64,000 nt of DNA from Halosimplex halophilum. Lineage in GTDB: Archaea > Halobacteriota > Halobacteria > Halobacteriales > Haloarculaceae. Of the stretch, positions 1-64,000 are shown in pieces. The DNA lies in NCBI RefSeq assembly GCF_004698125.1, contig NZ_SRHV01000005.1:1-64000 (forward strand), given 5' to 3'. Under the pieces are notes generated by a model. The model ran no database searches. It was not told where the DNA came from and saw only the letters and a list, made by a program, of their open reading frames with translations. Every line of letters begins with the position of its first letter. Positions within the stretch are counted from its first letter, which is position 1. A program made the position numbers and the translations under genes.

Positions 1-1620
1 GGATCGCGGGTCCCGGCCCCGCTCGCGGCGCTCGCGGCCGCGGCGGTGGTCGTCGCGGGGCTGGCGACCGCGGCGGGCCGCCGGTTCGCCGAGCCCGACC
101 GCTGGCGCCCGCCTGACCCGGAGGGGGGCTACCTGGTCCCCGTCCCCGGCGACGAGGACCCGACGTTCGTCGGGGCGCGGGACCGCGCCCGGGCGACTCG
201 CGACGCGGCCGTCGACCGCGACGGAGACGGCGAGGAAGGCGAAGACGGCGAGGGGGCTGCAGGATCGGCGGTCGTTTCCCACGCGACGGGCCACTGGACG
301 GGCGTGGCGGCGGTCGCGCTCGCGCTGGGCGGGCTCGGCGTCCTCTCGCGGACGCCGGGGCTCGTGCTCTCGGGCGTCGTCGGCGCGGCCGTCGCGGGCT
401 ACGCGGGCGGGGTCGAGCCGACGGTCCGCGACCCCGGGACGGGCGAGCCGGCCGTGACCGTCCGCCGGCGGCTCGCCGACGACTCGCCAGACCCGGGCGA
501 CCGGGTGACGGTCGGGGTCGAGGTACGAAACGAGGGCGAGGAGTACCTGACCGACGTGCGCGTCGTCGACGGCGTCCCCGACGAACTGGCGGTCGTCGCG
601 GGCTCGGCCCGCCACGGCGCGCCGCTGCCCCCCGGCGAGCGGACGACGTTCACCTACACCGTCCGGGCGACGCGGGGCGAACACGACTGGGACCCCGCGA
701 CGGTGACCGTCGCCGACCCCAGCGGCGCGGTCGAGTACGAGACGACCGTCAGCGGCGTCTCCGCGTCGCCGGGTCCGGCGACGACGCTGCGGTGTACCCT
801 CCCGGTGCTGGACGGCGAGCGGGTGCCCGTCGGCGGGACGACCGCCGGCTTCGCCGGCCGCGTCGAGACCGACGAGGGCGGCCCCGGCATCGAGTTCCAC
901 GCCACCCGCGAGTACCGCCGGTCGGACCCCCTCTCGCGGATCGACTGGGGGCAGCTGGCCAAGACCGGCGAGCTGGCGACCGTCGAGTTCCGCGAGGAGC
1001 GGTCGGCGACGGTCCAGATCCTCCTCGACACGCGGCGGGCCGCCTACCGCGCGCCGGCGCCCGACGGCTACCACGCGGTCGAGCGCGGCGTCGACGCCGC
1101 CCACCGCGTGTTCGACGCCCTCCTCGACGCCGGCGACCGCGTCGGCTTCGAGACGTTCGGCCGCGAGCGCGAGGGCTGTCGGCTCGCGCCCGGCGCCGGC
1201 GGCGACCACCGCGCCCGCGGCCGCGAACTGCTCAACGTCCACCCCGCGCTGTCGCCGGTCCCGCCCGCCCGGAAGCTCCACGAGCGCTACCCGCCGGACC
1301 GCCGCGCGACGCTCAGGCGCGAGCGGATCCGCCGGATCCACCGCCGGCTCGACCCCGACACGCAGATCATGCTGGTCTCGCCGTGTTGCGACGACTACCC
1401 CCGTCAGGTCGCCCGCCGGCTCGCCGCCTACGGCCGGGAGGTGACCCTCGTGAGCCCCGACCCGACCGTCCGCGACACCGGGCCCCACGAGCGCGCCGCC
1501 GACGAGCGCGACGAGCGGCTGTCGGCGCTCCGGTCGGCCGGCGTCCGCGTCGTCGACTGGGGGGCGGACGAACGGTTCGACGCCGCGCTCGCGCGGGCCC
1601 GCAGGCGGTGGTCGGCGTGA
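1..1620 (+). CDS. DUF58 domain protein with an N-terminal DUF7269-like segment (5' partial)
   Basis: The reading frame is open from base 1, so the true start lies upstream; a GTG at 46 is only an internal candidate. The first residues form an Ala/Val-rich membrane helix followed by DRWRPPDPEGG and VPVPGDE, which resembles the start of haloarchaeal DUF7269 proteins. After an acidic linker a helical hairpin follows (about residues 95-135), then a beta-rich region and the DUF58 signature (YRRSDPLSRIDWGQLAKTG, about residue 300) leading into a von Willebrand A-like fold (ILLDTR). DUF58 proteins usually sit beside MoxR ATPases and are thought to help assemble or fold envelope proteins; the exact role is not known. 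The stop overlaps the next gene, which implies co-translation. Confidence 0.85.
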   Translation, partial: GSRVPAPLAALAAAAVVVAGLATAAGRRFAEPDRWRPPDPEGGYLVPVPGDEDPTFVGARDRARATRDAAVDRDGDGEEGEDGEGAAGSAVVSHATGHWTGVAAVALALGGLGVLSRTPGLVLSGVVGAAVAGYAGGVEPTVRDPGTGEPAVTVRRRLADDSPDPGDRVTVGVEVRNEGEEYLTDVRVVDGVPDELAVVAGSARHGAPLPPGERTTFTYTVRATRGEHDWDPATVTVADPSGAVEYETTVSGVSASPGPATTLRCTLPVLDGERVPVGGTTAGFAGRVETDEGGPGIEFHATREYRRSDPLSRIDWGQLAKTGELATVEFREERSATVQILLDTRRAAYRAPAPDGYHAVERGVDAAHRVFDALLDAGDRVGFETFGREREGCRLAPGAGGDHRARGRELLNVHPALSPVPPARKLHERYPPDRRATLRRERIRRIHRRLDPDTQIMLVSPCCDDYPRQVARRLAAYGREVTLVSPDPTVRDTGPHERAADERDERLSALRSAGVRVVDWGADERFDAALARARRRWSA

Positions 1621-2267
1621 GCGCGTCGGAGACGGGCCCGGGAGCGGGGACGGGTCCCGGGCCGGCCGGGGCGACCGACGATGTCGAGCCGGCCGACCGC
1701 GAAGCCGAACCGGAACCGAGCGACGGGCGAGCCGGCGGGTCCGGGGCGAGACCGGAGACGGCGCGGCCGGGGCGGGCGGGCGCGTCGGTCGACCGCTCGC
1801 CCGCGCGGACGAGCGCCGGCGTCGCGGTCGCGCTCGCGGCGGTCGCCGCCCTGTGGCTCCCGTCGATCGGCGGCCGCGCGCTCGGACTCGTCGGGACGGC
1901 GCTGGTCGGGTTCGGTGCCGTCCGGGGCGGTCGACAGGCGGTCACCGCCGGGGCGGTCGCGCTGGTCGCCGGCGTCGCCGCGGCGGGGCTGGCCGGTGCG
2001 GCGGTCGTCCCGCTGGTCGGCGCGACGCTGTGTACCCTGCTGGCGTGGGACGCCGGCCGCTACGGGATCACCGTCGGCGAGCAGCTCGGCCGCGGGGCGT
2101 CGACGACCCGCCTCGAACTCGCCCACGTGACCGCGACCGCGGCCGTCGGGACCGCGGCGGCGGTGCTGGGTTCCGTGACCTACCTCGCGGTCGACGCCAC
2201 GACGGACGGCGTCGCCGTCGTCGTCCTCCTCGTCGGCGTCGGGCTCCTCGTCTCGGCGCTCCGGTGA
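1617..2267 (+). CDS. DUF7519-like multi-spanning membrane protein
   Basis: A 216-aa protein whose GTG start overlaps the TGA of the DUF58 gene (GTGA). The first 70 residues are a disordered Gly/Pro/acidic tail with no hydrophobic segment. The rest is almost entirely hydrophobic, with about five or six Ala/Val/Gly-rich helices, short loops and a Gly-Arg-Tyr turn near residue 150. In haloarchaea a protein of this shape closes the MoxR-DUF58 cluster, so I assign it to DUF7519 by context and profile rather than by a motif. It has no known catalytic residues and probably works in the membrane with the DUF58 protein. Confidence 0.75.
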   Translation: MSASETGPGAGTGPGPAGATDDVEPADREAEPEPSDGRAGGSGARPETARPGRAGASVDRSPARTSAGVAVALAAVAALWLPSIGGRALGLVGTALVGFGAVRGGRQAVTAGAVALVAGVAAAGLAGAAVVPLVGATLCTLLAWDAGRYGITVGEQLGRGASTTRLELAHVTATAAVGTAAAVLGSVTYLAVDATTDGVAVVVLLVGVGLLVSALR

Positions 2268-2321
2268 CCGGCCGTCCGTGCCGCGCGAACACGGCCGGGT
2301 CCGGACCGGAGCTCCGGGACG

Positions 2322-3026
2322 CTATTTCGGCACGAACACGAGCGGGTGGTGGCGCCAGGCCCAGCGGGTGTCGGGCCTGTCGACCACCGACCAGACGCTC
2401 CGTGGCCAGGTCCCCAGCGCCTCGTGGATGCGGTCGTACGACAGCAGGTTCTCGCCGTCGAGCAGGAGCCGAAAGCGGTCCTCGAAGCGGTCGGCGTCGA
2501 ACTGCGAGTCCTCGCCGAGGTACTCGTCGGGTTCGTCGGCCATCCGCCGCCAGTGGGCGCGGGCGAGGCGGTTCTGGTAGTTGAAGACGAGGTAGCCGCC
2601 GTCCGCGACGGCGTCGTACATCGCCCGGAGCGCGTCCTCGACCTCGCGGACGTAACAGAGCGTGAAGTACGAGAAGACCACGTCGAACTGCCGGCCGGGA
2701 GCGAAGTCGGGCAGCACGGCGCGCTCGAAGGCAACGTCGGCGTCGCGGTCGCGGGCGCGCTCGCGGTTCTCGGCGAGGACGGGCTCGGCGGCGTCGTAGC
2801 CGACCACGTCGGCCTCGGGGTACGCCTCGGCGACGGCGAAGGCGACGTGGCCGGGGCCACAGCCCACGTCGGCGAAGGCCCCGGGGCGGCCGGTCTCGGC
2901 GAGGAAGTCGACGACCGCGTCGGTCGCGTGGTGGGCGCTCGGCGCGGCGTCGGCGCGGTCGCCGTCGTCGGCGTCGGTCCAGAAGCGGTGCCAGTCGATG
3001 GTGTCGTCGTGGGTGGCGTCAGTCAT
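2322..3026 (-). CDS. Class I SAM-dependent methyltransferase
   Basis: A 234-aa protein with the Rossmann-fold SAM motif FADVGCGPGH at residues 51-60, an acidic residue at the end of strand 2 (VVGYDAAEP) and motif IV-like FDVVFSYFTLCYV. It is a soluble cytoplasmic methyltransferase of the Methyltransf_11/25 type; the substrate cannot be read from the sequence. I chose the ATG at 3026 (MTDATHDD) because the in-frame extension upstream is basic and unlike the acidic body. It converges on the DUF7519 gene with a 54-nt gap. An AT-rich stretch near 3290-3330 may carry its promoter. Confidence 0.88.
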   Translation of the reverse strand: MTDATHDDTIDWHRFWTDADDGDRADAAPSAHHATDAVVDFLAETGRPGAFADVGCGPGHVAFAVAEAYPEADVVGYDAAEPVLAENRERARDRDADVAFERAVLPDFAPGRQFDVVFSYFTLCYVREVEDALRAMYDAVADGGYLVFNYQNRLARAHWRRMADEPDEYLGEDSQFDADRFEDRFRLLLDGENLLSYDRIHEALGTWPRSVWSVVDRPDTRWAWRHHPLVFVPK

Positions 3027-3081
3027 GCGGTGGTGAGTCGCTGTCGTCGGCGAGCGGTGCCTCGCGGGTCCGCGTCGGCGT

Positions 3082-3195
3082 TCAGGTCGCGTCACCGGGC
3101 GGCTCCGTCCCGGTCCCGGCGTCGTCCTCGTCGCCGCAGTCGTCCGTTCCCGATCCGTCGGCGGTCGTGAATCCGTATGGTGCGAGTACTGTCAC
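3082..3195 (-). CDS. Possible 37-aa acidic small protein upstream of the methyltransferase
   Basis: A GTG-started reading frame of 37 codons with acidic, Gly/Thr-rich composition (begins MTVLAPYGFTTADG). It lies on the same strand as the methyltransferase and ends 55 nt before it. The composition looks haloarchaeal, but there is no domain, no clear ribosome-binding site and no homologue I can recall. It may be a leader peptide or chance. Confidence 0.25.
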   Translation of the reverse strand: MTVLAPYGFTTADGSGTDDCGDEDDAGTGTEPPGDAT

Positions 3196-3453
3196 GTGTG
3201 CGTGGCCGCGGCTGGTCGGTGGGCGGTGCGTCCGGGCCGAAGCGACCGAGAGACCTCGACGCTCTCGGGATACCGACGTAGTTGCGACTCCCGGATAAAA
3301 TTTACCATTCGGGTTAAGTTTACCCTTCACTTACAAATTCGCACGCCCGGGGTATAAAGTTTGGGGCGAGCGGCAGGTCCGACCAGGCAGACTGGTCGGA
3401 CAGGCGGGTCCGGTCGGCGTCGCGGCAGGCGCGGGCGGGGTGGGGAAAGCGAA

Positions 3454-3461
3454 CGGTATTA
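3454..3461 (+). promoter_or_regulatory. Probable TATA box of trpS
   Basis: CGGTATTA lies 31-38 nt before the trpS ATG and is preceded by the purine-rich GGGAAAGCGAA expected of a BRE. The spacing fits a leaderless or nearly leaderless transcript. Confidence 0.4.
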
Positions 3462-3491
3462 GTGCGTGTCGGGGCGAGTACATCCCAATCG

Positions 3492-5117
3492 ATGACATCC
3501 GATTCGCCCGATTCCGACGCGCCGACGGGGGACGCCGGTAGCGAGGGAGACGCGGTCCGCACCGACGGCGGGGTCGACGCCGGAGGCGCGGACGACACGA
3601 CGCTGGACCCCTGGGGCTCGGCGACGGTCTCGGACTACCGCAAGCTGTTCGCCGAGTTCGGCATCGAGGAGTTCGACGAGGTCCTGCCCGAGGTGCCCGA
3701 CCCCCACTACCTGATGCGCAGGGGGGTCATCTTCGGCCACCGCGACTACCGCCCGGTCGCCCGCGCCATGCGCGAGGGCGAGGACTTCGCCGCGCTCTCG
3801 GGGTTCATGCCGACCGGCGACCCGCACATCGGCCACAAGCTCGTCTTCGACGAGATCATCTGGCACCAGCAACAGGGCGGCGACGCCTACGGCCTCATCG
3901 CCGACCTGGAGGCCCACAGCGCCCGCGGGCTGACCTGGTCGGAGATCGACACCCACGCCCGCGACTACGTCCTCTCGCTGCTCGCCCTGGGGTTCGACCC
4001 CGAGGAGGGCGAGCTGTATCGCCAGTCGACCAACCGCGAGGTGCAGGACCTCGCCTTCGAACTCGGCGTCGAGGCGAACTTCTCGGAGCTGCAGGCGATC
4101 TACGACTTCGACGGCGAGACCGACGTGTCGCACATGCAGAGCGTCGTCACGCAGATGGCCGACATCCTCTACCCGCAGGCCGACGGGCCCCGGCCCACCG
4201 TGATCCCGGTCGGTCCCGACCAGGACCCGCACATGCGGCTAGCCCGCGACCTGGCCGCGCGGATGCGCTACTTCCGCGTCACCGAGGCCTTCGCCGGCTT
4301 CGAGGTCGACGACGAGGGCGAGCGCGCCCTGCTCTCCGAACTGTACGCGGACATCACCGGCGACCGAGATGACGACGAGGACACCCTCCGCTGTGAGGAC
4401 GCCGCCGAGGCGCTCCGGGCGGACCGGACGGACTACGAGGGCGCGGGCTACGACGGCGCGACCGTCGAGGCCGTGCTGACGAAACTGGAGAACGCCGGGA
4501 TGGAGCCGATCCGCCGGCGGACTCGCTTCCTCGGGCGCAACGCCACCGACGAGGCTTTCGACGCGCTCATCGAGGCCGTCGAGGGCGAGAAGCGCGTCTA
4601 CGACGAGCACGTCGACGCGTTCGACCTCTCCCGGGAGGCGGCCGAGGACCTGGCCCGCGAGGTCGAACTCGACCACGGCGGCTACGGCTTCGTGGCGCCG
4701 TCTTCGATCTACCACCGGTTCATGACCGGGCTCACGGGCGGGAAGATGTCCTCGTCGGTGCCCGCCTCCCACATCTCCCTGCTCGACGACCCGGAGGACG
4801 GCTACGACAAGGTGAAAGCGGCGACCACGGGCGGCCGCGAGACCGCCGAGAAGCAGCGCGAACTCGGCGGCGAGGCCGACGAGTGCCCGGTCTACGAGCT
4901 GTACGCCTACCTGCTCGCGGGCGACGACGACGAGTTCGCCACCGAGGTCTACGAGGAGTGCGTCGGCGGCGAGCGCCTCTGTGGCGGGTGCAAGGAACAG
5001 GCCGCGGAACTGATGGCCGAGTTCCTCGAGGACCACCAGGAGCAACGCGAGGAGTGGGCCGACAGGCTCGACGAACTCGACATCGACCTCGACGTGGCGG
5101 CCGACCGGCGGGGGTGA
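3492..5117 (+). CDS. trpS: Tryptophan--tRNA ligase
   Basis: A class I aminoacyl-tRNA synthetase of 541 aa that charges tRNA(Trp) in the cytoplasm. The HIGH signature is intact at residues 112-115 (GDPHIGHK) and the KMSKS loop is present as KMSSS at 418-422. The archaeal TrpRS hallmark FMPTGDPHIGH and the conserved VGPDQDPHMRLARD segment support the specificity. The N-terminal 40 residues are an acidic, Gly/Asp-rich tail typical of haloarchaea. An acidic insertion (EDTLRCEDAAEALRADR) lies near residue 300. A four-Cys-like element (CVGGERLCGGC) occurs near the C-terminus. ATG 3492 is preferred to 3462 because it sits at the expected distance from the TATA box. The downstream lipoprotein has its own promoter. 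Confidence 0.96.
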   Translation: MTSDSPDSDAPTGDAGSEGDAVRTDGGVDAGGADDTTLDPWGSATVSDYRKLFAEFGIEEFDEVLPEVPDPHYLMRRGVIFGHRDYRPVARAMREGEDFAALSGFMPTGDPHIGHKLVFDEIIWHQQQGGDAYGLIADLEAHSARGLTWSEIDTHARDYVLSLLALGFDPEEGELYRQSTNREVQDLAFELGVEANFSELQAIYDFDGETDVSHMQSVVTQMADILYPQADGPRPTVIPVGPDQDPHMRLARDLAARMRYFRVTEAFAGFEVDDEGERALLSELYADITGDRDDDEDTLRCEDAAEALRADRTDYEGAGYDGATVEAVLTKLENAGMEPIRRRTRFLGRNATDEAFDALIEAVEGEKRVYDEHVDAFDLSREAAEDLAREVELDHGGYGFVAPSSIYHRFMTGLTGGKMSSSVPASHISLLDDPEDGYDKVKAATTGGRETAEKQRELGGEADECPVYELYAYLLAGDDDEFATEVYEECVGGERLCGGCKEQAAELMAEFLEDHQEQREEWADRLDELDIDLDVAADRRG

Positions 5118-5263
5118 CGTGGTCCGACCGGCGGGCGGATCGGGATAGCGAGGCCCGGACGCGGGTCGCGAGACGCGGACGGCGGTCGGACCGATCCGTG
5201 ACCCGCACGAACGCGGTACGATTTCCCAAGGATAATGAGGGTAAGTGGCATACGAGCGAGCGG

Positions 5264-6532
5264 ATGACAGACAGTGGTAGCGGACGGGGTGGTATCGACA
5301 CACACGACCGGGGTCGGACCGGTCGCGCGATGGCGACGGTCCGATCGGTCGCCATCGTCGTCATGGTCGTCACGGCCGCGAGCCTCGCCGGCTGTGGGAT
5401 GCTCGGCGGGGGCGGTGGTGGCGGCGGCGACGGCGGCGACGGCGGCGACGGCGCTGCCGGCGGGAACATCGACGCGCCGCGGGAGGTCACCGACCCGATG
5501 GACCCCTCGCCGAGCGAGGTGTACTCGCGCGTCCAAGGCGTCCTCGGCACGGAGGCGTCGTCGCCCGAGATCATCGTCAGCAACCTGCCGACGGACCGGA
5601 ACATCTCGAACGCCTACCTGACGGCGACGGTCGGACTCCCGGAGGACCCCTCGTCGTCGCTCGTCGACTCGGTCAACGTCTCGTACGACCCCAGCGACGA
5701 TGTCGTCGTGTTCAGCGAGGAGACGGTCTACGACATGACCGGTCCCCAGATCGAGGCCGCGCTCGCCTACGGCTTCGCCGTCTCGCTCCACTACAAGAAC
5801 GGCTGGATCGAGAACAACCGGACGATCCTCGGCTACGAACGCCGGGCGCTCGTCACCGCGACGACCGGCGCGGCCACGCGGGCCTACGTCGACGAACACG
5901 TCGACGGCGTCAGCGAGTACGCTGTCCCCTCCTTCGAGGAGACGGGCCCCTACCGCTGGGCGTTCCACGGCGCGATGGAGCACTACGGCGCCGAGTACGT
6001 CGACTCGGTCACCGACTCGCCCGCCGACATCCCGTCGATCTACGAGGACGGCGGCCCGGCGACCACCGAGCAGATGCTCCACGACACCGACGAGGCCGCG
6101 ATGGACCTGACGGTGCGCCGGTCGGTCTCCGACTGGTGGACCGTCGAGAACATCCCGTACGGCGCCGGCCCCGGCACGTTCGGTGAACTCGGCACCCGCG
6201 CGATCCTGCGGAGCCACCTCTCGGCGTCCGAGGCCGCGGCGGCCGCCGACGGCTGGGGGAACGACTCCGCCGTCGCCGTCCGGTCGGTCCGCAACGCCTC
6301 GGCCGGCCTCGTCTGGGTCCACCGCTGGGACTCCGCGAGCGAGGCCGACGAGTTCGTCAACGCGACCGAAGCCTACGCCGACGCCCGGGAGAACGACAAG
6401 TACGCCGTCAACGTCACGCGACCCGCCGAGGACACGACCGTGACGGTCGTCCACCGCGGCAACTTCGTGCAGAACGCGGAGATCTCCTACGCCGACGGCA
6501 CCGCCGAGGTCGTCGTCGGCGGCGGGTCCTGA
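5264..6532 (+). CDS. Uncharacterised secreted lipoprotein
   Basis: A 422-aa protein with a hydrophobic signal ending in the lipobox LAGC (Cys44), followed at once by a Gly/Asp-rich linker (about residues 47-66) of the kind that tethers haloarchaeal lipoproteins. No twin-arginine precedes the hydrophobic core, so export is probably by Sec. The mature part is about 350 aa, rich in Asn-X-Ser/Thr sequons and acidic residues, and has no recognised enzyme motif. In outline it recalls Hvo_1808-type surface proteins, but I see no zinc-protease HExxH, so I leave the function open. A GGATAATG box at 5230-5237 is about 30 nt before ATG 5264. A shorter start at 5330 would give a more standard 22-residue signal. 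Confidence 0.8.
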   Translation: MTDSGSGRGGIDTHDRGRTGRAMATVRSVAIVVMVVTAASLAGCGMLGGGGGGGGDGGDGGDGAAGGNIDAPREVTDPMDPSPSEVYSRVQGVLGTEASSPEIIVSNLPTDRNISNAYLTATVGLPEDPSSSLVDSVNVSYDPSDDVVVFSEETVYDMTGPQIEAALAYGFAVSLHYKNGWIENNRTILGYERRALVTATTGAATRAYVDEHVDGVSEYAVPSFEETGPYRWAFHGAMEHYGAEYVDSVTDSPADIPSIYEDGGPATTEQMLHDTDEAAMDLTVRRSVSDWWTVENIPYGAGPGTFGELGTRAILRSHLSASEAAAAADGWGNDSAVAVRSVRNASAGLVWVHRWDSASEADEFVNATEAYADARENDKYAVNVTRPAEDTTVTVVHRGNFVQNAEISYADGTAEVVVGGGS

Positions 6533-6568
6533 CGCCCGCCCGCGCTCGCCGTCCCGCGGAACCGACCG

Positions 6569-6784
6569 CTACTCCTCGATCTCGATCTCGATCGGTTCCG
6601 CGGCGGGCTCGACGGCGTCGGCACCGAACCGCTCGGCCAGCCGCCAGCTCGCGACGGCGCCCACGGTCCCGAGGGCGACGCCGGCCCGGACCCCGGTGTC
6701 GCGGTCGCGCAGGGCCCGGCCGAGGACGTACCCCACGAGGAAGTTGATCGCGAAGGTGAACCCGACGTTACGAATGCGGTCCAT
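6569..6784 (-). CDS. Small membrane protein of unknown function
   Basis: A 71-aa protein with one clear hydrophobic helix (FTFAINFLVGYVLGRAL, residues about 9-25), a second weaker one (VALGTVGAVASW) and a very acidic tail (PIEIEIEE). I recognise no domain. ATG 6784 was chosen because the in-frame extension beyond it is Arg-rich and not haloarchaeal in composition. It converges on the lipoprotein gene with 36 nt between the stops. Confidence 0.65.
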   Translation of the reverse strand: MDRIRNVGFTFAINFLVGYVLGRALRDRDTGVRAGVALGTVGAVASWRLAERFGADAVEPAAEPIEIEIEE

Positions 6785-7258
6785 ACGCGCCCTTTGTGAC
6801 CCGGCGGCATAGACGTTGCCTCGCGGTCGCCTCCGGCGGCGCCGCGGCGGCCGGGCGCGGTCGTCGAGTCCGGAACGCTTTTGCGCGGCGCCGTGAATGC
6901 CATTCACATGGCACCCGAACCCACGACGGGACGCCTCGCACGCGAACGGCCAGCAGCGCGACCCGGGTTCGGGTTTTTCTCCGGTGCGTGACGGACGGCG
7001 GACGCCCGGACTCGACGGTTCGTGTCGAAACGGACCCCGGCGGTCCCGGCGGAAACCGTCCGCGCCGGTTCGCGGCGCGGGGCGACGCCGCGGCGCCCGA
7101 GGCTCGCGGGCGCTTCGTGCCCGTTCGCATCGCCGAGGCGCTCGCTTCGTCTGCTCACGGCGCTCCGCGCCGTTCGCATGAAACGAGGGACGGTCGGTCC
7201 CTCGCTAGTCGCGCCTCGCAACCGTTAACTGACGACCACGCAGATGCACGACCAACGA
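6785..7258. other. Intergenic region upstream of pheS
   Basis: A 474-nt region without a convincing gene; the frames in it are Arg-rich and not acidic. It contains a GCTTTTG promoter-like box near 6880, a CGGGTTTTT run near 6970, a repeated CCGTTCGCAT (about 7121 and 7171) of the low-complexity type common between haloarchaeal genes, a perfect hairpin at 7184-7204 and the CCGTTAACTG box of pheS near 7222. Confidence 0.45.
7184..7204. promoter_or_regulatory. Perfect 8-bp hairpin upstream of pheS
   Basis: CGAGGGAC and GTCCCTCG form a perfect stem with a 5-nt loop, about 55 nt before the pheS start and just before its probable TATA box. It could be an operator or the terminator of an upstream transcript. 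Confidence 0.4.
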
Positions 7259-8788
7259 ATGAAACTCCCGGAAATGCAGGTCGCCGTGCTCGAGTCCGCG
7301 AGCGCGGACGACCCGACGCCAGTCGAACAGATCGCCGAGGAGGTCGACGAACCCCCACAGGCGGTGACCCGCGCCGCCTTCGAACTCCAGGAGGAGGGTC
7401 TCGTCTCGGTGGCCGAACGCACCGAGACCGAGTACGCCCTCTCCGAGGAGGGCGAGACCTACGCCTACGACGGCCTGCCCGAACACAGCCTGTGGGTCGG
7501 CGGCCTCTCCAACGACGCCGTCGACGAGCCGATCGAACTCGGCCAGGCCATCGGCCACGCCGGCCTGGAGGACGAACAGGTCGAGATCGCGCTCTCGAAC
7601 TTCGCCCGCAAGGGCATGGGGACCATCGACAGCGGGACCATCCAGGTCGACCCCGACTTCGACCTCGAGGGCGACGCCGAGCGCGCGATCCTCGAAGTCC
7701 TCCGCGGGGAGGAGGGCGAGTTCGACCCCGACGAGGCCGACGAGGACGCCCTCGCGTCGCTCCAGCGGCGCGGCCTGGTCGACACCGCCGAGTCCACCGT
7801 CCGCGAGGTCACCCTCACCGACGAAGGCGTCACCGCGATGATGGAGGGCGTCGAGGTCGCCGAGACCGTCGGCCAGGTCACGCCCGAACTGCTCACCTCC
7901 GGCGAGTGGCAGGACGTGGAGTTCGCCGACTACAACGTCGAGGCCGACGCCGAGACGGTCCACGGCGGCAAGTCCCACCCGCTGCGGGAGATGTCCGAGC
8001 GGGTCAAGGACGTGCTCGTCGGGATGGGCTTCGAGGAGATGCAGGGTCCCCACGTCGACGCCGACTTCTACATCAACGACTGCCTGTTCATGCCCCAGGA
8101 CCACCCGGCGCGCAACCACTGGGACCGGTTCGCCCTCGAAGAGCCGGCGGCGATCGACCGCGAGAACCTCCCGCCGGATCTCGTCGACCGGGTCGAGTCG
8201 GCCCACCGCGACGGCGTCGGCCCCGACGGCGAGGGCTATCACTCCCCCTGGGACGAGGACTTCGCCCGCGCGCTCGCGCTGCGCGGCCACACCACGAACC
8301 TCTCGGTTCGCCACCTCGCCGGCCTCGCCGAGGGCGAGCTGGAACCGCCCCAGCGGTACTTCTCCATCGAGAAGGCCTACCGCAACGACACGCTCGACTC
8401 GACGCACCTGCTGGAGTTCTTCCAGATCGAGGGCTGGGTGATGGCCGAGGACCTGTCCGTGCGCGATCTCATGGGCACGTTCACCGAGTTCTACGAGCAG
8501 TTCGGCATCACCGACATCGAGTTCAAGCCCCACTACAACCCCTACACGGAGCCGAGCTTCGAGCTGTTCGGCCGCCATCCCGAGACGGACGAGCTCATCG
8601 AGATCGGTAACTCGGGCATCTTCCGCCCGGAGATGCTCGAACCCCTGGGTGTGGAAGCCGACGTGATGGCCTGGGGGCTGGCCCTGGAGCGACTCTTCAT
8701 GCTCGCGACCGGCGCCGAGGACATCCGCGACGTGCACGGCACGCTCGTCGACCTCGATTTCCTCCGCACCGAGGAGGTGGTGTACTGA
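7259..8788 (+). CDS. pheS: Phenylalanine--tRNA ligase alpha subunit
   Basis: The catalytic subunit (509 aa) of the heterotetrameric class II PheRS, which charges tRNA(Phe). It begins with archaeal-type winged-helix repeats (residues about 1-170) thought to bind tRNA, followed by the class II core: KSHPLREMSERVKDVL, the motif 2 region with RYFSIEKAYRNDTLD, and motif 3 with EIGNSGIFRPEMLEPLG near the C-terminus. I favour ATG 7259 because related proteins start MKLPE/MRLPE; ATG 7244 is in frame and cannot be excluded. The stop overlaps the pheT start (TGATG), so the two subunits are translated in a coupled way. Confidence 0.96.
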   Translation: MKLPEMQVAVLESASADDPTPVEQIAEEVDEPPQAVTRAAFELQEEGLVSVAERTETEYALSEEGETYAYDGLPEHSLWVGGLSNDAVDEPIELGQAIGHAGLEDEQVEIALSNFARKGMGTIDSGTIQVDPDFDLEGDAERAILEVLRGEEGEFDPDEADEDALASLQRRGLVDTAESTVREVTLTDEGVTAMMEGVEVAETVGQVTPELLTSGEWQDVEFADYNVEADAETVHGGKSHPLREMSERVKDVLVGMGFEEMQGPHVDADFYINDCLFMPQDHPARNHWDRFALEEPAAIDRENLPPDLVDRVESAHRDGVGPDGEGYHSPWDEDFARALALRGHTTNLSVRHLAGLAEGELEPPQRYFSIEKAYRNDTLDSTHLLEFFQIEGWVMAEDLSVRDLMGTFTEFYEQFGITDIEFKPHYNPYTEPSFELFGRHPETDELIEIGNSGIFRPEMLEPLGVEADVMAWGLALERLFMLATGAEDIRDVHGTLVDLDFLRTEEVVY

Positions 8789-10590
8789 TGCCCACCGTCG
8801 AGATAGACCCCGAGGAACTCCGCGAGCTGACCGGCCACGAGGACAAGAGCGACGACGAACTCCGCGAGGACCTGTTCGGCCTCGGCCTGGAGTACGAGGG
8901 CGAGACCGACGACGGCGAGTTCGAGCTGGAGTTCGCGCCCGACCGGCTCGACCGGCTGTCCGTCGAGGGCGTCGCCCGCTCGCTGCGCTACCAGTACGGC
9001 GACGACCGCGGCGTCTACATCCCGAACACGAACGACGCCGACTGGACCATCGAGGTCGACGCCGACGTGCCCGACCAACGGCCGTACGTCACGGGCGCGG
9101 TCGTCCGCGGGCTGGATATGGACGAGGCCGCCCTGGAGTCGCTCATCCAGCTGCAGGAGAAGCTCCACGCGACGATGGGCCGCCAGCGCGCCAAGGGCGC
9201 CATCGGCGTCCACGACCTCATCACGCTGAAGGGACAGGTCGGCGCCCGCGGCGGCGAGGACACGCCCGAGGAGGAGGCCGACCCGCGGACGGAGGTCGCC
9301 CCCTCGGGCGGCAAGTCCGTCCGCTACACCGGCATCGGCAAGCGCGAGGACCGGTTCGTCCCCCTGGAGGAGAACCACGAGATGACTCCCCAGGAGGTGC
9401 TGATGGCCCACCACACCGCCCACGAGTACGGCGACCTCGTCGACGACTACGACGCGATGCCGGCCATCTACGACGACGTTGGGATGTTCTCGTTCCCGCC
9501 GATCATCAACGGCAAGCGGACCGAGGTCACCGCCGACTCCCGCGATCTCTTCATCGAGATGACCGGCACCGACCAGTGGACGATCGACCACATGCTGAAC
9601 ATCGTCTGCTATGCGCTCGACGCCCGCGGGGGGCGCGTCGAGGAGGTCGAGGTCGAGTACGCCGACGACGCGGCCGGCGACTACGCCGGGTCGACGCTCG
9701 TCCGGCCGAACTTCGAGACGAAGACCAAGACCGTCGACCACCCGGCCATCGAGTCGATGCTCGGGATCGACCTCGACGGCGAGGAGGTCGTCGACCTGAT
9801 GGAGCGGGCCGGCCTCGACGCCTCGGCCGAGGACTACGACGCCGAGACGGACGCCCTCTCGTACGAGGTCGAGGTCCCGCCCTACCGCGTGGACGTGCTC
9901 CACCCCGTCGACGTGATCGACGACGTGGGCCGGGCGTACGGCTTCAACGAGCTCGACCCGCGCTACCCCGACGTGTCCACCGTCGGCGGCCGCCACGAGC
10001 GCTCCCGGCTGGAGCGGGCCGCCCGCGAGTCGCTCGTCGGGCTGGGCTTCGAGGACCTGCTGAACTTCCACCTCATCAGCGAGGCGGCGAACTACGAGCG
10101 GCCCGGCGTCGAGCGCGGAACTGATGCCCTCGGCGGCGGCGAGCCGGCCGTCATCCAGGAGCCCTACAGCGAGGACTACGAGATCGTCCGCACCTGGGCG
10201 CTGCCGTCGATCCTGCTCGTCCTGGAGAACAACACCCACCGCTCGTACCCCCAGCACCTCTCGGAGGTCGGGCTCGCGATCGAGCAGGACGAGACCCAGC
10301 CGACGCTGGTCGACGAACGCCACACCGTCGCGGCCGCGCTCGCCCGCCACGACGCCTCCTACGAGGACGCCAAGGCCTCGCTGCAGGCGCTGTGTCGGGC
10401 CTTCGACGTCGAACTGGCCACCCCGCCGACCGACCACCCGACCTTTATTTCGGGACGGACCGCCGATATCGTCATCGACGGCGAGAACGTCGGGGTCATC
10501 GGCGAGGTCCACCCCGAGGTACTGGTGGAGTACGATCTGGAGGTGCCGGTCGCCGCCTTCGAGTTCGATCTGGACGCGCTGCGGGAGTGA
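8788..10590 (+). CDS. pheT: Phenylalanine--tRNA ligase beta subunit
   Basis: The beta subunit (600 aa), in the usual length range of archaeal PheT. It lacks the N-terminal EMAP tRNA-binding domain of bacterial PheT, as expected in archaea. The B3/B4 editing region (PPIINGKRTEVTADSRDLFI, about 230-250) and the B5 domain with VEVPPYRVDVLHPVDVIDD are present, ending in the class II-like core (LSEVGLAIEQDE). A GAGGAGGTGG ribosome-binding sequence at 8773-8782 precedes the overlapping ATG. It acts only as a complex with PheS. Confidence 0.96.
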   Translation: MPTVEIDPEELRELTGHEDKSDDELREDLFGLGLEYEGETDDGEFELEFAPDRLDRLSVEGVARSLRYQYGDDRGVYIPNTNDADWTIEVDADVPDQRPYVTGAVVRGLDMDEAALESLIQLQEKLHATMGRQRAKGAIGVHDLITLKGQVGARGGEDTPEEEADPRTEVAPSGGKSVRYTGIGKREDRFVPLEENHEMTPQEVLMAHHTAHEYGDLVDDYDAMPAIYDDVGMFSFPPIINGKRTEVTADSRDLFIEMTGTDQWTIDHMLNIVCYALDARGGRVEEVEVEYADDAAGDYAGSTLVRPNFETKTKTVDHPAIESMLGIDLDGEEVVDLMERAGLDASAEDYDAETDALSYEVEVPPYRVDVLHPVDVIDDVGRAYGFNELDPRYPDVSTVGGRHERSRLERAARESLVGLGFEDLLNFHLISEAANYERPGVERGTDALGGGEPAVIQEPYSEDYEIVRTWALPSILLVLENNTHRSYPQHLSEVGLAIEQDETQPTLVDERHTVAAALARHDASYEDAKASLQALCRAFDVELATPPTDHPTFISGRTADIVIDGENVGVIGEVHPEVLVEYDLEVPVAAFEFDLDALRE

Positions 10591-10638
10591 CCGCGCCCCG
10601 CGGCGACTGACTCTCCGGATACCACCGCAGAAACCGCT

Positions 10639-11991
10639 TCACCCGTCGGCGTACTCGATGCGCCCGTCGGTCCCGACCGAGAGGTCGTCCGCCTCGCGGG
10701 CGTACGCCTCGAACGCCCGGTACTGCAGCCCGTGCAGCTCCCGGGCGTCGGCGGGGCCGACCGTCGCGAACTCGTCGGCGTAGACGACGTAGCCGTTGAC
10801 CGCGAGTCGCAGCTCCCGGTCGTCGGTCAGGGGCGACCCGTCGAAGGACACCTCGGTTTCCCCTGCAGCGCGGTCCCGGCGGATCTCGACGCCGGCGAAC
10901 TGCCCGGTCCAGACCTCGCCGTCGCGGCCGTCGACCCCGTCGCGGCGGACGGACTCGGCGACGAGCGAGCGCAGCTGTGCGCCGGACACGGTGGCGACGA
11001 AGACGCCGGCCTGGAAGGGGGCGATCCCCCGGAGGTCGGCGACGGTCACGTCGGGGCCGACGGGCGGGCCGTCCCGGAGCCCGCGGGTGTCGACGTGGGC
11101 GGCGTCGGCGTCGGCGACCCACCGCAGCGCGTCGGTGGCGAGGTTCGCCAGCGCGCACTCCCCGCGGAGACAGCGCGCCCGCTCGCGCGGGACCGGCCGG
11201 TCGAGCCGGGCGACCACCTCGTCGAGCCCGTGGTCGGCCAGCCGCTCGCGGACGGCCGCGGCCGTCCCCTCGTCGAGCGGGCCCGACGGCGCCTCGTGGT
11301 GGGTCGCGGTCGCCGGCTCGGCGCGGTCGCCCGGTAGCTCGACCTCCCACAGGACGCGACCGTTCGCGCCCGGGCGGACCAGCAGCGTGCCGGCGACGCG
11401 CTCCCGGGTCTCGCTGTGGACGTGCCCCGCGAGGACCGCGTCCGCTCGCGTCTCCCGGCAGAGGTCGCGGGCGACCGCGTCGCCGGCGTGGGCGAGGACG
11501 ACCACCCGGTCCGGGGCGGCGTCCAGCCCGTCGACCGCCTCGCGGACGGCGGCCACCGGGTCGGTCACCCGGACGGACCGGGGGACGGCGAGGTCCGGCC
11601 CGCTCACCCCGACGAGCGCGACCCGGGCCCCGCCGCGCTCGACGGCCTTCGCGGCGTCGACGCCGGCGAACGGTTCGCCGTCGACGCGGACGTTCGCGCC
11701 GAGCCAGTCGACGCCCGATTCGGCGACTACTTCCCGGGTATCGGCCGGGGAGTGGTCGAAGTCGTGGTTGCCGAACGTCTCGGCGTCGGGGGCGACGCGG
11801 TCGTAGAACGGGAGCGTCTGCCGGCCGCGCTCCTCGATGGCCAGCGCGCCCGGCGCGAGCTGGTCGCCCGTCCCGACGACCAGCGTCCCGGGCCCTCTGA
11901 CCGACTCGATGGTTCCCGCGAGTCGTCCCACCCGCTCGGGCCGGTCGAAGGCGTTCTCCAGATCCGAGTAGTGGAGGAGTCGCGGGGCCAT
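10639..11991 (-). CDS. Metallophosphatase / 5'-nucleotidase family protein
   Basis: A 450-aa two-domain protein: an N-terminal calcineurin-like metallophosphatase (residues about 1-230) and a C-terminal 5'-nucleotidase domain. Metal-site motifs are LHYSDLENAF (motif I, where the usual DxHGH is replaced by a haloarchaea-type DLEN), VVGTGDQ, TFGNHDFDH, VLAHAGD and LAGHVHS. There is no signal peptide, so it is probably cytoplasmic, unlike the periplasmic bacterial enzymes. It likely hydrolyses nucleotides or related phosphoesters; the altered motif I leaves the metal and substrate uncertain. It starts 9 nt after the stop of a MazG gene, another nucleotide hydrolase, which suggests one operon in nucleotide clean-up. 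Confidence 0.88.
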   Translation of the reverse strand: MAPRLLHYSDLENAFDRPERVGRLAGTIESVRGPGTLVVGTGDQLAPGALAIEERGRQTLPFYDRVAPDAETFGNHDFDHSPADTREVVAESGVDWLGANVRVDGEPFAGVDAAKAVERGGARVALVGVSGPDLAVPRSVRVTDPVAAVREAVDGLDAAPDRVVVLAHAGDAVARDLCRETRADAVLAGHVHSETRERVAGTLLVRPGANGRVLWEVELPGDRAEPATATHHEAPSGPLDEGTAAAVRERLADHGLDEVVARLDRPVPRERARCLRGECALANLATDALRWVADADAAHVDTRGLRDGPPVGPDVTVADLRGIAPFQAGVFVATVSGAQLRSLVAESVRRDGVDGRDGEVWTGQFAGVEIRRDRAAGETEVSFDGSPLTDDRELRLAVNGYVVYADEFATVGPADARELHGLQYRAFEAYAREADDLSVGTDGRIEYADG

Positions 11992-12000
11992 CGGCGCCGG

Positions 12001-12306
12001 TCACTCCCCGGAGCCGGCCGACCCCGACTCCTCCAGCCGGCGCTCGTACTTCGCCAGCGAGGTCTCCAGGGCCGCCTCGGCGTCGATGTCGAGCGCGTCG
12101 GCGGTCGCCAGCAGCGCGAAGACGGCGTCGCCGAGTTCGTCCTCGCTGACGGTCAACTCCTCGGGCGCGGCGCCGTACTCGCCCGACTTGGCGGCGTCGG
12201 CGGCGATCTCGCCCACCTCGGCGGCCAGGTCCAGCACCCGGTAGGCCGGGTCGGCGTCCATGTCGTGCTCGTCGACGAACGCGGCCACGCGGTCCTGTGC
12301 GTCCAT
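12001..12306 (-). CDS. MazG-like nucleotide pyrophosphohydrolase
   Basis: A 101-aa all-alpha protein with the MazG metal-binding signature: ExxE in LDLAAEVGEIAADA and ExxD in SEDELGDAVFAL. MazG proteins hydrolyse NTPs to NMP plus pyrophosphate and are often used to remove aberrant nucleotides. ATG 12306 (MDAQDRV) was chosen over an upstream in-frame ATG at 12351 because the extension is basic. It is the first gene of a two-gene operon with the metallophosphatase. Confidence 0.85.
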   Translation of the reverse strand: MDAQDRVAAFVDEHDMDADPAYRVLDLAAEVGEIAADAAKSGEYGAAPEELTVSEDELGDAVFALLATADALDIDAEAALETSLAKYERRLEESGSAGSGE

Positions 12307-12435
12307 GGGACGGGTTTGGTCGGTCCCCCACAAAACGGTTCGGCGGTACACCGAGGTGTTCGATACGCTCGTCGAGCGGCTGTGTCCGGTCGTCGTGTAG
12401 ACGGGGACGGAACGAGTCTGTTCGCACCCGACGGC

Positions 12436-12857
12436 CAGCGATGAAAGGGTGAGGCGCGCTCGCTCTGAGTTGTTTCGGCCGTAGATCTCGGCAAGCGATG
12501 AAAGCCCTCGCCGCGCTCGCTAGCTGGTGTTTCTACCGCAGGAGACAGCAGGTGGTGAAAGCCCTCGCCGCGCTCGCGGTCGCTGAGCGGGATATCCGCG
12601 CTCTCCGCACCACCCGCGCGGATAGTGCCCGCTCAGACGACTACAGTGAACGCGAGCGCGCCTCGCCCTTTCAGTCCGCCAGGGACTGCAACCGCACGGC
12701 ACCGCACCGGACGGCAACCACCCCGCACAGCACCGCAACGGGCCACGAGCCTCCCCAGCCGATTCGCTCCTACCGTCGCTCATCCCTCGCGCGGCTACGG
12801 TCGCGCGCACGAGAGCGCGCTCCAGCGCGCGCCGACCGCACCGCGACCGCGTTCTCC
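12436..12857 (-). repeat. Structured intergenic repeat, copy A (full, reverse orientation)
   Basis: One of four copies of the same composite repeat in the window. On the minus strand it reads: a GC-rich palindromic block ending CGCGAGGGAT; the conserved block CGAATCGGCTGGGGAGGC (within 12742-12766); a variable GCGGT-rich tract; a conserved TCCCTGGCGGACTGAAAG; and a nested inverted repeat. The outer arms are 12651-12673 and 12556-12578. The inner arms are CTGAGCGGG/CCCGCTCAG (12583-12591, 12628-12636) and ATCCGCGC/GCGCGGAT (12594-12601, 12616-12623) around a 14-nt loop. The right outer arm recurs with a 57-nt period (TGAAAG at 12556, 12499 and 12442). Open frames inside it are Arg/Pro-rich and not coding-like. 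Confidence 0.85.
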
Positions 12858-12985
12858 GATCCCGCCGCTCTCGGTCACGTCACCGAACACGGGCGCCGCC
12901 GCCGGTGAACGACCGGCCACGGCCGACAGCTATCCAGTGTGCTCTCCGAGCGGGCACGCGACGACCCGCCGCTCGACCGCCGGTC

Positions 12986-12989
12986 TTAT
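12986..12989 (+). promoter_or_regulatory. Probable TATA box of the small membrane gene at 13014
   Basis: TTAT within CGGTCTTATCAAC lies 25-28 nt before the ATG at 13014, fitting a leaderless transcript. Confidence 0.4.
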
Positions 12990-13013
12990 CAACTGAATAG
13001 ACAATATCCTGGC

Positions 13014-13190
13014 ATGGACTGGTCCGAGTTCCCGGTCGTGGAGGCGGCGGTCGTGGTCGTCGTGCTCGCCGGGCTGTTCGCGCTCGGCGGCGGGTTCGGC
13101 CTGGGACTGGTCAACGTCCTCCAGTTCGTCGGCTGGGTGGGCGGACTCGTCTACCTCGCCGAGCGCGGGCGAACGGCGCTGTCCGGCTGA
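13014..13190 (+). CDS. Small two-helix membrane protein
   Basis: A 58-aa protein beginning MDWSEFPVVEAAVVVVVLAG, with two hydrophobic helices separated by a Gly-rich turn (ALGGGFGLG) and a short basic end. I recognise no family. ATG 13014 is supported by the TATA-like box about 26 nt upstream; the in-frame extension to 12939 reads through that promoter and is unlikely. It ends 1 nt before the stop of the convergent hjc gene. Confidence 0.6.
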   Translation: MDWSEFPVVEAAVVVVVLAGLFALGGGFGLGLVNVLQFVGWVGGLVYLAERGRTALSG

Positions 13191-13191
13191 G

Positions 13192-13713
13192 CTACAGCAT
13201 CTCGGCGGCTTCCTCCTTCGAGAGGTCACCGCGCTCGAACGCCGAGAGCACGTCCAGCGTCCCCTGGTCGGGGCCGTCGTCGGCGACCTCGTCGAGGGTG
13301 ACCTTCTCGGAGTGGCCGACGAGTTCGTCGAAGTCGACCCCGTGGGCGAGGGCGGTCTCCTTCTTGACGCGGTAGTTGCCGCCGTCGGTGACGTGGACGG
13401 CCTCGTCGCCGGGGTGGAAGAAGTACCAGTCCTCGCGGTCGAAGCGGACGCCGATGCGCGGTTTGGCGCCGAAGTTGCGCGCGAAGAAGAGGAGCGCCTC
13501 GATCTCCTCGCCGTCGAGGTAGATGGGGTCGCCGGCGGAGGACTTGGCCTCGACGGCGTAGAAGTCCTCGCCGTCGCCGGCCAGCACGTCGGGGAGCTCC
13601 CGCTCGGTGGCGCTCCCGCTGGCGGGCGCGCGCATCACCGCGAAGCCCGCCGCGTCGAGTTCGTTGACGAGTTCGCGCTCGCGGCGGTCGCCCTTCTCGT
13701 TCGAGTTCGCCAT
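13192..13713 (-). CDS. hjc: Holliday junction resolvase Hjc
   Basis: A 173-aa archaeal resolvase that cuts four-way DNA junctions during recombination and fork repair. The PD-(D/E)xK nuclease core is intact: an early Glu in the RERELV helix, PD at residues 41-42 (ELPDVLAG) and E-A-K at 55-57 (AVEAKSS). The core ends near residue 120; the remaining 50 residues are an acidic C-terminal extension ([11 protein letters not shown]) seen in haloarchaeal homologues. Confidence 0.93.
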
Positions 13714-13824
13714 CCACCGGACGATTGCCGACCGCCGGCTAAAGGCTGTCGGGACCGGAGCGGAAGTGGTCGCCCGACCGCGCGACGGCGAACCGACGAC
13801 CGGTGGGCCGACGATCGGCGGCGC

Positions 13825-15768
13825 TCACTCGCCGAGTTCGACGGTCGCCATCGCCGCGGGCGTCCGCCAGGCGTCGTCGGACTCGTCGTACCAGACCACC
13901 TTGCCGTCGCGCCTGTCGCCGCCCTCCGCGTCCTCGACGATGTGGACGTCCATCCCGATTCGCTGGCCGGTGAACGGCTCGGCGCCGTAGGGTTCCCAGG
14001 GGACCGCGACCTCGACGCGCCAGCCGTCGGCCGTCTCGGCCGTGCGCGCGTCGACCGGGTCCACTGTGGCCGAGTGCAGGCCCGCGACCGGGCGGTTCGA
14101 CCCCGCCAGGACGACCACCTGCAGGTCGTCCTCCCCGTCGTACTCCTCGCCTTCGCTGTGGTCCAGGTCGAGGTACAGCTCGACCGCGTCGTACTTCAGC
14201 ACCTCCGCGTCGGCCACCGAGACGAGCACGTACAGCGCCCGTTCGTCCCACAGCGCCCGCCACTCGCCGGTCGCGTCCATCACCCCCTCGCCCCAGACCT
14301 GCGTCGCGATCCGGTGGGACTCGGCGTCGTCCCAGGCGTCCTCGACGGACCCGTCGACGGCCGGCGCGTCGAACGTGCGCGGGACCGTCGCCGCCGCGTC
14401 GGCCGGCTCGAACGTCGTGAACTCGGTGGTCGCGGTCGCCGACTCGCGGCCCGCCGCGTCGACCGCGGTGACCTCCACGGTGTACGACTCGCCGGGGTCG
14501 AGCCCGGTCAGCTCGTGCGACCGGCGCGACCCGCGGACGATCCGCGGGTCGTCGTCCCCGACGGCGACGCGGTACTGGACCACTGCGCCGCCGTCGGGCG
14601 GCGGGAGCCACACGAGCGTCGCGGTGGTCTCCCCGACCGACGACAGCCCGAGGCTCTCCGGCGGGCCCGGCGGACCGCCGGTCGGCGTCGCCGTCGCGGT
14701 CGAGGCACCCTCGCCCGGACCTCCGGGGGGCCAGTGGCTGTCCCGCTCGGCGGCGAGCCACCGCTTGACGAGCCGGCCCATGTACCGGTCGCCGCCCCGG
14801 AGGTCCCACTCGGTGTCGAACATCGGCGGGACCCACTTCGAGTCGAACGCGCGGGCGCACCAGCTGACGTTGTCGTGCGCGCCGAGCCACTCCCGGAAGG
14901 GCCGGCCCCACGACCCCGTCGTGGCCGTGAAGTGCGAGTCGACGTTCGCGTCGTCGATGTACCCCCACTCGGTGACGAACACCGGGACCGACAGCGCCGG
15001 GTCGCCGAACGTCGCCTCCCAGGTCTCCGGCTCCCAGGAGGGGTAGACGTGGGCGGAGTAGACGACGTTGTCGTCGCCGAAGGGCTCCGCCGCGGCGTGG
15101 GCCGTCAGCGACGACCACCGCGGGGAGCCGACGACGACGGGCGTCTCCGGCGCCCGCTCGCGGACGAACCCGACCCACGGCTCGGCGTGCTCCTTCCAGG
15201 TCCGCCAGGCCTCGACCCCGCCCGCGGCCGGCTCGGTCGGCTCGTTGAACAGCTCGTAGAGCACGTGGCTCTCGTCGGCGTACCGCGGCGCGACCGTCCC
15301 CCAGAACGACCGCAGCCGCTCGTCGACCCCGTCCGTGTCGTAGCGCTCGGTCGCGTGGTAGTCGACCAGCAGGTAGACGCCCCGCTCGGCGGCCAGCGCG
15401 ACCACCTCGTCGAGGTACTCCCGCGCGAACCGCTCGACGCCCACGTTGGCGAGCGTCTCCGGCGTCGCGGGCACCCGGAGGACGCGGCTATGCCAGCCCG
15501 CCCCGGCGTCGGTCGCCAGCTCCAGCGTCTCCCGGTAGCCCTTCCCCCGCGCCTCGGCCCGCTCGCTGCCCCACACCGGCCCGGGGACGTTCACGCCCCG
15601 CAGGACGACCCGCCCCCCCGACGGGTCGGTGAGCCACCGCCCCTCGACCGACAGCCGCGGCGGCCCCGCTACGTCCGGCCCCCGACCGGACCCGAGGAGC
15701 CCGCTACAGCCGGCCAGTCCCGCGAGCGACCCGCCAGCGGCGCCCGACAGGAACCGTCGTCGTCGCAT
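13825..15768 (-). CDS. Secreted GH5-like glycoside hydrolase with FnIII and CBM9-like domains
   Basis: A 647-aa exported enzyme. Residues 1-21 form a twin-arginine lipoprotein signal (MRRRRFLSGAAGG, lipobox LAGC with Cys21), so the protein is probably exported folded and lipid-anchored outside the cell. Residues about 35-340 form a cellulase-like (beta/alpha)8 barrel with the acid/base in YELFNEP (Glu176) and the nucleophile in FVTEWGY (Glu267), as in clan GH-A. After a Thr/Pro/Gly linker comes a fibronectin type III domain (about 375-460), then a beta-sandwich (about 470-647) resembling CBM9/DOMON-like carbohydrate-binding domains. The likely substrate is a beta-linked polysaccharide such as cellulose or mannan; specificity cannot be decided from sequence alone. 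Confidence 0.88.
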   Translation of the reverse strand: MRRRRFLSGAAGGSLAGLAGCSGLLGSGRGPDVAGPPRLSVEGRWLTDPSGGRVVLRGVNVPGPVWGSERAEARGKGYRETLELATDAGAGWHSRVLRVPATPETLANVGVERFAREYLDEVVALAAERGVYLLVDYHATERYDTDGVDERLRSFWGTVAPRYADESHVLYELFNEPTEPAAGGVEAWRTWKEHAEPWVGFVRERAPETPVVVGSPRWSSLTAHAAAEPFGDDNVVYSAHVYPSWEPETWEATFGDPALSVPVFVTEWGYIDDANVDSHFTATTGSWGRPFREWLGAHDNVSWCARAFDSKWVPPMFDTEWDLRGGDRYMGRLVKRWLAAERDSHWPPGGPGEGASTATATPTGGPPGPPESLGLSSVGETTATLVWLPPPDGGAVVQYRVAVGDDDPRIVRGSRRSHELTGLDPGESYTVEVTAVDAAGRESATATTEFTTFEPADAAATVPRTFDAPAVDGSVEDAWDDAESHRIATQVWGEGVMDATGEWRALWDERALYVLVSVADAEVLKYDAVELYLDLDHSEGEEYDGEDDLQVVVLAGSNRPVAGLHSATVDPVDARTAETADGWRVEVAVPWEPYGAEPFTGQRIGMDVHIVEDAEGGDRRDGKVVWYDESDDAWRTPAAMATVELGE

Positions 15769-15862
15769 GCCCGTGAGTTCCGCACTGGCGCCTAAAACGG
15801 TAGCGTCGCAGTTATCAGGAACGATTTCCCGGTCGGTCAGCGGCCCCGGACGGCCGTGACGG

Positions 15863-17737
15863 TCAGGCCTCCGAGTCGTCGCCGGAACCGTCGAACACGC
15901 CGGAGACGACGAACCGGGCGCCGTCGTCGTAGTCGGTGTCGACCGCGACCGACCAGCCGTGGGCCTCGACGACCGTCTCGACGATGGCGAGGCCGAAGCC
16001 GGTGCCGTCCGCGTCGGTCGTGTGGCCGTACTCGAAGACCTCGTCGACGGCGTCGGGCGGGACGCCGGTCCCGTCGTCGGCGACGGCGAACCCGTCCGCC
16101 GTGAGCTCGACCGTGACCGTCAGGTCGCCGTCGCCGGCGTCGTCGGGCGGACCGTGCTCGACCGCGTTGCGGAAGAGGTTCTCGAAGGCCTGCCGGAGGC
16201 GGTCGGGGTCGGCCGCGAGGGTGCGCGTCCCCGGGACCGACAGCGTCGCCCCGTCGCTGTCGACGGTCGCCCACGCGTCGCGGGCGACGGTCGCCAGGTC
16301 GACCGTCTGGGTCTCCTCGATGTCCCGGCCCTGTCGGGCCAGCGTCAGCACGTCGCCGACGATCTCTTCTATCCGTGCGTGGGCGGTGTCGACCTTCTCG
16401 ACGTGGGGTGCGAGCGCCTCGTCGACCTCCTCGTCGAGGTCGTCGAGCTTCCGCTCGATCAGCTGGAGGTGGCCGCTCGCGACGTTCAGCGGGTTGCGCA
16501 GGTCGTGGCTGACGGTGCTGGCGAACTGGTCGAGGCGCTCGTTCTGGCGTTCGAGCGCGGCCCGGGAGCGCTCGGCGCGCTCGCGGGCCGCCTCGGACTC
16601 GCGGATCTGGGCCCGCAGCGCCTCGCGCATGCCGTCGAACGCGACGAACAGCCGCCCGATCTCGTCCTCGCGGGTCGTCGAGAGGTCCACGTCCAGGTCG
16701 CCGTCCTCCATGGCCTCCGCCCGCCGGCGCAGCCGGATCAGCGGGACGACCGTCCCGCGGCCGAGGACGAACCCGACGACCGCCAGCGTCGTCACCGAGG
16801 CCGCGACGAGGACGACCACGTTCCGTCCGACGGTCTCGCTGGCCTGGTAGAGCTGTGACTTGGGCGCCTCCGTGGCGACGACCCACGGGGTCGCCCGGAC
16901 CGGCGCGAACGCCACCACGTCCGAGGCCCGCTCGCGGGTCGCCGGCTCGCCGGCGACGGCCCGCTCGAACGCGGCGGTCTCCGCCAGCGCGCTCGGCCCG
17001 CTCCGCCGGGAAGCGAAGACGTTCCGCCCCTCGGGGTCGAGCAGCTGCGTCCGCACGATCGACCGCGACCGGTGGAGCTGCTCGAAGTCGCTCCGCACGT
17101 CCCCGACGACGACGAGCACGCCCTCGCCGACGCGGACCCGCCCCGCGAAGGCCATCAGCAGCCGGCCGTTGGACTCGTAGGCCCGGTCGGAGACGCCGAC
17201 GCGCCACTCGTCGCCCGACCCGTTGCGCGCCGTCGCGATCGGCCCCGCCCACTCGGGGCGACTGGTGTCGACCTCGCTCCCCTCCAGATCGGCGACCGTG
17301 CTGGCGGCGATCCGCCCGTCGGCGTCGACGTAGTGGATCCCCGCCACGTCCGCGCTCGCCTGCGCGGCCGACGCCGACAGCGCCTCGTCGATCCGCTCGG
17401 GGTCGCCCGTCGCGTAGGCGTCCGTCCCGGCGAACCCGCGGACCTGCGCCTGCATCCCCGACATCCACTCGCTGACGGAGTCGGCCTGCAGCGCCGCCGT
17501 CGACTGGAGCGTGTTCTCCGCGTCGTCCTCGATGATCCCCCGGATCTGGACGTAACTCCCGACGCCGACGGCCGTGATCACCAGGATGACCACCGCCATC
17601 GCGACCGCGAACTTCAGCGCGTAGCTGCGCCGGACCGGCCCCGGGACCAGCCGCCCGCCGACGCGCCGGACCGCGCTCGTCCGACCGTCCGCTCCGGCCT
17701 CGCTCCCGTCCGATCCCGGCGTGTTCCGTCCGTCCAT
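15863..17737 (-). CDS. Membrane sensor histidine kinase (dCache-HAMP-HisKA-HATPase)
   Basis: A 624-aa sensor kinase. A first membrane helix (about residues 42-65) is followed by a large extracellular dCache-like sensor domain (about 70-300) and a second helix (about 308-332). The cytoplasmic part has a HAMP segment, a coiled coil (ESEAARERAERSRAALERQ), a HisKA domain with the phosphorylated His in VSHDLRNPL (His411), and a HATPase_c domain with N-box NLFRNAVEHG, G1 DDGTGVP and G2 GTGFGLAIV. It should sense an external small molecule and phosphorylate a response regulator, but no regulator gene lies nearby. It is transcribed divergently from the TetR gene at 17846. Confidence 0.93.
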   Translation of the reverse strand: MDGRNTPGSDGSEAGADGRTSAVRRVGGRLVPGPVRRSYALKFAVAMAVVILVITAVGVGSYVQIRGIIEDDAENTLQSTAALQADSVSEWMSGMQAQVRGFAGTDAYATGDPERIDEALSASAAQASADVAGIHYVDADGRIAASTVADLEGSEVDTSRPEWAGPIATARNGSGDEWRVGVSDRAYESNGRLLMAFAGRVRVGEGVLVVVGDVRSDFEQLHRSRSIVRTQLLDPEGRNVFASRRSGPSALAETAAFERAVAGEPATRERASDVVAFAPVRATPWVVATEAPKSQLYQASETVGRNVVVLVAASVTTLAVVGFVLGRGTVVPLIRLRRRAEAMEDGDLDVDLSTTREDEIGRLFVAFDGMREALRAQIRESEAARERAERSRAALERQNERLDQFASTVSHDLRNPLNVASGHLQLIERKLDDLDEEVDEALAPHVEKVDTAHARIEEIVGDVLTLARQGRDIEETQTVDLATVARDAWATVDSDGATLSVPGTRTLAADPDRLRQAFENLFRNAVEHGPPDDAGDGDLTVTVELTADGFAVADDGTGVPPDAVDEVFEYGHTTDADGTGFGLAIVETVVEAHGWSVAVDTDYDDGARFVVSGVFDGSGDDSEA

Positions 17738-17825
17738 CGTCGTCGCTCCCGTCGTACTCCCCGACGCGCTGCCTTGAGCGTTGTCCCCCGATTCTCACCG
17801 TTTGATCGGCAGCGCTTTGTGTATC

Positions 17826-17841
17826 GACTGGCCATTCAGTC
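17826..17841 (+). promoter_or_regulatory. Inverted repeat, probable TetR operator
   Basis: GACTG-N6-CAGTC lies 4 nt before the ATG of the TetR gene and just after its TTTGTGTATCG promoter-like stretch. A bound dimer here would block a leaderless start, so autorepression is likely. Confidence 0.55.
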
Positions 17842-17845
17842 AGAT

Positions 17846-18484
17846 ATGCCGGGGGACGACTCGACGCGCGCGGCGATCATGGACGCCACGTTCCGCGCGC
17901 TCGCGAAACACGGGTACGCGGACCTGACGGTGCAGGCCATCGCCGACGAGTTCGAGAAGAGCAAGTCGCTCATCCACTACCACTACGACTCGAAGGCGGA
18001 TCTGATGGTCGCCTTCCTCTCGCACCTGCTCGACGAGTTCATCGACGAGGTCGAGGGCGGCGAGCCGGGCGACCCCCGCGAGCGGCTCCTGCGGATGGCC
18101 GAGATCGTCGTCCTGGGGCTGGGCGACGAGGAGGCGACCCGCGACTTCCACACCGCCCTGCTCGGGATGCGCGCCCAGGCGCCCTTCGAGCCGGCCCTGC
18201 AGGAGCAGCTGGTCGAGAACGACCGGCTCATCCGCGGCGTCGTCGCCGACATCGTCCGCGAGGGGATCGAGGCCGGCCAGTTCCGCGACGTGGACCCCGA
18301 GCGCTACGCCGCCCTCTTCCGCTCGACTATCGAGGGCGCCCAGTCCCACGACGTGATCCTCGGCGACGCGGCCCCGACCGACGAGGCGTTCGCGGGGGTC
18401 GAGGAGTACCTGATCGACGACCTGCTCGTCGCCGACGGGGAAGCGGCGGTCGGCGAGGGAGCCGACGACGGCGGGGAGGCGTGA
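17846..18484 (+). CDS. TetR/AcrR family transcriptional regulator (first of two)
   Basis: A 212-aa regulator with an N-terminal helix-turn-helix (ALAKHGYADLTVQAIADEF followed by KSKSLIHYHYDSKADLM, residues about 13-56) and a C-terminal ligand-binding domain of the TetR_C_6 type (MRAQAPFEPALQEQL, VREGIEAGQFRDVDPE). It probably represses itself and the MATE exporter that starts 5 nt after its stop. ATG 17846 fits the promoter; the frame is open far upstream, but only as antisense to the kinase gene. It is a clear paralogue of the TetR gene at 20132. Confidence 0.92.
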   Translation: MPGDDSTRAAIMDATFRALAKHGYADLTVQAIADEFEKSKSLIHYHYDSKADLMVAFLSHLLDEFIDEVEGGEPGDPRERLLRMAEIVVLGLGDEEATRDFHTALLGMRAQAPFEPALQEQLVENDRLIRGVVADIVREGIEAGQFRDVDPERYAALFRSTIEGAQSHDVILGDAAPTDEAFAGVEEYLIDDLLVADGEAAVGEGADDGGEA

Positions 18485-18488
18485 CCGC

Positions 18489-20033
18489 GTGACGGAGGAA
18501 CCGGACGGTTCGCCGGACGCACCGGACGACACGGGAGACGCTTCGACGGGCGACTCGCCGTCCGGTCCGGCCCGCGACACCGACTACGACCTCACCGAGG
18601 GGTCGCTGCTGGGCCCGCTCGTGGCGCTGTCGGCGCCGATCGTCTTCACGCAGCTGCTGCAGGTCGTCTACAACCTCGTCGACACCTTCTGGGTCGGGCG
18701 GCTCGGCGGCGACGCCGTCAGCGCCCTCTCCTTCTCCTGGCCGCCCGTGTTCGTGCTCATCTCGCTGGGCGGCGGGCTCACGCTGGCCGGGAGCGTCCTC
18801 GTCGCCCAGCACAAGGGCGCCGGCAACCTCCGGCGGGTCAACGAGGTGGCGGGCCAGACGCTGGCGTTCGTCACGCTGTTCTCGCTCGCGCTGGGGGCCG
18901 CCGGCTACCTGCTGGCGCCCGCGTTCCTCCGCCTGATCGGCGCCGAGCCCGGGACCACGGTGTTCGCCTACTCGCTGGAGTACATGCGGGTGATCTTCCT
19001 CGGCGTCTGGTTCATGTTCGGCTTCTTCGTCTTCCAGTCGCTGCTGCGCGGGTGGGGCGACACCCGCACGCCGATGTACCTGATGGCCGTCAGCGTCGCC
19101 GTCAACGTCGTCCTCGACCCCGTGTTCATCTTCGGGTTCGTCGACAACCCCCTGTTCGGGATGGTCGGCGCCCGCGGGCTCGAAGCCGATCTGCTCGCCG
19201 CGACGGGCTTCCGCGGCCACGGCGTCGAGGGCGCGGCGATGGCGACGGTCCTCTCGCGGGCGCTCGCGACGGTGCCCGGCGTCGCGCTCCTCTTTTCCGG
19301 GCGGCTCGGCCTGTCCCTCTCGCTCGCGGACCTGCGGCTGGAGCGGGCGACGGTCCGGAAGATTATCGAGATCGGCTACCCCGCGAGCATCGAGCAGAGC
19401 TCGGGGGCCCTGTCCTACACCGCGATGACGGCCATCGTCGCCGTCATCGGCTCGACGGCCGTCGCCGCGTTCGGGATCACCGCCCGGCTGACCTCGTTCG
19501 TCTTCCTCCCCGCGGTCGGGCTGGGGATGGGCGTCGAGACGGCGGTCGGCCAGAACCTCGGCGCCAGGCGGGCCGACCGCGCCCGCAAGGCGGTCGTCCT
19601 GGCCGTCGGGATGCTCGTGGCCGTCTACGTCGTCGTCAGCGCCGCCGGGGTCTACTGGGCGCGGGACATCGTCGGCGTCTTCATCTCGGGCGACGAGGCC
19701 GGCCGGATCGTCGACATCGGCCAGACCTACATGGTGATCGTCGCGCCCACCTTCGCGTTCATGGGCACCTTCCACGTCATCAAGGGCTGTTTCAACGGCG
19801 CCGGTAACACCCGTGCGGCGATGATCATGTCGGTCACCTCCGTCTGGGGTCTGCAGGTCGTCCCCGCATGGGTCCTCGTGACGAACTTCGACATGGGCAC
19901 GACCGGCGCCTGGTGGGCCATCGCCATCATGCACGTCGGGAGCGCGTGCATTGTCGGCGCGTGGTTCCTCCGGGGGACCTGGACCGACAACGTCGTCGAG
20001 GAGGACGAGTCGACGGCGACGCCCGCCGACTGA
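18489..20033 (+). CDS. MATE family multidrug/metabolite efflux transporter
   Basis: A 514-aa inner-membrane antiporter with about 12 helices in two homologous halves. MATE features include the early PIVFTQLLQVVYNLVDTFWVG and GLGMGVETAVGQNLGARR in the second half. It exports organic cations or other small molecules using a Na+ or H+ gradient. The first 32 residues are an acidic cytoplasmic tail. The GTG start is preceded by GGGGAGG at 18473-18479. It lies 5 nt behind the TetR gene, so both are probably in one operon. Confidence 0.93.
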   Translation: MTEEPDGSPDAPDDTGDASTGDSPSGPARDTDYDLTEGSLLGPLVALSAPIVFTQLLQVVYNLVDTFWVGRLGGDAVSALSFSWPPVFVLISLGGGLTLAGSVLVAQHKGAGNLRRVNEVAGQTLAFVTLFSLALGAAGYLLAPAFLRLIGAEPGTTVFAYSLEYMRVIFLGVWFMFGFFVFQSLLRGWGDTRTPMYLMAVSVAVNVVLDPVFIFGFVDNPLFGMVGARGLEADLLAATGFRGHGVEGAAMATVLSRALATVPGVALLFSGRLGLSLSLADLRLERATVRKIIEIGYPASIEQSSGALSYTAMTAIVAVIGSTAVAAFGITARLTSFVFLPAVGLGMGVETAVGQNLGARRADRARKAVVLAVGMLVAVYVVVSAAGVYWARDIVGVFISGDEAGRIVDIGQTYMVIVAPTFAFMGTFHVIKGCFNGAGNTRAAMIMSVTSVWGLQVVPAWVLVTNFDMGTTGAWWAIAIMHVGSACIVGAWFLRGTWTDNVVEEDESTATPAD

Positions 20034-20103
20034 CACTCGGCCGGCGCTGTCCTCCCGCGCTACCGACGCGGTCCGAGCAGACGGTTCCGCGACCGCCAGC
20101 CAT

Positions 20104-20109
20104 TTATTT
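20104..20109 (+). promoter_or_regulatory. Probable TATA box of the second TetR gene
   Basis: TTATTT lies 23-28 nt before the ATG at 20132 and directly abuts the palindrome at 20109-20126. Confidence 0.5.
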
Positions 20110-20126
20110 GATTGAGTACTCAATCA
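20109..20126 (+). promoter_or_regulatory. Perfect 18-bp palindrome, probable TetR operator
   Basis: TGATTGAGTACTCAATCA is a perfect palindrome placed between the TATA-like TTATTT and the ATG at 20132. A repressor bound here would cover the transcription start. The core GATTGA/TCAATC differs from the GACTG/CAGTC site upstream of the paralogous TetR gene, so the two regulators may read related but distinct operators. Confidence 0.7.
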
Positions 20127-20131
20127 GGAAC

Positions 20132-20758
20132 ATGACCGACGACGCCGCGGACGGCGGCGACGGACCGTCGACGGAAGCGGAGATCCGCTGGGCGGCGTTC
20201 GACGTGCTGGTCGAGCGCGGCTTCGACGAGTTCACGACCCAGGCGGTGGCGGACGAGGCGGACGTGAGCCAGTCGCTCGTCCACTACTACTACGAGACCA
20301 AGGAGGACCTCGTCTTCTCGATGTTCACCAACGGGCTGGATCATCTCACCGACGAGGTCCGCGAGCGGGCCGACAGCGACGACCCCCGCGAGCGGCTGCT
20401 GGAGCTGGCCCGGTACATGCTCAGGACGCCGGACGACGAGGAGTTCGAGGAGGCCGTCGAGTTCTCCCGGATGCTCCTGGAGATCGAGGCCCAGGCGCCC
20501 TACGACGAGCGGCTGCGCGAGGCCGTCGAGTACGACTCCGAGTTCCTGGAGGGGTTCGTCGCCGACACCGTCCGCGAGGGGATCGAGGCCGGGCAGTTCC
20601 GCGCGGTCGACCCCGAGCCGTTCGCGGTCACCTTCGTCGCGGCCATCCGCTCGGGTCAAAATCGCCGCGCCATCTTCGCCGACGACGAGCGCGTCGAACC
20701 GGTCCTCGACGGCGTGGAGGCGCTGGTCGACGACTACCTCGGGGAGGGCGGCGCGTGA
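20132..20758 (+). CDS. TetR/AcrR family transcriptional regulator (second of two)
   Basis: A 208-aa regulator with the same layout as the protein at 17846: an HTH (FTTQAVADEADVSQSLVHYY, about residues 32-51) and a ligand domain with EAQAPYDERLREAVEY and VREGIEAGQFRAVDPEPF. The shared C-terminal motifs point to an old duplication. It probably represses itself through the 18-bp palindrome and controls the two ABC exporter genes that begin 175 nt downstream on the same strand. Confidence 0.92.
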   Translation: MTDDAADGGDGPSTEAEIRWAAFDVLVERGFDEFTTQAVADEADVSQSLVHYYYETKEDLVFSMFTNGLDHLTDEVRERADSDDPRERLLELARYMLRTPDDEEFEEAVEFSRMLLEIEAQAPYDERLREAVEYDSEFLEGFVADTVREGIEAGQFRAVDPEPFAVTFVAAIRSGQNRRAIFADDERVEPVLDGVEALVDDYLGEGGA

Positions 20759-20933
20759 GCCGGCCGCCCCGCTCGACCGCGGTCCGTCGCTCCCCGCGTG
20801 CCGTCGGCACCCAGGGCGCCAGCGGCATCCGGAATGTCACCGCCTCCCACACCACCGGTAGCGATATGCGTCGACCGCCGGCACCGGACTGTAGCCCGCA
20901 GCAGCGCGCCGCCGTCCCCCGAGGTGACCCCCC

Positions 20934-22855
20934 GTGAGCGACGAGCCAGAGTACGAGGCCCCCGAGCACGTCGGCAACCCGCTGGTCCACCTGGTCCGCC
21001 GGTACGCCAGTCCCTACGCCGGCCGCTACGTCGTCGCCATCGTCGGGACGGCGCTGGCGCAGATCCCCCAGCGCGTCCCGGCGCTGGTCGTCGGGGTCGC
21101 GCTCGACGCCATCCTCCTGTCGAGCGCCTCGTACTCGCTCCCGCTCGTTCCCGACGGCGTGATCCCGACGACCACGGAGGGGCAGGTCGCGTTCACCATC
21201 GGCCTGCTCGCGGCGGCGTTCGCACTCGACGGCGCGCTGAGCTGGCTCGCCGGCCGCGTCGCCGGCACCGCCCGCCTGCGCACCCTGCACGACATCCGCG
21301 CTGACACCTTCGACGCCCTGGTGGGCCGGGAGATGGACTTCTTCGACAGGCGCCAGACCGGCGACGTGATGAGCGTCCTCAACAACGACGTGAGCAACCT
21401 CAACGGCTTCGGCGACAACGCCGTCCAGGGGCTGCGCTTCGTCACCCAGATCGCCGTCGCCTTCGCGTTCATGGCGATGCTGCACGTCCGCCTCGCGGCG
21501 CTGTTGCTCGTGCTCCCGGTCGGGCTCGCGCTGCTCGGCCGCTGGTACACCACCCGCGTCGAGCCCGTCTACGAGGAGGTCCGCGAGAGCGTCGGGCGGA
21601 TCAACGCCCGCCTCGAGGACAGCATCGACGGCATCGCGACGGTCAAGAGCTTCGCTCGCGAGGATCGCGAGCGCGACGCGGTCGCCGACGCCTCCCGCGA
21701 GTACCGCGACCGCAACTGGTCGGTCATCCGCCTGCGGCTCATCTTCAACTACAGCAGCTGGTCGGTGTCGTCGTACTCGTTCGTCGCTCTCTTCGCCGTC
21801 GGCGCCTACATCAACCTCAACGGCGCGCCCCCGGTGCTGGGCCACTCGCTGACCGCCGGGACGCTGCTGACCTTCCTGCTGTACAGCAAGTCCTTCTACG
21901 GGCCGATCCGCCAGCTGATGCTCGACGTGCTCGACAGCTACGAGAACGCGCTGGCCTCCAGCAAGCGGATCGTCGCTGTCCTCGAAACCGACCGCGAGGC
22001 CAACGAGACCGGCGACGAACTCGACGTGCGGGAGGGTCGCATCGAGTACGACGACGTGTCCTTCTCCTACGCGAGCAGCGACGAGCAGCAGCTGACCGAC
22101 GTGAGCTTCACCGCCGAACCCGGTTCGCTGGTCGGCATCGTCGGCCCGACCGGCGCCGGCAAGTCGACGATCACGAAGCTCCTGTTCCGCTTCTACGAGG
22201 CCGACGAGGGGACCGTCAGCGTCGACGGGCAGGACGTGACCGACGTGTCCCCGCGCAGCCTGCGCGAGCACCTCGGCTACGTCAGCCAGGACCCGTTCCT
22301 GTTCTACGGGACGATCCGACAGAACATCGGCTACGGCGTCGACGACCCCGACGACGTGGAGATCGAACACGCGGCGAAACTCGCGGGCGCCCACGGGTTC
22401 GTCAGTGATCTGGACGACGGCTACGACACCCAGGTCGGCGAGCGCGGCGAGAGCCTCTCGGGCGGCCAGCGCCAGCGGGTCGCCATCGCCCGCGCCCTGC
22501 TGCGCGAACCGGAGGTCCTCGTCCTCGACGAGGCGACCAGCCACGTCGACAACGAGACAGAGCGGCAGATCCAGGAGAGCATCGACGCGCTGGCCGGCGA
22601 GCGGACGACGCTCGCTATCGCACACCGGCTCTCGACGGTGCGCAACGCCGACACCATCGTCGTCGTCGACGACGGCCGCGTCGTCGAGCAGGGCACCCAC
22701 GAGGAACTCGTGGAGCGGGACGGCCTCTACGCGGACCTCTGGCGCGTGCAGGTGGGCGAGACCGACGCCGTCTCGGAGGCGTTCCTGCAACGGGCGCGGG
22801 CGGAGGACCGGCCCTCCGAGCGCATCGAATCGGCGGTCGACCGGGAGGTGTCGCG

Positions 22856-22859
<4 letters not shown>
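20934..22859 (+). CDS. ABC exporter half-transporter (fused membrane and ATPase domains), subunit 1
   Basis: A 641-aa protein with six membrane helices in the first about 340 residues and a C-terminal ATPase domain. Walker A is GPTGAGKST at about 404-412, the signature is LSGGQRQRV, Walker B is [12 protein letters not shown] with the catalytic Glu present, and the H-loop is AHRLST. It is an MsbA/BmrC-type type IV exporter. The GTG start is preceded by GAGGTGA (20921-20927). Its 3' end overlaps the next gene by 4 nt, and the two proteins probably form a heterodimer. Control by the upstream TetR gene is inferred from position. Confidence 0.93.
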
Positions 22860-24769
<1,910 letters not shown>

Positions 24770-24793
24770 CCGAGCGACGTGGGACCTCCGGAA

Positions 24794-25157
24794 CCGGCGC
24801 GCGCCGGAGCGCGCTCTCGTGCGCGCGACGGAACCGCGCGAGGGATTCGCGACTCGCGGGTCGCGAATCGGCTGGGGAGGCTCGTGGCCCGTTGCGGTGC
24901 TGTGCGGTTGCGGTGCCGAGCGGGGCGGTTGCCGTCCGGTGCGGTGCCGTTGCGGTCCCTGGCGGACTGAAAGGGCGAGGCGCGCTCGCGCTCGTATAGT
25001 CGCCTGAGCGGGCCACTATCCGAAGCGGCCCCTGGGCCGCGAGGATATCCCGCTCAGCGACCGCGAGCGGGCCGAGGGCTTTCAGCACTTGCTGTCGACT
25101 GCGGTCGAATCGACAACTAGCGAGCCGAGGGCTTTCAGTGCTCGCCGTCGACTGCGG
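24794..25157 (+). repeat. Structured intergenic repeat, copy B (full, forward orientation)
   Basis: It has the same block order as the other copies: GC-rich palindrome and CGCGAGGGAT; a perfect GATTCGCGAC/GTCGCGAATC hairpin; CGAATCGGCTGGGGAGGC (within 24864-24888); the GCGGT-rich tract; the GGTCCCTGGCGGACTGAAAG block; outer arms at 24968-24990 and 25062-25084; and inner arms CTGAGCGGG/CCCGCTCAG at 25004-25012 and 25049-25057. The innermost stem differs from copies A and C: GCGGCCC pairs with GGGCCGC (25025-25031, 25034-25040). A second partial arm unit follows 53 nt later. It lies between two convergent genes. Confidence 0.85.
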
Positions 25158-25229
25158 CCGCTCCCACCCGAGTTCACGAGGTAACAGAATCACCCGCTCG
25201 GCTGGAATTCGGACCGGATACCGCCGCTC

Positions 25230-25892
25230 TCAGCCGGTGACTCGCTCGCGCAGCCGCCGGTCGACGAGCGCGGCGTCGTCCACTCGCTCCAGCCGCGACA
25301 GGGGGAACGAGTAGCGGCGCGGGTCGTCGCGGCGGGCGAGGTCGCCGAGATACACCGCCTCGACGACGAGGTCGTCGTCGGGATAGCCGGCGTTGGTGGC
25401 GTAGTCGGCGACGGTCTCGCCGACGCCCTCGATGACGACCTCGTCGGCCCGGGCCGGCGTGACGCGGGCGACGACGAGCCGGTCGTCGGCCTCCCGGTCC
25501 CGCACGACATCGCCGGGTTCGAGCCGGCAGGCCGCACAGAGATCGGGCGGGCCCTCGTCCTCGGGGACGAACGTTTCGATACCGCACGCGTCGCACCGGG
25601 CCGCGCGCTTGCCGGGTGCGGGCACGCGACGGGTGGTGATCTCGATGCCGACGCGGCGGAGGTGTTTGCAGCGCTCGCCGCGGAGCTGGTGGTCGGGGCA
25701 GGTACAGGTGCCCGCGGGCAGATCGACGACGTAGGTCGCGCCGCTCTCGCTGTCGACGGCGTAGCGGCCGCCGCCCAGCGGGCGGACGGCCATGCGCTCG
25801 GTCCAGGCGCGCGCGGCCCGCTCGTCGAGCCGGCGAACGTCCGGTGCGAGTGCGGTCTTCCGGACCTGGGTAGGGGTACGTGTTTCGGACAT
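25230..25892 (-). CDS. SWIM zinc-finger protein with a four-cysteine zinc site
   Basis: A 220-aa protein. The SWIM motif CxC...CxH is complete in CTCPDHQLRGERCKH (about residues 72-86), within the segment that usually binds DNA or proteins. A second zinc site, CDACG...LCAAC, follows at about 105-128, then a C-terminal beta-rich domain. Haloarchaeal SWIM proteins of this size are common but uncharacterised. ATG 25892 (MSETRTPTQ) is preferred to an upstream in-frame start because a TATA-like stretch lies near 25920. Confidence 0.85.
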   Translation of the reverse strand: MSETRTPTQVRKTALAPDVRRLDERAARAWTERMAVRPLGGGRYAVDSESGATYVVDLPAGTCTCPDHQLRGERCKHLRRVGIEITTRRVPAPGKRAARCDACGIETFVPEDEGPPDLCAACRLEPGDVVRDREADDRLVVARVTPARADEVVIEGVGETVADYATNAGYPDDDLVVEAVYLGDLARRDDPRRYSFPLSRLERVDDAALVDRRLRERVTG

Positions 25893-26113
25893 AGGCGGTC
25901 GGACGCTGGTTATTCTCGCGACTGCGTCCACTCGAAACGTAGGTCCCGAACGCACCTAAGTCCGTCGCGGGTGTGCGCGCGAAACAGCGGAGCCGGCCCC
26001 AAGATGCCCGTTCGGCCGGCCGTCGCGCGCTCGACCGTCGGCCGTGTGCCGTCCGAGCGGGTCGCGGCTCTCCGGACCGGCGGACCGCGGCGGGCGAGCG
26101 GACGCTTCGAAGC

Positions 26114-26120
26114 GCTTTTG
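26114..26120 (+). promoter_or_regulatory. Probable promoter of the gene at 26145
   Basis: GCTTTTG 25-31 nt before the ATG is a common haloarchaeal promoter form. It is preceded by a 10-nt palindrome GCTTCGAAGC at 26104-26113. Confidence 0.4.
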
Positions 26121-26144
26121 CCCGGGCCGGGGAAAGCCACGGCC

Positions 26145-26393
26145 ATGGAAATCGACCGGAAGTTCGCCGTCGAACTCGGGATCTCGGCGGCCTCGGTCGT
26201 CTTGTTCATCGGTGCGGCCTACGTCGTCAGTTCCAGCTACGCCGACCCCGGCAACGCGACGGGCAACGGCACGACTGCGCCGGTCCTCCAGCCTGACGGC
26301 GGGCTCGTGATGGTCGGCGTCGTCGGCCTGTTCGTCCTCGTCATGGCCGTCGCCGGCCTCGTCCTCTACCGCGCTGACTTCGACGAGGAGTAA
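26145..26393 (+). CDS. Small two-helix membrane protein (DUF7472-like)
   Basis: An 82-aa protein with a short charged start (MEIDRKFAVEL), helix 1 (ISAASVVLFIGAAYVVSSS), an external Gly/Asn/Thr-rich loop with N-glycosylation sequons, helix 2 (MVGVVGLFVLVMAVAGLVLY) and an acidic end. The length and layout match a widespread haloarchaeal family that I believe is DUF7472; the function is unknown. ATG 26145 is supported by its promoter box. Confidence 0.65.
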   Translation: MEIDRKFAVELGISAASVVLFIGAAYVVSSSYADPGNATGNGTTAPVLQPDGGLVMVGVVGLFVLVMAVAGLVLYRADFDEE

Positions 26394-26454
26394 CGCCCCA
26401 CCCCGCCGGAGCGGCGCTCACCCCCGCCGCGCTCACTCCTCCCCGCGCTCGTCG

Positions 26455-27600
26455 TCAGGCCTCCGCGTCCTCGGCGTCTCCTTCCTCGCGGTCCTCGCGC
26501 CAGTCGGTCAGGTCGTCCTCGTCCTCCTCGTCCAGCCGGTGTTCGTAGTAGTTCAGCGGGTGGGACTCGTCGATCACGTCCGTACAGATGTCGTCCTTGC
26601 CGGTGCAGTCGCCGTAGGACTGCATGGTCGCGCAGGCGGGCGGCGAGTAGTCGGTCGGGCTGGTCGCCCCGCGGATGTGGTCGACCTGGTAGCGGGTGGC
26701 CTCCTCGCCGAAGCCGGGGTTGACCTGGAAGATGTCGACGATCTCGTCGGTCGTCATCCCGATGCTGGTGAGAAAGGAAGCGATGGCAAAGCGGGAGTGG
26801 TGTTCGAGGTGTTCGCCCTTCTGGACCTGGTCGAGGAGGTGTTTCATGCAGGGCGGGAACAGCTCGGGGACGACGGTGTCGATGTCGCGGGTGAGGTCCA
26901 GCTCCGAGAGGCGCTCGCGGAGCTCCTCGGCCTCGTCGGTCAGTTCGTCGGCGATGGGGTCGGGCACCGAGAGGGGGAGGCCCTCGGCGACGCGGCCGCG
27001 GACGGCCTGCCGGCAGAGCGCGAGCAGTTCCTCGCCGTCGACGAGCACCTCGCCGTCGGCCAGCGCCCGGTTGACCAGCCGCCACTCGTCGCCCCGCTGG
27101 TCGGCGGCCAGATCGAGGTAGGTCCCGACCTCGACCCGGAACTCGCGGGAGCTCCCGTCGCTGACGACGGCCGACCCGTCGCCGACCGGGCCGTCGACCG
27201 CCCGGACGCTGCCGGACAGGTCGAACTCCGCGAGCAACTCGGGGAGCGTGAGCCGCGGGTTGCTGGCGGCCTTGAACTCGGTGGTGTCGGCGAAGTCGGC
27301 GGTGAACCGCTCGAAGGCGGTGGCGGCCTCCGCCTGAGCGTACTTGCGCGTGAGGACGTGCTCGTCGACCAGCGAGACGAGGACGCGCGCGACCGGGTAG
27401 GAGAGCAGTTCGGTCCGGTCGACGTCGTGAGCGTCGCCGACGGTGCCGTCCTCCAGTGCCCAGGCCACGCGTTCGACCCCCCGTTCGACGACGGCGTCGT
27501 CGTCGGCGACGACGGCCGCCAGGTCGACGCCGGCCTCGCCGACTGCCTCGCGCGACTCCGCCCGCCAGGGGTACCGGGCGTGGGTGGGCTCGATTCGCAT
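26455..27600 (-). CDS. priL: DNA primase large subunit PriL
   Basis: The non-catalytic subunit (381 aa) of the archaeal PriS/PriL primase, which makes RNA/DNA primers. The C-terminal iron-sulfur domain has four Cys ligands: one in FPPCMKHLL (about residue 250) and three in PPACATMQ, YGDC and DICTD (about 323, 332 and 339). The motif HHSRFAIASFL in that domain is typical. The last 30 residues are a strongly acidic tail. PriS is not in the window. Confidence 0.94.
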   Translation of the reverse strand: MRIEPTHARYPWRAESREAVGEAGVDLAAVVADDDAVVERGVERVAWALEDGTVGDAHDVDRTELLSYPVARVLVSLVDEHVLTRKYAQAEAATAFERFTADFADTTEFKAASNPRLTLPELLAEFDLSGSVRAVDGPVGDGSAVVSDGSSREFRVEVGTYLDLAADQRGDEWRLVNRALADGEVLVDGEELLALCRQAVRGRVAEGLPLSVPDPIADELTDEAEELRERLSELDLTRDIDTVVPELFPPCMKHLLDQVQKGEHLEHHSRFAIASFLTSIGMTTDEIVDIFQVNPGFGEEATRYQVDHIRGATSPTDYSPPACATMQSYGDCTGKDDICTDVIDESHPLNYYEHRLDEEDEDDLTDWREDREEGDAEDAEA

Positions 27601-27745
27601 CGAGCGCCCGTTGTCCCTACCGTCGAATAAAGCCGACGGTCAGCGGTCCGGTGTCGCCACTGGCCGGCGGTCGCGCTCGGCCGGCGGTTGCCGCTCGCGT
27701 CGCTCCGGAGTCTGCGGAACGGTGACAGGAAACCGGCCGGGGCGT

Positions 27746-28357
27746 CTACTCCTCGTGGAGCGCGCGCAGTTCCTCGGCGACGGCCTCGCTGTTGGCGGCC
27801 TCGCCCCGGACGGCGCGCTTGTAGCGCTGGTACTCGCTCCGGGTGACGTGGATCTCCTCGGTCTCGCCCTGGCGGGTGACTTCCAGGCGGACGGTCCCCT
27901 GGGGGTTGTTGCGGAGCTTGAACGAGGCGACGGCCGAGAGGACGAACCACAGCGCGACGGAGCCGCCGACGAAGTACAGCATGGCGGTCGGGAAGGCCAT
28001 CGAGTCGCTGGCCTCGACCCACTGCTGGGGGTAGACGTGCCAGTACATGGCGACGCCGGCGACGCTCAGCGCCGCGCCCGCGAGCGCGCCGAGTCGTTCG
28101 CGGCGGCTGGCGGGCAGGACGGCGACGACGCCGAGGAACATCGCCGGGATCCCCAGGCCGGCGAGGACGCCCGCGACGCGGCGGGCGTCGGTCGTGCTCG
28201 TCGCGTCGAAGACGGCGGCCAGCCCCGTCGTCAACACGAGGATGGCGGCGACGACGGCGAGCGCGCCGGCGACGAACAGGCCGCCGCCCGCCGAGACGCG
28301 CCGCGGGTCCCGCCCGGTCCACTCCCCGCGGTCGTATGCCTCCGAGAGACTGGGCAT
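27746..28357 (-). CDS. DUF7139-like membrane protein
   Basis: A 203-aa protein with four hydrophobic helices in residues about 22-145 and a charged cytoplasmic C-terminal domain of about 60 residues (VTRSEYQRYKRAVRG, EELRALHEE). The opening PSLSEAYDRGEWTGRDPRR is characteristic of a conserved haloarchaeal family that I know as DUF7139. No function is established. It starts 198 nt from the divergent ilvD gene and is followed by priL in the same direction after 145 nt. Confidence 0.75.
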   Translation of the reverse strand: MPSLSEAYDRGEWTGRDPRRVSAGGGLFVAGALAVVAAILVLTTGLAAVFDATSTTDARRVAGVLAGLGIPAMFLGVVAVLPASRRERLGALAGAALSVAGVAMYWHVYPQQWVEASDSMAFPTAMLYFVGGSVALWFVLSAVASFKLRNNPQGTVRLEVTRQGETEEIHVTRSEYQRYKRAVRGEAANSEAVAEELRALHEE

Positions 28358-28524
28358 GCCCGCGTCTACTCGGCCGTTCTACAAAACTACCCGTCAGACG
28401 CGCGCATGACGGCTGTCGGCGGCGGTGTCCCGTCGCTCGTGGCGACCGGTCGAGCGCTCGGCGGCCCGTAGGCGATCCGAACCGGTTCGGATCGAGGTGA
28501 GAGGGACCACCACGGGTTAGAAAA

Positions 28525-28533
28525 CGGTTTAGG
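28525..28533 (+). promoter_or_regulatory. Probable TATA box of ilvD
   Basis: CGGTTTAGG lies 23-31 nt before the ilvD ATG, after an A-run (GAAAA) that could act as the BRE. Confidence 0.4.
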
Positions 28534-28555
28534 GGCCAAGCGACGACTCGGAGGT

Positions 28556-30313
28556 ATGAGTCACCAGGAACCACGAGCCCGCGACGACGGGGGCGAGCGG
28601 TCCGACGGACCGGTCGACAAGCCCGACGACCTGCCGAGCAGCGAGGTCACCGAGGGCGTCGAGAAGGCGCCCCACCGCGCGATGTTCCGCGCGATGGGCT
28701 ACGACGACGAGGACCTGTCCTCCCCGATGGTCGGCGTCGCCAACCCCGCGGCGGACATCACTCCCTGTAACGTCCACCTCGACGACCTGGCCGACGCCGC
28801 CTACGAGGGCATCGACGACTCGGGCGGCATGCCCATCGAGTTCGGGACGATCACCATCTCCGACGCCATCTCGATGGGTACGGAGGGCATGAAGGCCTCC
28901 CTGATCTCCCGGGAGGTCATCGCCGACTCCGTCGAACTCGTCAGCTTCGGCGAGCGCATGGACGGGCTGGTCACCATCGGCGGCTGCGACAAGAACATGC
29001 CCGGCATGATGATGGCGGCCATCCGGACGGACCTGCCGAGCGTCTTCCTCTACGGCGGGTCGATCATGCCCGGCGAGCACGACGGCCGCGAGATCACCAT
29101 CCAGAACGTCTTCGAGGGCGTCGGCGCCGTCGCCGAGGGCGAGATGTCCGAGGACGAGCTCTACGAGATGGAACAGCAGGCCTGCCCCGGCGCGGGCTCC
29201 TGTGGCGGGATGTTCACCGCCAACACGATGGCCTCCATCTCCGAGGCGATCGGCTTCGCGCCGCTGGGCAGCGCCAGTCCCCCGGCCGAGGACGAGGCCC
29301 GCTACGACGAGGCCCGCCGCGCCGGCGAGCTGATCACCGAGGTCGTCGAGGCCCGGCGCACGCCCTCCGACTTCCTCACGCGGGAGTCGTTCGAGAACGC
29401 CATCGCCCTGCAGGTCGCGGTCGGCGGCTCCACCAACGCCGTCCTGCACCTGCTGGCGATGGCCGCCGAGGCCGGCGTCGACCTGGACATCGAGGACTTC
29501 AACGAGATCAGCAAGCGCACGCCGAAGATCGCCGACCTGCAGCCCGGCGGCGAGAAGGTGATGAACGACCTCCACGAGGTCGGCGGCGTCCCGGTCGTCC
29601 TCAACGCCCTCTACGAGGCGGACCTGCTGCACGGCGACGCGCTGACCGTCACGGGCGAGACGATGGCCGAGGCGCTCGAAGCGTACGACCCGCCGGCCAT
29701 CGAGGACGTCGACGCCGACTACCTCTACACGGTCGACGAGCCGAAAAACGAGCAGGGCGCCATCCGCATCCTGACGGGCAACCTCGCGCCCGAGGGCGCG
29801 GTCATCAAGATCTCCGGCGAGGAGTACCGCCGCCACGAGGGGCCCGTCCGGATCTTCGACGAGGAGAGCGAGGCGATGAAGTACGTCCAGGAGGGCCGCG
29901 TCGAGAGCGGCGACGTGATCGGCATCCGCAACGAGGGGCCCCGCGGCGGCCCCGGGATGCGCGAGATGCTCGGCGTCACGAGCGCGGTGGCCGGCCAGGG
30001 CCACGCCGACGACGTGGCGCTGTTCACGGACGGCCGCTTCTCCGGCGCGACGCGGGGTTTCTCGATCGGCCACGTCGCCCCCGAGGCCTACGTCGGCGGT
30101 CCCATCGCCGCGCTGGAGGACGGCGACACGATCACCATCGACATCGACGAGCTCGAACTCTCCGTGGACCTGTCCGACGAGGAGATCGAGGCACGGCTGG
30201 CGGACCACGACCCCGAGCCGAACTACGAGTCGGGCGTCCTCGCCAAGTACCACCGGGACTTCGGGTCGGCGGCCAACGGCGCGGTCACCAACCCCGGCGC
30301 CAAGTGGGAGTAG
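28556..30313 (+). CDS. ilvD: Dihydroxy-acid dehydratase
   Basis: A 585-aa enzyme of valine, isoleucine and pantothenate synthesis that dehydrates 2,3-dihydroxy acids to 2-keto acids. The Fe-S cluster cysteines are in TPCNVH (Cys71), GGCDKN (Cys144) and CPGAGSCGGM (Cys210 and/or Cys216). The C-terminal signature GRFSGATRGFSIGHV is also present. It follows its own TATA-like box. The pathway partner ilvE is also in this window (61490-62428), but not in the same operon. Confidence 0.97.
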   Translation: MSHQEPRARDDGGERSDGPVDKPDDLPSSEVTEGVEKAPHRAMFRAMGYDDEDLSSPMVGVANPAADITPCNVHLDDLADAAYEGIDDSGGMPIEFGTITISDAISMGTEGMKASLISREVIADSVELVSFGERMDGLVTIGGCDKNMPGMMMAAIRTDLPSVFLYGGSIMPGEHDGREITIQNVFEGVGAVAEGEMSEDELYEMEQQACPGAGSCGGMFTANTMASISEAIGFAPLGSASPPAEDEARYDEARRAGELITEVVEARRTPSDFLTRESFENAIALQVAVGGSTNAVLHLLAMAAEAGVDLDIEDFNEISKRTPKIADLQPGGEKVMNDLHEVGGVPVVLNALYEADLLHGDALTVTGETMAEALEAYDPPAIEDVDADYLYTVDEPKNEQGAIRILTGNLAPEGAVIKISGEEYRRHEGPVRIFDEESEAMKYVQEGRVESGDVIGIRNEGPRGGPGMREMLGVTSAVAGQGHADDVALFTDGRFSGATRGFSIGHVAPEAYVGGPIAALEDGDTITIDIDELELSVDLSDEEIEARLADHDPEPNYESGVLAKYHRDFGSAANGAVTNPGAKWE

Positions 30314-30584
30314 CGTCGACCCCCGATCGAGTCCGTCCCCGCGGCGGCTCCTCGTGCCGGACCCGTGAACCCGCCCGCGTCGTCTAGCTCGTATATCAAA
30401 TCACAATTTCATAGATGTCCGTGGAGACGGTCTGTCGACGGCTATCTTCCGGTTTCGAGGGCACCGACGGTTAATTTCACTACTGATAGTCGGCAACACA
30501 AGGCATATGCGAGAGGGGGACCTACAGACGTGTATTGCTGGTCACAGGTCCGGCCGGCCGGCGTCGTCAATCGGGTATCGATCC

Positions 30585-30899
30585 ATGAGAGACGAAGAGC
30601 AGGGAAACGGGGGCGAGAACACCGACGCGGTCAGCGACGGGTCCGACGCGGTCGTCTTCGACCACTACGACTGGAGCGGCGACGACTCGCCGAGCATCGC
30701 CGTCGCCGAGGCGGTCGCGGCGGTCACGAACCGGAGCGTGACGACGCTCCCGCCGGTCCAGGAGGTCGTCGACGCGGACGCCCTGGACATGCTCGTCCGC
30801 TCGGGCGACCCGCTGGGAGTCAGGGTCTCGATCGACTACGCGGGGACGGACGTGACCGTCACGGGCGACGGCCGGATCCGGGTCAAACCCCGGGAGTGA
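30585..30899 (+). CDS. HalOD1 output-domain protein
   Basis: A 104-aa protein consisting of an acidic N-terminal tail and one HalOD1 domain (DSPSIAVAEAVAAVTN, then LPPVQEVVDADALDML, then YAGTDVTVTGDGRIRV). HalOD1 is a haloarchaeal domain often fused to response-regulator receivers and is thought to be an output module. Here it stands alone. I chose ATG 30585; an in-frame ATG at 30507 fits a TTAATTT box better, but the codons between them do not have the high third-position GC of real genes here. Confidence 0.85.
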   Translation: MRDEEQGNGGENTDAVSDGSDAVVFDHYDWSGDDSPSIAVAEAVAAVTNRSVTTLPPVQEVVDADALDMLVRSGDPLGVRVSIDYAGTDVTVTGDGRIRVKPRE

Positions 30900-30941
30900 G
30901 CCGCCGCCCGGAGCGGGTCACAGTGGTTCGGGGAGGGAGCA

Positions 30942-30957
30942 CACGGCTTTAGCCGTG
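30942..30957. terminator. Hairpin over a stop codon between convergent genes
   Basis: CACGGCT-TT-AGCCGTG is a perfect 7-bp stem that includes the TAA stop of the minus-strand gene ending at 30949. It lies 43 nt after the stop of the HalOD1 gene. It could end transcription from both sides or stabilise the 3' ends. Confidence 0.4.
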
Positions 30958-31149
30958 CGAGGGCTCCGACTCCCGGCAGGCTTCGAGCAGCTGTCTGGCG
31001 TGGCGCACGTGGAAGTCCTTCTCGTCGGGGTCGTCGGTCTCCAGCGCCCGCTCGAGGTGGACGTCTATCCGCTCGACGGAGTCGGGGTCGAGCGTCCCCA
31101 GCGGCGGCCCCTCCGAGGCTCCCGAACCGCCCTTCGTGTGTCCCGTCAT
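30949..31149 (-). CDS. Small acidic protein of a haloarchaeal family, function unknown
   Basis: A 66-aa soluble protein with a disordered Gly/Ser start and a helical core ERIDVHLERALETDDPDEKD followed by FHVRHARQLLEAC. Similar short proteins with a DxxEKxFHxRxAxQL core are frequent in haloarchaea, which makes me think this is a real gene. No function is known. Confidence 0.6.
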   Translation of the reverse strand: MTGHTKGGSGASEGPPLGTLDPDSVERIDVHLERALETDDPDEKDFHVRHARQLLEACRESEPSHG

Positions 31150-31244
31150 TGGTCCGTGGTACCTGATAACTCACCCACACCCGATTTATAGGTTCCGGTA
31201 TTGACACGTGCGCGAAGCGGACAGTTCGGTTCGTCGACGGGCGG

Positions 31245-32096
31245 TCAGAGCCGCTCGGCGACGGCGGGGGCGGCGCTGACGGCGCTGACCGACCGCTCTA
31301 TCGTGTCGGTGCCGAAGATCGCGGTCGTGCCGGCGCGTTCGAGTTTCGTCCGGGCGTCGGCGGCGAGCATCGGGTGGACGCAGGTGACGAACACGCGGGC
31401 GGCGCCGCGGTCGGCGAGCACGCCGATGGCCTCGCTCATCGTCGACCCCGTCGCAACGATGTCGTCGACCAGCACCACGTCGCGGTCGGCGACGGCGGCG
31501 TCGCTGGGCTCGACCGTCACGTCGCCGGTGTCGTAGTCCCGCTCCTTCTCGAAGTAGTCGGTCGCGCCGCGGCCGTAGGCGTCGCGGGCCGTCGCCGCCA
31601 GGTCGATAGCGCCCTCGTCGGGCGAGAGGAAGAGGGGGTCGGTCAGGTCGGCGGGCAGCGGGTCGGCCAGGCGGCCGGCGGCGTCGACCGGCTCGGCGGG
31701 GACGGTGAAGAAGTCACAGACCGCCCGCTCGTGGGGGTTGACCGTGAGCACGCGGTCGGTCCCCGTCGAGACGGCGCGGGCGACGGCGCGGGCCGAGACC
31801 GGCTCGCCCGCCGAGAAGGCCCGGTCCTGGCGGGCGTAGCCCATGTAGGGGAGGACGGTGGTCACCTCGCTCGCGCCGGCCTCGCGGACGGCGTCCTGGA
31901 GCTGGAGCAACTCGACGTGGGCGTCGCCGGAGACGGTCGACGCGACGACGACGGCCTCCTCGGCCGCGAAGTCGGTCAGGGTCGCCTGGAGTTCGCCGTC
32001 GGGGAAGCTATCGTACTCGACGGCGGCCAGGTCCCGACCCGTCGCGTCGGCCAGCGCCGCCGCGAACGCCTGTGACGTGGACCCGCTGACGATCAT
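31245..32096 (-). CDS. prs: Ribose-phosphate pyrophosphokinase
   Basis: A 283-aa enzyme that makes PRPP from ribose 5-phosphate and ATP, feeding purine, pyrimidine, histidine and tryptophan synthesis. Key features are EYDSFPDGELQ near the N-terminus, the flexible loop PYMGYARQDRAFSAGEP, the catalytic-region TVNPHE, and the PRPP-binding loop VLVDDIVATGSTM near residue 210. The length matches archaeal class III enzymes. ATG 32096 was chosen; the open frame further upstream is an Arg/Pro-rich antisense stretch over the next gene. Confidence 0.94.
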   Translation of the reverse strand: MIVSGSTSQAFAAALADATGRDLAAVEYDSFPDGELQATLTDFAAEEAVVVASTVSGDAHVELLQLQDAVREAGASEVTTVLPYMGYARQDRAFSAGEPVSARAVARAVSTGTDRVLTVNPHERAVCDFFTVPAEPVDAAGRLADPLPADLTDPLFLSPDEGAIDLAATARDAYGRGATDYFEKERDYDTGDVTVEPSDAAVADRDVVLVDDIVATGSTMSEAIGVLADRGAARVFVTCVHPMLAADARTKLERAGTTAIFGTDTIERSVSAVSAAPAVAERL

Positions 32097-32259
32097 GTGC
32101 GGGGGGTCGCGTTCGCCGGTAAACACCGTTTCGGTTGCAGGAGCGCCGCGCTCGCGACCGGCGACCGGACGGGGCCGACGGGCGCGCCGACGGCCCGCCA
32201 GAATCGAGCCTGAGAACTGGTACGACACCGTCAAGGGGGACACCTCGAAAGGGTCGACG

Positions 32260-33729
32260 ATGCCCGCGACGACGGAGGCCTCCGAGGACGGCGCGAGGGA
32301 CGACCGCGGGGACGGCCCGGCGGGCCCTTCACCGACGCGGCGGGCGGTCCTCGCCGGTGCGGCGGGACTGGCGACGGTCGCCGCCGGCAGGTCGGCCGCC
32401 GCGCCCGGCGAGCGGACGGGCGACGCGCCCGGAGCGGGAACAGACGCCGCGACCGGCCCGGACCGCGCCGCGGGGCTGACGGTCGCCACCTGGAACTGCT
32501 ATCTCGGCGTCGACCTCTTCCGGCTGTTCGACGCGGACTCGCTGGCCGAGGCGCGCTCGACCGCCGGCGACCTCCTCGCCGCGGCGCGGCGCCACCCCTA
32601 CGCGGCGCGGGCCGACCGGATCGCCGAGCGGCTGCTCGCGGCGGACGCCGACGTGGTCGCGCTCCAGGAGGCGGCGCTCGTGCGGACGCGGCCGCTGTTC
32701 GACGACGGGGACGCCGAGCCGGTCGTGGACCTGCTCGACCTCGTGACCGCGGCGCTGGCCGAGCGGGGCGGCGCCTACGACGTGGCGGCCACCGCCGTCA
32801 CGACCGACGTGTCCGTCCCGGCCGAGGCGGACGGCGAGTGGCTGGACGTACGCCTGACCGACCGCGTCGCGCTGCTCGTCCGCGAGGGCGTGGACGTGCG
32901 CGACACCCGCTCGGGCCGCTACGACGCGCGGGCCCGGTACCCGGTCGCCGGCGACGACCTGACGGTGACGCTCCGGCGGGGGTACTGCCTGGCCGACCTC
33001 GCGGTCGACGGGGCGACCCTGACGGCCTGCTCGACCCACCTCGAATCCTCGAAGGCGGAGGTCCGCCGCCGGCAGGCCGCGGAGCTCGTCGACGTGCTCC
33101 CCGACGAGGGCACCGTCGTCGTCGGCGCGGACCTCAACAGCGGGCCGGGAGACGACGCCCACGAGGCGGTGACCGCGTCGCTGACCGACGCGGCGGCCGC
33201 CGTCGGGACGGCGCCGGACGACACCTGCTGTCAGCCGGCGGACCTGCGCAACGAGCGCTCGCGCCTGGGCAGCCGGGTGGACCACGTGCTCGCCCGCGGG
33301 CCCGAGCCGACCGCGGTCGACCGGCTCGGCGCCGACCCCGCCGACCGCGTCGCGGCGACGGTCGACGGCGAGGACGTGACCGTCTGGCCCTCCGACCACG
33401 CCGGCGTCGCCGCGACGTACCCGATCCCGGCGTCGACACCGACACCGACTCCCACGCCGACACCGACTCCCACGCTGACACCGACCCCCACACCGACATC
33501 GACGCCGTCGACGGGCACACGGCGACCGGCGCTGACCGGATCGACCGCGGACCCGACCGACTCGTCGGCGAACGCGCCGTCGGACGCACGGACACAGGCC
33601 GCCGAGACGACGGGCGGGACGGGACCCGGGTTCGGTCTCCTCGCGGCGGTCGGGGCGCTCGTCGGCGGCGCGCTCGCGCGCGGCGGAACTGACAGCCGAT
33701 ATTGTATTCCAACACGAAGGATGAAGTGA
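32260..33729 (+). CDS. Secreted endonuclease/exonuclease/phosphatase family hydrolase with a PGF-CTERM-like end
   Basis: A 489-aa exported protein. A Tat signal (TRRAVLAGAAGLATVAAG, about residues 26-45) is followed by an EEP domain (about 75-385) with the expected catalytic signatures ATWNCYLG, VVALQEAAL, STHLESS, GADLNSGPG and WPSDHAG. Members cut phosphodiester or phosphoester bonds in DNA, phospholipids or inositol phosphates; the substrate is not clear. A Thr/Pro repeat linker (about 393-415) leads to GPGF, a hydrophobic helix and a short basic end, the tripartite form of a PGF-CTERM archaeosortase signal. It is divergent from prs. ATG 32260 gives a normal Tat n-region. Confidence 0.88.
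   Translation: MPATTEASEDGARDDRGDGPAGPSPTRRAVLAGAAGLATVAAGRSAAAPGERTGDAPGAGTDAATGPDRAAGLTVATWNCYLGVDLFRLFDADSLAEARSTAGDLLAAARRHPYAARADRIAERLLAADADVVALQEAALVRTRPLFDDGDAEPVVDLLDLVTAALAERGGAYDVAATAVTTDVSVPAEADGEWLDVRLTDRVALLVREGVDVRDTRSGRYDARARYPVAGDDLTVTLRRGYCLADLAVDGATLTACSTHLESSKAEVRRRQAAELVDVLPDEGTVVVGADLNSGPGDDAHEAVTASLTDAAAAVGTAPDDTCCQPADLRNERSRLGSRVDHVLARGPEPTAVDRLGADPADRVAATVDGEDVTVWPSDHAGVAATYPIPASTPTPTPTPTPTPTLTPTPTPTSTPSTGTRRPALTGSTADPTDSSANAPSDARTQAAETTGGTGPGFGLLAAVGALVGGALARGGTDSRYCIPTRRMK
33433..33510 (+). repeat. Coding microsatellite for the Thr/Pro linker
   Basis: Imperfect ACACCGACxCCxAC units are repeated about six times in frame inside the EEP hydrolase gene and encode TPTPT units. 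Such linkers are usually O-glycosylated spacers. Length changes between strains would be expected. Confidence 0.6.
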
Positions 33730-33751
33730 ACGGGCGGGATAGCCGGACGCT

Positions 33752-34636
33752 GTGAGCCGCTATCGAGGGGGGAGTGGGTCGCGTGAAACCCGTCGCGGGG
33801 ACGGCCCGCCGAACGGGGGGAGCGGGTCGCCGGCGGTTCGACCGCTCTGCAGTCGTTTGCTCCTCGCGCTCGCCGTCCTCATCGTCGTCGCGTCGGCGGT
33901 ACCCGCTCTCGCGCCCGCGGGGGCTGCCGGTGTGTCGGCCGCCGGTCCGGAACCCACCGCAACGCCGAACCACACGTCACAGCCGCGGGATTCGAACGTC
34001 ACAGTCGTCCTCAGTCCGGGCTCGTCGCTGGTGACGGCCGACGCCTGGTACGTCGCTCGCTCGGAGGCCGAGGCGCGCCGGTACGACGAGGGGACAGCGA
34101 ACCTGACGTGGTTCGAGACGGACGAGCGCATCCACCGGGCGTTCGCGGACCGCGACGAGGGTCTCGTCGTGGTATCCAACGAGACGACATCCTCGGAGCG
34201 GACCTTCGAGTCCGGGTCGGTGGTCCACGTGACCATGCGGTTCCACTGGGTCTTCGACCCGGACCCGGGGAGCGAGACGCCGACCTCGTGGCCCACGAAC
34301 CCGTTCGTCGGGAACGGGTCGATCGTGCTCGGGCCGACGGTGAGCGAACACCTCGCCAACGGAACGGTCGTCGAGGTACGGGTCCCCGCGACGGACTGGA
34401 CCGCCGAGCGCTCGACGGTCGACTCCTACACCGACGGCAACCACGGCCAGACGCGTGTCTACCGGTGGACGGTCGGGGAGACCGACACCGAGCCCCGCGT
34501 CGTGTTCAACGAGAGCGTCCGCGAGACGGAGACCGCGGCCGCCGAAGACGGGGCGCTCGGGCCGGCCGGGGGCGCGCTGCTCGCGCTGGTGGCGGTCGTA
34601 TCGGCGGCGCTGCTGGTGCGGGGCGGTCGCGACTGA
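33752..34636 (+). CDS. Membrane-anchored surface protein of unknown function
   Basis: A 294-aa protein with a basic, Gly-rich start, a signal or anchor helix (LLLALAVLIVVASAVPALA, about residues 35-53), an extracellular beta-rich region with many N-glycosylation sequons, and a C-terminal helix (ALLALVAVVSAALLV) ending in RGGRD. The layout is that of a surface protein held at both ends or cleaved at the first. I see no enzyme motif. The GTG start lies 22 nt behind the EEP hydrolase stop, so both may be co-transcribed envelope proteins. Confidence 0.75.
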   Translation: MSRYRGGSGSRETRRGDGPPNGGSGSPAVRPLCSRLLLALAVLIVVASAVPALAPAGAAGVSAAGPEPTATPNHTSQPRDSNVTVVLSPGSSLVTADAWYVARSEAEARRYDEGTANLTWFETDERIHRAFADRDEGLVVVSNETTSSERTFESGSVVHVTMRFHWVFDPDPGSETPTSWPTNPFVGNGSIVLGPTVSEHLANGTVVEVRVPATDWTAERSTVDSYTDGNHGQTRVYRWTVGETDTEPRVVFNESVRETETAAAEDGALGPAGGALLALVAVVSAALLVRGGRD

Positions 34637-34658
34637 CGACGCGCGGGGCCGGGGCCGC

Positions 34659-35465
34659 TCAGACCACCGCGAGCGCGGCCACGTCGGGGAGGCCGATCGA
34701 CCGCGAGCGCCAGCCGCCGGCGCCGTCGGCGGTCGTCTCCGGGTCGGCCTCGACGAGGAAGGTCCCGGCCTCGGTGACGGCGTAGACGCACTCGCCGTAG
34801 TCGACGCCGACGACCGGCTCGTCGACCGGGAGGTCCACGCCCGTCCACGCCTCGCCGTCGCGCTCGAACAGTTCGTCGGCCGTCGCGGCGTGGGCGTGGT
34901 CTCCGCTCCCGGCGACGACTCGGAACGATCCCTCGCGCTCGCGGAGCCAGCCGTTGCCCAGCCGGTAGAGGCCGTCGTCGCTCGCCGCCAGCGGGACGCC
35001 CTCGACCGTCGCCACGTCGCGTGCGGCGTCGAGCCCCGCGTTCGCCAGGCCGTCGCCGTCGACGCGGTGGACGCCGTCGGCCGCGGCGACGAAGCCGTCC
35101 GCGATCGCCCGCACGTCGCCGACCGTCCCGAGGTCGGTCCACTCGCCGTCGCGGTAGCGGGCGACCCGCCCCGACTCGCCGGCGGCGAGCACGTCGTCCT
35201 CGCGGTCGGTCCCGACGGCGACGGCCGGACCGAACCCGAGCGACTCGAACTCCTCGGGGCCGACGAGGACGGCCTCGTCGGTGGCGGCGACGACCGCGCC
35301 GTCGGCCGTCGCCACGTCGCGGGCGGCCGTCCGGTGGGCGAGGCCGAACCGGCCCACCTGGTCGCCGGAGACCCGCACGGTTGCCACGCCCTGGCCCGTC
35401 GCGAGGTAGGCGACCGTCTCCTCGCGGCGGTCGCCGTACATCCGCTTCTCCTCGATGGCGCTCAT
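34659..35465 (-). CDS. HVO_0234 family beta-propeller protein
   Basis: A 268-aa soluble protein made of short repeated beta units (VATADGAVVAATDEAVLVG, VRAIADGFVAAADGVHRV, AASDDGLYRLGNGWL), as expected of a beta propeller. The start MSAIEEKRMYGDRREETVAY matches the haloarchaeal HVO_0234 family as I know it. No function is established. It converges on the surface-protein gene with 22 nt between the stops and diverges from the molybdenum hydroxylase cluster. Confidence 0.82.
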   Translation of the reverse strand: MSAIEEKRMYGDRREETVAYLATGQGVATVRVSGDQVGRFGLAHRTAARDVATADGAVVAATDEAVLVGPEEFESLGFGPAVAVGTDREDDVLAAGESGRVARYRDGEWTDLGTVGDVRAIADGFVAAADGVHRVDGDGLANAGLDAARDVATVEGVPLAASDDGLYRLGNGWLREREGSFRVVAGSGDHAHAATADELFERDGEAWTGVDLPVDEPVVGVDYGECVYAVTEAGTFLVEADPETTADGAGGWRSRSIGLPDVAALAVV

Positions 35466-35627
35466 ACGGGGAGTGGGCGCCCCGGGCGTGAAAACCTGCC
35501 GCCGCATCCGTTCGGCGGCGGGCGGTCCGCTGGACCCGCCGGCGCCGCCGACATCGAACACGACGGCGCCCCGGGACCAACACTTTACTCGCTCGCCGCC
35601 GTTGTCGGGACAAGCGATCCCCCTCTC

Positions 35628-36209
35628 ATGGCGACACACGACATCACGCTGACGGTGAACGGGACGACCGAGGAGGCGACCGTCGAGTCGCGGACGCTGC
35701 TGGTCCACACCCTGCGGGACGAACTGGGATACACCGCCCCGAACGTCGGCTGCGAGAGCGGCAAGTGCGGCGCCTGCACCGTCGAGGTCGACGGCGACGC
35801 CGTCAAGTCCTGTACGGTGCTGGCGGTCCAGGCCGACGGGAGCGAGGTGACGACCGCGGCCGGGCTCGCAGACGAGGGGCTCGACCCCGTCCAGCGGGCG
35901 TTCCACGACGAACACGGCCTGCAGTGCGGCTACTGCACGCCCGGGATGCTCGCGACGACCCACCAGCTGCTCGACGAGAATCCCGACCCCTCCCGAGCGG
36001 AGATCCGCAAGGCGCTGAAAGGGAACATCTGCCGCTGCACGGGCTACGGGAACGTCGTCGACGCCGTCGAGACGGCCGCCGGGCGGCTGCGCGAGGCCGA
36101 CGACGAGAGCGGGGACGGACCGAGCGACGGGTCCGCCGACGGGTCGTCCGCGTCGGGCGCCGGACCGGACGGGCGGGCCGCTCCGCCCGAACCGGGGGCG
36201 GAGGACTGA
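35628..36209 (+). CDS. Molybdenum hydroxylase small subunit, 2x[2Fe-2S] (CoxS/XdhA-type)
   Basis: A 193-aa iron-sulfur protein. The N-terminal plant-type ferredoxin cluster is in CESGKCGACTVEVDG plus KSC, and the C-terminal cluster in CGYCTPG plus CRCTGY; both are complete. The protein passes electrons from a molybdopterin site to FAD in xanthine dehydrogenase or CO dehydrogenase-like enzymes. The usual length is about 160 aa; here an extra acidic, Gly/Ser-rich tail of about 35 residues is present. The next gene starts 1 nt after its stop. The large catalytic subunit is not in this cluster. Confidence 0.93.
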   Translation: MATHDITLTVNGTTEEATVESRTLLVHTLRDELGYTAPNVGCESGKCGACTVEVDGDAVKSCTVLAVQADGSEVTTAAGLADEGLDPVQRAFHDEHGLQCGYCTPGMLATTHQLLDENPDPSRAEIRKALKGNICRCTGYGNVVDAVETAAGRLREADDESGDGPSDGSADGSSASGAGPDGRAAPPEPGAED

Positions 36210-36210
36210 G

Positions 36211-37137
36211 ATGTTCCCGGCCGAGTTCGACTACGAGCGGGCGGAGTCGGTGAGCGAGGCGCTGGAGCGCCTGGAACACCACGCCGACGCGGACGTGGAG
36301 ATCCTCGCGGGCGGCCACAGCCTCGTCCCGGCGATGAAGACCGAGGGGCGGGAGCCGGACGTGGTGGTGGACCTCGACGTGCCGGCGCTCGACGCGGTCA
36401 ACGCCTTGGACGACCGGACCGTCGTCGGCGCGCTGACGACCTACGCGACGGTCGCGGACTCGGCGGCGGTCCGGGCGACCGTCCCGCTGGTGGCCGAGAC
36501 GGCGAGCGAGGTCGGCGACCTGCAGATCCGCAACCGTGGGACCGTCGGCGGCAACCTCGCGGAGGCCCACCCGGGCGCGGACCTGCCCGCGGCCGCGCTG
36601 GCGACCGACGCGACGGTCCTGCTACGAAATCCGGACGGCAAGCGGGAGGTGCCGGCGACGGAGTTCTTCCGCGGCGACGGCGAGACGGCGATCGAACGGG
36701 GCGAACTGCTCACGGGCGTCCGCTTCCCCCACACCGACGGAGCGGGCTTCGCCTACGCGAAGAAGACCCACCCGGCGACGGGCTACGCGATGGTCGGCGT
36801 CGCAGCCGTCGTCGAGACGGACGGCGACGGAGGGGGTGACGGCGGCGACGGGAACGCCGGCGGGGGGACCGTTTCGAGTGCGCGCGTCGCCGCGACCGGC
36901 GCGGTCGACCGGGCGGTCCGGCTCCCCTCGGTGGAGGGGGCGCTCGCCGGCGAACCGCTGGATGCGGACAGTATCGATGCGGCGGCGGCCGAAGCCCGGG
37001 CCGATATCGACGCGGACCGGCTGCGGTCGGACCCGCACGCCTCCGGGGAGTTCCGGGGGGAGCTGCTGGAGACGTACGCCGCCCGCGCGCTCGAACGGGC
37101 GGCCGAACGGGTCGCCGGCGACGCTCCGACGGCATGA
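36211..37137 (+). CDS. Molybdenum hydroxylase FAD-binding medium subunit (CoxM-type)
   Basis: A 308-aa flavoprotein of the CoxM/CutM family. The FAD-binding motifs are AGGHSLVPAMK (about residues 32-42) and TVGGNLAEAHPGADLP (about 111-126). A Gly/Asp-rich insertion (about 208-220) and an acidic C-terminal helix are haloarchaeal features. It takes electrons from the small subunit. It overlaps the XdhC gene by 4 nt (ATGA), giving the order small-medium-XdhC in one operon. Confidence 0.93.
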   Translation: MFPAEFDYERAESVSEALERLEHHADADVEILAGGHSLVPAMKTEGREPDVVVDLDVPALDAVNALDDRTVVGALTTYATVADSAAVRATVPLVAETASEVGDLQIRNRGTVGGNLAEAHPGADLPAAALATDATVLLRNPDGKREVPATEFFRGDGETAIERGELLTGVRFPHTDGAGFAYAKKTHPATGYAMVGVAAVVETDGDGGGDGGDGNAGGGTVSSARVAATGAVDRAVRLPSVEGALAGEPLDADSIDAAAAEARADIDADRLRSDPHASGEFRGELLETYAARALERAAERVAGDAPTA

Positions 37138-38366
37138 GCGGGGGTGAACCGGATGCGAGCGGCACCCCGGCGACCGCACAGGACTGGTCGGCGCCCGAGC
37201 GCGAGGTGCGCGCGACCGCTCGCGCGTGTCTCGACTCCGGCGAGCCGGCGGTCCTGGCGACGGTCATCGCCGTCGACGGGCGGGCCTACCGGCGGCCGGG
37301 CGCGAAGATGGTCGTCGCGCCCGGTGGCGGCGAAGTCGGCGGTGCGGCCGGCGACGAACCGGCGGCCGACGCCGAGGCGGACCGCGACCCGGGCCCGGCG
37401 ACCGGCGCGGGCTCGGTGACCGCCGGCTGTCTCGCCGACTCGGTGGTCGAACTGGCGAGCGAGGCGCTGGCCGACGGGGAACCCCGCGTCGAGCGGTTCG
37501 ACCTCCGGGACGACGACGCGTGGGGGCTCGGCGTCGGCTGCGACGGCGTCGTCGACGTGCTGTTCGAACCGCTGGGCGAGCGCCACCGCCCGCTCGTGGC
37601 GTCCGCCGACGAACTGGACGGCGGCCGAACCGTCGCGGTCGCCGTCGAGAGTGGGGACGACCGGGTCGCAGTCGGCGACCGATGGATCGCAGAGGGGAGC
37701 GAGACGGGGGGCTCTGACGGTGACACTACCGCCCGCTCGCTCCCGCCGGAGGTGGCCGCGGGCGTTCCCGACGACGTGGACGGAACCGATTCGGTTCGAG
37801 TCGAAACGGAGGGCGGCGCGGTCCGGCTGTTCGTCGAGCGGGTACGGCCGGCGCCGCGACTGGTGGTGGTCGGGAGCAACGCCGACGTGCGGCCGGTGGT
37901 CGCCTCGGCGCGGGCGGCGGGCTTCCGGGTCGCCGTCGTCGGCTTCCGCGGCGGGCGCGCGACGGACGAGCGTTTCCCGCGGGCCGACCGGGTCGTTGCG
38001 ACCTCGCCGCGGGACCTGCGCGAGGCGGTCGACTTCGGGGCCGACGACTCCGTGGTGCTGATGACCCACAACTTCGTCGACGACCGCGTGGCGCTCGGGG
38101 AGCTACTGGCGACGCCGGTCGACTACGTGGGAGTGATGGGACCGACCGAGCGGTTCGACCGTCTGCGGGCGGCGCTGGGCGACGACGGCGTCGACGTGGA
38201 CGGGGACCGCGAGCGGATCTACGCGCCGGTCGGGCTGGACCTGGGCGGTTCGAGCCCCGCCCAGGTCGCCCACAGCATCGTGGCGGAGGTGCTGGCGGTC
38301 CGCAACGACCGGAGCGGCGGGCACCTCCGCGAAAACGACGGACCGATCCACGCTCGGGACGGCTGA
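37134..38366 (+). CDS. XdhC/CoxI family molybdenum-cofactor maturation protein
   Basis: A 410-aa accessory protein needed for insertion or sulfuration of the molybdenum cofactor in xanthine dehydrogenase-type enzymes. The N-terminal XdhC/CoxI segment has AVLATVIAVDGRAYRRPGAK and GAGSVTAGCLADSVV, then WGLGVGCDGVVDVLFEP. The C-terminal Rossmann domain has RLVVVGSNADVRPV and the conserved DYVGVMGPTERFDRL and PVGLDLGGSSPAQVAHSIV. Two acidic insertions lengthen it beyond typical bacterial XdhC. Its presence implies that a catalytic large subunit exists elsewhere in the genome. Confidence 0.9.
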   Translation: MSGGEPDASGTPATAQDWSAPEREVRATARACLDSGEPAVLATVIAVDGRAYRRPGAKMVVAPGGGEVGGAAGDEPAADAEADRDPGPATGAGSVTAGCLADSVVELASEALADGEPRVERFDLRDDDAWGLGVGCDGVVDVLFEPLGERHRPLVASADELDGGRTVAVAVESGDDRVAVGDRWIAEGSETGGSDGDTTARSLPPEVAAGVPDDVDGTDSVRVETEGGAVRLFVERVRPAPRLVVVGSNADVRPVVASARAAGFRVAVVGFRGGRATDERFPRADRVVATSPRDLREAVDFGADDSVVLMTHNFVDDRVALGELLATPVDYVGVMGPTERFDRLRAALGDDGVDVDGDRERIYAPVGLDLGGSSPAQVAHSIVAEVLAVRNDRSGGHLRENDGPIHARDG

Positions 38367-38411
38367 GCGGCCGCGAGTGGGACCGGATCGAGGGGTCGAC
38401 GGCCGACCGCG

Positions 38412-39194
38412 CTATCGGTTGTCCAGCCGCCAGTCTGGGATGGGGACCTGGCCGCCGTCGACGCGGAGTTCGTGGCCGTTGATGTAGTCCGCCGCGGGCG
38501 AGGCGAGGAACGTCACGCCGTTGGCGATGTCCTCGGGTTCGGCGAAGTGGCCCAGGGGGTTCAGGTCCTGGATCTGTTCGGAGACGGCCTCGGAGAAGCC
38601 CTCGGTCATGCGTGTGTTGACCCAGCCGGGGGCGACGGCGTTCACTCTGATACCCTCGTGGCCGAGTTCGAGCGCGAGGCTCTTGGTCAGGCCCAGGAGG
38701 CTCCACTTGCCCACGTCGTACTGGGGTGACTGGCCGACGGCGTTCTTCGTGTGGATCGAGGTGATGTTGACGATCTTGCCGTAGCCGTCCTCGATCATGC
38801 CGTCGACGACGGCGCGGGTGCAGTTGATCGACCCGAAGAGGTGGACCTCGATGTTCAGCCGGAAGTCGTCGTCGTAGTCCTCGTCGAGGAACGGACCCGC
38901 GTTCCCGACGCCGGCGTTGTTGACCAGGATGTCGACGCTCCCGAGTTCCTCGACGCCGTGTTCGACCATCGCCTCGACCTCGGCCTCGTCGGTCACGTCG
39001 GCGGCGACGCCGACGGCGTCGCTGTCGTCGTCGCGGTCGCGGATGGTCGCCGCGGTGTCTTTCGCCACGTCCTCGTCGAGGTCGTTGACGATCACGTCGG
39101 CGCCGTGGTCGGCGAGTTCGAGCGCGATGGCGCGGCCGTTGCCCCGGCCGCCGCCGGTCACGAGCGCGGTCTTGCCTGTCAGGTCGAGATCCAT
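38412..39194 (-). CDS. SDR family NAD(P)-dependent oxidoreductase
   Basis: A 260-aa classical short-chain dehydrogenase. It has TGGGRGNGRAIA (cofactor loop, residues about 12-23; the usual TGxxxGIG has Asn for Ile), NNAG (about 86-89), the catalytic Ser in NITSIH, and Tyr/Lys in YDVGK. VNAVAPGWVNT follows as in family members. The physiological substrate is unknown. ATG 39194 (MDLDLTGKTAL) gives the standard start. It converges on the XdhC gene with 45 nt between the stops. Confidence 0.93.
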   Translation of the reverse strand: MDLDLTGKTALVTGGGRGNGRAIALELADHGADVIVNDLDEDVAKDTAATIRDRDDDSDAVGVAADVTDEAEVEAMVEHGVEELGSVDILVNNAGVGNAGPFLDEDYDDDFRLNIEVHLFGSINCTRAVVDGMIEDGYGKIVNITSIHTKNAVGQSPQYDVGKWSLLGLTKSLALELGHEGIRVNAVAPGWVNTRMTEGFSEAVSEQIQDLNPLGHFAEPEDIANGVTFLASPAADYINGHELRVDGGQVPIPDWRLDNR

Positions 39195-39346
39195 ACCGCG
39201 CCGTTCGGACCCCTGCGTCTTCAAGCCCGGCGGTGGGGGAACGGCCCGCCGCCATCCGAACGGTTGTCGACTGCGGCCACAGCGGGTGTGGGTCGCGCTG
39301 ACGGGAGCCGCGGGTCTCCGCTCGCGCCGACGCCACGCTCGGAACG

Positions 39347-39352
39347 TTTTTT
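39347..39352 (+). promoter_or_regulatory. Probable TATA box of the PPC-domain gene
   Basis: The TTTTTT run inside GGAACGTTTTTTGTGG lies 25-30 nt before the ATG at 39377. Confidence 0.45.
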
Positions 39353-39376
39353 GTGGCCCCCGTCCGTCGTAGGCGT

Positions 39377-39799
39377 ATGGATTATCTCGAAGTCGAGGGC
39401 GCCCGGGAGTTCGTCGCCCGCCTGGAACACGGGGGCGACTGGCGGGCCCAGATCGAGGCGTTCGCCGCCGACGAGGGGGTCGACTCGGCGTTTTTCTTCG
39501 GCCTCGGCGCCGTGCAGGACGCCGAGATCCTCTACTACGACCAGGACGACGAGGAGTACTACCCCGAGACCTTCGACGAGCCGCTGGAGATGGCCGCCTG
39601 CGTCGGCAACGTCTCCGCGCTGGACGGCGAGCCGTTCGCCCACACCCACGCGGTCATGTCCCGCGCGGACGGGACGACGTTCGCGGGCCACCTCGACAGC
39701 GCGACCGTCTTCGCCGGGGAGCTGTACGTCCGCGAGTTCGACGCCGAGCTGGAGCGGGCCTTCGACGAGGAGACCGGGCTGGACCTGTGGCCGCTGTGA
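39377..39799 (+). CDS. PPC/DUF296 domain protein
   Basis: A 140-aa single-domain protein of the PPC (DUF296) family, in which trimers bind a metal through conserved His residues; eukaryotic relatives are AT-hook DNA-binding proteins. The conserved core is seen in FFFGLGAVQDAEILYYD and the His-rich FAHTHAVMSRADGT followed by FAGHL. There is no AT-hook here, so DNA binding should not be assumed. Its stop is 21 nt before polC, and the two may be co-transcribed. Confidence 0.88.
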   Translation: MDYLEVEGAREFVARLEHGGDWRAQIEAFAADEGVDSAFFFGLGAVQDAEILYYDQDDEEYYPETFDEPLEMAACVGNVSALDGEPFAHTHAVMSRADGTTFAGHLDSATVFAGELYVREFDAELERAFDEETGLDLWPL

Positions 39800-39820
39800 G
39801 ATGAGCCGGGAGACACGACG

Positions 39821-42800
39821 ATGAAACCGGAGGACGAACGCTACTTCGAGCGGCTCGAATCCGGGCTCGACGAGGCCTTCGACGTGGCCGAGCGGGCCCG
39901 CGAGCGCGGCGGCGACCCCACCGACAGCGTCGAGATCCCGGTCGCCCGCGACATGGCCGACCGCGTCGAGAACATCCTCGGCATCGACGGTGTCGCCGAG
40001 CGCGTCCGCGAACTCGAAGGGGAGATGAGCCGCGAGGAGGCCGCGCTGGAACTCGTCTCCGACTTCGTCGACGGCGAGGTCGGCGACTACGACTCCCGCG
40101 CGGGGAAGGTCGAAGGCGCCGTGCGAACGGCGGTCGCCCTGCTCACCGAGGGGGTCGTCGCTGCCCCCATCGAGGGGATCGATCGCGTCGAGATCCTCGA
40201 AAACGACGACGGCACGGAGTTCGTCAACGTCTACTACGCCGGCCCGATCCGCTCGGCCGGCGGGACCGCGCAGGCGCTGTCCGTGCTGGTCGCCGACTAC
40301 GCCCGTGCGATGCTCGACATCGACCAGTACAAGGCCCGCGACGACGAGATCGGCCGCTACGCCGAGGAGATCGACCTCTACGACAAGGAGACGGGCCTGC
40401 AGTACTCCCCGAAGGAGAAAGAGAGCAAGTTCATCGCCGAGCACATGCCGATCATGCTCGACGGGGAGGCCACCGGCGACGAGGAGGTGTCGGGCTACCG
40501 GGACCTCGAACGGGTCGACTCAAACTCCGCCCGCGGCGGGATGTGTCTCGTCATGGCCGAGGGGATCGCGCTGAAGGCCCCGAAGATCCAGCGCTACACC
40601 AGGAATCTCGACGAGGTCGACTGGCCGTGGCTGCAGGACCTCATCGACGGGACCATCGGGAAAGATGAGGGGAACGCCGACGACGGCGAAGACGAGGCAG
40701 AGGACGGCGAGGACGCTGACGCCGAGAGTGACGAAGACGGCGACGAACAGGCCGACGAGCCCGCGGGGCCGCCCCGTCCCGAGCCCTCGAAGAAGTTCCT
40801 CCGGGATCTGATCGCGGGCCGGCCGGTCTTCTCGCACCCGAGCGAGGCCGGGGGCTTCCGCCTGCGCTACGGCCGGGCGCGCAACCACGGCAACGCCACC
40901 GCCGGCGTCCACCCGGCGACGATGCACCTCGTCGACGACTTCCTCGCGACCGGGACCCAGATCAAGACCGAGCGGCCCGGCAAGGCAGCGGGGGTCGTCC
41001 CCGTCGACACCATCGAGGGCCCGACGGTTCGACTCGCCAACGGCGAGGTGCGGCGCATCGACGACCCCGAGGAGGCCCTCGAAGTTCGGAACGGCGTCGA
41101 GAAGGTGATCGATCTGGGCGAGTACCTCGTCAACTACGGCGAGTTCGTCGAGAACAACCACCCGCTGGCGCCCGCCTCCTACACCGTCGAGTGGTGGGCC
41201 CAGGAGTTCGACGACGCCGGCGCCGACGTGCAGGCGATGCGCGACTCCCTGGACGTGGACCTGGCCGATCCGAGCGCCGAGGAAGCCCTGGACTGGGTCG
41301 ACGAGTACGACGCGCCGCTGCACCCGAAGTACACCTACTGCTGGCACGACCTGTCCGTCGACGAAGTCTGTGCGCTGGCGGACGCCGTGGAACAGGGGCG
41401 AGTCGCGCAGACGGACGGCGCCGTCGTCCGCGACCCCGACGACTCCGACGACGGCGGGCGCGCGAGCGACGACGCCGCGACACAGCACGACGCCGCGGCC
41501 GACGGCCACGACCGCGACGCGGGCGCCGCGGCCGCGGGCGATCTGGTGATCCCCCGCTCGGAGACCGTGCGCGAGGCCGTCGAGCACCTCCTCGTCGAGC
41601 ACACCCAGACCGAGGACACCCTCGTCGTCCCCGACTGGCGCCCGCTCGCGCGGACGCTCGGGTTCGACGACTCCCTGGAGCGCGAGTGGACGCCCGACGA
41701 CCTCTCGGAACGGGCCCGCACCTACGGCGGCGGCGAGGCCAGCGACGCGCAACTGGACTCCTCCGCGGCCTCCACCGAGGACGGCGCCAACGCTATCCTC
41801 GCCGTCAACGAGATCGCGCCCTTCGACGTGCGCGAGCGGGCGCCCACCCGTATCGGCAACCGGATGGGCCGCCCCGAGAAGTCCGAGAAGCGCGACCTCT
41901 CGCCGGCGGTCCACACCCTCTTCCCGATCGGCGAGGCGGGCGGCTCCCAGCGGAAGGTCGGCGACGCCGCCGTCGCCGGCGACAGCTACGACGACTCCCA
42001 GGGCAAAGTCGAACTCGAAGTCGGCCGCCAGGAGTGTACGGAGTGCGGCGAGCGGACGTACAAACCGCGCTGTCCCGACTGCGGCGGCGTCTGCGAGGCC
42101 GTCTACGTCTGCCCCGACTGCGACCACGAGGTCGAACCCGACGAGTCCGGGCGCGCGGAGTGTAGCCGCTGCGAGACGCTCGCTCGCCCCACCCAGACGA
42201 AGGTGGTCGACGTGAACGAGGAGTTCAAGTCGGCGCTGGCGAACCTCAACGAGCGTCCCACCGCCTACGACGCGCTGAAGGCGGTCAAGGGGCTCTCCTC
42301 CGAGCAGAAGACGCCCGAGCCCATGGAGAAGGGGATCCTCCGGGCGAAACACGGCGTCTCGGCGTTCAAGGACGGCACCGTCCGCTACGACATGACCGAC
42401 CTGCCCGTCACGGCCGTCCGTCCCTCCGAACTCGACGTGACCGCCGAGGCGTTCCGGGCGCTCGGGTACCAGGCGGACATCCACGGCCAGCCCCTCCAGC
42501 ACGACGACCAGCTCGTCGAGCTGAACGTCCAGGACGTGGTGCTCTCGGAGGGCGCCGCCGAGCACATGCTCAAGACCGCCGACTTCGTCGACGACCTGCT
42601 GGAATCGTACTACGGCCTCGAACCGTTCTACGAACTGGAGGAACGCGACGACCTCGTTGGGGAACTGGTCTTCGGGATGGCGCCACACACCAGCGCGGCG
42701 ACCGTCGGCCGTATTGTCGGATTCACGACAGCAGCAGTCGGGTACGCTCACCCCTATTTCCACGCCGCGAAACGCCGGAACTGCTTCCACCCGGACACGA

Positions 42801-45085
42801 AAGTCTGGTACGAGGACGAGGACGGCGCGCTCAACCACGAGTCGATCGAGGCTCTAGTCGAGGGATATCTCGACCCCGAAACTGCCGAACGCGACGAATT
42901 CGGGACGCTCGTGGACGACCTCGACCATCTCGGCGGTGAGCTCTCCGTTCCCTCCTTCGACAACGGCGGTTCGCAGTCCACACAGCCAGTAGAGGCGCTC
43001 AGCAAGCATCCAGCACCGGACCACCTCGTCGAAGTCCGGACCGAGTCCGGTCGAGAGCTAACGGTGACGCCCGACCACGATGTCCACATCTACGATCAGG
43101 ACCTCGGCCGGATGGTCTCCGTGCCCGCGGGGAAACTCGACGAGTCCGATTGTCTCGTCACACCGAAACACCTCGACAGCACCGATCCGGGCGACGAGCC
43201 GAAACGGTTCGACCTCCTCGAAGTATTCATCGAGTCCGACGTTGTCGACGACGACCGGTTGATGGTCAAAGGGCTGGACAAGGACCGCCTGTACGACCGC
43301 TTCCAACGCCGCCTCGCCGACGAGTGGGAGGGCCGTTTCTACCCGCTCCAGAGCACGGCCGACTATCTTGGACTCACGAAAAAGACGCTGAGCAACTACC
43401 TCTATCGGGAGAGCATCCCGGTCGCGTTGCTGAGTCGCTTCTTCGACTCGACGGCCGACCTGCTCGCGTTCGTTCCGGACGGCGCGACACTCGGCGTCAA
43501 ACGCGACGGGACGGAGATCGACCGGTACGTCACTCTCGACGAGCGTGTCGCGACGCTTCTGGGGTACTACGCCGCCGAGGGATTCGCTCGGGTTCAGGAC
43601 ACTCCCAAGGGGAAGATCCACCAGACGACAGTCTGTGGCACGGACGACGAGGCGCGGGAGTTCTTCCTCGACGTACTGTCGGAGGAGTTCGGCGTCGACC
43701 CGTACGCCGAGAACCACGCGAAGATCACCGTCTCGGGCCGATTGCTCCGGGGGTTCTTCGATACCGTGCTGGACGCTGGCTGTTTCGCCCATTCCAAGCG
43801 GGTCCCGCAGTGTATCTTCGACTCGCCCGACCGGATTGTCGGCGCCTACCTCGCTGGATACTTCAGTGGCGACGGCACCGCCGACGGACAGGCCCCTCGC
43901 GTTTCGGCGACGACAGTGAGTCCGGAACTCAAGTCCGATCTGCTCGCGTTGCTGACCCGACTGGGAATCACCGCGACGGTCAACCACACGGAACCGGTGG
44001 CGCTCTCCGACGCGTTCCCGGAGTTCTACGACGAAGGCGACGAGTCGCGCTCGCGCCACAGCTACGAGATAACCGTCTCCCGGGACGACGCAGTTCGGTT
44101 CGCCGACCGCGTCGGGTTCCACCTCTCCGAGAAGGACGACCGCCTCCGCAGACAGGTCGGCGAACGCGAATCCACCGGCCGCCACGCGTATGTCTTCGAC
44201 GGTGGGGCCAGCGAGTACCACCTCGATCCGGTCCAGGCGGTTTCGTACGTCGAATCCGACACCGAGCACGTTTACTGTCTCACCGTCGCGGAGAACCACT
44301 CGCTCGTCGCGGGAGACCTATCGGTCAAGCAATGTGACGGCGACGAAGACTGCGTGATGCTTCTGATGGACGGGCTGCTCAACTTCTCGAAGCAGTTCCT
44401 GCCGGACCAGCGCGGCGGCCAGATGGACGCGCCGCTGGTCATGTCCTCGCGGATCGACCCGGCGGAGATCGACGACGAGGCCCACAACGTCGACATCATG
44501 CGGGAGTACCCACGGGAGTTCTACGAGGCGACCCGCGAACTCGCGGACCCCGAGGACGTGGAGGACGTGATGACCATCGCTGAGGAGACGCTGGGCACCG
44601 ACGAGGAGTACACCGGTTTCGACCACACCCACGACACGACGAACATCGCCGCGGGGCCGGACCTCTCGGCGTACAAGACGCTGGGGTCGATGGAGGAGAA
44701 GATGGACGCCCAGCTGGATCTGTCGCGGAAGATCCGTGCGGTCGACGAGACGGACGTGGCCGAGCGGATCATCGAGTACCACTTCCTGCCGGACCTCATC
44801 GGGAACCTGCGGGCCTTTTCCCGGCAGGACGTGCGCTGTCTGGACTGCGGCGAGAAGTACCGGCGGATGCCCCTGACCGGCGACTGCCGGGAGTGCGGCG
44901 GCCAGGTCAACCTCACCGTCCACGAGGGGTCGGTCAACAAGTACATCGAGACGGCGACCCGCGTCGCCGAGGAGTTCGGCTGCCGCACCTACACGAAACA
45001 GCGGCTCGAAGTGCTCGAACGGTCGATCAACCGCGTCTTCGAGGACGACACCAACAAGCAGTCCGGCATCGCCGACTTCATGTGA
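39821..45085 (+). CDS. polC: DNA polymerase D large subunit DP2 with one intein
   Basis: The catalytic subunit of the archaeal replicative polymerase PolD. The precursor is 1754 aa; removing the 517-aa intein (residues 988-1504) leaves an extein of 1237 aa, normal for DP2. The catalytic DGD motif is in RRN/CDGDEDCVMLLMDG, and the intein is inserted directly before it. Zinc sites are CTECGERTYKPRCPDCGG (about residue 738) with two further Cys pairs, and CLDCG...DCRECGG (about 1673-1690). Acidic low-complexity insertions lie near residues 285-320 and 530-570. The small subunit DP1 is not in the window. Repeat copy C begins immediately after the stop. Confidence 0.96.
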   Translation: MKPEDERYFERLESGLDEAFDVAERARERGGDPTDSVEIPVARDMADRVENILGIDGVAERVRELEGEMSREEAALELVSDFVDGEVGDYDSRAGKVEGAVRTAVALLTEGVVAAPIEGIDRVEILENDDGTEFVNVYYAGPIRSAGGTAQALSVLVADYARAMLDIDQYKARDDEIGRYAEEIDLYDKETGLQYSPKEKESKFIAEHMPIMLDGEATGDEEVSGYRDLERVDSNSARGGMCLVMAEGIALKAPKIQRYTRNLDEVDWPWLQDLIDGTIGKDEGNADDGEDEAEDGEDADAESDEDGDEQADEPAGPPRPEPSKKFLRDLIAGRPVFSHPSEAGGFRLRYGRARNHGNATAGVHPATMHLVDDFLATGTQIKTERPGKAAGVVPVDTIEGPTVRLANGEVRRIDDPEEALEVRNGVEKVIDLGEYLVNYGEFVENNHPLAPASYTVEWWAQEFDDAGADVQAMRDSLDVDLADPSAEEALDWVDEYDAPLHPKYTYCWHDLSVDEVCALADAVEQGRVAQTDGAVVRDPDDSDDGGRASDDAATQHDAAADGHDRDAGAAAAGDLVIPRSETVREAVEHLLVEHTQTEDTLVVPDWRPLARTLGFDDSLEREWTPDDLSERARTYGGGEASDAQLDSSAASTEDGANAILAVNEIAPFDVRERAPTRIGNRMGRPEKSEKRDLSPAVHTLFPIGEAGGSQRKVGDAAVAGDSYDDSQGKVELEVGRQECTECGERTYKPRCPDCGGVCEAVYVCPDCDHEVEPDESGRAECSRCETLARPTQTKVVDVNEEFKSALANLNERPTAYDALKAVKGLSSEQKTPEPMEKGILRAKHGVSAFKDGTVRYDMTDLPVTAVRPSELDVTAEAFRALGYQADIHGQPLQHDDQLVELNVQDVVLSEGAAEHMLKTADFVDDLLESYYGLEPFYELEERDDLVGELVFGMAPHTSAATVGRIVGFTTAAVGYAHPYFHAAKRRNCFHPDTKVWYEDEDGALNHESIEALVEGYLDPETAERDEFGTLVDDLDHLGGELSVPSFDNGGSQSTQPVEALSKHPAPDHLVEVRTESGRELTVTPDHDVHIYDQDLGRMVSVPAGKLDESDCLVTPKHLDSTDPGDEPKRFDLLEVFIESDVVDDDRLMVKGLDKDRLYDRFQRRLADEWEGRFYPLQSTADYLGLTKKTLSNYLYRESIPVALLSRFFDSTADLLAFVPDGATLGVKRDGTEIDRYVTLDERVATLLGYYAAEGFARVQDTPKGKIHQTTVCGTDDEAREFFLDVLSEEFGVDPYAENHAKITVSGRLLRGFFDTVLDAGCFAHSKRVPQCIFDSPDRIVGAYLAGYFSGDGTADGQAPRVSATTVSPELKSDLLALLTRLGITATVNHTEPVALSDAFPEFYDEGDESRSRHSYEITVSRDDAVRFADRVGFHLSEKDDRLRRQVGERESTGRHAYVFDGGASEYHLDPVQAVSYVESDTEHVYCLTVAENHSLVAGDLSVKQCDGDEDCVMLLMDGLLNFSKQFLPDQRGGQMDAPLVMSSRIDPAEIDDEAHNVDIMREYPREFYEATRELADPEDVEDVMTIAEETLGTDEEYTGFDHTHDTTNIAAGPDLSAYKTLGSMEEKMDAQLDLSRKIRAVDETDVAERIIEYHFLPDLIGNLRAFSRQDVRCLDCGEKYRRMPLTGDCRECGGQVNLTVHEGSVNKYIETATRVAEEFGCRTYTKQRLEVLERSINRVFEDDTNKQSGIADFM
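42782..44332 (+). mobile_element. PolC intein with LAGLIDADG homing endonuclease
   Basis: A 517-residue in-frame intein. Block A begins at Cys988 (CFHPDTKVW) and block B is LTVTPDHDVHIYD. The two LAGLIDADG motifs of a DOD endonuclease are LLGYYAAEG and LAGYFSGDG, each with an acidic residue in place. Block F is VYCLTVAENHSLVAG. The C-terminal junction is SVKQ/CDGD, so the last intein residue is Gln and the +1 extein residue is Cys. The sequence is visibly less GC-rich than the flanking extein (for example near 42960-43010 and 43600-43630), consistent with horizontal arrival. Confidence 0.93.
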
Positions 45086-45425
45086 GCGGTTGCGGTGCGG
45101 TCGGCGCGTGCTGTCGCGCGCGTTCATGCGCGCGACCGTAGCCGCGCGAGGGATTCACGACTCGTGTGTCGCGAATCGGCTGGGGAGGCTCGTGGCTGTC
45201 TGCGGTGCTGTGCAGGGCAGTCGCGGTGCCGTGCTGTGCAGTTGCGGTCCCTGGCGGACTGAACGGGCGAGGCGCGCTCGCGCTTGTGTAGTCGCCTGAG
45301 CGGGCCACTATCCGCGCGGGCGGTGCAGAGAGCGCGGATATCCCGCTCAGCGACCGCGAGCGCGCCGAGAGCTTTCATCGCTTGTTGTCCCCTGCGGTAC
45401 CGTCGCCAGCTAGCGTGCGAATCGA
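45086..45425 (+). repeat. Structured intergenic repeat, copy C (full, forward orientation)
   Basis: It starts at the base after the polC stop. The conserved CGAATCGGCTGGGGAGGC block is within 45172-45196, followed by a GCGGT-rich tract and GGTCCCTGGCGGACTGAA. Outer arms are 45260-45282 and 45355-45377. Inner arms are CTGAGCGGG/CCCGCTCAG at 45296-45304 and 45342-45350, and ATCCGCGC/GCGCGGAT at 45310-45317 and 45332-45339, with a 14-nt loop. Only one complete right-arm unit is present. It lies between convergent genes. Confidence 0.85.
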
Positions 45426-45451
45426 GAACGAAACAGCACAGACGACCCGCG

Positions 45452-46171
45452 CTACAGCTCCACGGTATCGAGCGAGTCCGAGATCTCCGAGACGTGCTCA
45501 TTGAAGGCGTCGACGAAGCCGGAGAAGTCGTCGGCGTGGGCGCGCAGGTCCTTCGGGGCGGGCGGCTGGTACTGCGAGAGCAGGTAGACGCCGCCCTCGC
45601 CGCCGACGCGGAGGTAGCTGGCCCGGCCCTCCTCCCACTTGAGTTCCCAGCGCGAACTCCCCACGCGGGCCGAGAACGTGCCGTAGTCGTTGCCCTCGAC
45701 GCGGTTGAGCTGCTGGGCCATCTGATCGCAGGCCTCGCGCATCCGCGAGAGGATGCGCTCGCGCGCTTCGACCACGGAATCGACGGACTCGATCGCGGGC
45801 AGGTCGTCGGCGGCGTCGTCGAGGACGCCGTCGAGCGACCGGACGTAGTCGTTGAACGACTCGACGAAGGCGTCGTAGTCGGTCATCGCGGCGGCGAGGT
45901 CCTCCGGTTCGGGCGGCTGCTGGGTGGAGACGACGTAGGTGTCGGCGCCCCGCCCCTCGAAGCGGAGGTACTGCACGTCGCCGCCCTCGTACTTGAGCGT
46001 CCAGGTGCCCCGGTCGGTGTCGAACGCCCGCTGACCGTAGTCGCCGCCCTGAATGCGGGCGAGTTCGCGCGCGATCCGGCCGGCGTGGTCGGTGACTTCG
46101 GCGACCACCTCGTCCCGGCGGTCGGCGGCCGCGTCGGCGCCGACGACGTCCGCGTCGAGCCCTGCTGTCAT
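45452..46171 (-). CDS. Protein with two tandem copies of an uncharacterised about 100-aa domain
   Basis: A 239-aa soluble acidic protein in which the second half repeats the first. Compare GDYGQRAF...WTLKYEGG...YLRFEG...[11 protein letters not shown] with NDYGTFSA...WELKWEEG...YLRVGG...[11 protein letters not shown]; each unit ends in a helix ([32 protein letters not shown]). The mix of strands and flanking helices suggests a small alpha/beta fold, possibly profilin-like, but I cannot name the family. ATG 46171 is used; an in-frame ATG at 46198 adds nine residues. Confidence 0.75.
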
Positions 46172-46315
46172 CGACGGATCCACGAGCGGGAGCGGCATAA
46201 CACCCGCGTTCCCGCCCGCCTGTGCCGGAGGTTGCGGGCGACACGTCGCGGACGGACCGCCGTCTCGTCGCACCGTATCGACACCTACTTTCGCGCCTGG
46301 GGCCGACGAACGGGC

Positions 46316-46933
46316 ATGTACGTCGGACGCTTCGTCGTCGTCGCACCCGAGGTGGGCGCCTACCGCGTCTCCTCCCGTTCGTTCCCCAACCGGAAGGCGA
46401 CCGGCCGCGAGCCGGGCACCGTCACCGTCGGCCCCACGCCCGACGCCCCCGAGACGGACAACCCCTACGTCGAGTACAACTGCCTGCGGCTGACCGACCG
46501 CGGCGCCGTGGTCGGCAACGGCTCGCACGTCGACCCCATCGCCGAGAAGCTGGCGCTGGGCTACCCCGCCCGCGACGCCCTCGCCGAGCCGCTGCTGGCG
46601 CTGGACTTCGAGAAGGACGACTACGACACGCCCCGCGTGGCGGGGATCGTCGGCGTCGACGCCGCGGACCCGAGCACGAACGCCGACGGGCCCGGCGCGG
46701 TGATCGGGACCGTCCGCCGCGACGCGCTGCTGGTCGAGGAAGTGACGGAGCCGACGCTGGTCGCCACCTACGAGAAGGACAGCCCGGAGCCCGTCGACTT
46801 CGCGGCGACCGACGCCGCCGCGGCCGCCAGCGAGGCCTACGGGATGGACTTCGAACACGAGGTCTGCGCCGTCGGCGTCTCCGGCGACAGCGTTGCCGGC
46901 TTCGAGACGGCCATCTTCAACGGCGAGGCGTAG
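46316..46933 (+). CDS. purO: IMP cyclohydrolase (archaeal PurO)
   Basis: A 205-aa enzyme for the last step of purine synthesis, closing FAICAR to IMP. PurO is the archaeal form, unrelated to bacterial PurH. Supporting segments are [36 protein letters not shown] and a C-terminal Asn-nucleophile-hydrolase-like body. ATG 46316 gives the standard start; the frame upstream is only antisense to the neighbour. prs, which supplies PRPP to the same pathway, is also in the window. Confidence 0.92.
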
Positions 46934-46980
46934 TCCGGTCCCCGGCCGGGCGGCGCCGTCTCCCCGAGGGGTGTCTGCCG

Positions 46981-46990
46981 TAGTACTAAG
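46981..46990 (+). promoter_or_regulatory. Probable promoter of the phosphodiesterase gene at 47015
   Basis: TAGTACTAAG lies 25-34 nt before the ATG, at the expected place for a TATA element. Confidence 0.4.
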
Positions 46991-47014
46991 AGCGAGGAGC
47001 GCGCACGGCAGGCC

Positions 47015-47722
47015 ATGAAGGTGGGTATCATCTCGGACATCCACGGGAACCTCGTGGCGCTGGAGGCGGTCCTGGCGGACATGCCGCCGGTCGACCGGCT
47101 CGTCTGCGCGGGCGACGTGGTCGGGTACAATCCCTGGCACGCCGAGTGCACGGCGGCGATCCGCGGCGAGGGCGACCACGGGCTGAGCGACGAGGCGGCC
47201 GCGATGTTACCCGACGGCGAGGTGCCGACGGTGATGGGCAACCACGACCGCGCGGTCGCGTTCGACCAGGCCTACGGCTTCAACGACATGGCCGCCGCGG
47301 CGGTCGCCCACGCCCGCGAGACCTGCTCGGACGACCAGCTCGAGTGGCTGGGCGAGCTCCCCGAGCAGCGGGTCGTCTGCGACGGGCGGCTGCGGATCGT
47401 CCACGGCCACCCCGACGACCCCGACCGCTACACCTACCCCGAGGAGTACAACCCGGGGATGCTCGGCGACGAGGACGTGCTCGTGACCGGTCACACGCAC
47501 GTCCAGGGCCACGAGTTCTTCGACGAAGGGCTCATCCTCAACCCCGGCGCGGTCGGCCAGCCGCGGGACGGCGACCCCCGCGCGGCCTACTCGCTGGTCG
47601 ACTTCGACAGCCGGGAGATCGAGGCCCGCCGCGTCGAGTACGACGTGGACCGGGTCGTCGACGCCGTCCGCGACGCCGACCTGCCGCTGCGGATCGGGAC
47701 GCGGCTGCGCTCCGGGCAGTAG
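47015..47722 (+). CDS. YfcE/MJ0936-type metallophosphoesterase
   Basis: A 235-aa calcineurin-like phosphodiesterase. All metal-site motifs are present: GIISDIHGN (residues about 4-12), CAGDVVGY, VMGNHDR, IVHGHPDD and VTGHTHVQGHE. Close relatives hydrolyse model phosphodiesters or cyclic nucleotides; the natural substrate is unknown. There is no signal peptide, so it is cytoplasmic. A separate promoter and 119 nt to the next gene suggest it is transcribed alone. Confidence 0.92.
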   Translation: MKVGIISDIHGNLVALEAVLADMPPVDRLVCAGDVVGYNPWHAECTAAIRGEGDHGLSDEAAAMLPDGEVPTVMGNHDRAVAFDQAYGFNDMAAAAVAHARETCSDDQLEWLGELPEQRVVCDGRLRIVHGHPDDPDRYTYPEEYNPGMLGDEDVLVTGHTHVQGHEFFDEGLILNPGAVGQPRDGDPRAAYSLVDFDSREIEARRVEYDVDRVVDAVRDADLPLRIGTRLRSGQ

Positions 47723-47841
47723 GGGGCTCGCGGTAGTGACCGCTCGCGCCCGCCGACGGCCGGAATACGCAGGCCCGTCGTTCACGTGCCGGCCCGGCGA
47801 ACGGACGGCATCGCCGGCGGGTCCGCCGGCGGCCCGCACTT

Positions 47842-49107
47842 ATGGCCGAACTGTTCGCGACCCTGGTGGGCGTGCTCTCGGTGCTGAGCGTCGCCGCGGT
47901 CGTCCGCGTCGCCGCCGCGCGGACGAGCGAGGTCGTCTACCCCGTCCTGCTCGTCGTCGTGGGCGTCGCCGCGACGGTGCTGGGCGTCGCGCCCGACTTC
48001 CGGCTGTCGGCCGACCTCATCCTGATGGTGCTGGTCCCGACGGTGCTGTTCCAGGGCTCCCAGGAGACGAAGTCGGCGGCGTTCGTCCGCGTGCTCCCGG
48101 TGGGGGTCCTGCTGCCGGTCGTCGGGCTCCCGGTCGCGGTGGCGCTTTTGGGCCTGCTCGGCCACTACGCGTTCGGCCTCCCGCTGGTGGTGACGCTCCT
48201 CTTCGCGGTGATCATCTACCCGGTCGACCCGGTCGCCATCGTCGCGCTGTTCCGGGAGGCCGACGCCGCCGAGCGGCTCTCGGTCATGGCCGAGGTCGAG
48301 AGCCACTTCAGCGACGGCTTCGCGGTCGTCGCCTACGGCGCGATGATCGGTGTCGTCTCAGAGCGGTTCGCGGAAGGGACGGACCTGGCGACGCTGCTCG
48401 GGCCCGGCGACCTGCTCGACATCGCGGTCGAGATCACGGTCGTCAGCTTCGGCGGGGTCGCCGTGGGCCTTGCCGCCGGCGCCGTCGCCTTGCTCGTCCT
48501 CCGGGCCATCGAGGACCGGATGGCCGAACTGCTGACGACGGTCGTCCTCGCCTACGGGAGCTTCCTGCTGGCGGACCACTACCTCCACGTCAGCGGCGTG
48601 CTCGCGACCGTCGCGGCCGGCCTGGTGATCGGCCTCTACGGGAAGGGGCGAGCCGTCCACCCGGACAACGTCGGGTTCATCGAGCGCACCTGGGACACCG
48701 CCGCGTTCCTCGTGTTCACGCTCGTATTCGTCCTCGTGGGGGTGCAGGCGCCGTGGCGACGGCTGCTCGGGAACGCGCCGACGGTGCTGCTGGCCGCCCT
48801 CCTCGTCCTCGCCGTCCGCGCGGTCGTCGTCTACGGCGTGACCAGCGCGGTTGGGGTGGCCGGGGTCGAGCCCGTTCCCCGGCGCTTCCAGCACGTCCTC
48901 GTCTGGGGCGGGATGCACACCGTGATCCCCATCGCGCTGCTGCTCAGCGTCCCCCGGGAACTGCCCTTCCGGCCGGCCCTGGTCGAACTCGTCTTCGGCG
49001 TCGCGCTCGTGGGCATCGTCGCCCAGGGGCTGCTGTTCCCGGTCGCCCTGCGCCTGACGGGCGCGGCCGACGAACCCGAGGAGGAGTCGCCCGGGCTGTT
49101 CTGGTGA
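47842..49107 (+). CDS. CPA1-family Na+/H+ (cation:proton) antiporter
   Basis: A 421-aa membrane protein with about 12 helices. The ion-binding helix has VIIYPVDPVAIVALF (the TDPV-like motif) and the next conserved helix VESHFSDGFAVVAYG, where an Asp lies in the second ion-site position. LFQGSQETKSAAF and WGGMHTVIPIALLLSVP match family positions. It probably exchanges Na+ for H+ to hold a low cytoplasmic Na+. Its stop codon abuts that of the convergent channel gene. Confidence 0.92.
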   Translation: MAELFATLVGVLSVLSVAAVVRVAAARTSEVVYPVLLVVVGVAATVLGVAPDFRLSADLILMVLVPTVLFQGSQETKSAAFVRVLPVGVLLPVVGLPVAVALLGLLGHYAFGLPLVVTLLFAVIIYPVDPVAIVALFREADAAERLSVMAEVESHFSDGFAVVAYGAMIGVVSERFAEGTDLATLLGPGDLLDIAVEITVVSFGGVAVGLAAGAVALLVLRAIEDRMAELLTTVVLAYGSFLLADHYLHVSGVLATVAAGLVIGLYGKGRAVHPDNVGFIERTWDTAAFLVFTLVFVLVGVQAPWRRLLGNAPTVLLAALLVLAVRAVVVYGVTSAVGVAGVEPVPRRFQHVLVWGGMHTVIPIALLLSVPRELPFRPALVELVFGVALVGIVAQGLLFPVALRLTGAADEPEEESPGLFW

Positions 49108-50160
49108 TCACCACGTGACGATCCGCGCGAGGACGAACACGAGCAGCGCCGACAGCAGCGACCCGACGATCGAGAGCGTCCCGGCGAGCAGGCGCGCCCA
49201 CGCCCCGACCGGCTGGATGTCGCCGTAGCCCAGCGTCGCGAACGTCACGACGCTGAAATAGAGGCTCTTGAAGAGCACGCGGCCGATCCACCACGGCGGC
49301 GCGTCGCCCGGGTCCTCGATCTGGTAGGTGATCGCCCGCTCGCCCTGGATCTCCAGGATGCCGCCGGTGAGGGGGAACAGCACCGCCGAGACGACGACCG
49401 CCAGCAGCGACGCCGCGAGGACGCGGTACGGGCTGGAGCCGTAGTGCATCACCCACCGCGAGAGCTCCCACTTCAGCGCCGTGAGGCGGTCGCCCCGGCT
49501 CCAGGCGAGCCGGCGGCGGGCGTCCTTCTCGCGGTTGTAGCTGTCGCGGGCCAGCCCGGGCAGGGCGTTGTCGCGGTAGAGCCGCCGGAGCTGACGGTAG
49601 GTCCAGGCGGCGGCCTCCAGCGGGTGGTCGTCCGAGAGCGTCGGCTCGACCGGCTCGCGCTCGTAGGCCGAGACGGGGCTGAACTCCGTCCCGTTGCCGA
49701 TGTGCACGTCGCTGAACACCGCCTCGTTTGTCAGGGTGTGGGCCAGCGTCGCCCGCCGCAGGTCGGCGTTCGCGAAGACGACCCCCTCCAGGGTCGCGCC
49801 GGTGAAGTCGGCGCCGATGGCCGAGCAGTCGGTCAGGTTCGCCAGCGTCATGTCCGCGCCCTCGAAGTCCGCGCCGTTGACGACCGCGCCCCTGAGGTCG
49901 GCGCCGACCAGCGACGTGCCGGCGAACCACTCGACGCCCACCAGTGAGGCCTCCCGGAGGTAGGCGCCGTCGAGCACCGCGCCCGGCTCCGGGGCCGCGT
50001 CGGCGAAGTCGTCGACGCCCTTGCCGTCGACGGGGGCGTGCCAGACACAGCGGCCGTGGTCGTCCCAGGTCGGGCGGTCGCAGGTCTCGGCCGACGCGTC
50101 CGGGTCGCGCAGTCCAACCTCGAGGCGGTAGCCGCAGCGGTCGGCCGTCGCGGTCGGCAT
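49108..50160 (-). CDS. Pentapeptide-repeat protein fused to a K+-type ion channel domain
   Basis: A 350-aa protein. The N-terminal 45 residues contain four Cys and His (CGYRLEVG, TCDRP, GRCVWHAP) that may bind zinc. Residues about 55-130 are pentapeptide repeats of the A(D/N)Lxx type (GADLRGAVVNGADFEGADM), forming a right-handed beta helix. After a charged helical linker there are two membrane helices (about 245-265 and 328-350) with a pore loop holding the selectivity filter TLGYGD. This is a two-helix channel, probably for K+, with a cytosolic beta-helix that could sense or gate. It converges directly on an antiporter gene. Confidence 0.9.
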   Translation of the reverse strand: MPTATADRCGYRLEVGLRDPDASAETCDRPTWDDHGRCVWHAPVDGKGVDDFADAAPEPGAVLDGAYLREASLVGVEWFAGTSLVGADLRGAVVNGADFEGADMTLANLTDCSAIGADFTGATLEGVVFANADLRRATLAHTLTNEAVFSDVHIGNGTEFSPVSAYEREPVEPTLSDDHPLEAAAWTYRQLRRLYRDNALPGLARDSYNREKDARRRLAWSRGDRLTALKWELSRWVMHYGSSPYRVLAASLLAVVVSAVLFPLTGGILEIQGERAITYQIEDPGDAPPWWIGRVLFKSLYFSVVTFATLGYGDIQPVGAWARLLAGTLSIVGSLLSALLVFVLARIVTW

Positions 50161-50319
50161 ACCCCCCGTTCGAGCGGCGGCTCCAAGACCGCCCGGCCGG
50201 ATACTGCGCCTTCGCCCGCCGACGGTGCGCCTCGGCCCGGCCGGCGACGGACCGTTACGTCGCTGGCACCGCTCGTCGGATGCCGCGTCCGTCCGCGACG
50301 AAAACCGCCGGATCGCCGC

Positions 50320-51498
50320 TCAGAACACGTCCTGGATCAGTTCGAGCGTCTGCTCGCGGTCGTCCCAGGGGACGAACACGGAGACCGACGTGGCGGAGGT
50401 GATCACGTCGTAGAGGTGGATGTGCGCCTCGGAGACGGGGTCGATGGCCCGCTTGACGGTGCCGGGCTGGTTGGGGAGGTCGCTGCCGGTGACGCGGACG
50501 ACGGCGATGTCGTCCTCGACGGTGACGCTGGAGAGGGCGTCCTCCTCGACGACGCGGTCGTGCAGCAGCGCCTCGGCGTCCTCGGCGTCCTCGGCGTTGA
50601 CGTAGAAGGTGATCGAGTCCATCCCCGAGGAGTTGGCGTCGATGTTGATCCCCTCGTCGCCCAGCGCGGTCGCGAGCTCGCCCAGGATCCCCGGGCTGTT
50701 GCGGATGGCGCGGCCGGCGACGGTGACGCAGGCCAGCCGGTCCTCCTGGAGGTCGATGAGGTTCTGGAACTCGCCCTCGATGGAGGTGCCGCCCGTGAGG
50801 AGGTCGTCGTGCTGGTAGTGGACGACGCGGACCCCCAGATCGGCGTCCTTGTAGGACAGCGCGGAGGGTGCGACGACCTCGGCGCCGCGGAACGACAGCG
50901 AGCGGAGCTCGTCGACGGTGATCTCGCCGACGTTGCGGGCGCCCTCGACGACGCGGGGGTCGCCGGTCATGACGCCCTCGACGTCGGTGACGATGACGAC
51001 CTCGTCGGCGTCCATGAACTTGCCGAGCATGACGGCGGAGGTGTCCGACCCGCCCCGGCCCAGGGTGGTGACGTTGCCCTGGTGGTCCTGGGCGAGGAAG
51101 CCGGTGATCACGGGGACCACGTCGGAGAGCTGGCCGCCGAGCGCGCTGGCGCGTTTCTTCGTCTCGTCGACGTCGACCTCGCCGTACTCGTCGGTGATGA
51201 TCGGCCAGCCCTCGCTGCCGGGCTCGAAGAAGTCGGCGTCGATGCCCCGCGCCGCGAGCGCCCCCTTGAGCATCCGGACGGAGGTGCGCTCGCCCATGGA
51301 GACGATCTCCGCGCGGTCGGCGTCCTCGGCCTCGTAGTTGATGTCCTCGAGCAGGTCGTCGGTCGTCGACCCCATCGCCGAAGCGACGACGGCGACCTCG
51401 TGGCCGGCCTCGATGGCCTCGGCGATGGAGTCGGCCGCGCGCGTGACGCGCTGGCCGTTGCCGAGGCTCGTGCCCCCGAACTTCACTACGACCCGCAT
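50320..51498 (-). CDS. Aspartate kinase
   Basis: A 392-aa enzyme that phosphorylates aspartate, the first step towards threonine, methionine, lysine and homoserine. The catalytic domain begins VVVKFGGTSLGNGQRV (residues 3-18), with SMGERTSVRML and TTLGRGGSDTSAV further on. Two ACT domains follow (about 265-392, including SSGMDSITFYVN), which usually bind a feedback amino acid such as threonine or lysine. The gene stands alone with a divergent stress-protein gene 219 nt away. Confidence 0.95.
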   Translation of the reverse strand: MRVVVKFGGTSLGNGQRVTRAADSIAEAIEAGHEVAVVASAMGSTTDDLLEDINYEAEDADRAEIVSMGERTSVRMLKGALAARGIDADFFEPGSEGWPIITDEYGEVDVDETKKRASALGGQLSDVVPVITGFLAQDHQGNVTTLGRGGSDTSAVMLGKFMDADEVVIVTDVEGVMTGDPRVVEGARNVGEITVDELRSLSFRGAEVVAPSALSYKDADLGVRVVHYQHDDLLTGGTSIEGEFQNLIDLQEDRLACVTVAGRAIRNSPGILGELATALGDEGINIDANSSGMDSITFYVNAEDAEDAEALLHDRVVEEDALSSVTVEDDIAVVRVTGSDLPNQPGTVKRAIDPVSEAHIHLYDVITSATSVSVFVPWDDREQTLELIQDVF

Positions 51499-51717
51499 CG
51501 GATCACCCGCATCGTGTGTGCGTGACGCATAGCTGGTGACGTGCCGTTACACGCCTCCCGGAATAACTGTGTCCATCTGCGGGCGGGGAAACGCCACTAT
51601 CCGGCGATTTCCGCGGCAAGTTCTGCGACGGCGGTCGACACCCCGCAGCCGGCCGCTCGCTCGGGTCCGCGGCGGACCCGGGTCAGACCTTTCCCGCCGA
51701 CAGCCCAAGGGTCGACT

Positions 51718-52191
51718 ATGTACCGCGTCCTGCTCCCGGTCGACAGGAACGAATCGCGCGCCCGCGCCCAGGTCGAGGCCGTCCTCGAACTCCCCGTGGC
51801 CGCCGGGGACCTGACCGTCGACGTCGTCCACGTCCACAGGAACGCGTCGTCGACCGACGCCGAGTGGGCAGCCGGCGAGGGCTTCTCCGAGACGTTCGCC
51901 GAGGAGATGGCCGAGGAGGTCCGCGAGTCCGACCGCATCCCCGCGTCTGTCGAGGCCGCCGTCGAGCGCCTGGAGGCGAGCGACCACGAGTTCGCCGTCC
52001 ACGAGCGCAGCGGCGAACCCGCCGAGGCGATCCTGGAATTCGCGGCCGAGCACGACAGCGACACCATCGTCCTCGGGGGGAGCCGACGGTCGTCGGTCGG
52101 GAAGGTGCTGTTCGGCAGCGTCGTGCAGGCGGTGATCTTAGAGAGCGACCGACCGGTGACGGTGGTGCCGGAAGCCGAGCCCGAGTCGTAG
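51718..52191 (+). CDS. Universal stress protein family (UspA)
   Basis: A 157-aa single-domain protein. The ATP-binding signature GxxG-N9-G(S/T) is recognisable as GGSRRSSVGKVLFGSV near the C-terminus, followed by PVTVVPEAE. It opens with MYRVLLPVDRNESRA, as usual in the family. ATG 51718 was chosen for this match; the frame is open upstream to 51541. In haloarchaea, Usp genes often stand beside transporters; here an SLC13 transporter follows in the same direction 98 nt later. Confidence 0.9.
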   Translation: MYRVLLPVDRNESRARAQVEAVLELPVAAGDLTVDVVHVHRNASSTDAEWAAGEGFSETFAEEMAEEVRESDRIPASVEAAVERLEASDHEFAVHERSGEPAEAILEFAAEHDSDTIVLGGSRRSSVGKVLFGSVVQAVILESDRPVTVVPEAEPES

Positions 52192-52238
52192 CCGCCACCC
52201 GGCCGGCGCGACGGCGAGCCCCGCGGTAACATCGTGTG

Positions 52239-52257
52239 GTGTGTGGTAACGACACAC
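52239..52257 (+). promoter_or_regulatory. Inverted repeat upstream of the SLC13 gene
   Basis: GTGTGT-N7-ACACAC lies just before the TATA-like ACTACTAAGT (52256-52265), about 33 nt before the ATG at 52290. It may be a repressor or activator site. Confidence 0.45.
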
Positions 52258-52289
52258 TACTAAGTCCGAGGCGCCCGGATATCCAGGGC

Positions 52290-54080
52290 ATGGGGGACAG
52301 ATCGCGACTTGCGGCGGTCTGGGAGTACTGCTGGCGACTCGACCGAAACACCCGGAACGCGCTCCGGATGCGCCCGACGGCGCTGCTGGACCACTCGAAG
52401 CTGACGCCCGAGGAGCGGGCGCTGGCCGAACGGCTCGCGACCGACGGCGGCCGCGACGGGCGCGAGGAGACGGCCGGGGCCGCCACCGACCCCGAGGAAG
52501 CGGCCGGCGCCGGCGGCGGTACGGGCGGCGACGACGGCGACGACGGGTCGGCGTTCGACGTCGGCGACCAGTACGACCGCCGCCAGAAGGTCGGCCTCGT
52601 GCTGGGCCCGGTGCTGTTCGCGCTGATCATGCTCCTGCCCACGCCCGAGGGGCTGTCGCCGGGCGGACAGGCGGTCGGCGCGACCACCGCCTGGGTCGCG
52701 GCGTGGTGGATCGGGGAGGCGATCCCGATCCCGGCCACGTCGCTGCTGCCGATCGTGTTGTTCCCGCTCACCGGGGCGCTGGAGGTGGGCGCGACCACGG
52801 CACCGTACGCCAACGACCTGATCTTCCTGTTCATGGGCGGGTTCTTCATCGCGATGGCGATGCAGCGGTGGGACCTCCACCGGCGCATCGCGCTGCGAAC
52901 GATCCGGGCGGTCGGCGCCGGCCCGCGACGCATCATTCTCGGGTTCATGGTCGCCACGGCCTTCCTCTCGATGTGGGTGTCCAACACCGCGACGGCGATG
53001 ATGATGACGCCCATCGGCCTCGCGGTCATCCTCCAGACGAGCGACATCGTCGACCGGAGCGACGCGGACATCCCGACGAGTCAGGGCGAGTTCAACTTCG
53101 GGACGGCGCTGATGCTCTGTATCGCCTACTCGGCGTCGGTCGGCGGCGTCGGGACGATCATCGGGACGCCGCCGAACCTCGTGCTGGTCGGGGCGATCAG
53201 CGAGACGTTCGGCCAGACCATCACCTTCGCCCAGTGGATGCTCTACGGCGTCCCCATCGCCGCGCTCGGCGTCGCGATCATCTGGGTGTACGTCACCAGG
53301 TTCGTCATCCCGCCCGAGATGGACAGCCTCCCCGGCGGCATGACCGTCATCGACGAGGAGATCGAGGCGCTGGGACCGATGACCCGCGAGGAGAAACTCG
53401 TCCTCGTCGTCTTCGTCGGCGCCGCCGCCGCGTGGATCTCGCGGTCGTTCGTCCTCGAACCCGTCATCCCCGGGATCGCCGACAGCGTGATCGCCATCGC
53501 CGCCGCGCTGGTCCTCTTCCTGATCCCCGCCCGCGACGAGGACGGCTCGTTCACGTTCCTGCTCGACTGGGAGACCGCGGTCGAGATCCCGTGGGGGATC
53601 ATCCTCCTGTTCGGCGGCGGGCTCGCCATCGCCGCCGGGTTCGAGGAGACCGGCCTCGCCGAGTGGATCGGCGGCCAGCTCGGCGGGCTGGAGGGCGTCT
53701 CGATCGTCCTCGTCATGGCCGTCGTCGTGCTCCTGACCATCTTCATGACCGAGGTCACGTCCAACACCGCGACCACCGCGATGCTGATGCCGATCATGGC
53801 CTCGCTGGCGGTCGGGCTGTCGGTCCACCCCTACGGGATCATGATCGGCGCGGCGACCGCCGCGTCGTTCGCGTTCATGCTGCCCGTTGCGACGCCGCCG
53901 AACGCCGTCGTCTTCGGGTCGGGGTACATCACGATGCCCCAGATGGCCAAGACCGGGTTCGGGCTCAACGTCATCGGCATCGTGCTCGTCATCCTGCTGG
54001 CGCTGACGTGGCTCCCGCTGGTCTGGGGCATCGACCTCACCCAGCTACCCCCGTGGGCGGGCGCGTTCGTGCTGGTCTGA
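52290..54080 (+). CDS. SLC13/DASS family Na+-coupled anion transporter
   Basis: A 596-aa membrane protein. A soluble acidic N-terminal region of about 85 residues, including DHSKLTPEERALAERLATD, precedes about 11 helices. The two SNT motifs that bind Na+ and substrate are present as SNTATAMMMTPI and SNTATTAMLMPI, with GGVGTIIGTPPNLVL and LPVATPPNAVVFG in the paired half-helices. Family members import di- or tricarboxylates, sulfate or phosphate; the substrate is undecided. ATG 52290 fits the promoter; the in-frame GTG at 52236 lies inside it. Confidence 0.93.
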   Translation: MGDRSRLAAVWEYCWRLDRNTRNALRMRPTALLDHSKLTPEERALAERLATDGGRDGREETAGAATDPEEAAGAGGGTGGDDGDDGSAFDVGDQYDRRQKVGLVLGPVLFALIMLLPTPEGLSPGGQAVGATTAWVAAWWIGEAIPIPATSLLPIVLFPLTGALEVGATTAPYANDLIFLFMGGFFIAMAMQRWDLHRRIALRTIRAVGAGPRRIILGFMVATAFLSMWVSNTATAMMMTPIGLAVILQTSDIVDRSDADIPTSQGEFNFGTALMLCIAYSASVGGVGTIIGTPPNLVLVGAISETFGQTITFAQWMLYGVPIAALGVAIIWVYVTRFVIPPEMDSLPGGMTVIDEEIEALGPMTREEKLVLVVFVGAAAAWISRSFVLEPVIPGIADSVIAIAAALVLFLIPARDEDGSFTFLLDWETAVEIPWGIILLFGGGLAIAAGFEETGLAEWIGGQLGGLEGVSIVLVMAVVVLLTIFMTEVTSNTATTAMLMPIMASLAVGLSVHPYGIMIGAATAASFAFMLPVATPPNAVVFGSGYITMPQMAKTGFGLNVIGIVLVILLALTWLPLVWGIDLTQLPPWAGAFVLV

Positions 54081-54081
54081 C

Positions 54082-54104
54082 CGGGGGTCGCTGTCCGTCC
54101 CCCG
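54082..54104. terminator. GC hairpin between convergent transporter genes
   Basis: CGGGGG and CCCCCG form a 6-bp stem with an 11-nt loop, 2 nt after the SLC13 stop. No clear T-run follows, so a terminator role is tentative. Confidence 0.25.
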
Positions 54105-54120
54105 TGTCCATGCCCCGGGC

Positions 54121-55320
54121 TCACTCGCTCGCCGCGGCCGTCCGGTCCACCGGCGGGTCGGCGCGGACGACGCCGACCAGCAACAGGCCCGCGACGACCG
54201 ACCCGGCGGCGAGGAACAGCCAGCCCGCCCGGTAGCCGACCGCGTCGGCCAGGCGGCCGAACGCGGGCGGCGCGACCAGCGCCCCGGTGATGAGCGCGAG
54301 CTGTCCGCCCGCGGTCGCGCCGCCCATCTCGTCGGCGGGGACGACCGTCGCCATGCAGGAGTAGTAGACGCCGGTGTACCCGAGCACGAAGAAGCCCAGC
54401 GCCGCGAAGGCCACCGCGCTGGCGACCCGGGTGGTCGTCGTCGCCACGACGACGAACAGGGCGGCGCTGGCGAGCGTCTGGGCGGCGAGCAAGGCGGTGA
54501 TACGGACGCGCGGCTCGCCGGGGAGGACGTCGGCCAGCCACCCCGAGAGGACGCGGCCGGCGCTGCCGAACAGCTGGACGAGCGCGAAGACGACGCCCCC
54601 GAAGGCGACGCTCGCGCCGACGGCCTCCTCGACGTAGAGGATGGTGTAGCCGGTCGTCGTGAACAGCGCGGCGCCGAGGAACACGCCCGCCGCGGTCAGC
54701 GCGCGGTAGGGGCGGTTGGACGCCAGCCGACGGAAGTCGGGGTACGAACCGGTGCCGCCCTCGCCGGCCCCCTCGTAGAGCACGGAGAACGCGGCCGCGA
54801 CGACGACGGCGACCGCACCGGCGACGAGGAAGCCCGCCTGCCAGGAGAAGTCGTCGGCGAGCCGCGTCACGAGTAGCGCGCTGGCGCCGCTCCCGGCGGT
54901 GACGCCGACCTGCTTGACCCCGATGGCCGTGTTCTGCCGCCCGGGGTCGACGTTGTCGAAGACGGCCTTGTTCGTCCCCGGGATGGCGGTCCCGTAGGTG
55001 GACCCGAGGACGAACACGGCGCCGAGCAGGAGGGGGTACGACGGCGCGGCGGCGACGAGGACGACGCCGACCGCGAGTCCGAGCAGTCCCAGCGGGAGCG
55101 CCCGGCCCTCGCCGTAGCGGTCGGTCGCGGCCCCGAGCGGGAGCAGGAAGACGGCGTAGCCGAGCGTCAGTCCCGTGACGACGAGGCCGACCGCGAACCG
55201 GCTGAGGCCGAACGCGTCACGGAAGAAGGGCGTCGCGGCGAAGACCGTGTAGTAGCAGACGCTGGCCGCGACCTGCCAGAGCGTGACGAGCGAGACCAGC
55301 CGCCAGTACCCGCGGTCCAT
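54121..55320 (-). CDS. MFS transporter
   Basis: A 399-aa protein with about 12 helices in two halves joined by a loop containing SYPDFRRLASNRPYRAL. MFS hallmarks include the loop 2-3 motif-like LPLGAATDRYGEGRALPLG and its counterpart GRVLSGWLADVLPGEPRVR in the second half. The substrate is unknown; family members move sugars, organic acids, nitrate or drugs. It converges on the SLC13 gene. Confidence 0.92.
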   Translation of the reverse strand: MDRGYWRLVSLVTLWQVAASVCYYTVFAATPFFRDAFGLSRFAVGLVVTGLTLGYAVFLLPLGAATDRYGEGRALPLGLLGLAVGVVLVAAAPSYPLLLGAVFVLGSTYGTAIPGTNKAVFDNVDPGRQNTAIGVKQVGVTAGSGASALLVTRLADDFSWQAGFLVAGAVAVVVAAAFSVLYEGAGEGGTGSYPDFRRLASNRPYRALTAAGVFLGAALFTTTGYTILYVEEAVGASVAFGGVVFALVQLFGSAGRVLSGWLADVLPGEPRVRITALLAAQTLASAALFVVVATTTTRVASAVAFAALGFFVLGYTGVYYSCMATVVPADEMGGATAGGQLALITGALVAPPAFGRLADAVGYRAGWLFLAAGSVVAGLLLVGVVRADPPVDRTAAASE

Positions 55321-55452
55321 CCGGCCGGGTTTGTGTCGCCACGTGCCTTACGGTGTCGGCGCCGGCAACTGTCCGACCGCCCGTCCGGCGCCGTCCGCCG
55401 GCCGGTCGTCACTCGCTGGTCGTCACTCCCCGTCGCGCTCGCCCGCCGGCCG

Positions 55453-55827
55453 TCACTCGCCGTCCCACTCGCCGCCGACGCGGTCGACGCCCATCATCGC
55501 CTCGCCCGGGTGTTCGGTGAACACGACTTTCATGTTCTCGTCGGGGACGCCGAACTCGCTCCCGGCGTACTCCATCACCGCGAGCGCGAACGCCCGCTTG
55601 CGCTCGAAGGAGCGGCCCCGCCGGATCTCGGCGTCCAGGAAGAGAAGCGGCCCGTCGACGGCCCGGCCGAGGTGCAGGTCGGCCGGCTCGCGGTCCCGTA
55701 TCGTGACCGCGACGTGGCCCGCCGTCGTCTCCATCTCGGACGTGTACAGCGCCGTGACCCGCTCCGCGAACGCCTCCTTCTCCGCGTCCGACAGCGAGCA
55801 CGTGGTGTCGAACTGCAGTAGCGGCAT
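55453..55827 (-). CDS. Tautomerase/MIF superfamily protein
   Basis: A 124-aa protein starting MPLLQFDTTCSL; after Met removal Pro2 would be the N-terminal catalytic base, the hallmark of the superfamily. The length and internal SFERKRAFALAVMEYAGSEF fit the longer MIF-like branch rather than the 60-aa 4-oxalocrotonate tautomerases. ATG 55827 is required to place Pro at position 2. The substrate is unknown. Confidence 0.8.
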   Translation of the reverse strand: MPLLQFDTTCSLSDAEKEAFAERVTALYTSEMETTAGHVAVTIRDREPADLHLGRAVDGPLLFLDAEIRRGRSFERKRAFALAVMEYAGSEFGVPDENMKVVFTEHPGEAMMGVDRVGGEWDGE

Positions 55828-55889
55828 GCCGGGACTCGCGCCCTCCCGGGCTTGTATGTTCCGCCGGGCGCGGCGTCGACGCTCGACAG

Positions 55890-55997
55890 TCAGTCGGGGT
55901 GTCTCCCCGCGAGGTGTTCGTCCCGCTCTTCCTCGGTGTCGAACGTCTCGCCGCAGACCGGACACTCGAACTCGTCGGCCCCGTCGTCGGTCGCCAT
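55890..55997 (-). CDS. 35-aa single C2H2 zinc-finger microprotein
   Basis: A very short gene with a complete zinc-finger pattern: Cys12 and Cys15 in ECPVCGETF, His28 and His33 in DEHLAGRHPD. The N-terminus is acidic (MATDDGADEF). Small zinc-finger proteins are a known and abundant class in haloarchaea, some affecting biofilm or swarming in Haloferax; this one is assigned by pattern only. It lies 62 nt behind the tautomerase start and 46 nt from the thymidylate kinase stop, all on the minus strand, so an operon tmk-zinc finger-tautomerase is possible. Confidence 0.75.
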   Translation of the reverse strand: MATDDGADEFECPVCGETFDTEEERDEHLAGRHPD

Positions 55998-56043
55998 ACT
56001 CGATCGAGGGCGCACGCGGACAAGTATCTGCGGCCGGCCGCGG

Positions 56044-56673
56044 CTACCGCTGGATCTCCGCGGCGATCTCGGCGACGGCGGTCGATACGTCGCCGTCGTT
56101 CTCGTAGACGACGGCGTCGTCGCGGTCGGCCAGCAGGTCGAGATACTGCCGCTGGCGCTCGGCGTGGCGGTCGGCGACCGCGCCGTCGTCGAGCAGGTTC
56201 GGCCGGTGGGCCGGGAACCGCTCGCGCCGCGTCTCGTCGCCGACGGTCAGCAGGACCGTCAGGTCCGGTTCGACCCCCATCGCCGCGCGGAACTCCGACA
56301 GCGTCGCGTCCATCGACACCCCCTCGCGGGCCTCGACGGCCGGCGTGTTGTAGACGGCGACGCTGTCGAGGAAGCGCTCGGTGAGGACGACCTCGCCCTC
56401 GTCGAGCGCCGGCCGGATCACGGTCTCGGCCTGGTAGGCGAGGCTCGCGAGCGTGTCCGCCGTCAGGGTGACCGCCCGCTCCCGGGAGGCCTCCGCGCCG
56501 TAGTCGTCGTCGGAGAGCATCCGCGCCAGGAACTGCCCCACCTCGGCGTCGGCGAACTCCCCGGCGGTCGTGACCGACTCGCCGCGGTCGCGCAGTTCCT
56601 CGGCGAGCGCGTCCAGGAGCGTGGACTTGCCCGCTCCCGCCGTCCCCTCCAGCACGACGAATGTCCCTGTCAT
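56044..56673 (-). CDS. tmk: Thymidylate kinase (dTMP kinase)
   Basis: A 209-aa P-loop kinase that phosphorylates dTMP to dTDP for DNA synthesis. The P-loop is FVVLEGTAGAGKSTL (residues about 5-19), where other TMP kinases often have EGxDGxGKST. The later VVLTERFLDSVAVYNTP stands at the DR(Y/F) position. A LID-like basic region (RRERFPAHRPN) is present. The divergent P-loop leaves some chance of another nucleotide kinase activity. Confidence 0.85.
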   Translation of the reverse strand: MTGTFVVLEGTAGAGKSTLLDALAEELRDRGESVTTAGEFADAEVGQFLARMLSDDDYGAEASRERAVTLTADTLASLAYQAETVIRPALDEGEVVLTERFLDSVAVYNTPAVEAREGVSMDATLSEFRAAMGVEPDLTVLLTVGDETRRERFPAHRPNLLDDGAVADRHAERQRQYLDLLADRDDAVVYENDGDVSTAVAEIAAEIQR

Positions 56674-56768
56674 CGCCCGTGGGTGCGAGCGGACTGTGTA
56701 TCAACTGTTTGGACCGATGGGAACGGTACCCAAGCGTCGACCGCGCCCGTCCCCCCGGGCAGCGAAGG

Positions 56769-56773
56769 TTTTT
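56769..56773 (+). promoter_or_regulatory. Probable TATA element of the vapBC-type operon
   Basis: The TTTTT run in GAAGGTTTTTGAAC lies 27-31 nt before the GTG start at 56800, and is followed directly by the direct repeats. Confidence 0.45.
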
Positions 56774-56778
56774 GAACG

Positions 56779-56797
56779 ATGAATTCCCAATGAATTC
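56779..56797 (+). promoter_or_regulatory. Direct repeat ATGAATTC x2, probable antitoxin operator
   Basis: ATGAATTC occurs at 56779-56786 and again at 56790-56797, an 11-nt period of about one helical turn, so two dimers could bind on the same DNA face. Each copy contains the palindrome GAATTC. The site lies between the TATA element and the antitoxin start, as expected for autorepression. Confidence 0.6.
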
Positions 56798-56799
56798 AC

Positions 56800-57000
56800 G
56801 TGAGCCGGACATCGATACCGGTCGACGAGGAGACCAAAGAGCGGCTCGACGGCCTGAAGCGGGACGACGAGACGTGGGACGAGTTCCTCCAGCGGATCAC
56901 GAGCGACCGCGAGCCGATGACGTTCGGTGCCTGGGACGACGACGAGGCGGACGAAGCCATGGAACGCCTCCGTGACGGGCGGGAGCGCCCCGAGCGATGA
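56800..57000 (+). CDS. VapB-type antitoxin (DUF7557-like)
   Basis: A 66-aa protein with an opening RTSIPVDEETKERLDGLKRD, as in ribbon-helix-helix-like antitoxins, then DETWDEFLQRI and a charged tail (about residues 45-66) that would wrap around the toxin. The haloarchaeal family DUF7557 has this form. GTG 56800 is set by the promoter and operator. It overlaps the toxin gene by 4 nt (ATGA), the usual arrangement for coupled translation. Confidence 0.85.
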   Translation: MSRTSIPVDEETKERLDGLKRDDETWDEFLQRITSDREPMTFGAWDDDEADEAMERLRDGRERPER

Positions 57001-57386
57001 CGTTTCTCGATACGTCCACCGTCATCCAGTACCTCAGCGGCGACGAGCGCGTTCGGGAGTACATCGAGGGCCGCGAGCCGTGGCTCACGTCGGCGATCTG
57101 CGTCTTCGAGGTGATCAACGGCCGTCTCGGGAGCGGCGACACGGACATCGTCGCGATCCGGCAGGATTTCGCCGGCGTGCAGGCGATCGATCTGAACGAA
57201 TCTATCGCGATCGAGGCGGCTCGGTTGCAGGACGAACTGATCGACGACGGTGACCGACTGGCGACGGCGGACCTGCTGATCGCTGCGACCGCTCGGTCGA
57301 CCGGGGACGAACTGGTCGTCGCCGACGGCGATTTCGAGACGGACGCGCTCGAAGCCGTGATGCAGGTCACGAATCTCCGGGCGTAG
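56997..57386 (+). CDS. vapC: VapC-type PIN-domain toxin (ribonuclease)
   Basis: A 129-aa PIN domain with all four acidic metal ligands in place: Asp5 (FLDTST), Glu38 (VFEVING), Asp92 (LATADLLIAAT) and Asp110 (VVADGDFE). VapC toxins cut RNA, often tRNA or rRNA, when the antitoxin is lost. Nothing suggests inactivation. Together with the antitoxin it forms a compact two-gene operon that may help keep this region or respond to stress. Confidence 0.92.
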   Translation: MTFLDTSTVIQYLSGDERVREYIEGREPWLTSAICVFEVINGRLGSGDTDIVAIRQDFAGVQAIDLNESIAIEAARLQDELIDDGDRLATADLLIAATARSTGDELVVADGDFETDALEAVMQVTNLRA

Positions 57387-57404
57387 TCGCTCCGACGACG
57401 GGCG

Positions 57405-59159
57405 CTATCGCTCGAACCGCGCCGCGAACCCGCCGTTCTCGGGGACCACGACATCGAGGGCTTCGTCGCCCGAGACCGTCCACCTCTCCGCTTCGAGCGT
57501 CCCGTCGGCTTCGTCCCGGACGACGTGAGCGGTCCACTCGTCGCCGGGGTCGGCGTCGCCGCTCGCCAGGAACGAGCAGTCGACGGTGACGATGCGCTGG
57601 GGGCCGGCGGTGATGGAGCCGAGGAACCACTCGCCGGTCGCATTGTCGCCGCGGGCGCGGCGGGCGACGGTCGCCTCGACGCCTGGGTGGCCGCCGACGA
57701 GCCGGGTCTCCTCCCAGGCCGCCGGCACGCGCTCCAGGAACCCCTCGGCTTCGGGTCGAGCGGCGTACTCGTCGACCGAGTCGGCGAAGTGCTGGAGCGG
57801 CGACTCGAAGACGACCGACAGCGCGAGTTCGTGGCCCGGCGTCGTGTGGGCGGCGTCGGCGGAGAACGTGACGGGGGTATAGTCCATCGGGCCGACGACG
57901 TTGCGGGTAAAGGGGAGGGTGCAGTTGTGCTCCGGTGTGACAGTGGACCACTTGTAGTACTCGGCGCCCATCACGCCCTCGTAGGTCATGACGTGGGGGT
58001 AGCGCCGCTGGAGGCCCGTCGGGACCACGGAGCCGTGGAAGTTCACGAGCAGTTCGTGCTCGGCGGCCGCTTCGGCGAGGTCGTCGTAGAACTGCATCCG
58101 ACCCTGGTCGTCGGCGTCCATGAAGTCGACCTTGATCCCCGCGGCGCCCCAGTCGGCCCACGTCGGCAGGCGCTCGGCGCGCTTGGACTCGGTGTTCACG
58201 TCCGTCCAGTGGGTCCAGAGGACGATGTCGACGCCCCGCTCCGCCGCGTAGTCGATCAGGTCTGGCATCTCCGCGCGGCGACGGGGCCAGCCGGCGTCGA
58301 CGAGGACGTACTCCCAGCCGCGGTCGGCGGCGTAGTCGACGTACTCGCGCTGGCGCTCGAAGTCGTCCGGGCTGTCGGACTCGGACCACCACGACCACGC
58401 GACGCGTCCGGGCTCGACCCACTCGTCGTCGTACTCGGCGGAGCCTACCAGATCGGTTACCAGCGTCGACTCGACGATGTCGCCCAGGTCGCCCGTGATC
58501 GCGACGCGCCAGGGCGTCTCCAGCGGGAAGTGGGCGTTCAGCTGGGTCCCCGGGAGGCCGAACGTCATCCCCGCCTCCGCGGCGACGAGGCGGGCCGCGG
58601 CGTAGTCGCCGTCGGCGCCGGCTTCCGCGAGCAGCAGCCACTCGTCGTCCACCCGGAAGAGGCCGGGCGTGCAGTACTCCCCGTCGGTCTCGACGATGGG
58701 CTGCTGGCGGGCGCTGGCCTCGTGGGCCTCGTCGAAGGGGACCAGCCACGAGACGGTGTCGCGGGGCAGCGACAGCGTGGTCCCGTCGCCGGTGTGTCGC
58801 TGCATCGCGGTCCCGGTGACGCGGAACCGGAAGGCCACCCCCTCGGCGGCCGCGCGCAGGTCCACCTCGACGACGCCGTCGGCGTCGGGGTGGTCGTACG
58901 TGACCGTGCGCTCGACCGCCCGATGCTGTCGCTCGCGAGCCTTCCCCTTCGGGAGTTCGTAGGTCTCTTCGACCTCGACGGGGTCGCCGACGGACACGTC
59001 CGCCTCGGTCCAGTCGACGCCGTGGAGCTGGCGGGCGAGTTTCTCGACGGGCAGTTCGGAGGGCGCCACGAGCGTCGTGCCGTCGCGCTCGACGGCGAGT
59101 TCGGCCGTCTCCGGGTCGAACTCGACCGCGTTCGCGTCGGCGGGACCGGTGAGTCGCAT
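57405..59159 (-). CDS. Glycoside hydrolase family 97 protein
   Basis: A 584-aa enzyme with a GH97 layout: an N-terminal beta-sandwich (about residues 1-240), a catalytic barrel (about 245-500) with WSWWSESDSP, YVLVDAGWP, GIKVDFMDADDQGRM, LVNFHGS and YEGVMGAEYYKW, and a C-terminal beta domain. GH97 enzymes are alpha-glucosidases or alpha-galactosidases; the two types differ in mechanism and I cannot tell which this is. There is no signal peptide, so it acts on imported oligosaccharides in the cytoplasm. ATG 59159 (MRLTGPADAN) was chosen; the frame upstream runs through repeat copy D and is not coding-like. Confidence 0.88.
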   Translation of the reverse strand: MRLTGPADANAVEFDPETAELAVERDGTTLVAPSELPVEKLARQLHGVDWTEADVSVGDPVEVEETYELPKGKARERQHRAVERTVTYDHPDADGVVEVDLRAAAEGVAFRFRVTGTAMQRHTGDGTTLSLPRDTVSWLVPFDEAHEASARQQPIVETDGEYCTPGLFRVDDEWLLLAEAGADGDYAAARLVAAEAGMTFGLPGTQLNAHFPLETPWRVAITGDLGDIVESTLVTDLVGSAEYDDEWVEPGRVAWSWWSESDSPDDFERQREYVDYAADRGWEYVLVDAGWPRRRAEMPDLIDYAAERGVDIVLWTHWTDVNTESKRAERLPTWADWGAAGIKVDFMDADDQGRMQFYDDLAEAAAEHELLVNFHGSVVPTGLQRRYPHVMTYEGVMGAEYYKWSTVTPEHNCTLPFTRNVVGPMDYTPVTFSADAAHTTPGHELALSVVFESPLQHFADSVDEYAARPEAEGFLERVPAAWEETRLVGGHPGVEATVARRARGDNATGEWFLGSITAGPQRIVTVDCSFLASGDADPGDEWTAHVVRDEADGTLEAERWTVSGDEALDVVVPENGGFAARFER

Positions 59160-59295
59160 ACACGTGGGGCTCGCGGGCGTCGCAAAAAGTTGCGGGTGCC
59201 GGAACCGGTCGCCCGATCCGGGGGCCGAACGGTGTACCGGACTGTCGATGGCGTTCGGTGCGACCGGAGGCTGTTGCGGTGGGCGGTCGCAGTGT

Positions 59296-59482
59296 GGTCG
59301 GCTTGCGCTGGAGCGCGCTTTCATGCGCGCGACGAGATCGCGCGAGGGATGAGCACCGCACGCCGCAGGCGCGCGGAGCGCAATCGGCTGGGGAGGTATG
59401 TGGCCGTCTGCGGTGTTATGCGGGGCAGTGCGGTTGCGGTGCCGTGCGGTGCTGTGCGGGACGGTCCCTGGCGGGCTGAAAG
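59296..59482 (+). repeat. Structured intergenic repeat, copy D (truncated, forward orientation)
   Basis: It contains the GC-rich palindromic block (GAGCGCGCTTTCATGCGCGCGAC), here given only to its ends, then GCGCGAGGGAT, the shared AATCGGCTGGGGAGG (within 59380-59404), a GCGGT-rich tract and GGTCCCTGGCGGGCTGAAAG (59463-59482). It stops abruptly there: the nested hairpin and right arms of copies A-C are missing. It lies between two divergent genes. Confidence 0.75.
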
Positions 59483-59552
59483 ACTCTCCACGCAGACTGC
59501 GGGTGCGTGACGCCCGCTCGCCGCGGGGACCCACGAAGCGGCCGTCCCGTAG

Positions 59553-59558
59553 TTTTAT
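59553..59558 (+). promoter_or_regulatory. Probable TATA box of the first PH-domain gene
   Basis: TTTTAT within AGTTTTATCTCGG lies 27-32 nt before the ATG at 59585. Confidence 0.5.
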
Positions 59559-59584
59559 CTCGGCGACCGTACCACTCCCGTGAT

Positions 59585-60238
59585 ATGACAGCCGAACACG
59601 AGTGGCTCTCGCTGGACCCGGACGAGTCGGTGGTCTGGACCGGGCGGCCGCGAGTCTGGCGGATCGTCGGCACGGTCGCCGGGGGGATCGCGGTGGCGCT
59701 GCTCGCCGTCGGCGGTGCGGCCTACGTCACCACGCGGATGCCCTACTGGCCGGGCGACCCGCCGGTGAACCCGGGGCTGGCCGTGTGGGGAGTCGCGGCG
59801 CTGGTCGTCGCCTCCCAGGTCGCCTCGGCCGGGTGGGCCTACCTGACGGTCGAACACACCGACTACGTGCTGACGAACCGGCGGATCTACCGGAAGACGG
59901 GGGTGCTCTCGGAGACGGTCACGAGCGTCGGTGTCGACCGCGTCCAGAACACGACGCTGCGCAAGGACTGGCGGGGGAACCTCTTCGACTACGGGAGCGT
60001 CGCCGTCTCGACGGCCGGCAGCGGCGGGGCGGACCTGACGGTCTCGGACCTGGACGACCCCGAGCGGTTCCGCGACGCGCTGCAGGAGCAGGTCCGGGCG
60101 GCGGGCGAGCGCGACGACGGGGAGGGCGACGACCGGGCCCCTGCCGCGGGCGCGCTCGACGACGCGACCGTCGAGGCGCTGCTGGAGGAAGCCAGGCGGC
60201 TGCGCGCGGTCGCCGAACGCATGGAGGAGCGAGCATGA
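59585..60238 (+). CDS. Membrane protein with a bacterial PH-like (bPH2/YdbS-type) domain, first of two
   Basis: A 217-aa protein. After LSLDPDESVVWTGRPRVWRI there are two membrane helices (about residues 28-48 and 63-83), then a PH-like domain with HTDYVLTNRRIYRKTGVLS and VDRVQNTTLRKDWRGNLFDY, ending STAGSGGADLTVSDLDDPE. The C-terminal 40 residues form a charged helix (VEALLEEARRLRAVAERME). Such domains occur in membrane proteins of unknown function, some linked to stress. It overlaps the next gene by 4 nt. Confidence 0.85.
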   Translation: MTAEHEWLSLDPDESVVWTGRPRVWRIVGTVAGGIAVALLAVGGAAYVTTRMPYWPGDPPVNPGLAVWGVAALVVASQVASAGWAYLTVEHTDYVLTNRRIYRKTGVLSETVTSVGVDRVQNTTLRKDWRGNLFDYGSVAVSTAGSGGADLTVSDLDDPERFRDALQEQVRAAGERDDGEGDDRAPAAGALDDATVEALLEEARRLRAVAERMEERA

Positions 60239-60996
60239 GCGGCGGTGACCGGACGGGCGATGGAGCAGAGACCGGCGACTCGCTGACCGACCGCGCCGCG
60301 GCGGCGGCCGACCCGGAGGTCTCGGAGTGGCTCTCCCTGGAGCCCGGCGAGGAGGTCGTCTGGGTCGGCGAGCCGACCAAGCTGCGGATGGTCGGAACGC
60401 TCGTGACCGGCGTGGTCCTGATCCCCTTCCTGATCGGGGTCCTGATCCTCCTGTTCTCGCCGCTGTCGTACCTGGGGATCAAACACACCGACTACGTGGT
60501 GACCACCCGGTCGCTGTACGTCAAGCGGGGGATCCTCAGCACCAACATCGAGAGCGTCGATCTGGACCGCATCCAGAACACGGAGTTCACTCAGTCGTTC
60601 TGGGGCACGCAGCTGGGGTTCGGCACGATCGAGATCAGCACCGCCGGCAGTTCCGGCGCCGACATCTCCTTCGACGACGTGGAGGACGCCCGCGACGTGC
60701 GCGAGGAGATCTCCCGCGTCCAGCGGGAGGCCGGCGGGGGCGGCGGCCGCGACGGCACCGGCGGCGGCGATCGCTCCGCCGACCGACAGGCCGCGAGCGC
60801 CGACCAGCTCGACGAACTCGTCGCGGAGCTGCGGGCGACCCGCGAGGCGCTCGAACGCGTCGAGGCGCGGATGGCCGACGGACCGGGCCGGCGGTCCGGT
60901 GGCCGGGATCGGCCGGTCGACGAGGACTCGGCGAACGCGACCGGTGGGGTCTCCGAGAGGACCGACCCGTTCGGGTCGGACGGGGAACAGAACTGA
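60235..60996 (+). CDS. Membrane protein with a bacterial PH-like domain, second of two
   Basis: A 253-aa paralogue of the preceding protein: the same WLSLEPGEEVVWVGEPTKLR opening, one strong membrane segment (about residues 51-77), then HTDYVVTTRSLYVKRGILS, VDLDRIQNTEFTQSFWG and STAGSSGADISFDDVEDARD. The C-terminal part is a Gly-rich linker and a helix (ELVAELRATREALERVEARM) that may form a coiled coil with the similar helix of its partner. The ATGA overlap and a GGAGG just upstream indicate coupled translation. Confidence 0.85.
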   Translation: MSGGDRTGDGAETGDSLTDRAAAAADPEVSEWLSLEPGEEVVWVGEPTKLRMVGTLVTGVVLIPFLIGVLILLFSPLSYLGIKHTDYVVTTRSLYVKRGILSTNIESVDLDRIQNTEFTQSFWGTQLGFGTIEISTAGSSGADISFDDVEDARDVREEISRVQREAGGGGGRDGTGGGDRSADRQAASADQLDELVAELRATREALERVEARMADGPGRRSGGRDRPVDEDSANATGGVSERTDPFGSDGEQN

Positions 60997-61050
60997 CCGG
61001 CGGTCGCCGTTCGCGGTTGTCGATCGGCCGCTCGACAGCCCGGAACCCGA

Positions 61051-61287
61051 CTACTCCCGCGAGAGCGTCGCGGAGACCTCCTCGACGGGTTCGTCGCAGG
61101 ACGAACAGGTCGACTTCGCCTCGGCGACGTAGACGTTCCCGCAGGCCGGGCACTCGAACAGGCCCGTCGTCGGTTCCGCCGTCGACTCGCCGCCGTCGCC
61201 CGGGCCGTCGGTCGTCGCGGCGTCGTCACCCCCGGCGCGCTCGCGGGCGTCGCTCAGCACGGACCGGAGGCGCGTGGTCAGGGGCAT
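61051..61287 (-). CDS. Small zinc-ribbon protein
   Basis: A 78-aa protein with an acidic disordered region (about residues 18-42) and a C-terminal zinc ribbon: FECPACGNVYVAEAKSTCSS followed by CDEPV, giving two CxxC pairs. Such stand-alone ribbons are frequent in haloarchaea and mostly uncharacterised. It converges on the PH-domain genes. Confidence 0.75.
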   Translation of the reverse strand: MPLTTRLRSVLSDARERAGGDDAATTDGPGDGGESTAEPTTGLFECPACGNVYVAEAKSTCSSCDEPVEEVSATLSRE

Positions 61288-61383
61288 CGGCGGTCCACCC
61301 CCGCGCGTGTCCCGCGTTCGTCGTCCCGTACGCGCCAGCCGTGACTCCCGGTGGTGCTCGTCTGTTGCATCTACCCCGGTATC

Positions 61384-61427
61384 GGAGGTAAACTCCCCTG
61401 ACCGTTACCCCTAATTGTTTACCCTCC
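61384..61427. promoter_or_regulatory. AT-rich inverted repeat GGAGGTAAAC / GTTTACCCTCC
   Basis: The arms at 61384-61393 and 61417-61427 match except for one extra C, around a 23-nt spacer that holds a further half-site GTTACCCC (61404-61411). It lies 63 nt after the ilvE stop and about 100 nt before the zinc-ribbon start, so it could be an operator for the latter or a 3'-end structure. Confidence 0.4.
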
Positions 61428-61489
61428 GTGCGACGAGATCGGCGTTTTCGCCACAGAGGAGAGATCTCCGGACGGGTCCCGGATCGCTG

Positions 61490-62428
61490 TCAGACGTAGG
61501 TGAACCAGTCGTCGTAGCCGTCCAGCCGGCCCTCGACGAGGTCGAAGAACTCGGACTGGATCTCGTCGGTGACCGGCCCCTTCGTCCCCTCGCCGACGAC
61601 GTTGTCGTCGACGCTGCGGATGGGTGTGACCTCCGCGGCGGTCCCCGTGAAGAACAGCTCGTCGGCGGTGTACAGCTCCCCGCGGGAGATGGTCGCCTCG
61701 TCGTGGACGGTGTAGCCCAGGTCGCGGGCGAGTTCGATGGCCGTCCGGCGGGTGATGCCGTCGAGGATGGACTCGGCGAGGCCGGGCGTGTAGATCTCGC
61801 CGTCGCGGACGAGAAAGAGGTTCTCGCCGGGACCCTCGGCCACGTTGCCCTCCTTGTTGAGGACGATGGCCTCGGTGTAGCCGTTGCCCTTGGCCTCCTC
61901 GGTGGCGAGCATGGAGTTGACGTACAGCCCCGTCGTCTTGGCGTTGGTCGGGATCTGGCTGGAGGCGTGCTTGCGCCAGGAGGAGACCATCACGTCGACG
62001 CCGTTCTCCAGGGCGTCCTCGCCGAGGTAGGCGCCCCACGGCCAGGCGCCGATGGCGACCCGCGTCGGGCAGTCGCCGGGGCTCACGCCCAGCGAGTTGT
62101 AGCCGTAGAAGGCGATCGGCCGGATGTAACACGATTCGAGGTCCTCGCGGCGGATCAGTTCGAGGGTGGCCTCGGTGAGCTCCTCGCGGTCGAAGGGGAT
62201 CTCCAGGTCGTAGGGCTTGCCCGAGTCGTAGAACCGCTCCAGGTGTTCCTCCCAGCGGAAGATGGCGGGGCCGTCGACCGTGTCGTAACAGCGGACGCCC
62301 TCGAAGACCCCCGAGCCGTAGTGCAGCCCGTGGGTGAGGACGTGGATCTGTGCGTCGTCGAAGTCGACGAACTCGCCGTCCATCCAGAGTTCGTCGACGC
62401 CCTGGAACATCTCGGGGCGTTCGCTCAT
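61490..62428 (-). CDS. ilvE: Branched-chain amino acid aminotransferase
   Basis: A 312-aa fold-type IV PLP enzyme for the last step of Leu, Ile and Val synthesis. The early HVLTHGLHYGSGVFEGVR is diagnostic. The PLP Lys is expected in TNAKTTGLYVNSML, followed by GYTEAIVLN and VAEGPGENLFLV, with FFTGTAAEVTPI near the end. A TATA-like ATAAAC at 62461-62469 on the minus strand and GGAGGT before the ATG support this start. It acts downstream of ilvD, which is in the same window but not linked. Confidence 0.95.
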   Translation of the reverse strand: MSERPEMFQGVDELWMDGEFVDFDDAQIHVLTHGLHYGSGVFEGVRCYDTVDGPAIFRWEEHLERFYDSGKPYDLEIPFDREELTEATLELIRREDLESCYIRPIAFYGYNSLGVSPGDCPTRVAIGAWPWGAYLGEDALENGVDVMVSSWRKHASSQIPTNAKTTGLYVNSMLATEEAKGNGYTEAIVLNKEGNVAEGPGENLFLVRDGEIYTPGLAESILDGITRRTAIELARDLGYTVHDEATISRGELYTADELFFTGTAAEVTPIRSVDDNVVGEGTKGPVTDEIQSEFFDLVEGRLDGYDDWFTYV

Positions 62429-62776
62429 GGGTCGTACCTCCCGGTGAGGGTCCCCGTCGGTTTATACGTTGTCGGTCCGCCGGCGCCGTCGCCGTCCGCC
62501 GACCGTTGGGCGTCCATGATCTCCGGTTCCCGCCCCGCTGTAAAGAGTGTTGACGGTCGCGTGCCACCGGGTAACACAAACAGCCGCCGGAGTTACGGGA
62601 GGGCTTTTCCCTGAGTGCGTCGAGTCTCCGCGGACGATGACCCTCCAACGGTCCCCGAACGCCGCGAGCGGAACGGGACGAACCCGCGTCCCGTGCCCGT
62701 CGCCCGCACGTACGCCTGCTGTGCCGACGCCCCCGACGACGCCCTCCGCCACGGCACCGCCCCGGGAGGCCCCGGC
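62429..62776. other. Divergent intergenic region between ilvE and the DUF3592 gene
   Basis: A 348-nt region. The ilvE promoter is at 62461-62469. A second promoter-like GGGCTTTTCCC lies at about 62602-62612 facing right, which would give a 5' leader of about 140 nt before ATG 62777 or allow an earlier start of that gene (GTG 62615, or an in-frame GTG near 62696). The short frames here are Pro/Thr-rich and I do not call a gene. Confidence 0.4.
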
Positions 62777-63262
62777 ATGAGCGACGACTCGGGGCTGTCG
62801 ATCAACGGGCCGGAGTCGCTGCGCGGGGCGCTGCTCATGGTGCTTGTCGGCCTCGCGATCGCCGGCTACGGCGGCTACGACTACGTCCAGCAGTCCGACG
62901 CGGTGCGCGACGCCGTCGAAGTGAACGCCACGGTCGAGGCGGTCGGCGTCGAGACCGTCTCGGCGAGGCGCGGCGTCGACCACAAGCCGACGGTCCGGTT
63001 CAGCTACGAGTACGACGGGCGGACCTACGAGAGTACCAGCGTCTTCCCCGCGACGATCTCGCCGAACTACGACACGGAGTCGGCCGCCAGGTCCGTCGTC
63101 GCCGAGTACGAGGTCGGCGAGACGGTCACCGCCTACGTCGTGCCCGACCGGCCGGGCGACGCGTTCCTGAAGAACAAGACGACGAACACGCCGCTGCTGG
63201 CCGCCGGGTTCGGGGTCGTCTTCGTCCTCGCCGGCGGGTGGTTCGCGCTGAAACGGCTGTGA
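62777..63262 (+). CDS. DUF3592 domain membrane protein
   Basis: A 161-aa protein with a helix near each end (ALLMVLVGLAIAGYGGY, about residues 17-33, and LLAAGFGVVFVLAGGWFAL, about 140-158). The extracellular part between them has the DUF3592 beta-rich pattern: EVNATVEAVGVETV, then KPTVRFSYEYDGRTYEST, then YEVGETVTAYVVPDRPGDAF. The function is unknown. ATG 62777 is the conservative start; a longer form from 62615 is possible given the promoter position. Confidence 0.82.
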   Translation: MSDDSGLSINGPESLRGALLMVLVGLAIAGYGGYDYVQQSDAVRDAVEVNATVEAVGVETVSARRGVDHKPTVRFSYEYDGRTYESTSVFPATISPNYDTESAARSVVAEYEVGETVTAYVVPDRPGDAFLKNKTTNTPLLAAGFGVVFVLAGGWFALKRL

Positions 63263-63371
63263 CCGCAGTGACGGTCGGACCGCCGGAGCGCTGGACCGAC
63301 CCCGGCGTGGGCGGGTGTCCGCCGCGGGCCGGCGGCGCCGGTCGTGCGAACGGACCGCGCCGGGTGTGGTG

Positions 63372-63393
63372 GCGGCTTCGACGGCGAAGCCGC
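63372..63393. terminator. Perfect 9-bp hairpin between the DUF3592 and SDR genes
   Basis: GCGGCTTCG and CGAAGCCGC form a perfect stem with a 4-nt loop, 110 nt after one gene and 53 nt before the next. No T-run follows, so the role is uncertain. Confidence 0.3.
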
Positions 63394-63445
63394 GGGAGAG
63401 CCGGCCGCCGGGGGCGTTAACTCGGTCCGGGCCGAACGCCACGCC

Positions 63446-64000
63446 ATGACAGGCGGAGCCGACGACGACTCGGTGCTCGGCGAGGGGCACGTCGCGCTCG
63501 TGACGGGGTCGACGAGCGGCATCGGCGCGGAGACGGCGCGCAACCTCGCCGCGACCGGGGCGACGGTCCTCGTCCACGGCCGCGACCGCGCGGCGGGCGA
63601 GGCGCTGGTCGCCGACCTCCCCGGCGGGGGCCACGCCGTCTACGCGGCGGACTACACCGACTTCGACGAGGTACGCGAACTCGCCGACGCCGTGCTGACC
63701 GACTTCGACCGGCTGGACTGTCTGGTCAACAACGCCGGCACCTGGCAGGGCGAGCGCCGCCTCGTCGACGTGCCGGGGAGCGACGAGGGGGTCGAGATGA
63801 CCGTCGCCGTCAACCACCTCGCCACCTTCCTGCTGACGAACCTGCTGGCGGACCGCCTCGCTGCGACGGGCGAGCGGCGGGCGGCGGAGCGAGGCGGTCG
63901 CGGAGAGCGAGACGCGGGAGCGGCCGACTCGGCCGTCGATCCGGCCCGCGTCGTGACGGTGTCCTCGGACCTGCACCGGCGGGCGGAGCCGGACCTCGAC
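63446..64000 (+). CDS. SDR family oxidoreductase (3' partial)
   Basis: The first 185 residues of a short-chain dehydrogenase that continues past the window. The cofactor loop VTGSTSGIGAETA (about residues 19-31), the NNAG motif (CLVNNAGTW) and VAVNHLATFLLTNLL are clear, followed by a charged Arg/Glu-rich insertion and VVTVSSDLH with the catalytic Ser. The order and the NHL motif resemble retinol dehydrogenase/WWOX-like SDRs. The catalytic Tyr lies beyond the end of the window. ATG 63446 follows a GGGGGCGTTAAC box about 30 nt upstream. Confidence 0.88.
   Translation, partial: MTGGADDDSVLGEGHVALVTGSTSGIGAETARNLAATGATVLVHGRDRAAGEALVADLPGGGHAVYAADYTDFDEVRELADAVLTDFDRLDCLVNNAGTWQGERRLVDVPGSDEGVEMTVAVNHLATFLLTNLLADRLAATGERRAAERGGRGERDAGAADSAVDPARVVTVSSDLHRRAEPDLD

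Follow-up and report, generated by a model that had tools for sequence, protein, structure and literature searches.

What is the hairpin-forming repeat that recurs in this haloarchaeal DNA, and how do its arms stay paired while their bases change? The window analyzed here comprises 64,000 nucleotides (contig C3:1-64000) of a 4.47-Mb Halosimplex genome (G000, hereafter the own genome). The detailed work on this genome drew on contig C3 and on chosen stretches elsewhere. The initial annotation had reported three full copies of the repeat, and all three were recovered: copy A at 12556-12680 on the minus strand, and copies B (24961-25084) and C (45253-45377) on the plus strand. The 15-mer AATCGGCTGGGGAGG occurs four times in the window, against 0.10 matches expected by chance, and CTGAGCGGG is found six times, forming three inverted pairs, where 1.2 would be expected. 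The plus strand of the copy hairpins folds 2.9-5.3 standard deviations better than shuffled sequences (z values of -2.9 to -5.3). These data show that chance does not account for the copies in the window.

All features of copy B lie on the plus strand. The left module (24796-24880) comprises a GGCGCGCGC boundary, a hairpin CGGAGCGCGC..GCGCGCGACGG, CCGCGCGAGGG, a hairpin ATTCGCGAC-TCGCGG-GTCGCGAAT (24845-24868) and the constant AATCGGCTGGGGAGG (24866-24880). A variable linker of TGCGGT-type repeats (24881-24957) leads to the unpaired conserved 5′ leader CCTGGCGGACT (24958-24968), which is part of the left end box. The class I hairpin (24969-25083) is closed by pairing of GAAAG (24969-24973) with CTTTC (25079-25083). 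Within it are found the internal loop GGCGA/GAGGG, an outer stem in which GGCGCGCTCGCG pairs with CGCGAGCGGGCC, a lower stem formed by CTGAGCGGG (25004-25012) and CCCGCTCAG (25049-25057), a pairing of TATCC (25017-25021) with GGATA (25043-25047), and an apex where GCGGCCC pairs with GGGCCGC (25034-25040). The tail (25084-25145) is a degenerate tandem array with a period of about 55 nt and carries a second right box, GGGCTTTCA, at 25129-25137.

The other copies in the window share this layout to different extents. On the minus strand, the copy A hairpin (12556-12680) has an apex of type (i), ATCCGCGC..GCGCGGAT; its left module (12750-12833) ends in AATCGGCTGGGGAGG (12750-12764) and its tail (12436-12555) holds two further right-box units with a period of 57. 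The copy C hairpin (45253-45377, plus strand) also has an apex of type (i), with the left box TGAACG, and its left module (45103-45188) ends in AATCGGCTGGGGAGG at 45174-45188. A partial copy D (59300-59482, plus strand) consists of a left module, a linker and a truncated left box, CCTGGCGGGCTGAAAG, without hairpin. An empty site is present at 38366-38412, where two convergent genes are separated by 45 bp; in H. pelagicum the orthologous gap measures about 400 bp (G003:644402-644803) and contains a full element.

The minimal unit of the element consists of a conserved leader with the left box, a variable hairpin and the right box. It measures about 100-135 nt, and its arms pair from end to end. 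The end boxes common to the copies, TGGYGGACTGAAAGGG and GGGCTTTC, flank a long hairpin, whose interior belongs to class I or class II. Leader and left box together read TGGYGGACTGAAAGGGCGAGGC; in the element scheme they are given as CCTGGYGGACTGAAAGGG, with GGGCTTTC as right box, and the right box GCCGAGGGCTTTC forms the sharp 3′ end. GAAAG/CTTTC is the sole strictly inverted part at the ends. It adjoins a purine-rich, non-complementary loop, GGCGA/GAGGG, which is kept in most genera and reads GGG/GGG in several Halorussus species. Outer arms of about 23 nt, as first described, are thus present, but they are not fully complementary, being interrupted by this conserved internal loop (GGCGA on the left, GAGGG on the right); about half of the own-genome copies also have a G.G mismatch in the outer stem. 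Class I interiors have the form ..GTCG-stem-CTATCC..GGATAT-stem-CGAC.., and in class II CAAGCAC faces GCGCAGC. At least five apex types were distinguished in the own genome.

Halosimplex copies carry several additions to this unit. The left module, rich in exchangeable hairpins, comes with its TGCGGT-type linker; double-hairpin inserts, each about 50 nt long, may be present at fixed positions; and tandem right-box units with a length of about 57 nt make up the tail. Two double-hairpin inserts turned out to be the same module, with both stems altered in a compensated manner (GTCTTCGCG..CGAAGGCTCGTCAGAGC.. versus GTCCGCGCG..CGCGGGCTCGGGAGAGC..). A CRISPR-like nature of the tail was rejected, because the 57-nt units are degenerate, with mutually related spacers. 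The sequence downstream of the tandem units (about 57-60 nt; window positions 12436-12577 and 25084-25145) seems species- or locus-specific, as if locally duplicated.

From 26 copies a covariance model (R1) of the hairpin was built, and it scored 84 matches in the own genome; once opposite-strand and weak ones are removed, about 74 of these are real. H. pelagicum gave 96 matches. The expectation that a whole genome holds many copies, and not just these few, was therefore borne out. Averaged over the genome, a copy occurs about every 60 kb, so that the window is richer than average. The element was present in all seven Halosimplex congeners (7/7), and on the H. pelagicum chromosome its copies are intergenic and fairly evenly spread. 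Contigs C4-C7 of the own genome (about 290 kb) gave no model match where about five were expected; C4 has a TnpB gene, and these contigs may be recently acquired plasmids.

Exact searching of the GTDB genomes with the left box yielded at least 120 stretches. Among the matches listed, all but two were haloarchaeal, the two bacterial ones being chance matches, and the genera included Halosimplex, Halorussus, Natronomonas, Halonotius, Haloarcula, Haladaptatus, Natronolimnohabitans and further lineages. With a second covariance model (R2; 42 sequences from several genera), matches were obtained in 42 of 117 Halobacteriales genomes, which represent 22 of the 49 genera covered; copy numbers reach at least 20-30 per genome in Halosimplex, Halorussus and a third genus; many related genera have no element. 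The patchy spread within genera suggested by the exact left-box pattern was discarded as an artefact of strictness, since the covariance model gives at least 30 copies in species that had scored zero. Haloarchaeal plasmids contain a few copies. Viral carriage was rejected: a search of 2.9 million viral contigs gave one exact match, a chance match without the element. In genus g33, several 3-kb loci show local clustering: a pair of copies lies within about 1.5 kb, in some cases with opposite orientations.

It had been proposed to examine whether further copies covary significantly or instead show random changes that break pairing. The former was observed. In 42 class I hairpins scored on a hand-written structure, 96.9% of the cells were paired, against 89.1% in shuffled and 34-47% in slid controls, and both-side changes occurred in 94 cells against 22 in shuffled ones. 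For 76 mostly non-Halosimplex copies, in an alignment fitted to the covariance model, which favours pairing, 97.6% of the cells were paired (32-49% in slid controls) and both-side changes were found at 33 of 35 pairs (339 cells against 92 shuffled; 0/500); the hand-written-structure set agrees with this alignment on covariation. Because covariation far exceeds the shuffled and slid controls, we conclude that pairing itself is preserved.

The manner of change differs between parts of the hairpin. The innermost stem of copy B had been thought to be a compensated variant of that of copies A and C. It does differ, and pairing is kept, but the difference is not one of compensated substitutions: the apex ATCC-GAA-GCGGCCC..GGGCCGC-GA-GGAT is a distinct cassette, replaced as a whole, which is found also in about ten other own-genome copies. 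True base-by-base covariation was observed in other species as well as in the lower stem. At a site common to the own genome and H. pelagicum, the lower stem reads TGAGCGAC/GTCGCTCA in the former and CGAGCGAC/GTCGCTCG in the latter, a compensatory difference in which a T-A pair became C-G. In the own genome, the two lower-stem arms match each other (GAC-GTC, GGG-CCC), with few discordant cases, irrespective of apex type.

The position of the copies relative to genes was determined with genes called by a purpose-written codon model. All 64 own-genome copies with context are intergenic (32 in tandem, 19 in divergent and 13 in convergent gaps), with no orientation preference relative to genes (33:31); none was seen in other genera either (37:26, p=0.21), and a terminator or 3′-UTR role was rejected on this ground. 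Outside Halosimplex, the distance to start codons is usually about 80-100 nt or more, but stops may be as near as 25-60 nt, and the flanking genes are ordinary and diverse. In 105 flanking proteins we found 149 Pfam families, none more than twice, which indicates that there is no partner gene, and no transposase recurs among the flanking genes. A replication-strand bias was also rejected (runs test on the H. pelagicum chromosome, z=-0.4).

Comparison of orthologous sites shows that copies are gained and lost between congeners. Site A is occupied only in the own genome and site B only there and in G004; at site C, a copy is present in G000, G003 and G007 and lacking in G002, G004 and G005, and G006 retains a remnant of the right box. 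At one orthologous intergenic site in genus g43, the same boxes enclose a class I, class II or shortened interior in seven species and are fused without interior in an eighth (G164), and in three species 16-21 nt stand in place of the element. Of the 12 resolvable species, 8 have this site occupied, and the boxes there look better conserved than the flanks, which together could mean host selection. The most similar pair in the own genome is 93% identical, and there is thus no sign of a recent burst. No target-site duplication or transposition intermediate was seen between the available species, whose flanks are too diverged to define insertion ends.

Copies are also associated with rearrangements. 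Over 400 kb compared with H. pelagicum, a copy was found at 11 of 16 synteny breaks against 7 of 30 collinear gaps (p=0.004), a comparison from which one bias was not removed, the breakpoint gaps being longer than the collinear ones, so that copies may lie there by chance. The gene downstream of copy B is, in H. pelagicum, the one that follows the site-C copy. Where the own genome has a copy at C3:110650-111090, the length differs by 27.7 kb from the corresponding region G003:784405-812121. The gene preceding copy C (window 39821-45085) encodes 1754 aa and was read as the DNA polymerase II large subunit; its orthologue in G007 has about 1.5 kb inserted within the coding region, and the locus in G001 shows an intein-like junction (..LVAEDLFVGQ|CDGDED). 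To judge from these sequences, the gene probably carries a polymorphic intein.

What, then, keeps the arms paired? The initial annotation had pointed to selection on a folded RNA or a DNA cruciform; the preserved pairing stands, and neither an RNA gene nor a symmetric cruciform is favoured. As a structured RNA, the plus strand would be transcribed by read-through or from a nearby gene, the hairpin would act in the RNA in 3′-end protection, processing or protein binding, and covariation would reflect selection on the RNA fold. The very strong covariation fits this explanation, as do the conserved unpaired nucleotides, including CAAGCAC/GCGCAGC of class II, and the mismatches. Those tolerated by a single plus strand (G.T, G.G, G.A) number 85 against 17 for their complements (A.C, C.C, C.T), or 18:7 when counted by columns (p=0.04). 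In the stems, G.T exceeds A.C by 46:11 and G.G exceeds C.C by 29:2, as expected if the plus strand folds. Since the G.T excess derived from RNAalifold is biased by column choice, strand-symmetric and hand-written structures were used instead (26:6); strand-symmetric choices gave the same direction of asymmetry, weaker. One strand thus matters more, which argues against a symmetric cruciform and indicates some single-strand folding constraint; an RNA role is possible. However, wobble G.T pairs occupy 46 of 2615 stem cells (1.8%) against 80 of 837 (9.6%) in the tRNAs of the same sequences, a five-fold difference, and C-G to G-C switches occur with few wobble intermediates. RNA selection alone accounts less well for such scarcity of wobbles than would a single step in which both arms are replaced or one arm is copied from its partner. 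Also against a structured RNA, no TATA-like or AT-rich promoter-like signal was seen upstream of the element, many copies lie in divergent gaps with no bias to the downstream side of same-strand genes, and Rfam 15 gave no match above the gathering score on the window or 14 other loci (a loose search of four own-genome loci gave three matches, all outside the element). An independent RNA gene was rejected for want of a promoter-like signal and an Rfam match, and the wobble frequency and lack of orientation preference speak likewise against a structured non-coding RNA gene. We regard an RNA function in the wider sense as doubtful, though with an appreciable chance of being right.

Two other explanations place the function in DNA. 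The copies could be chromosomal sites at which a DNA-binding, nucleoid-organizing or replication/repair protein recognizes an extruded hairpin or cruciform. Their intergenic, fairly even spread in H. pelagicum and the conserved end boxes around variable stems would suit such sites, but the strand asymmetry of mismatches argues against a symmetric cruciform, copies come and go between congeners, and the element is absent from many related genera and from contigs C4-C7; this makes the explanation improbable. Alternatively, they could be REP/REPIN-type elements mobilized by a Y1 (HUH) transposase via single-stranded DNA, as the short conserved 5′ leader adjoining an imperfect hairpin, the tens to hundreds of intergenic copies and the single-strand asymmetry might suggest. 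Yet G005 (99% complete) has no Y1_Tnp match (PF01797) while BLAST, with the best 20 candidates scored, gives at least 26 matches there; the 94.7 kb around 30 Halosimplex TnpB genes (within 1.5 kb of each) contain no intact end-box pair, the one lone right-box-like 11-mer lying within a coding region; and no run of like strands occurs along the H. pelagicum chromosome. A RAYT/HUH or IS605/PATE origin was rejected on the first two of these grounds, and mobilization by Y1 is most improbable.

Among a mobile element, a structured non-coding RNA and a chromosome-organizing site, the three possibilities raised at the outset, a mobile or recombining element fits best. The repeat, found across haloarchaea, is probably a dispersed, non-coding, intergenic family of imperfect palindromes of REP/SMR type, so far unnamed, which recombines and is itself passive and structure-dependent. 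Copies would occasionally be placed at new intergenic sites by a putative trans-acting enzyme acting on the folded end boxes. Once in place, they would offer one another homology, and hairpins, apices and double-hairpin inserts would be exchanged between loci by gene conversion, as suggested by the switching of interiors at one site and the free assortment of apices. Crossing over between copies may reshuffle the chromosome, a step to which the breakpoints at copies point. Pairing would be kept because a change would enter the two arms at once, through replacement of a cassette or correction templated by the hairpin, and also because folding of the plus strand would be required. Haloarchaeal cells are polyploid with efficient gene conversion, and recombination in such cells would keep the copies similar and remodel them. 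An autonomous parent with a gene between inverted boxes was rejected, the opposite-box loci holding ordinary host genes or nothing. A more active scheme, which we consider unlikely, has the end boxes marking fixed slots in which the interior hairpin is actively swapped between two unrelated classes; the family, maintained throughout the class Halobacteria, would then be either a hairpin-cassette exchange system of archaea or a SINE-like element copied through RNA.

The passive recombining family has partial counterparts among known repeats. Mitochondrial double-hairpin elements are built of nested hairpin modules. Repetitive hairpin-forming and double-hairpin elements invade the intergenic regions of mitochondrial DNA (PMC2800124); the present element differs in its archaeal host, unrelated sequence and position-specific inserts. 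SMR-A/B of Haloquadratum walsbyi are non-coding, about 110 bp long, with prominent inverted arms and up to 54 copies, more than 95% identical and inserted into PATEs/IS605 elements without target duplication; no related transposon is known and their mobilization was called enigmatic (PMC3119063). Our element is likewise haloarchaeal and non-coding, with inverted arms and a comparable unit (about 100-135 nt versus about 80-110 bp for SMR), without partner gene and unrelated to transposons as checked against Y1_Tnp and TnpB loci. Unlike SMR, its copies reach no more than 93% identity, have a mosaic make-up and occur in many genera, and they lie in ordinary intergenic gaps (64/64 in the own genome), not inside mobile elements. 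Haloarchaeal PATEs are also non-coding, palindromic, heterogeneous and multicopy, with a conserved terminal oligonucleotide and palindromes derived from IS605-type ends (PMC3119063); here, in contrast, a single palindrome spans the whole element, and end-box pairs are lacking around the TnpB genes. REP/BIME/REPIN sequences are extragenic imperfect hairpins placed at random relative to genes in modular arrays (PMC3116915), traits that the element shares, but REPINs pair with a RAYT in the genome (PMC3116915), whereas the element-rich G005 has no Y1_Tnp. MITEs have terminal inverted repeats in common with a transposon of the host; in the element only GAAAG/CTTTC is strictly inverted at the ends, and no transposase recurs among the flanking genes examined. 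Since it fails a tested defining feature of each, the element was placed in no SMR, PATE or REPIN-RAYT class. The earlier remark that no named family matches holds: Rfam 15 has no match, the sequences were not found for haloarchaea in the openly readable papers searched, and the element appears to be without a name in the searchable literature.

The finding adds an abundant, structured and covarying element, present in at least 22 haloarchaeal genera, as a haloarchaeal counterpart of the bacterial REP/BIME elements. Because cultivable genera (Halorussus, Haloarcula, Halosimplex) carry it, transcription, binding proteins and mobility are directly testable. The element offers a natural case in which covariation due to RNA selection could be told apart from covariation due to DNA palindrome correction, a general pitfall in RNA discovery, and it is a candidate cause of the fast rearrangement of haloarchaeal genomes.
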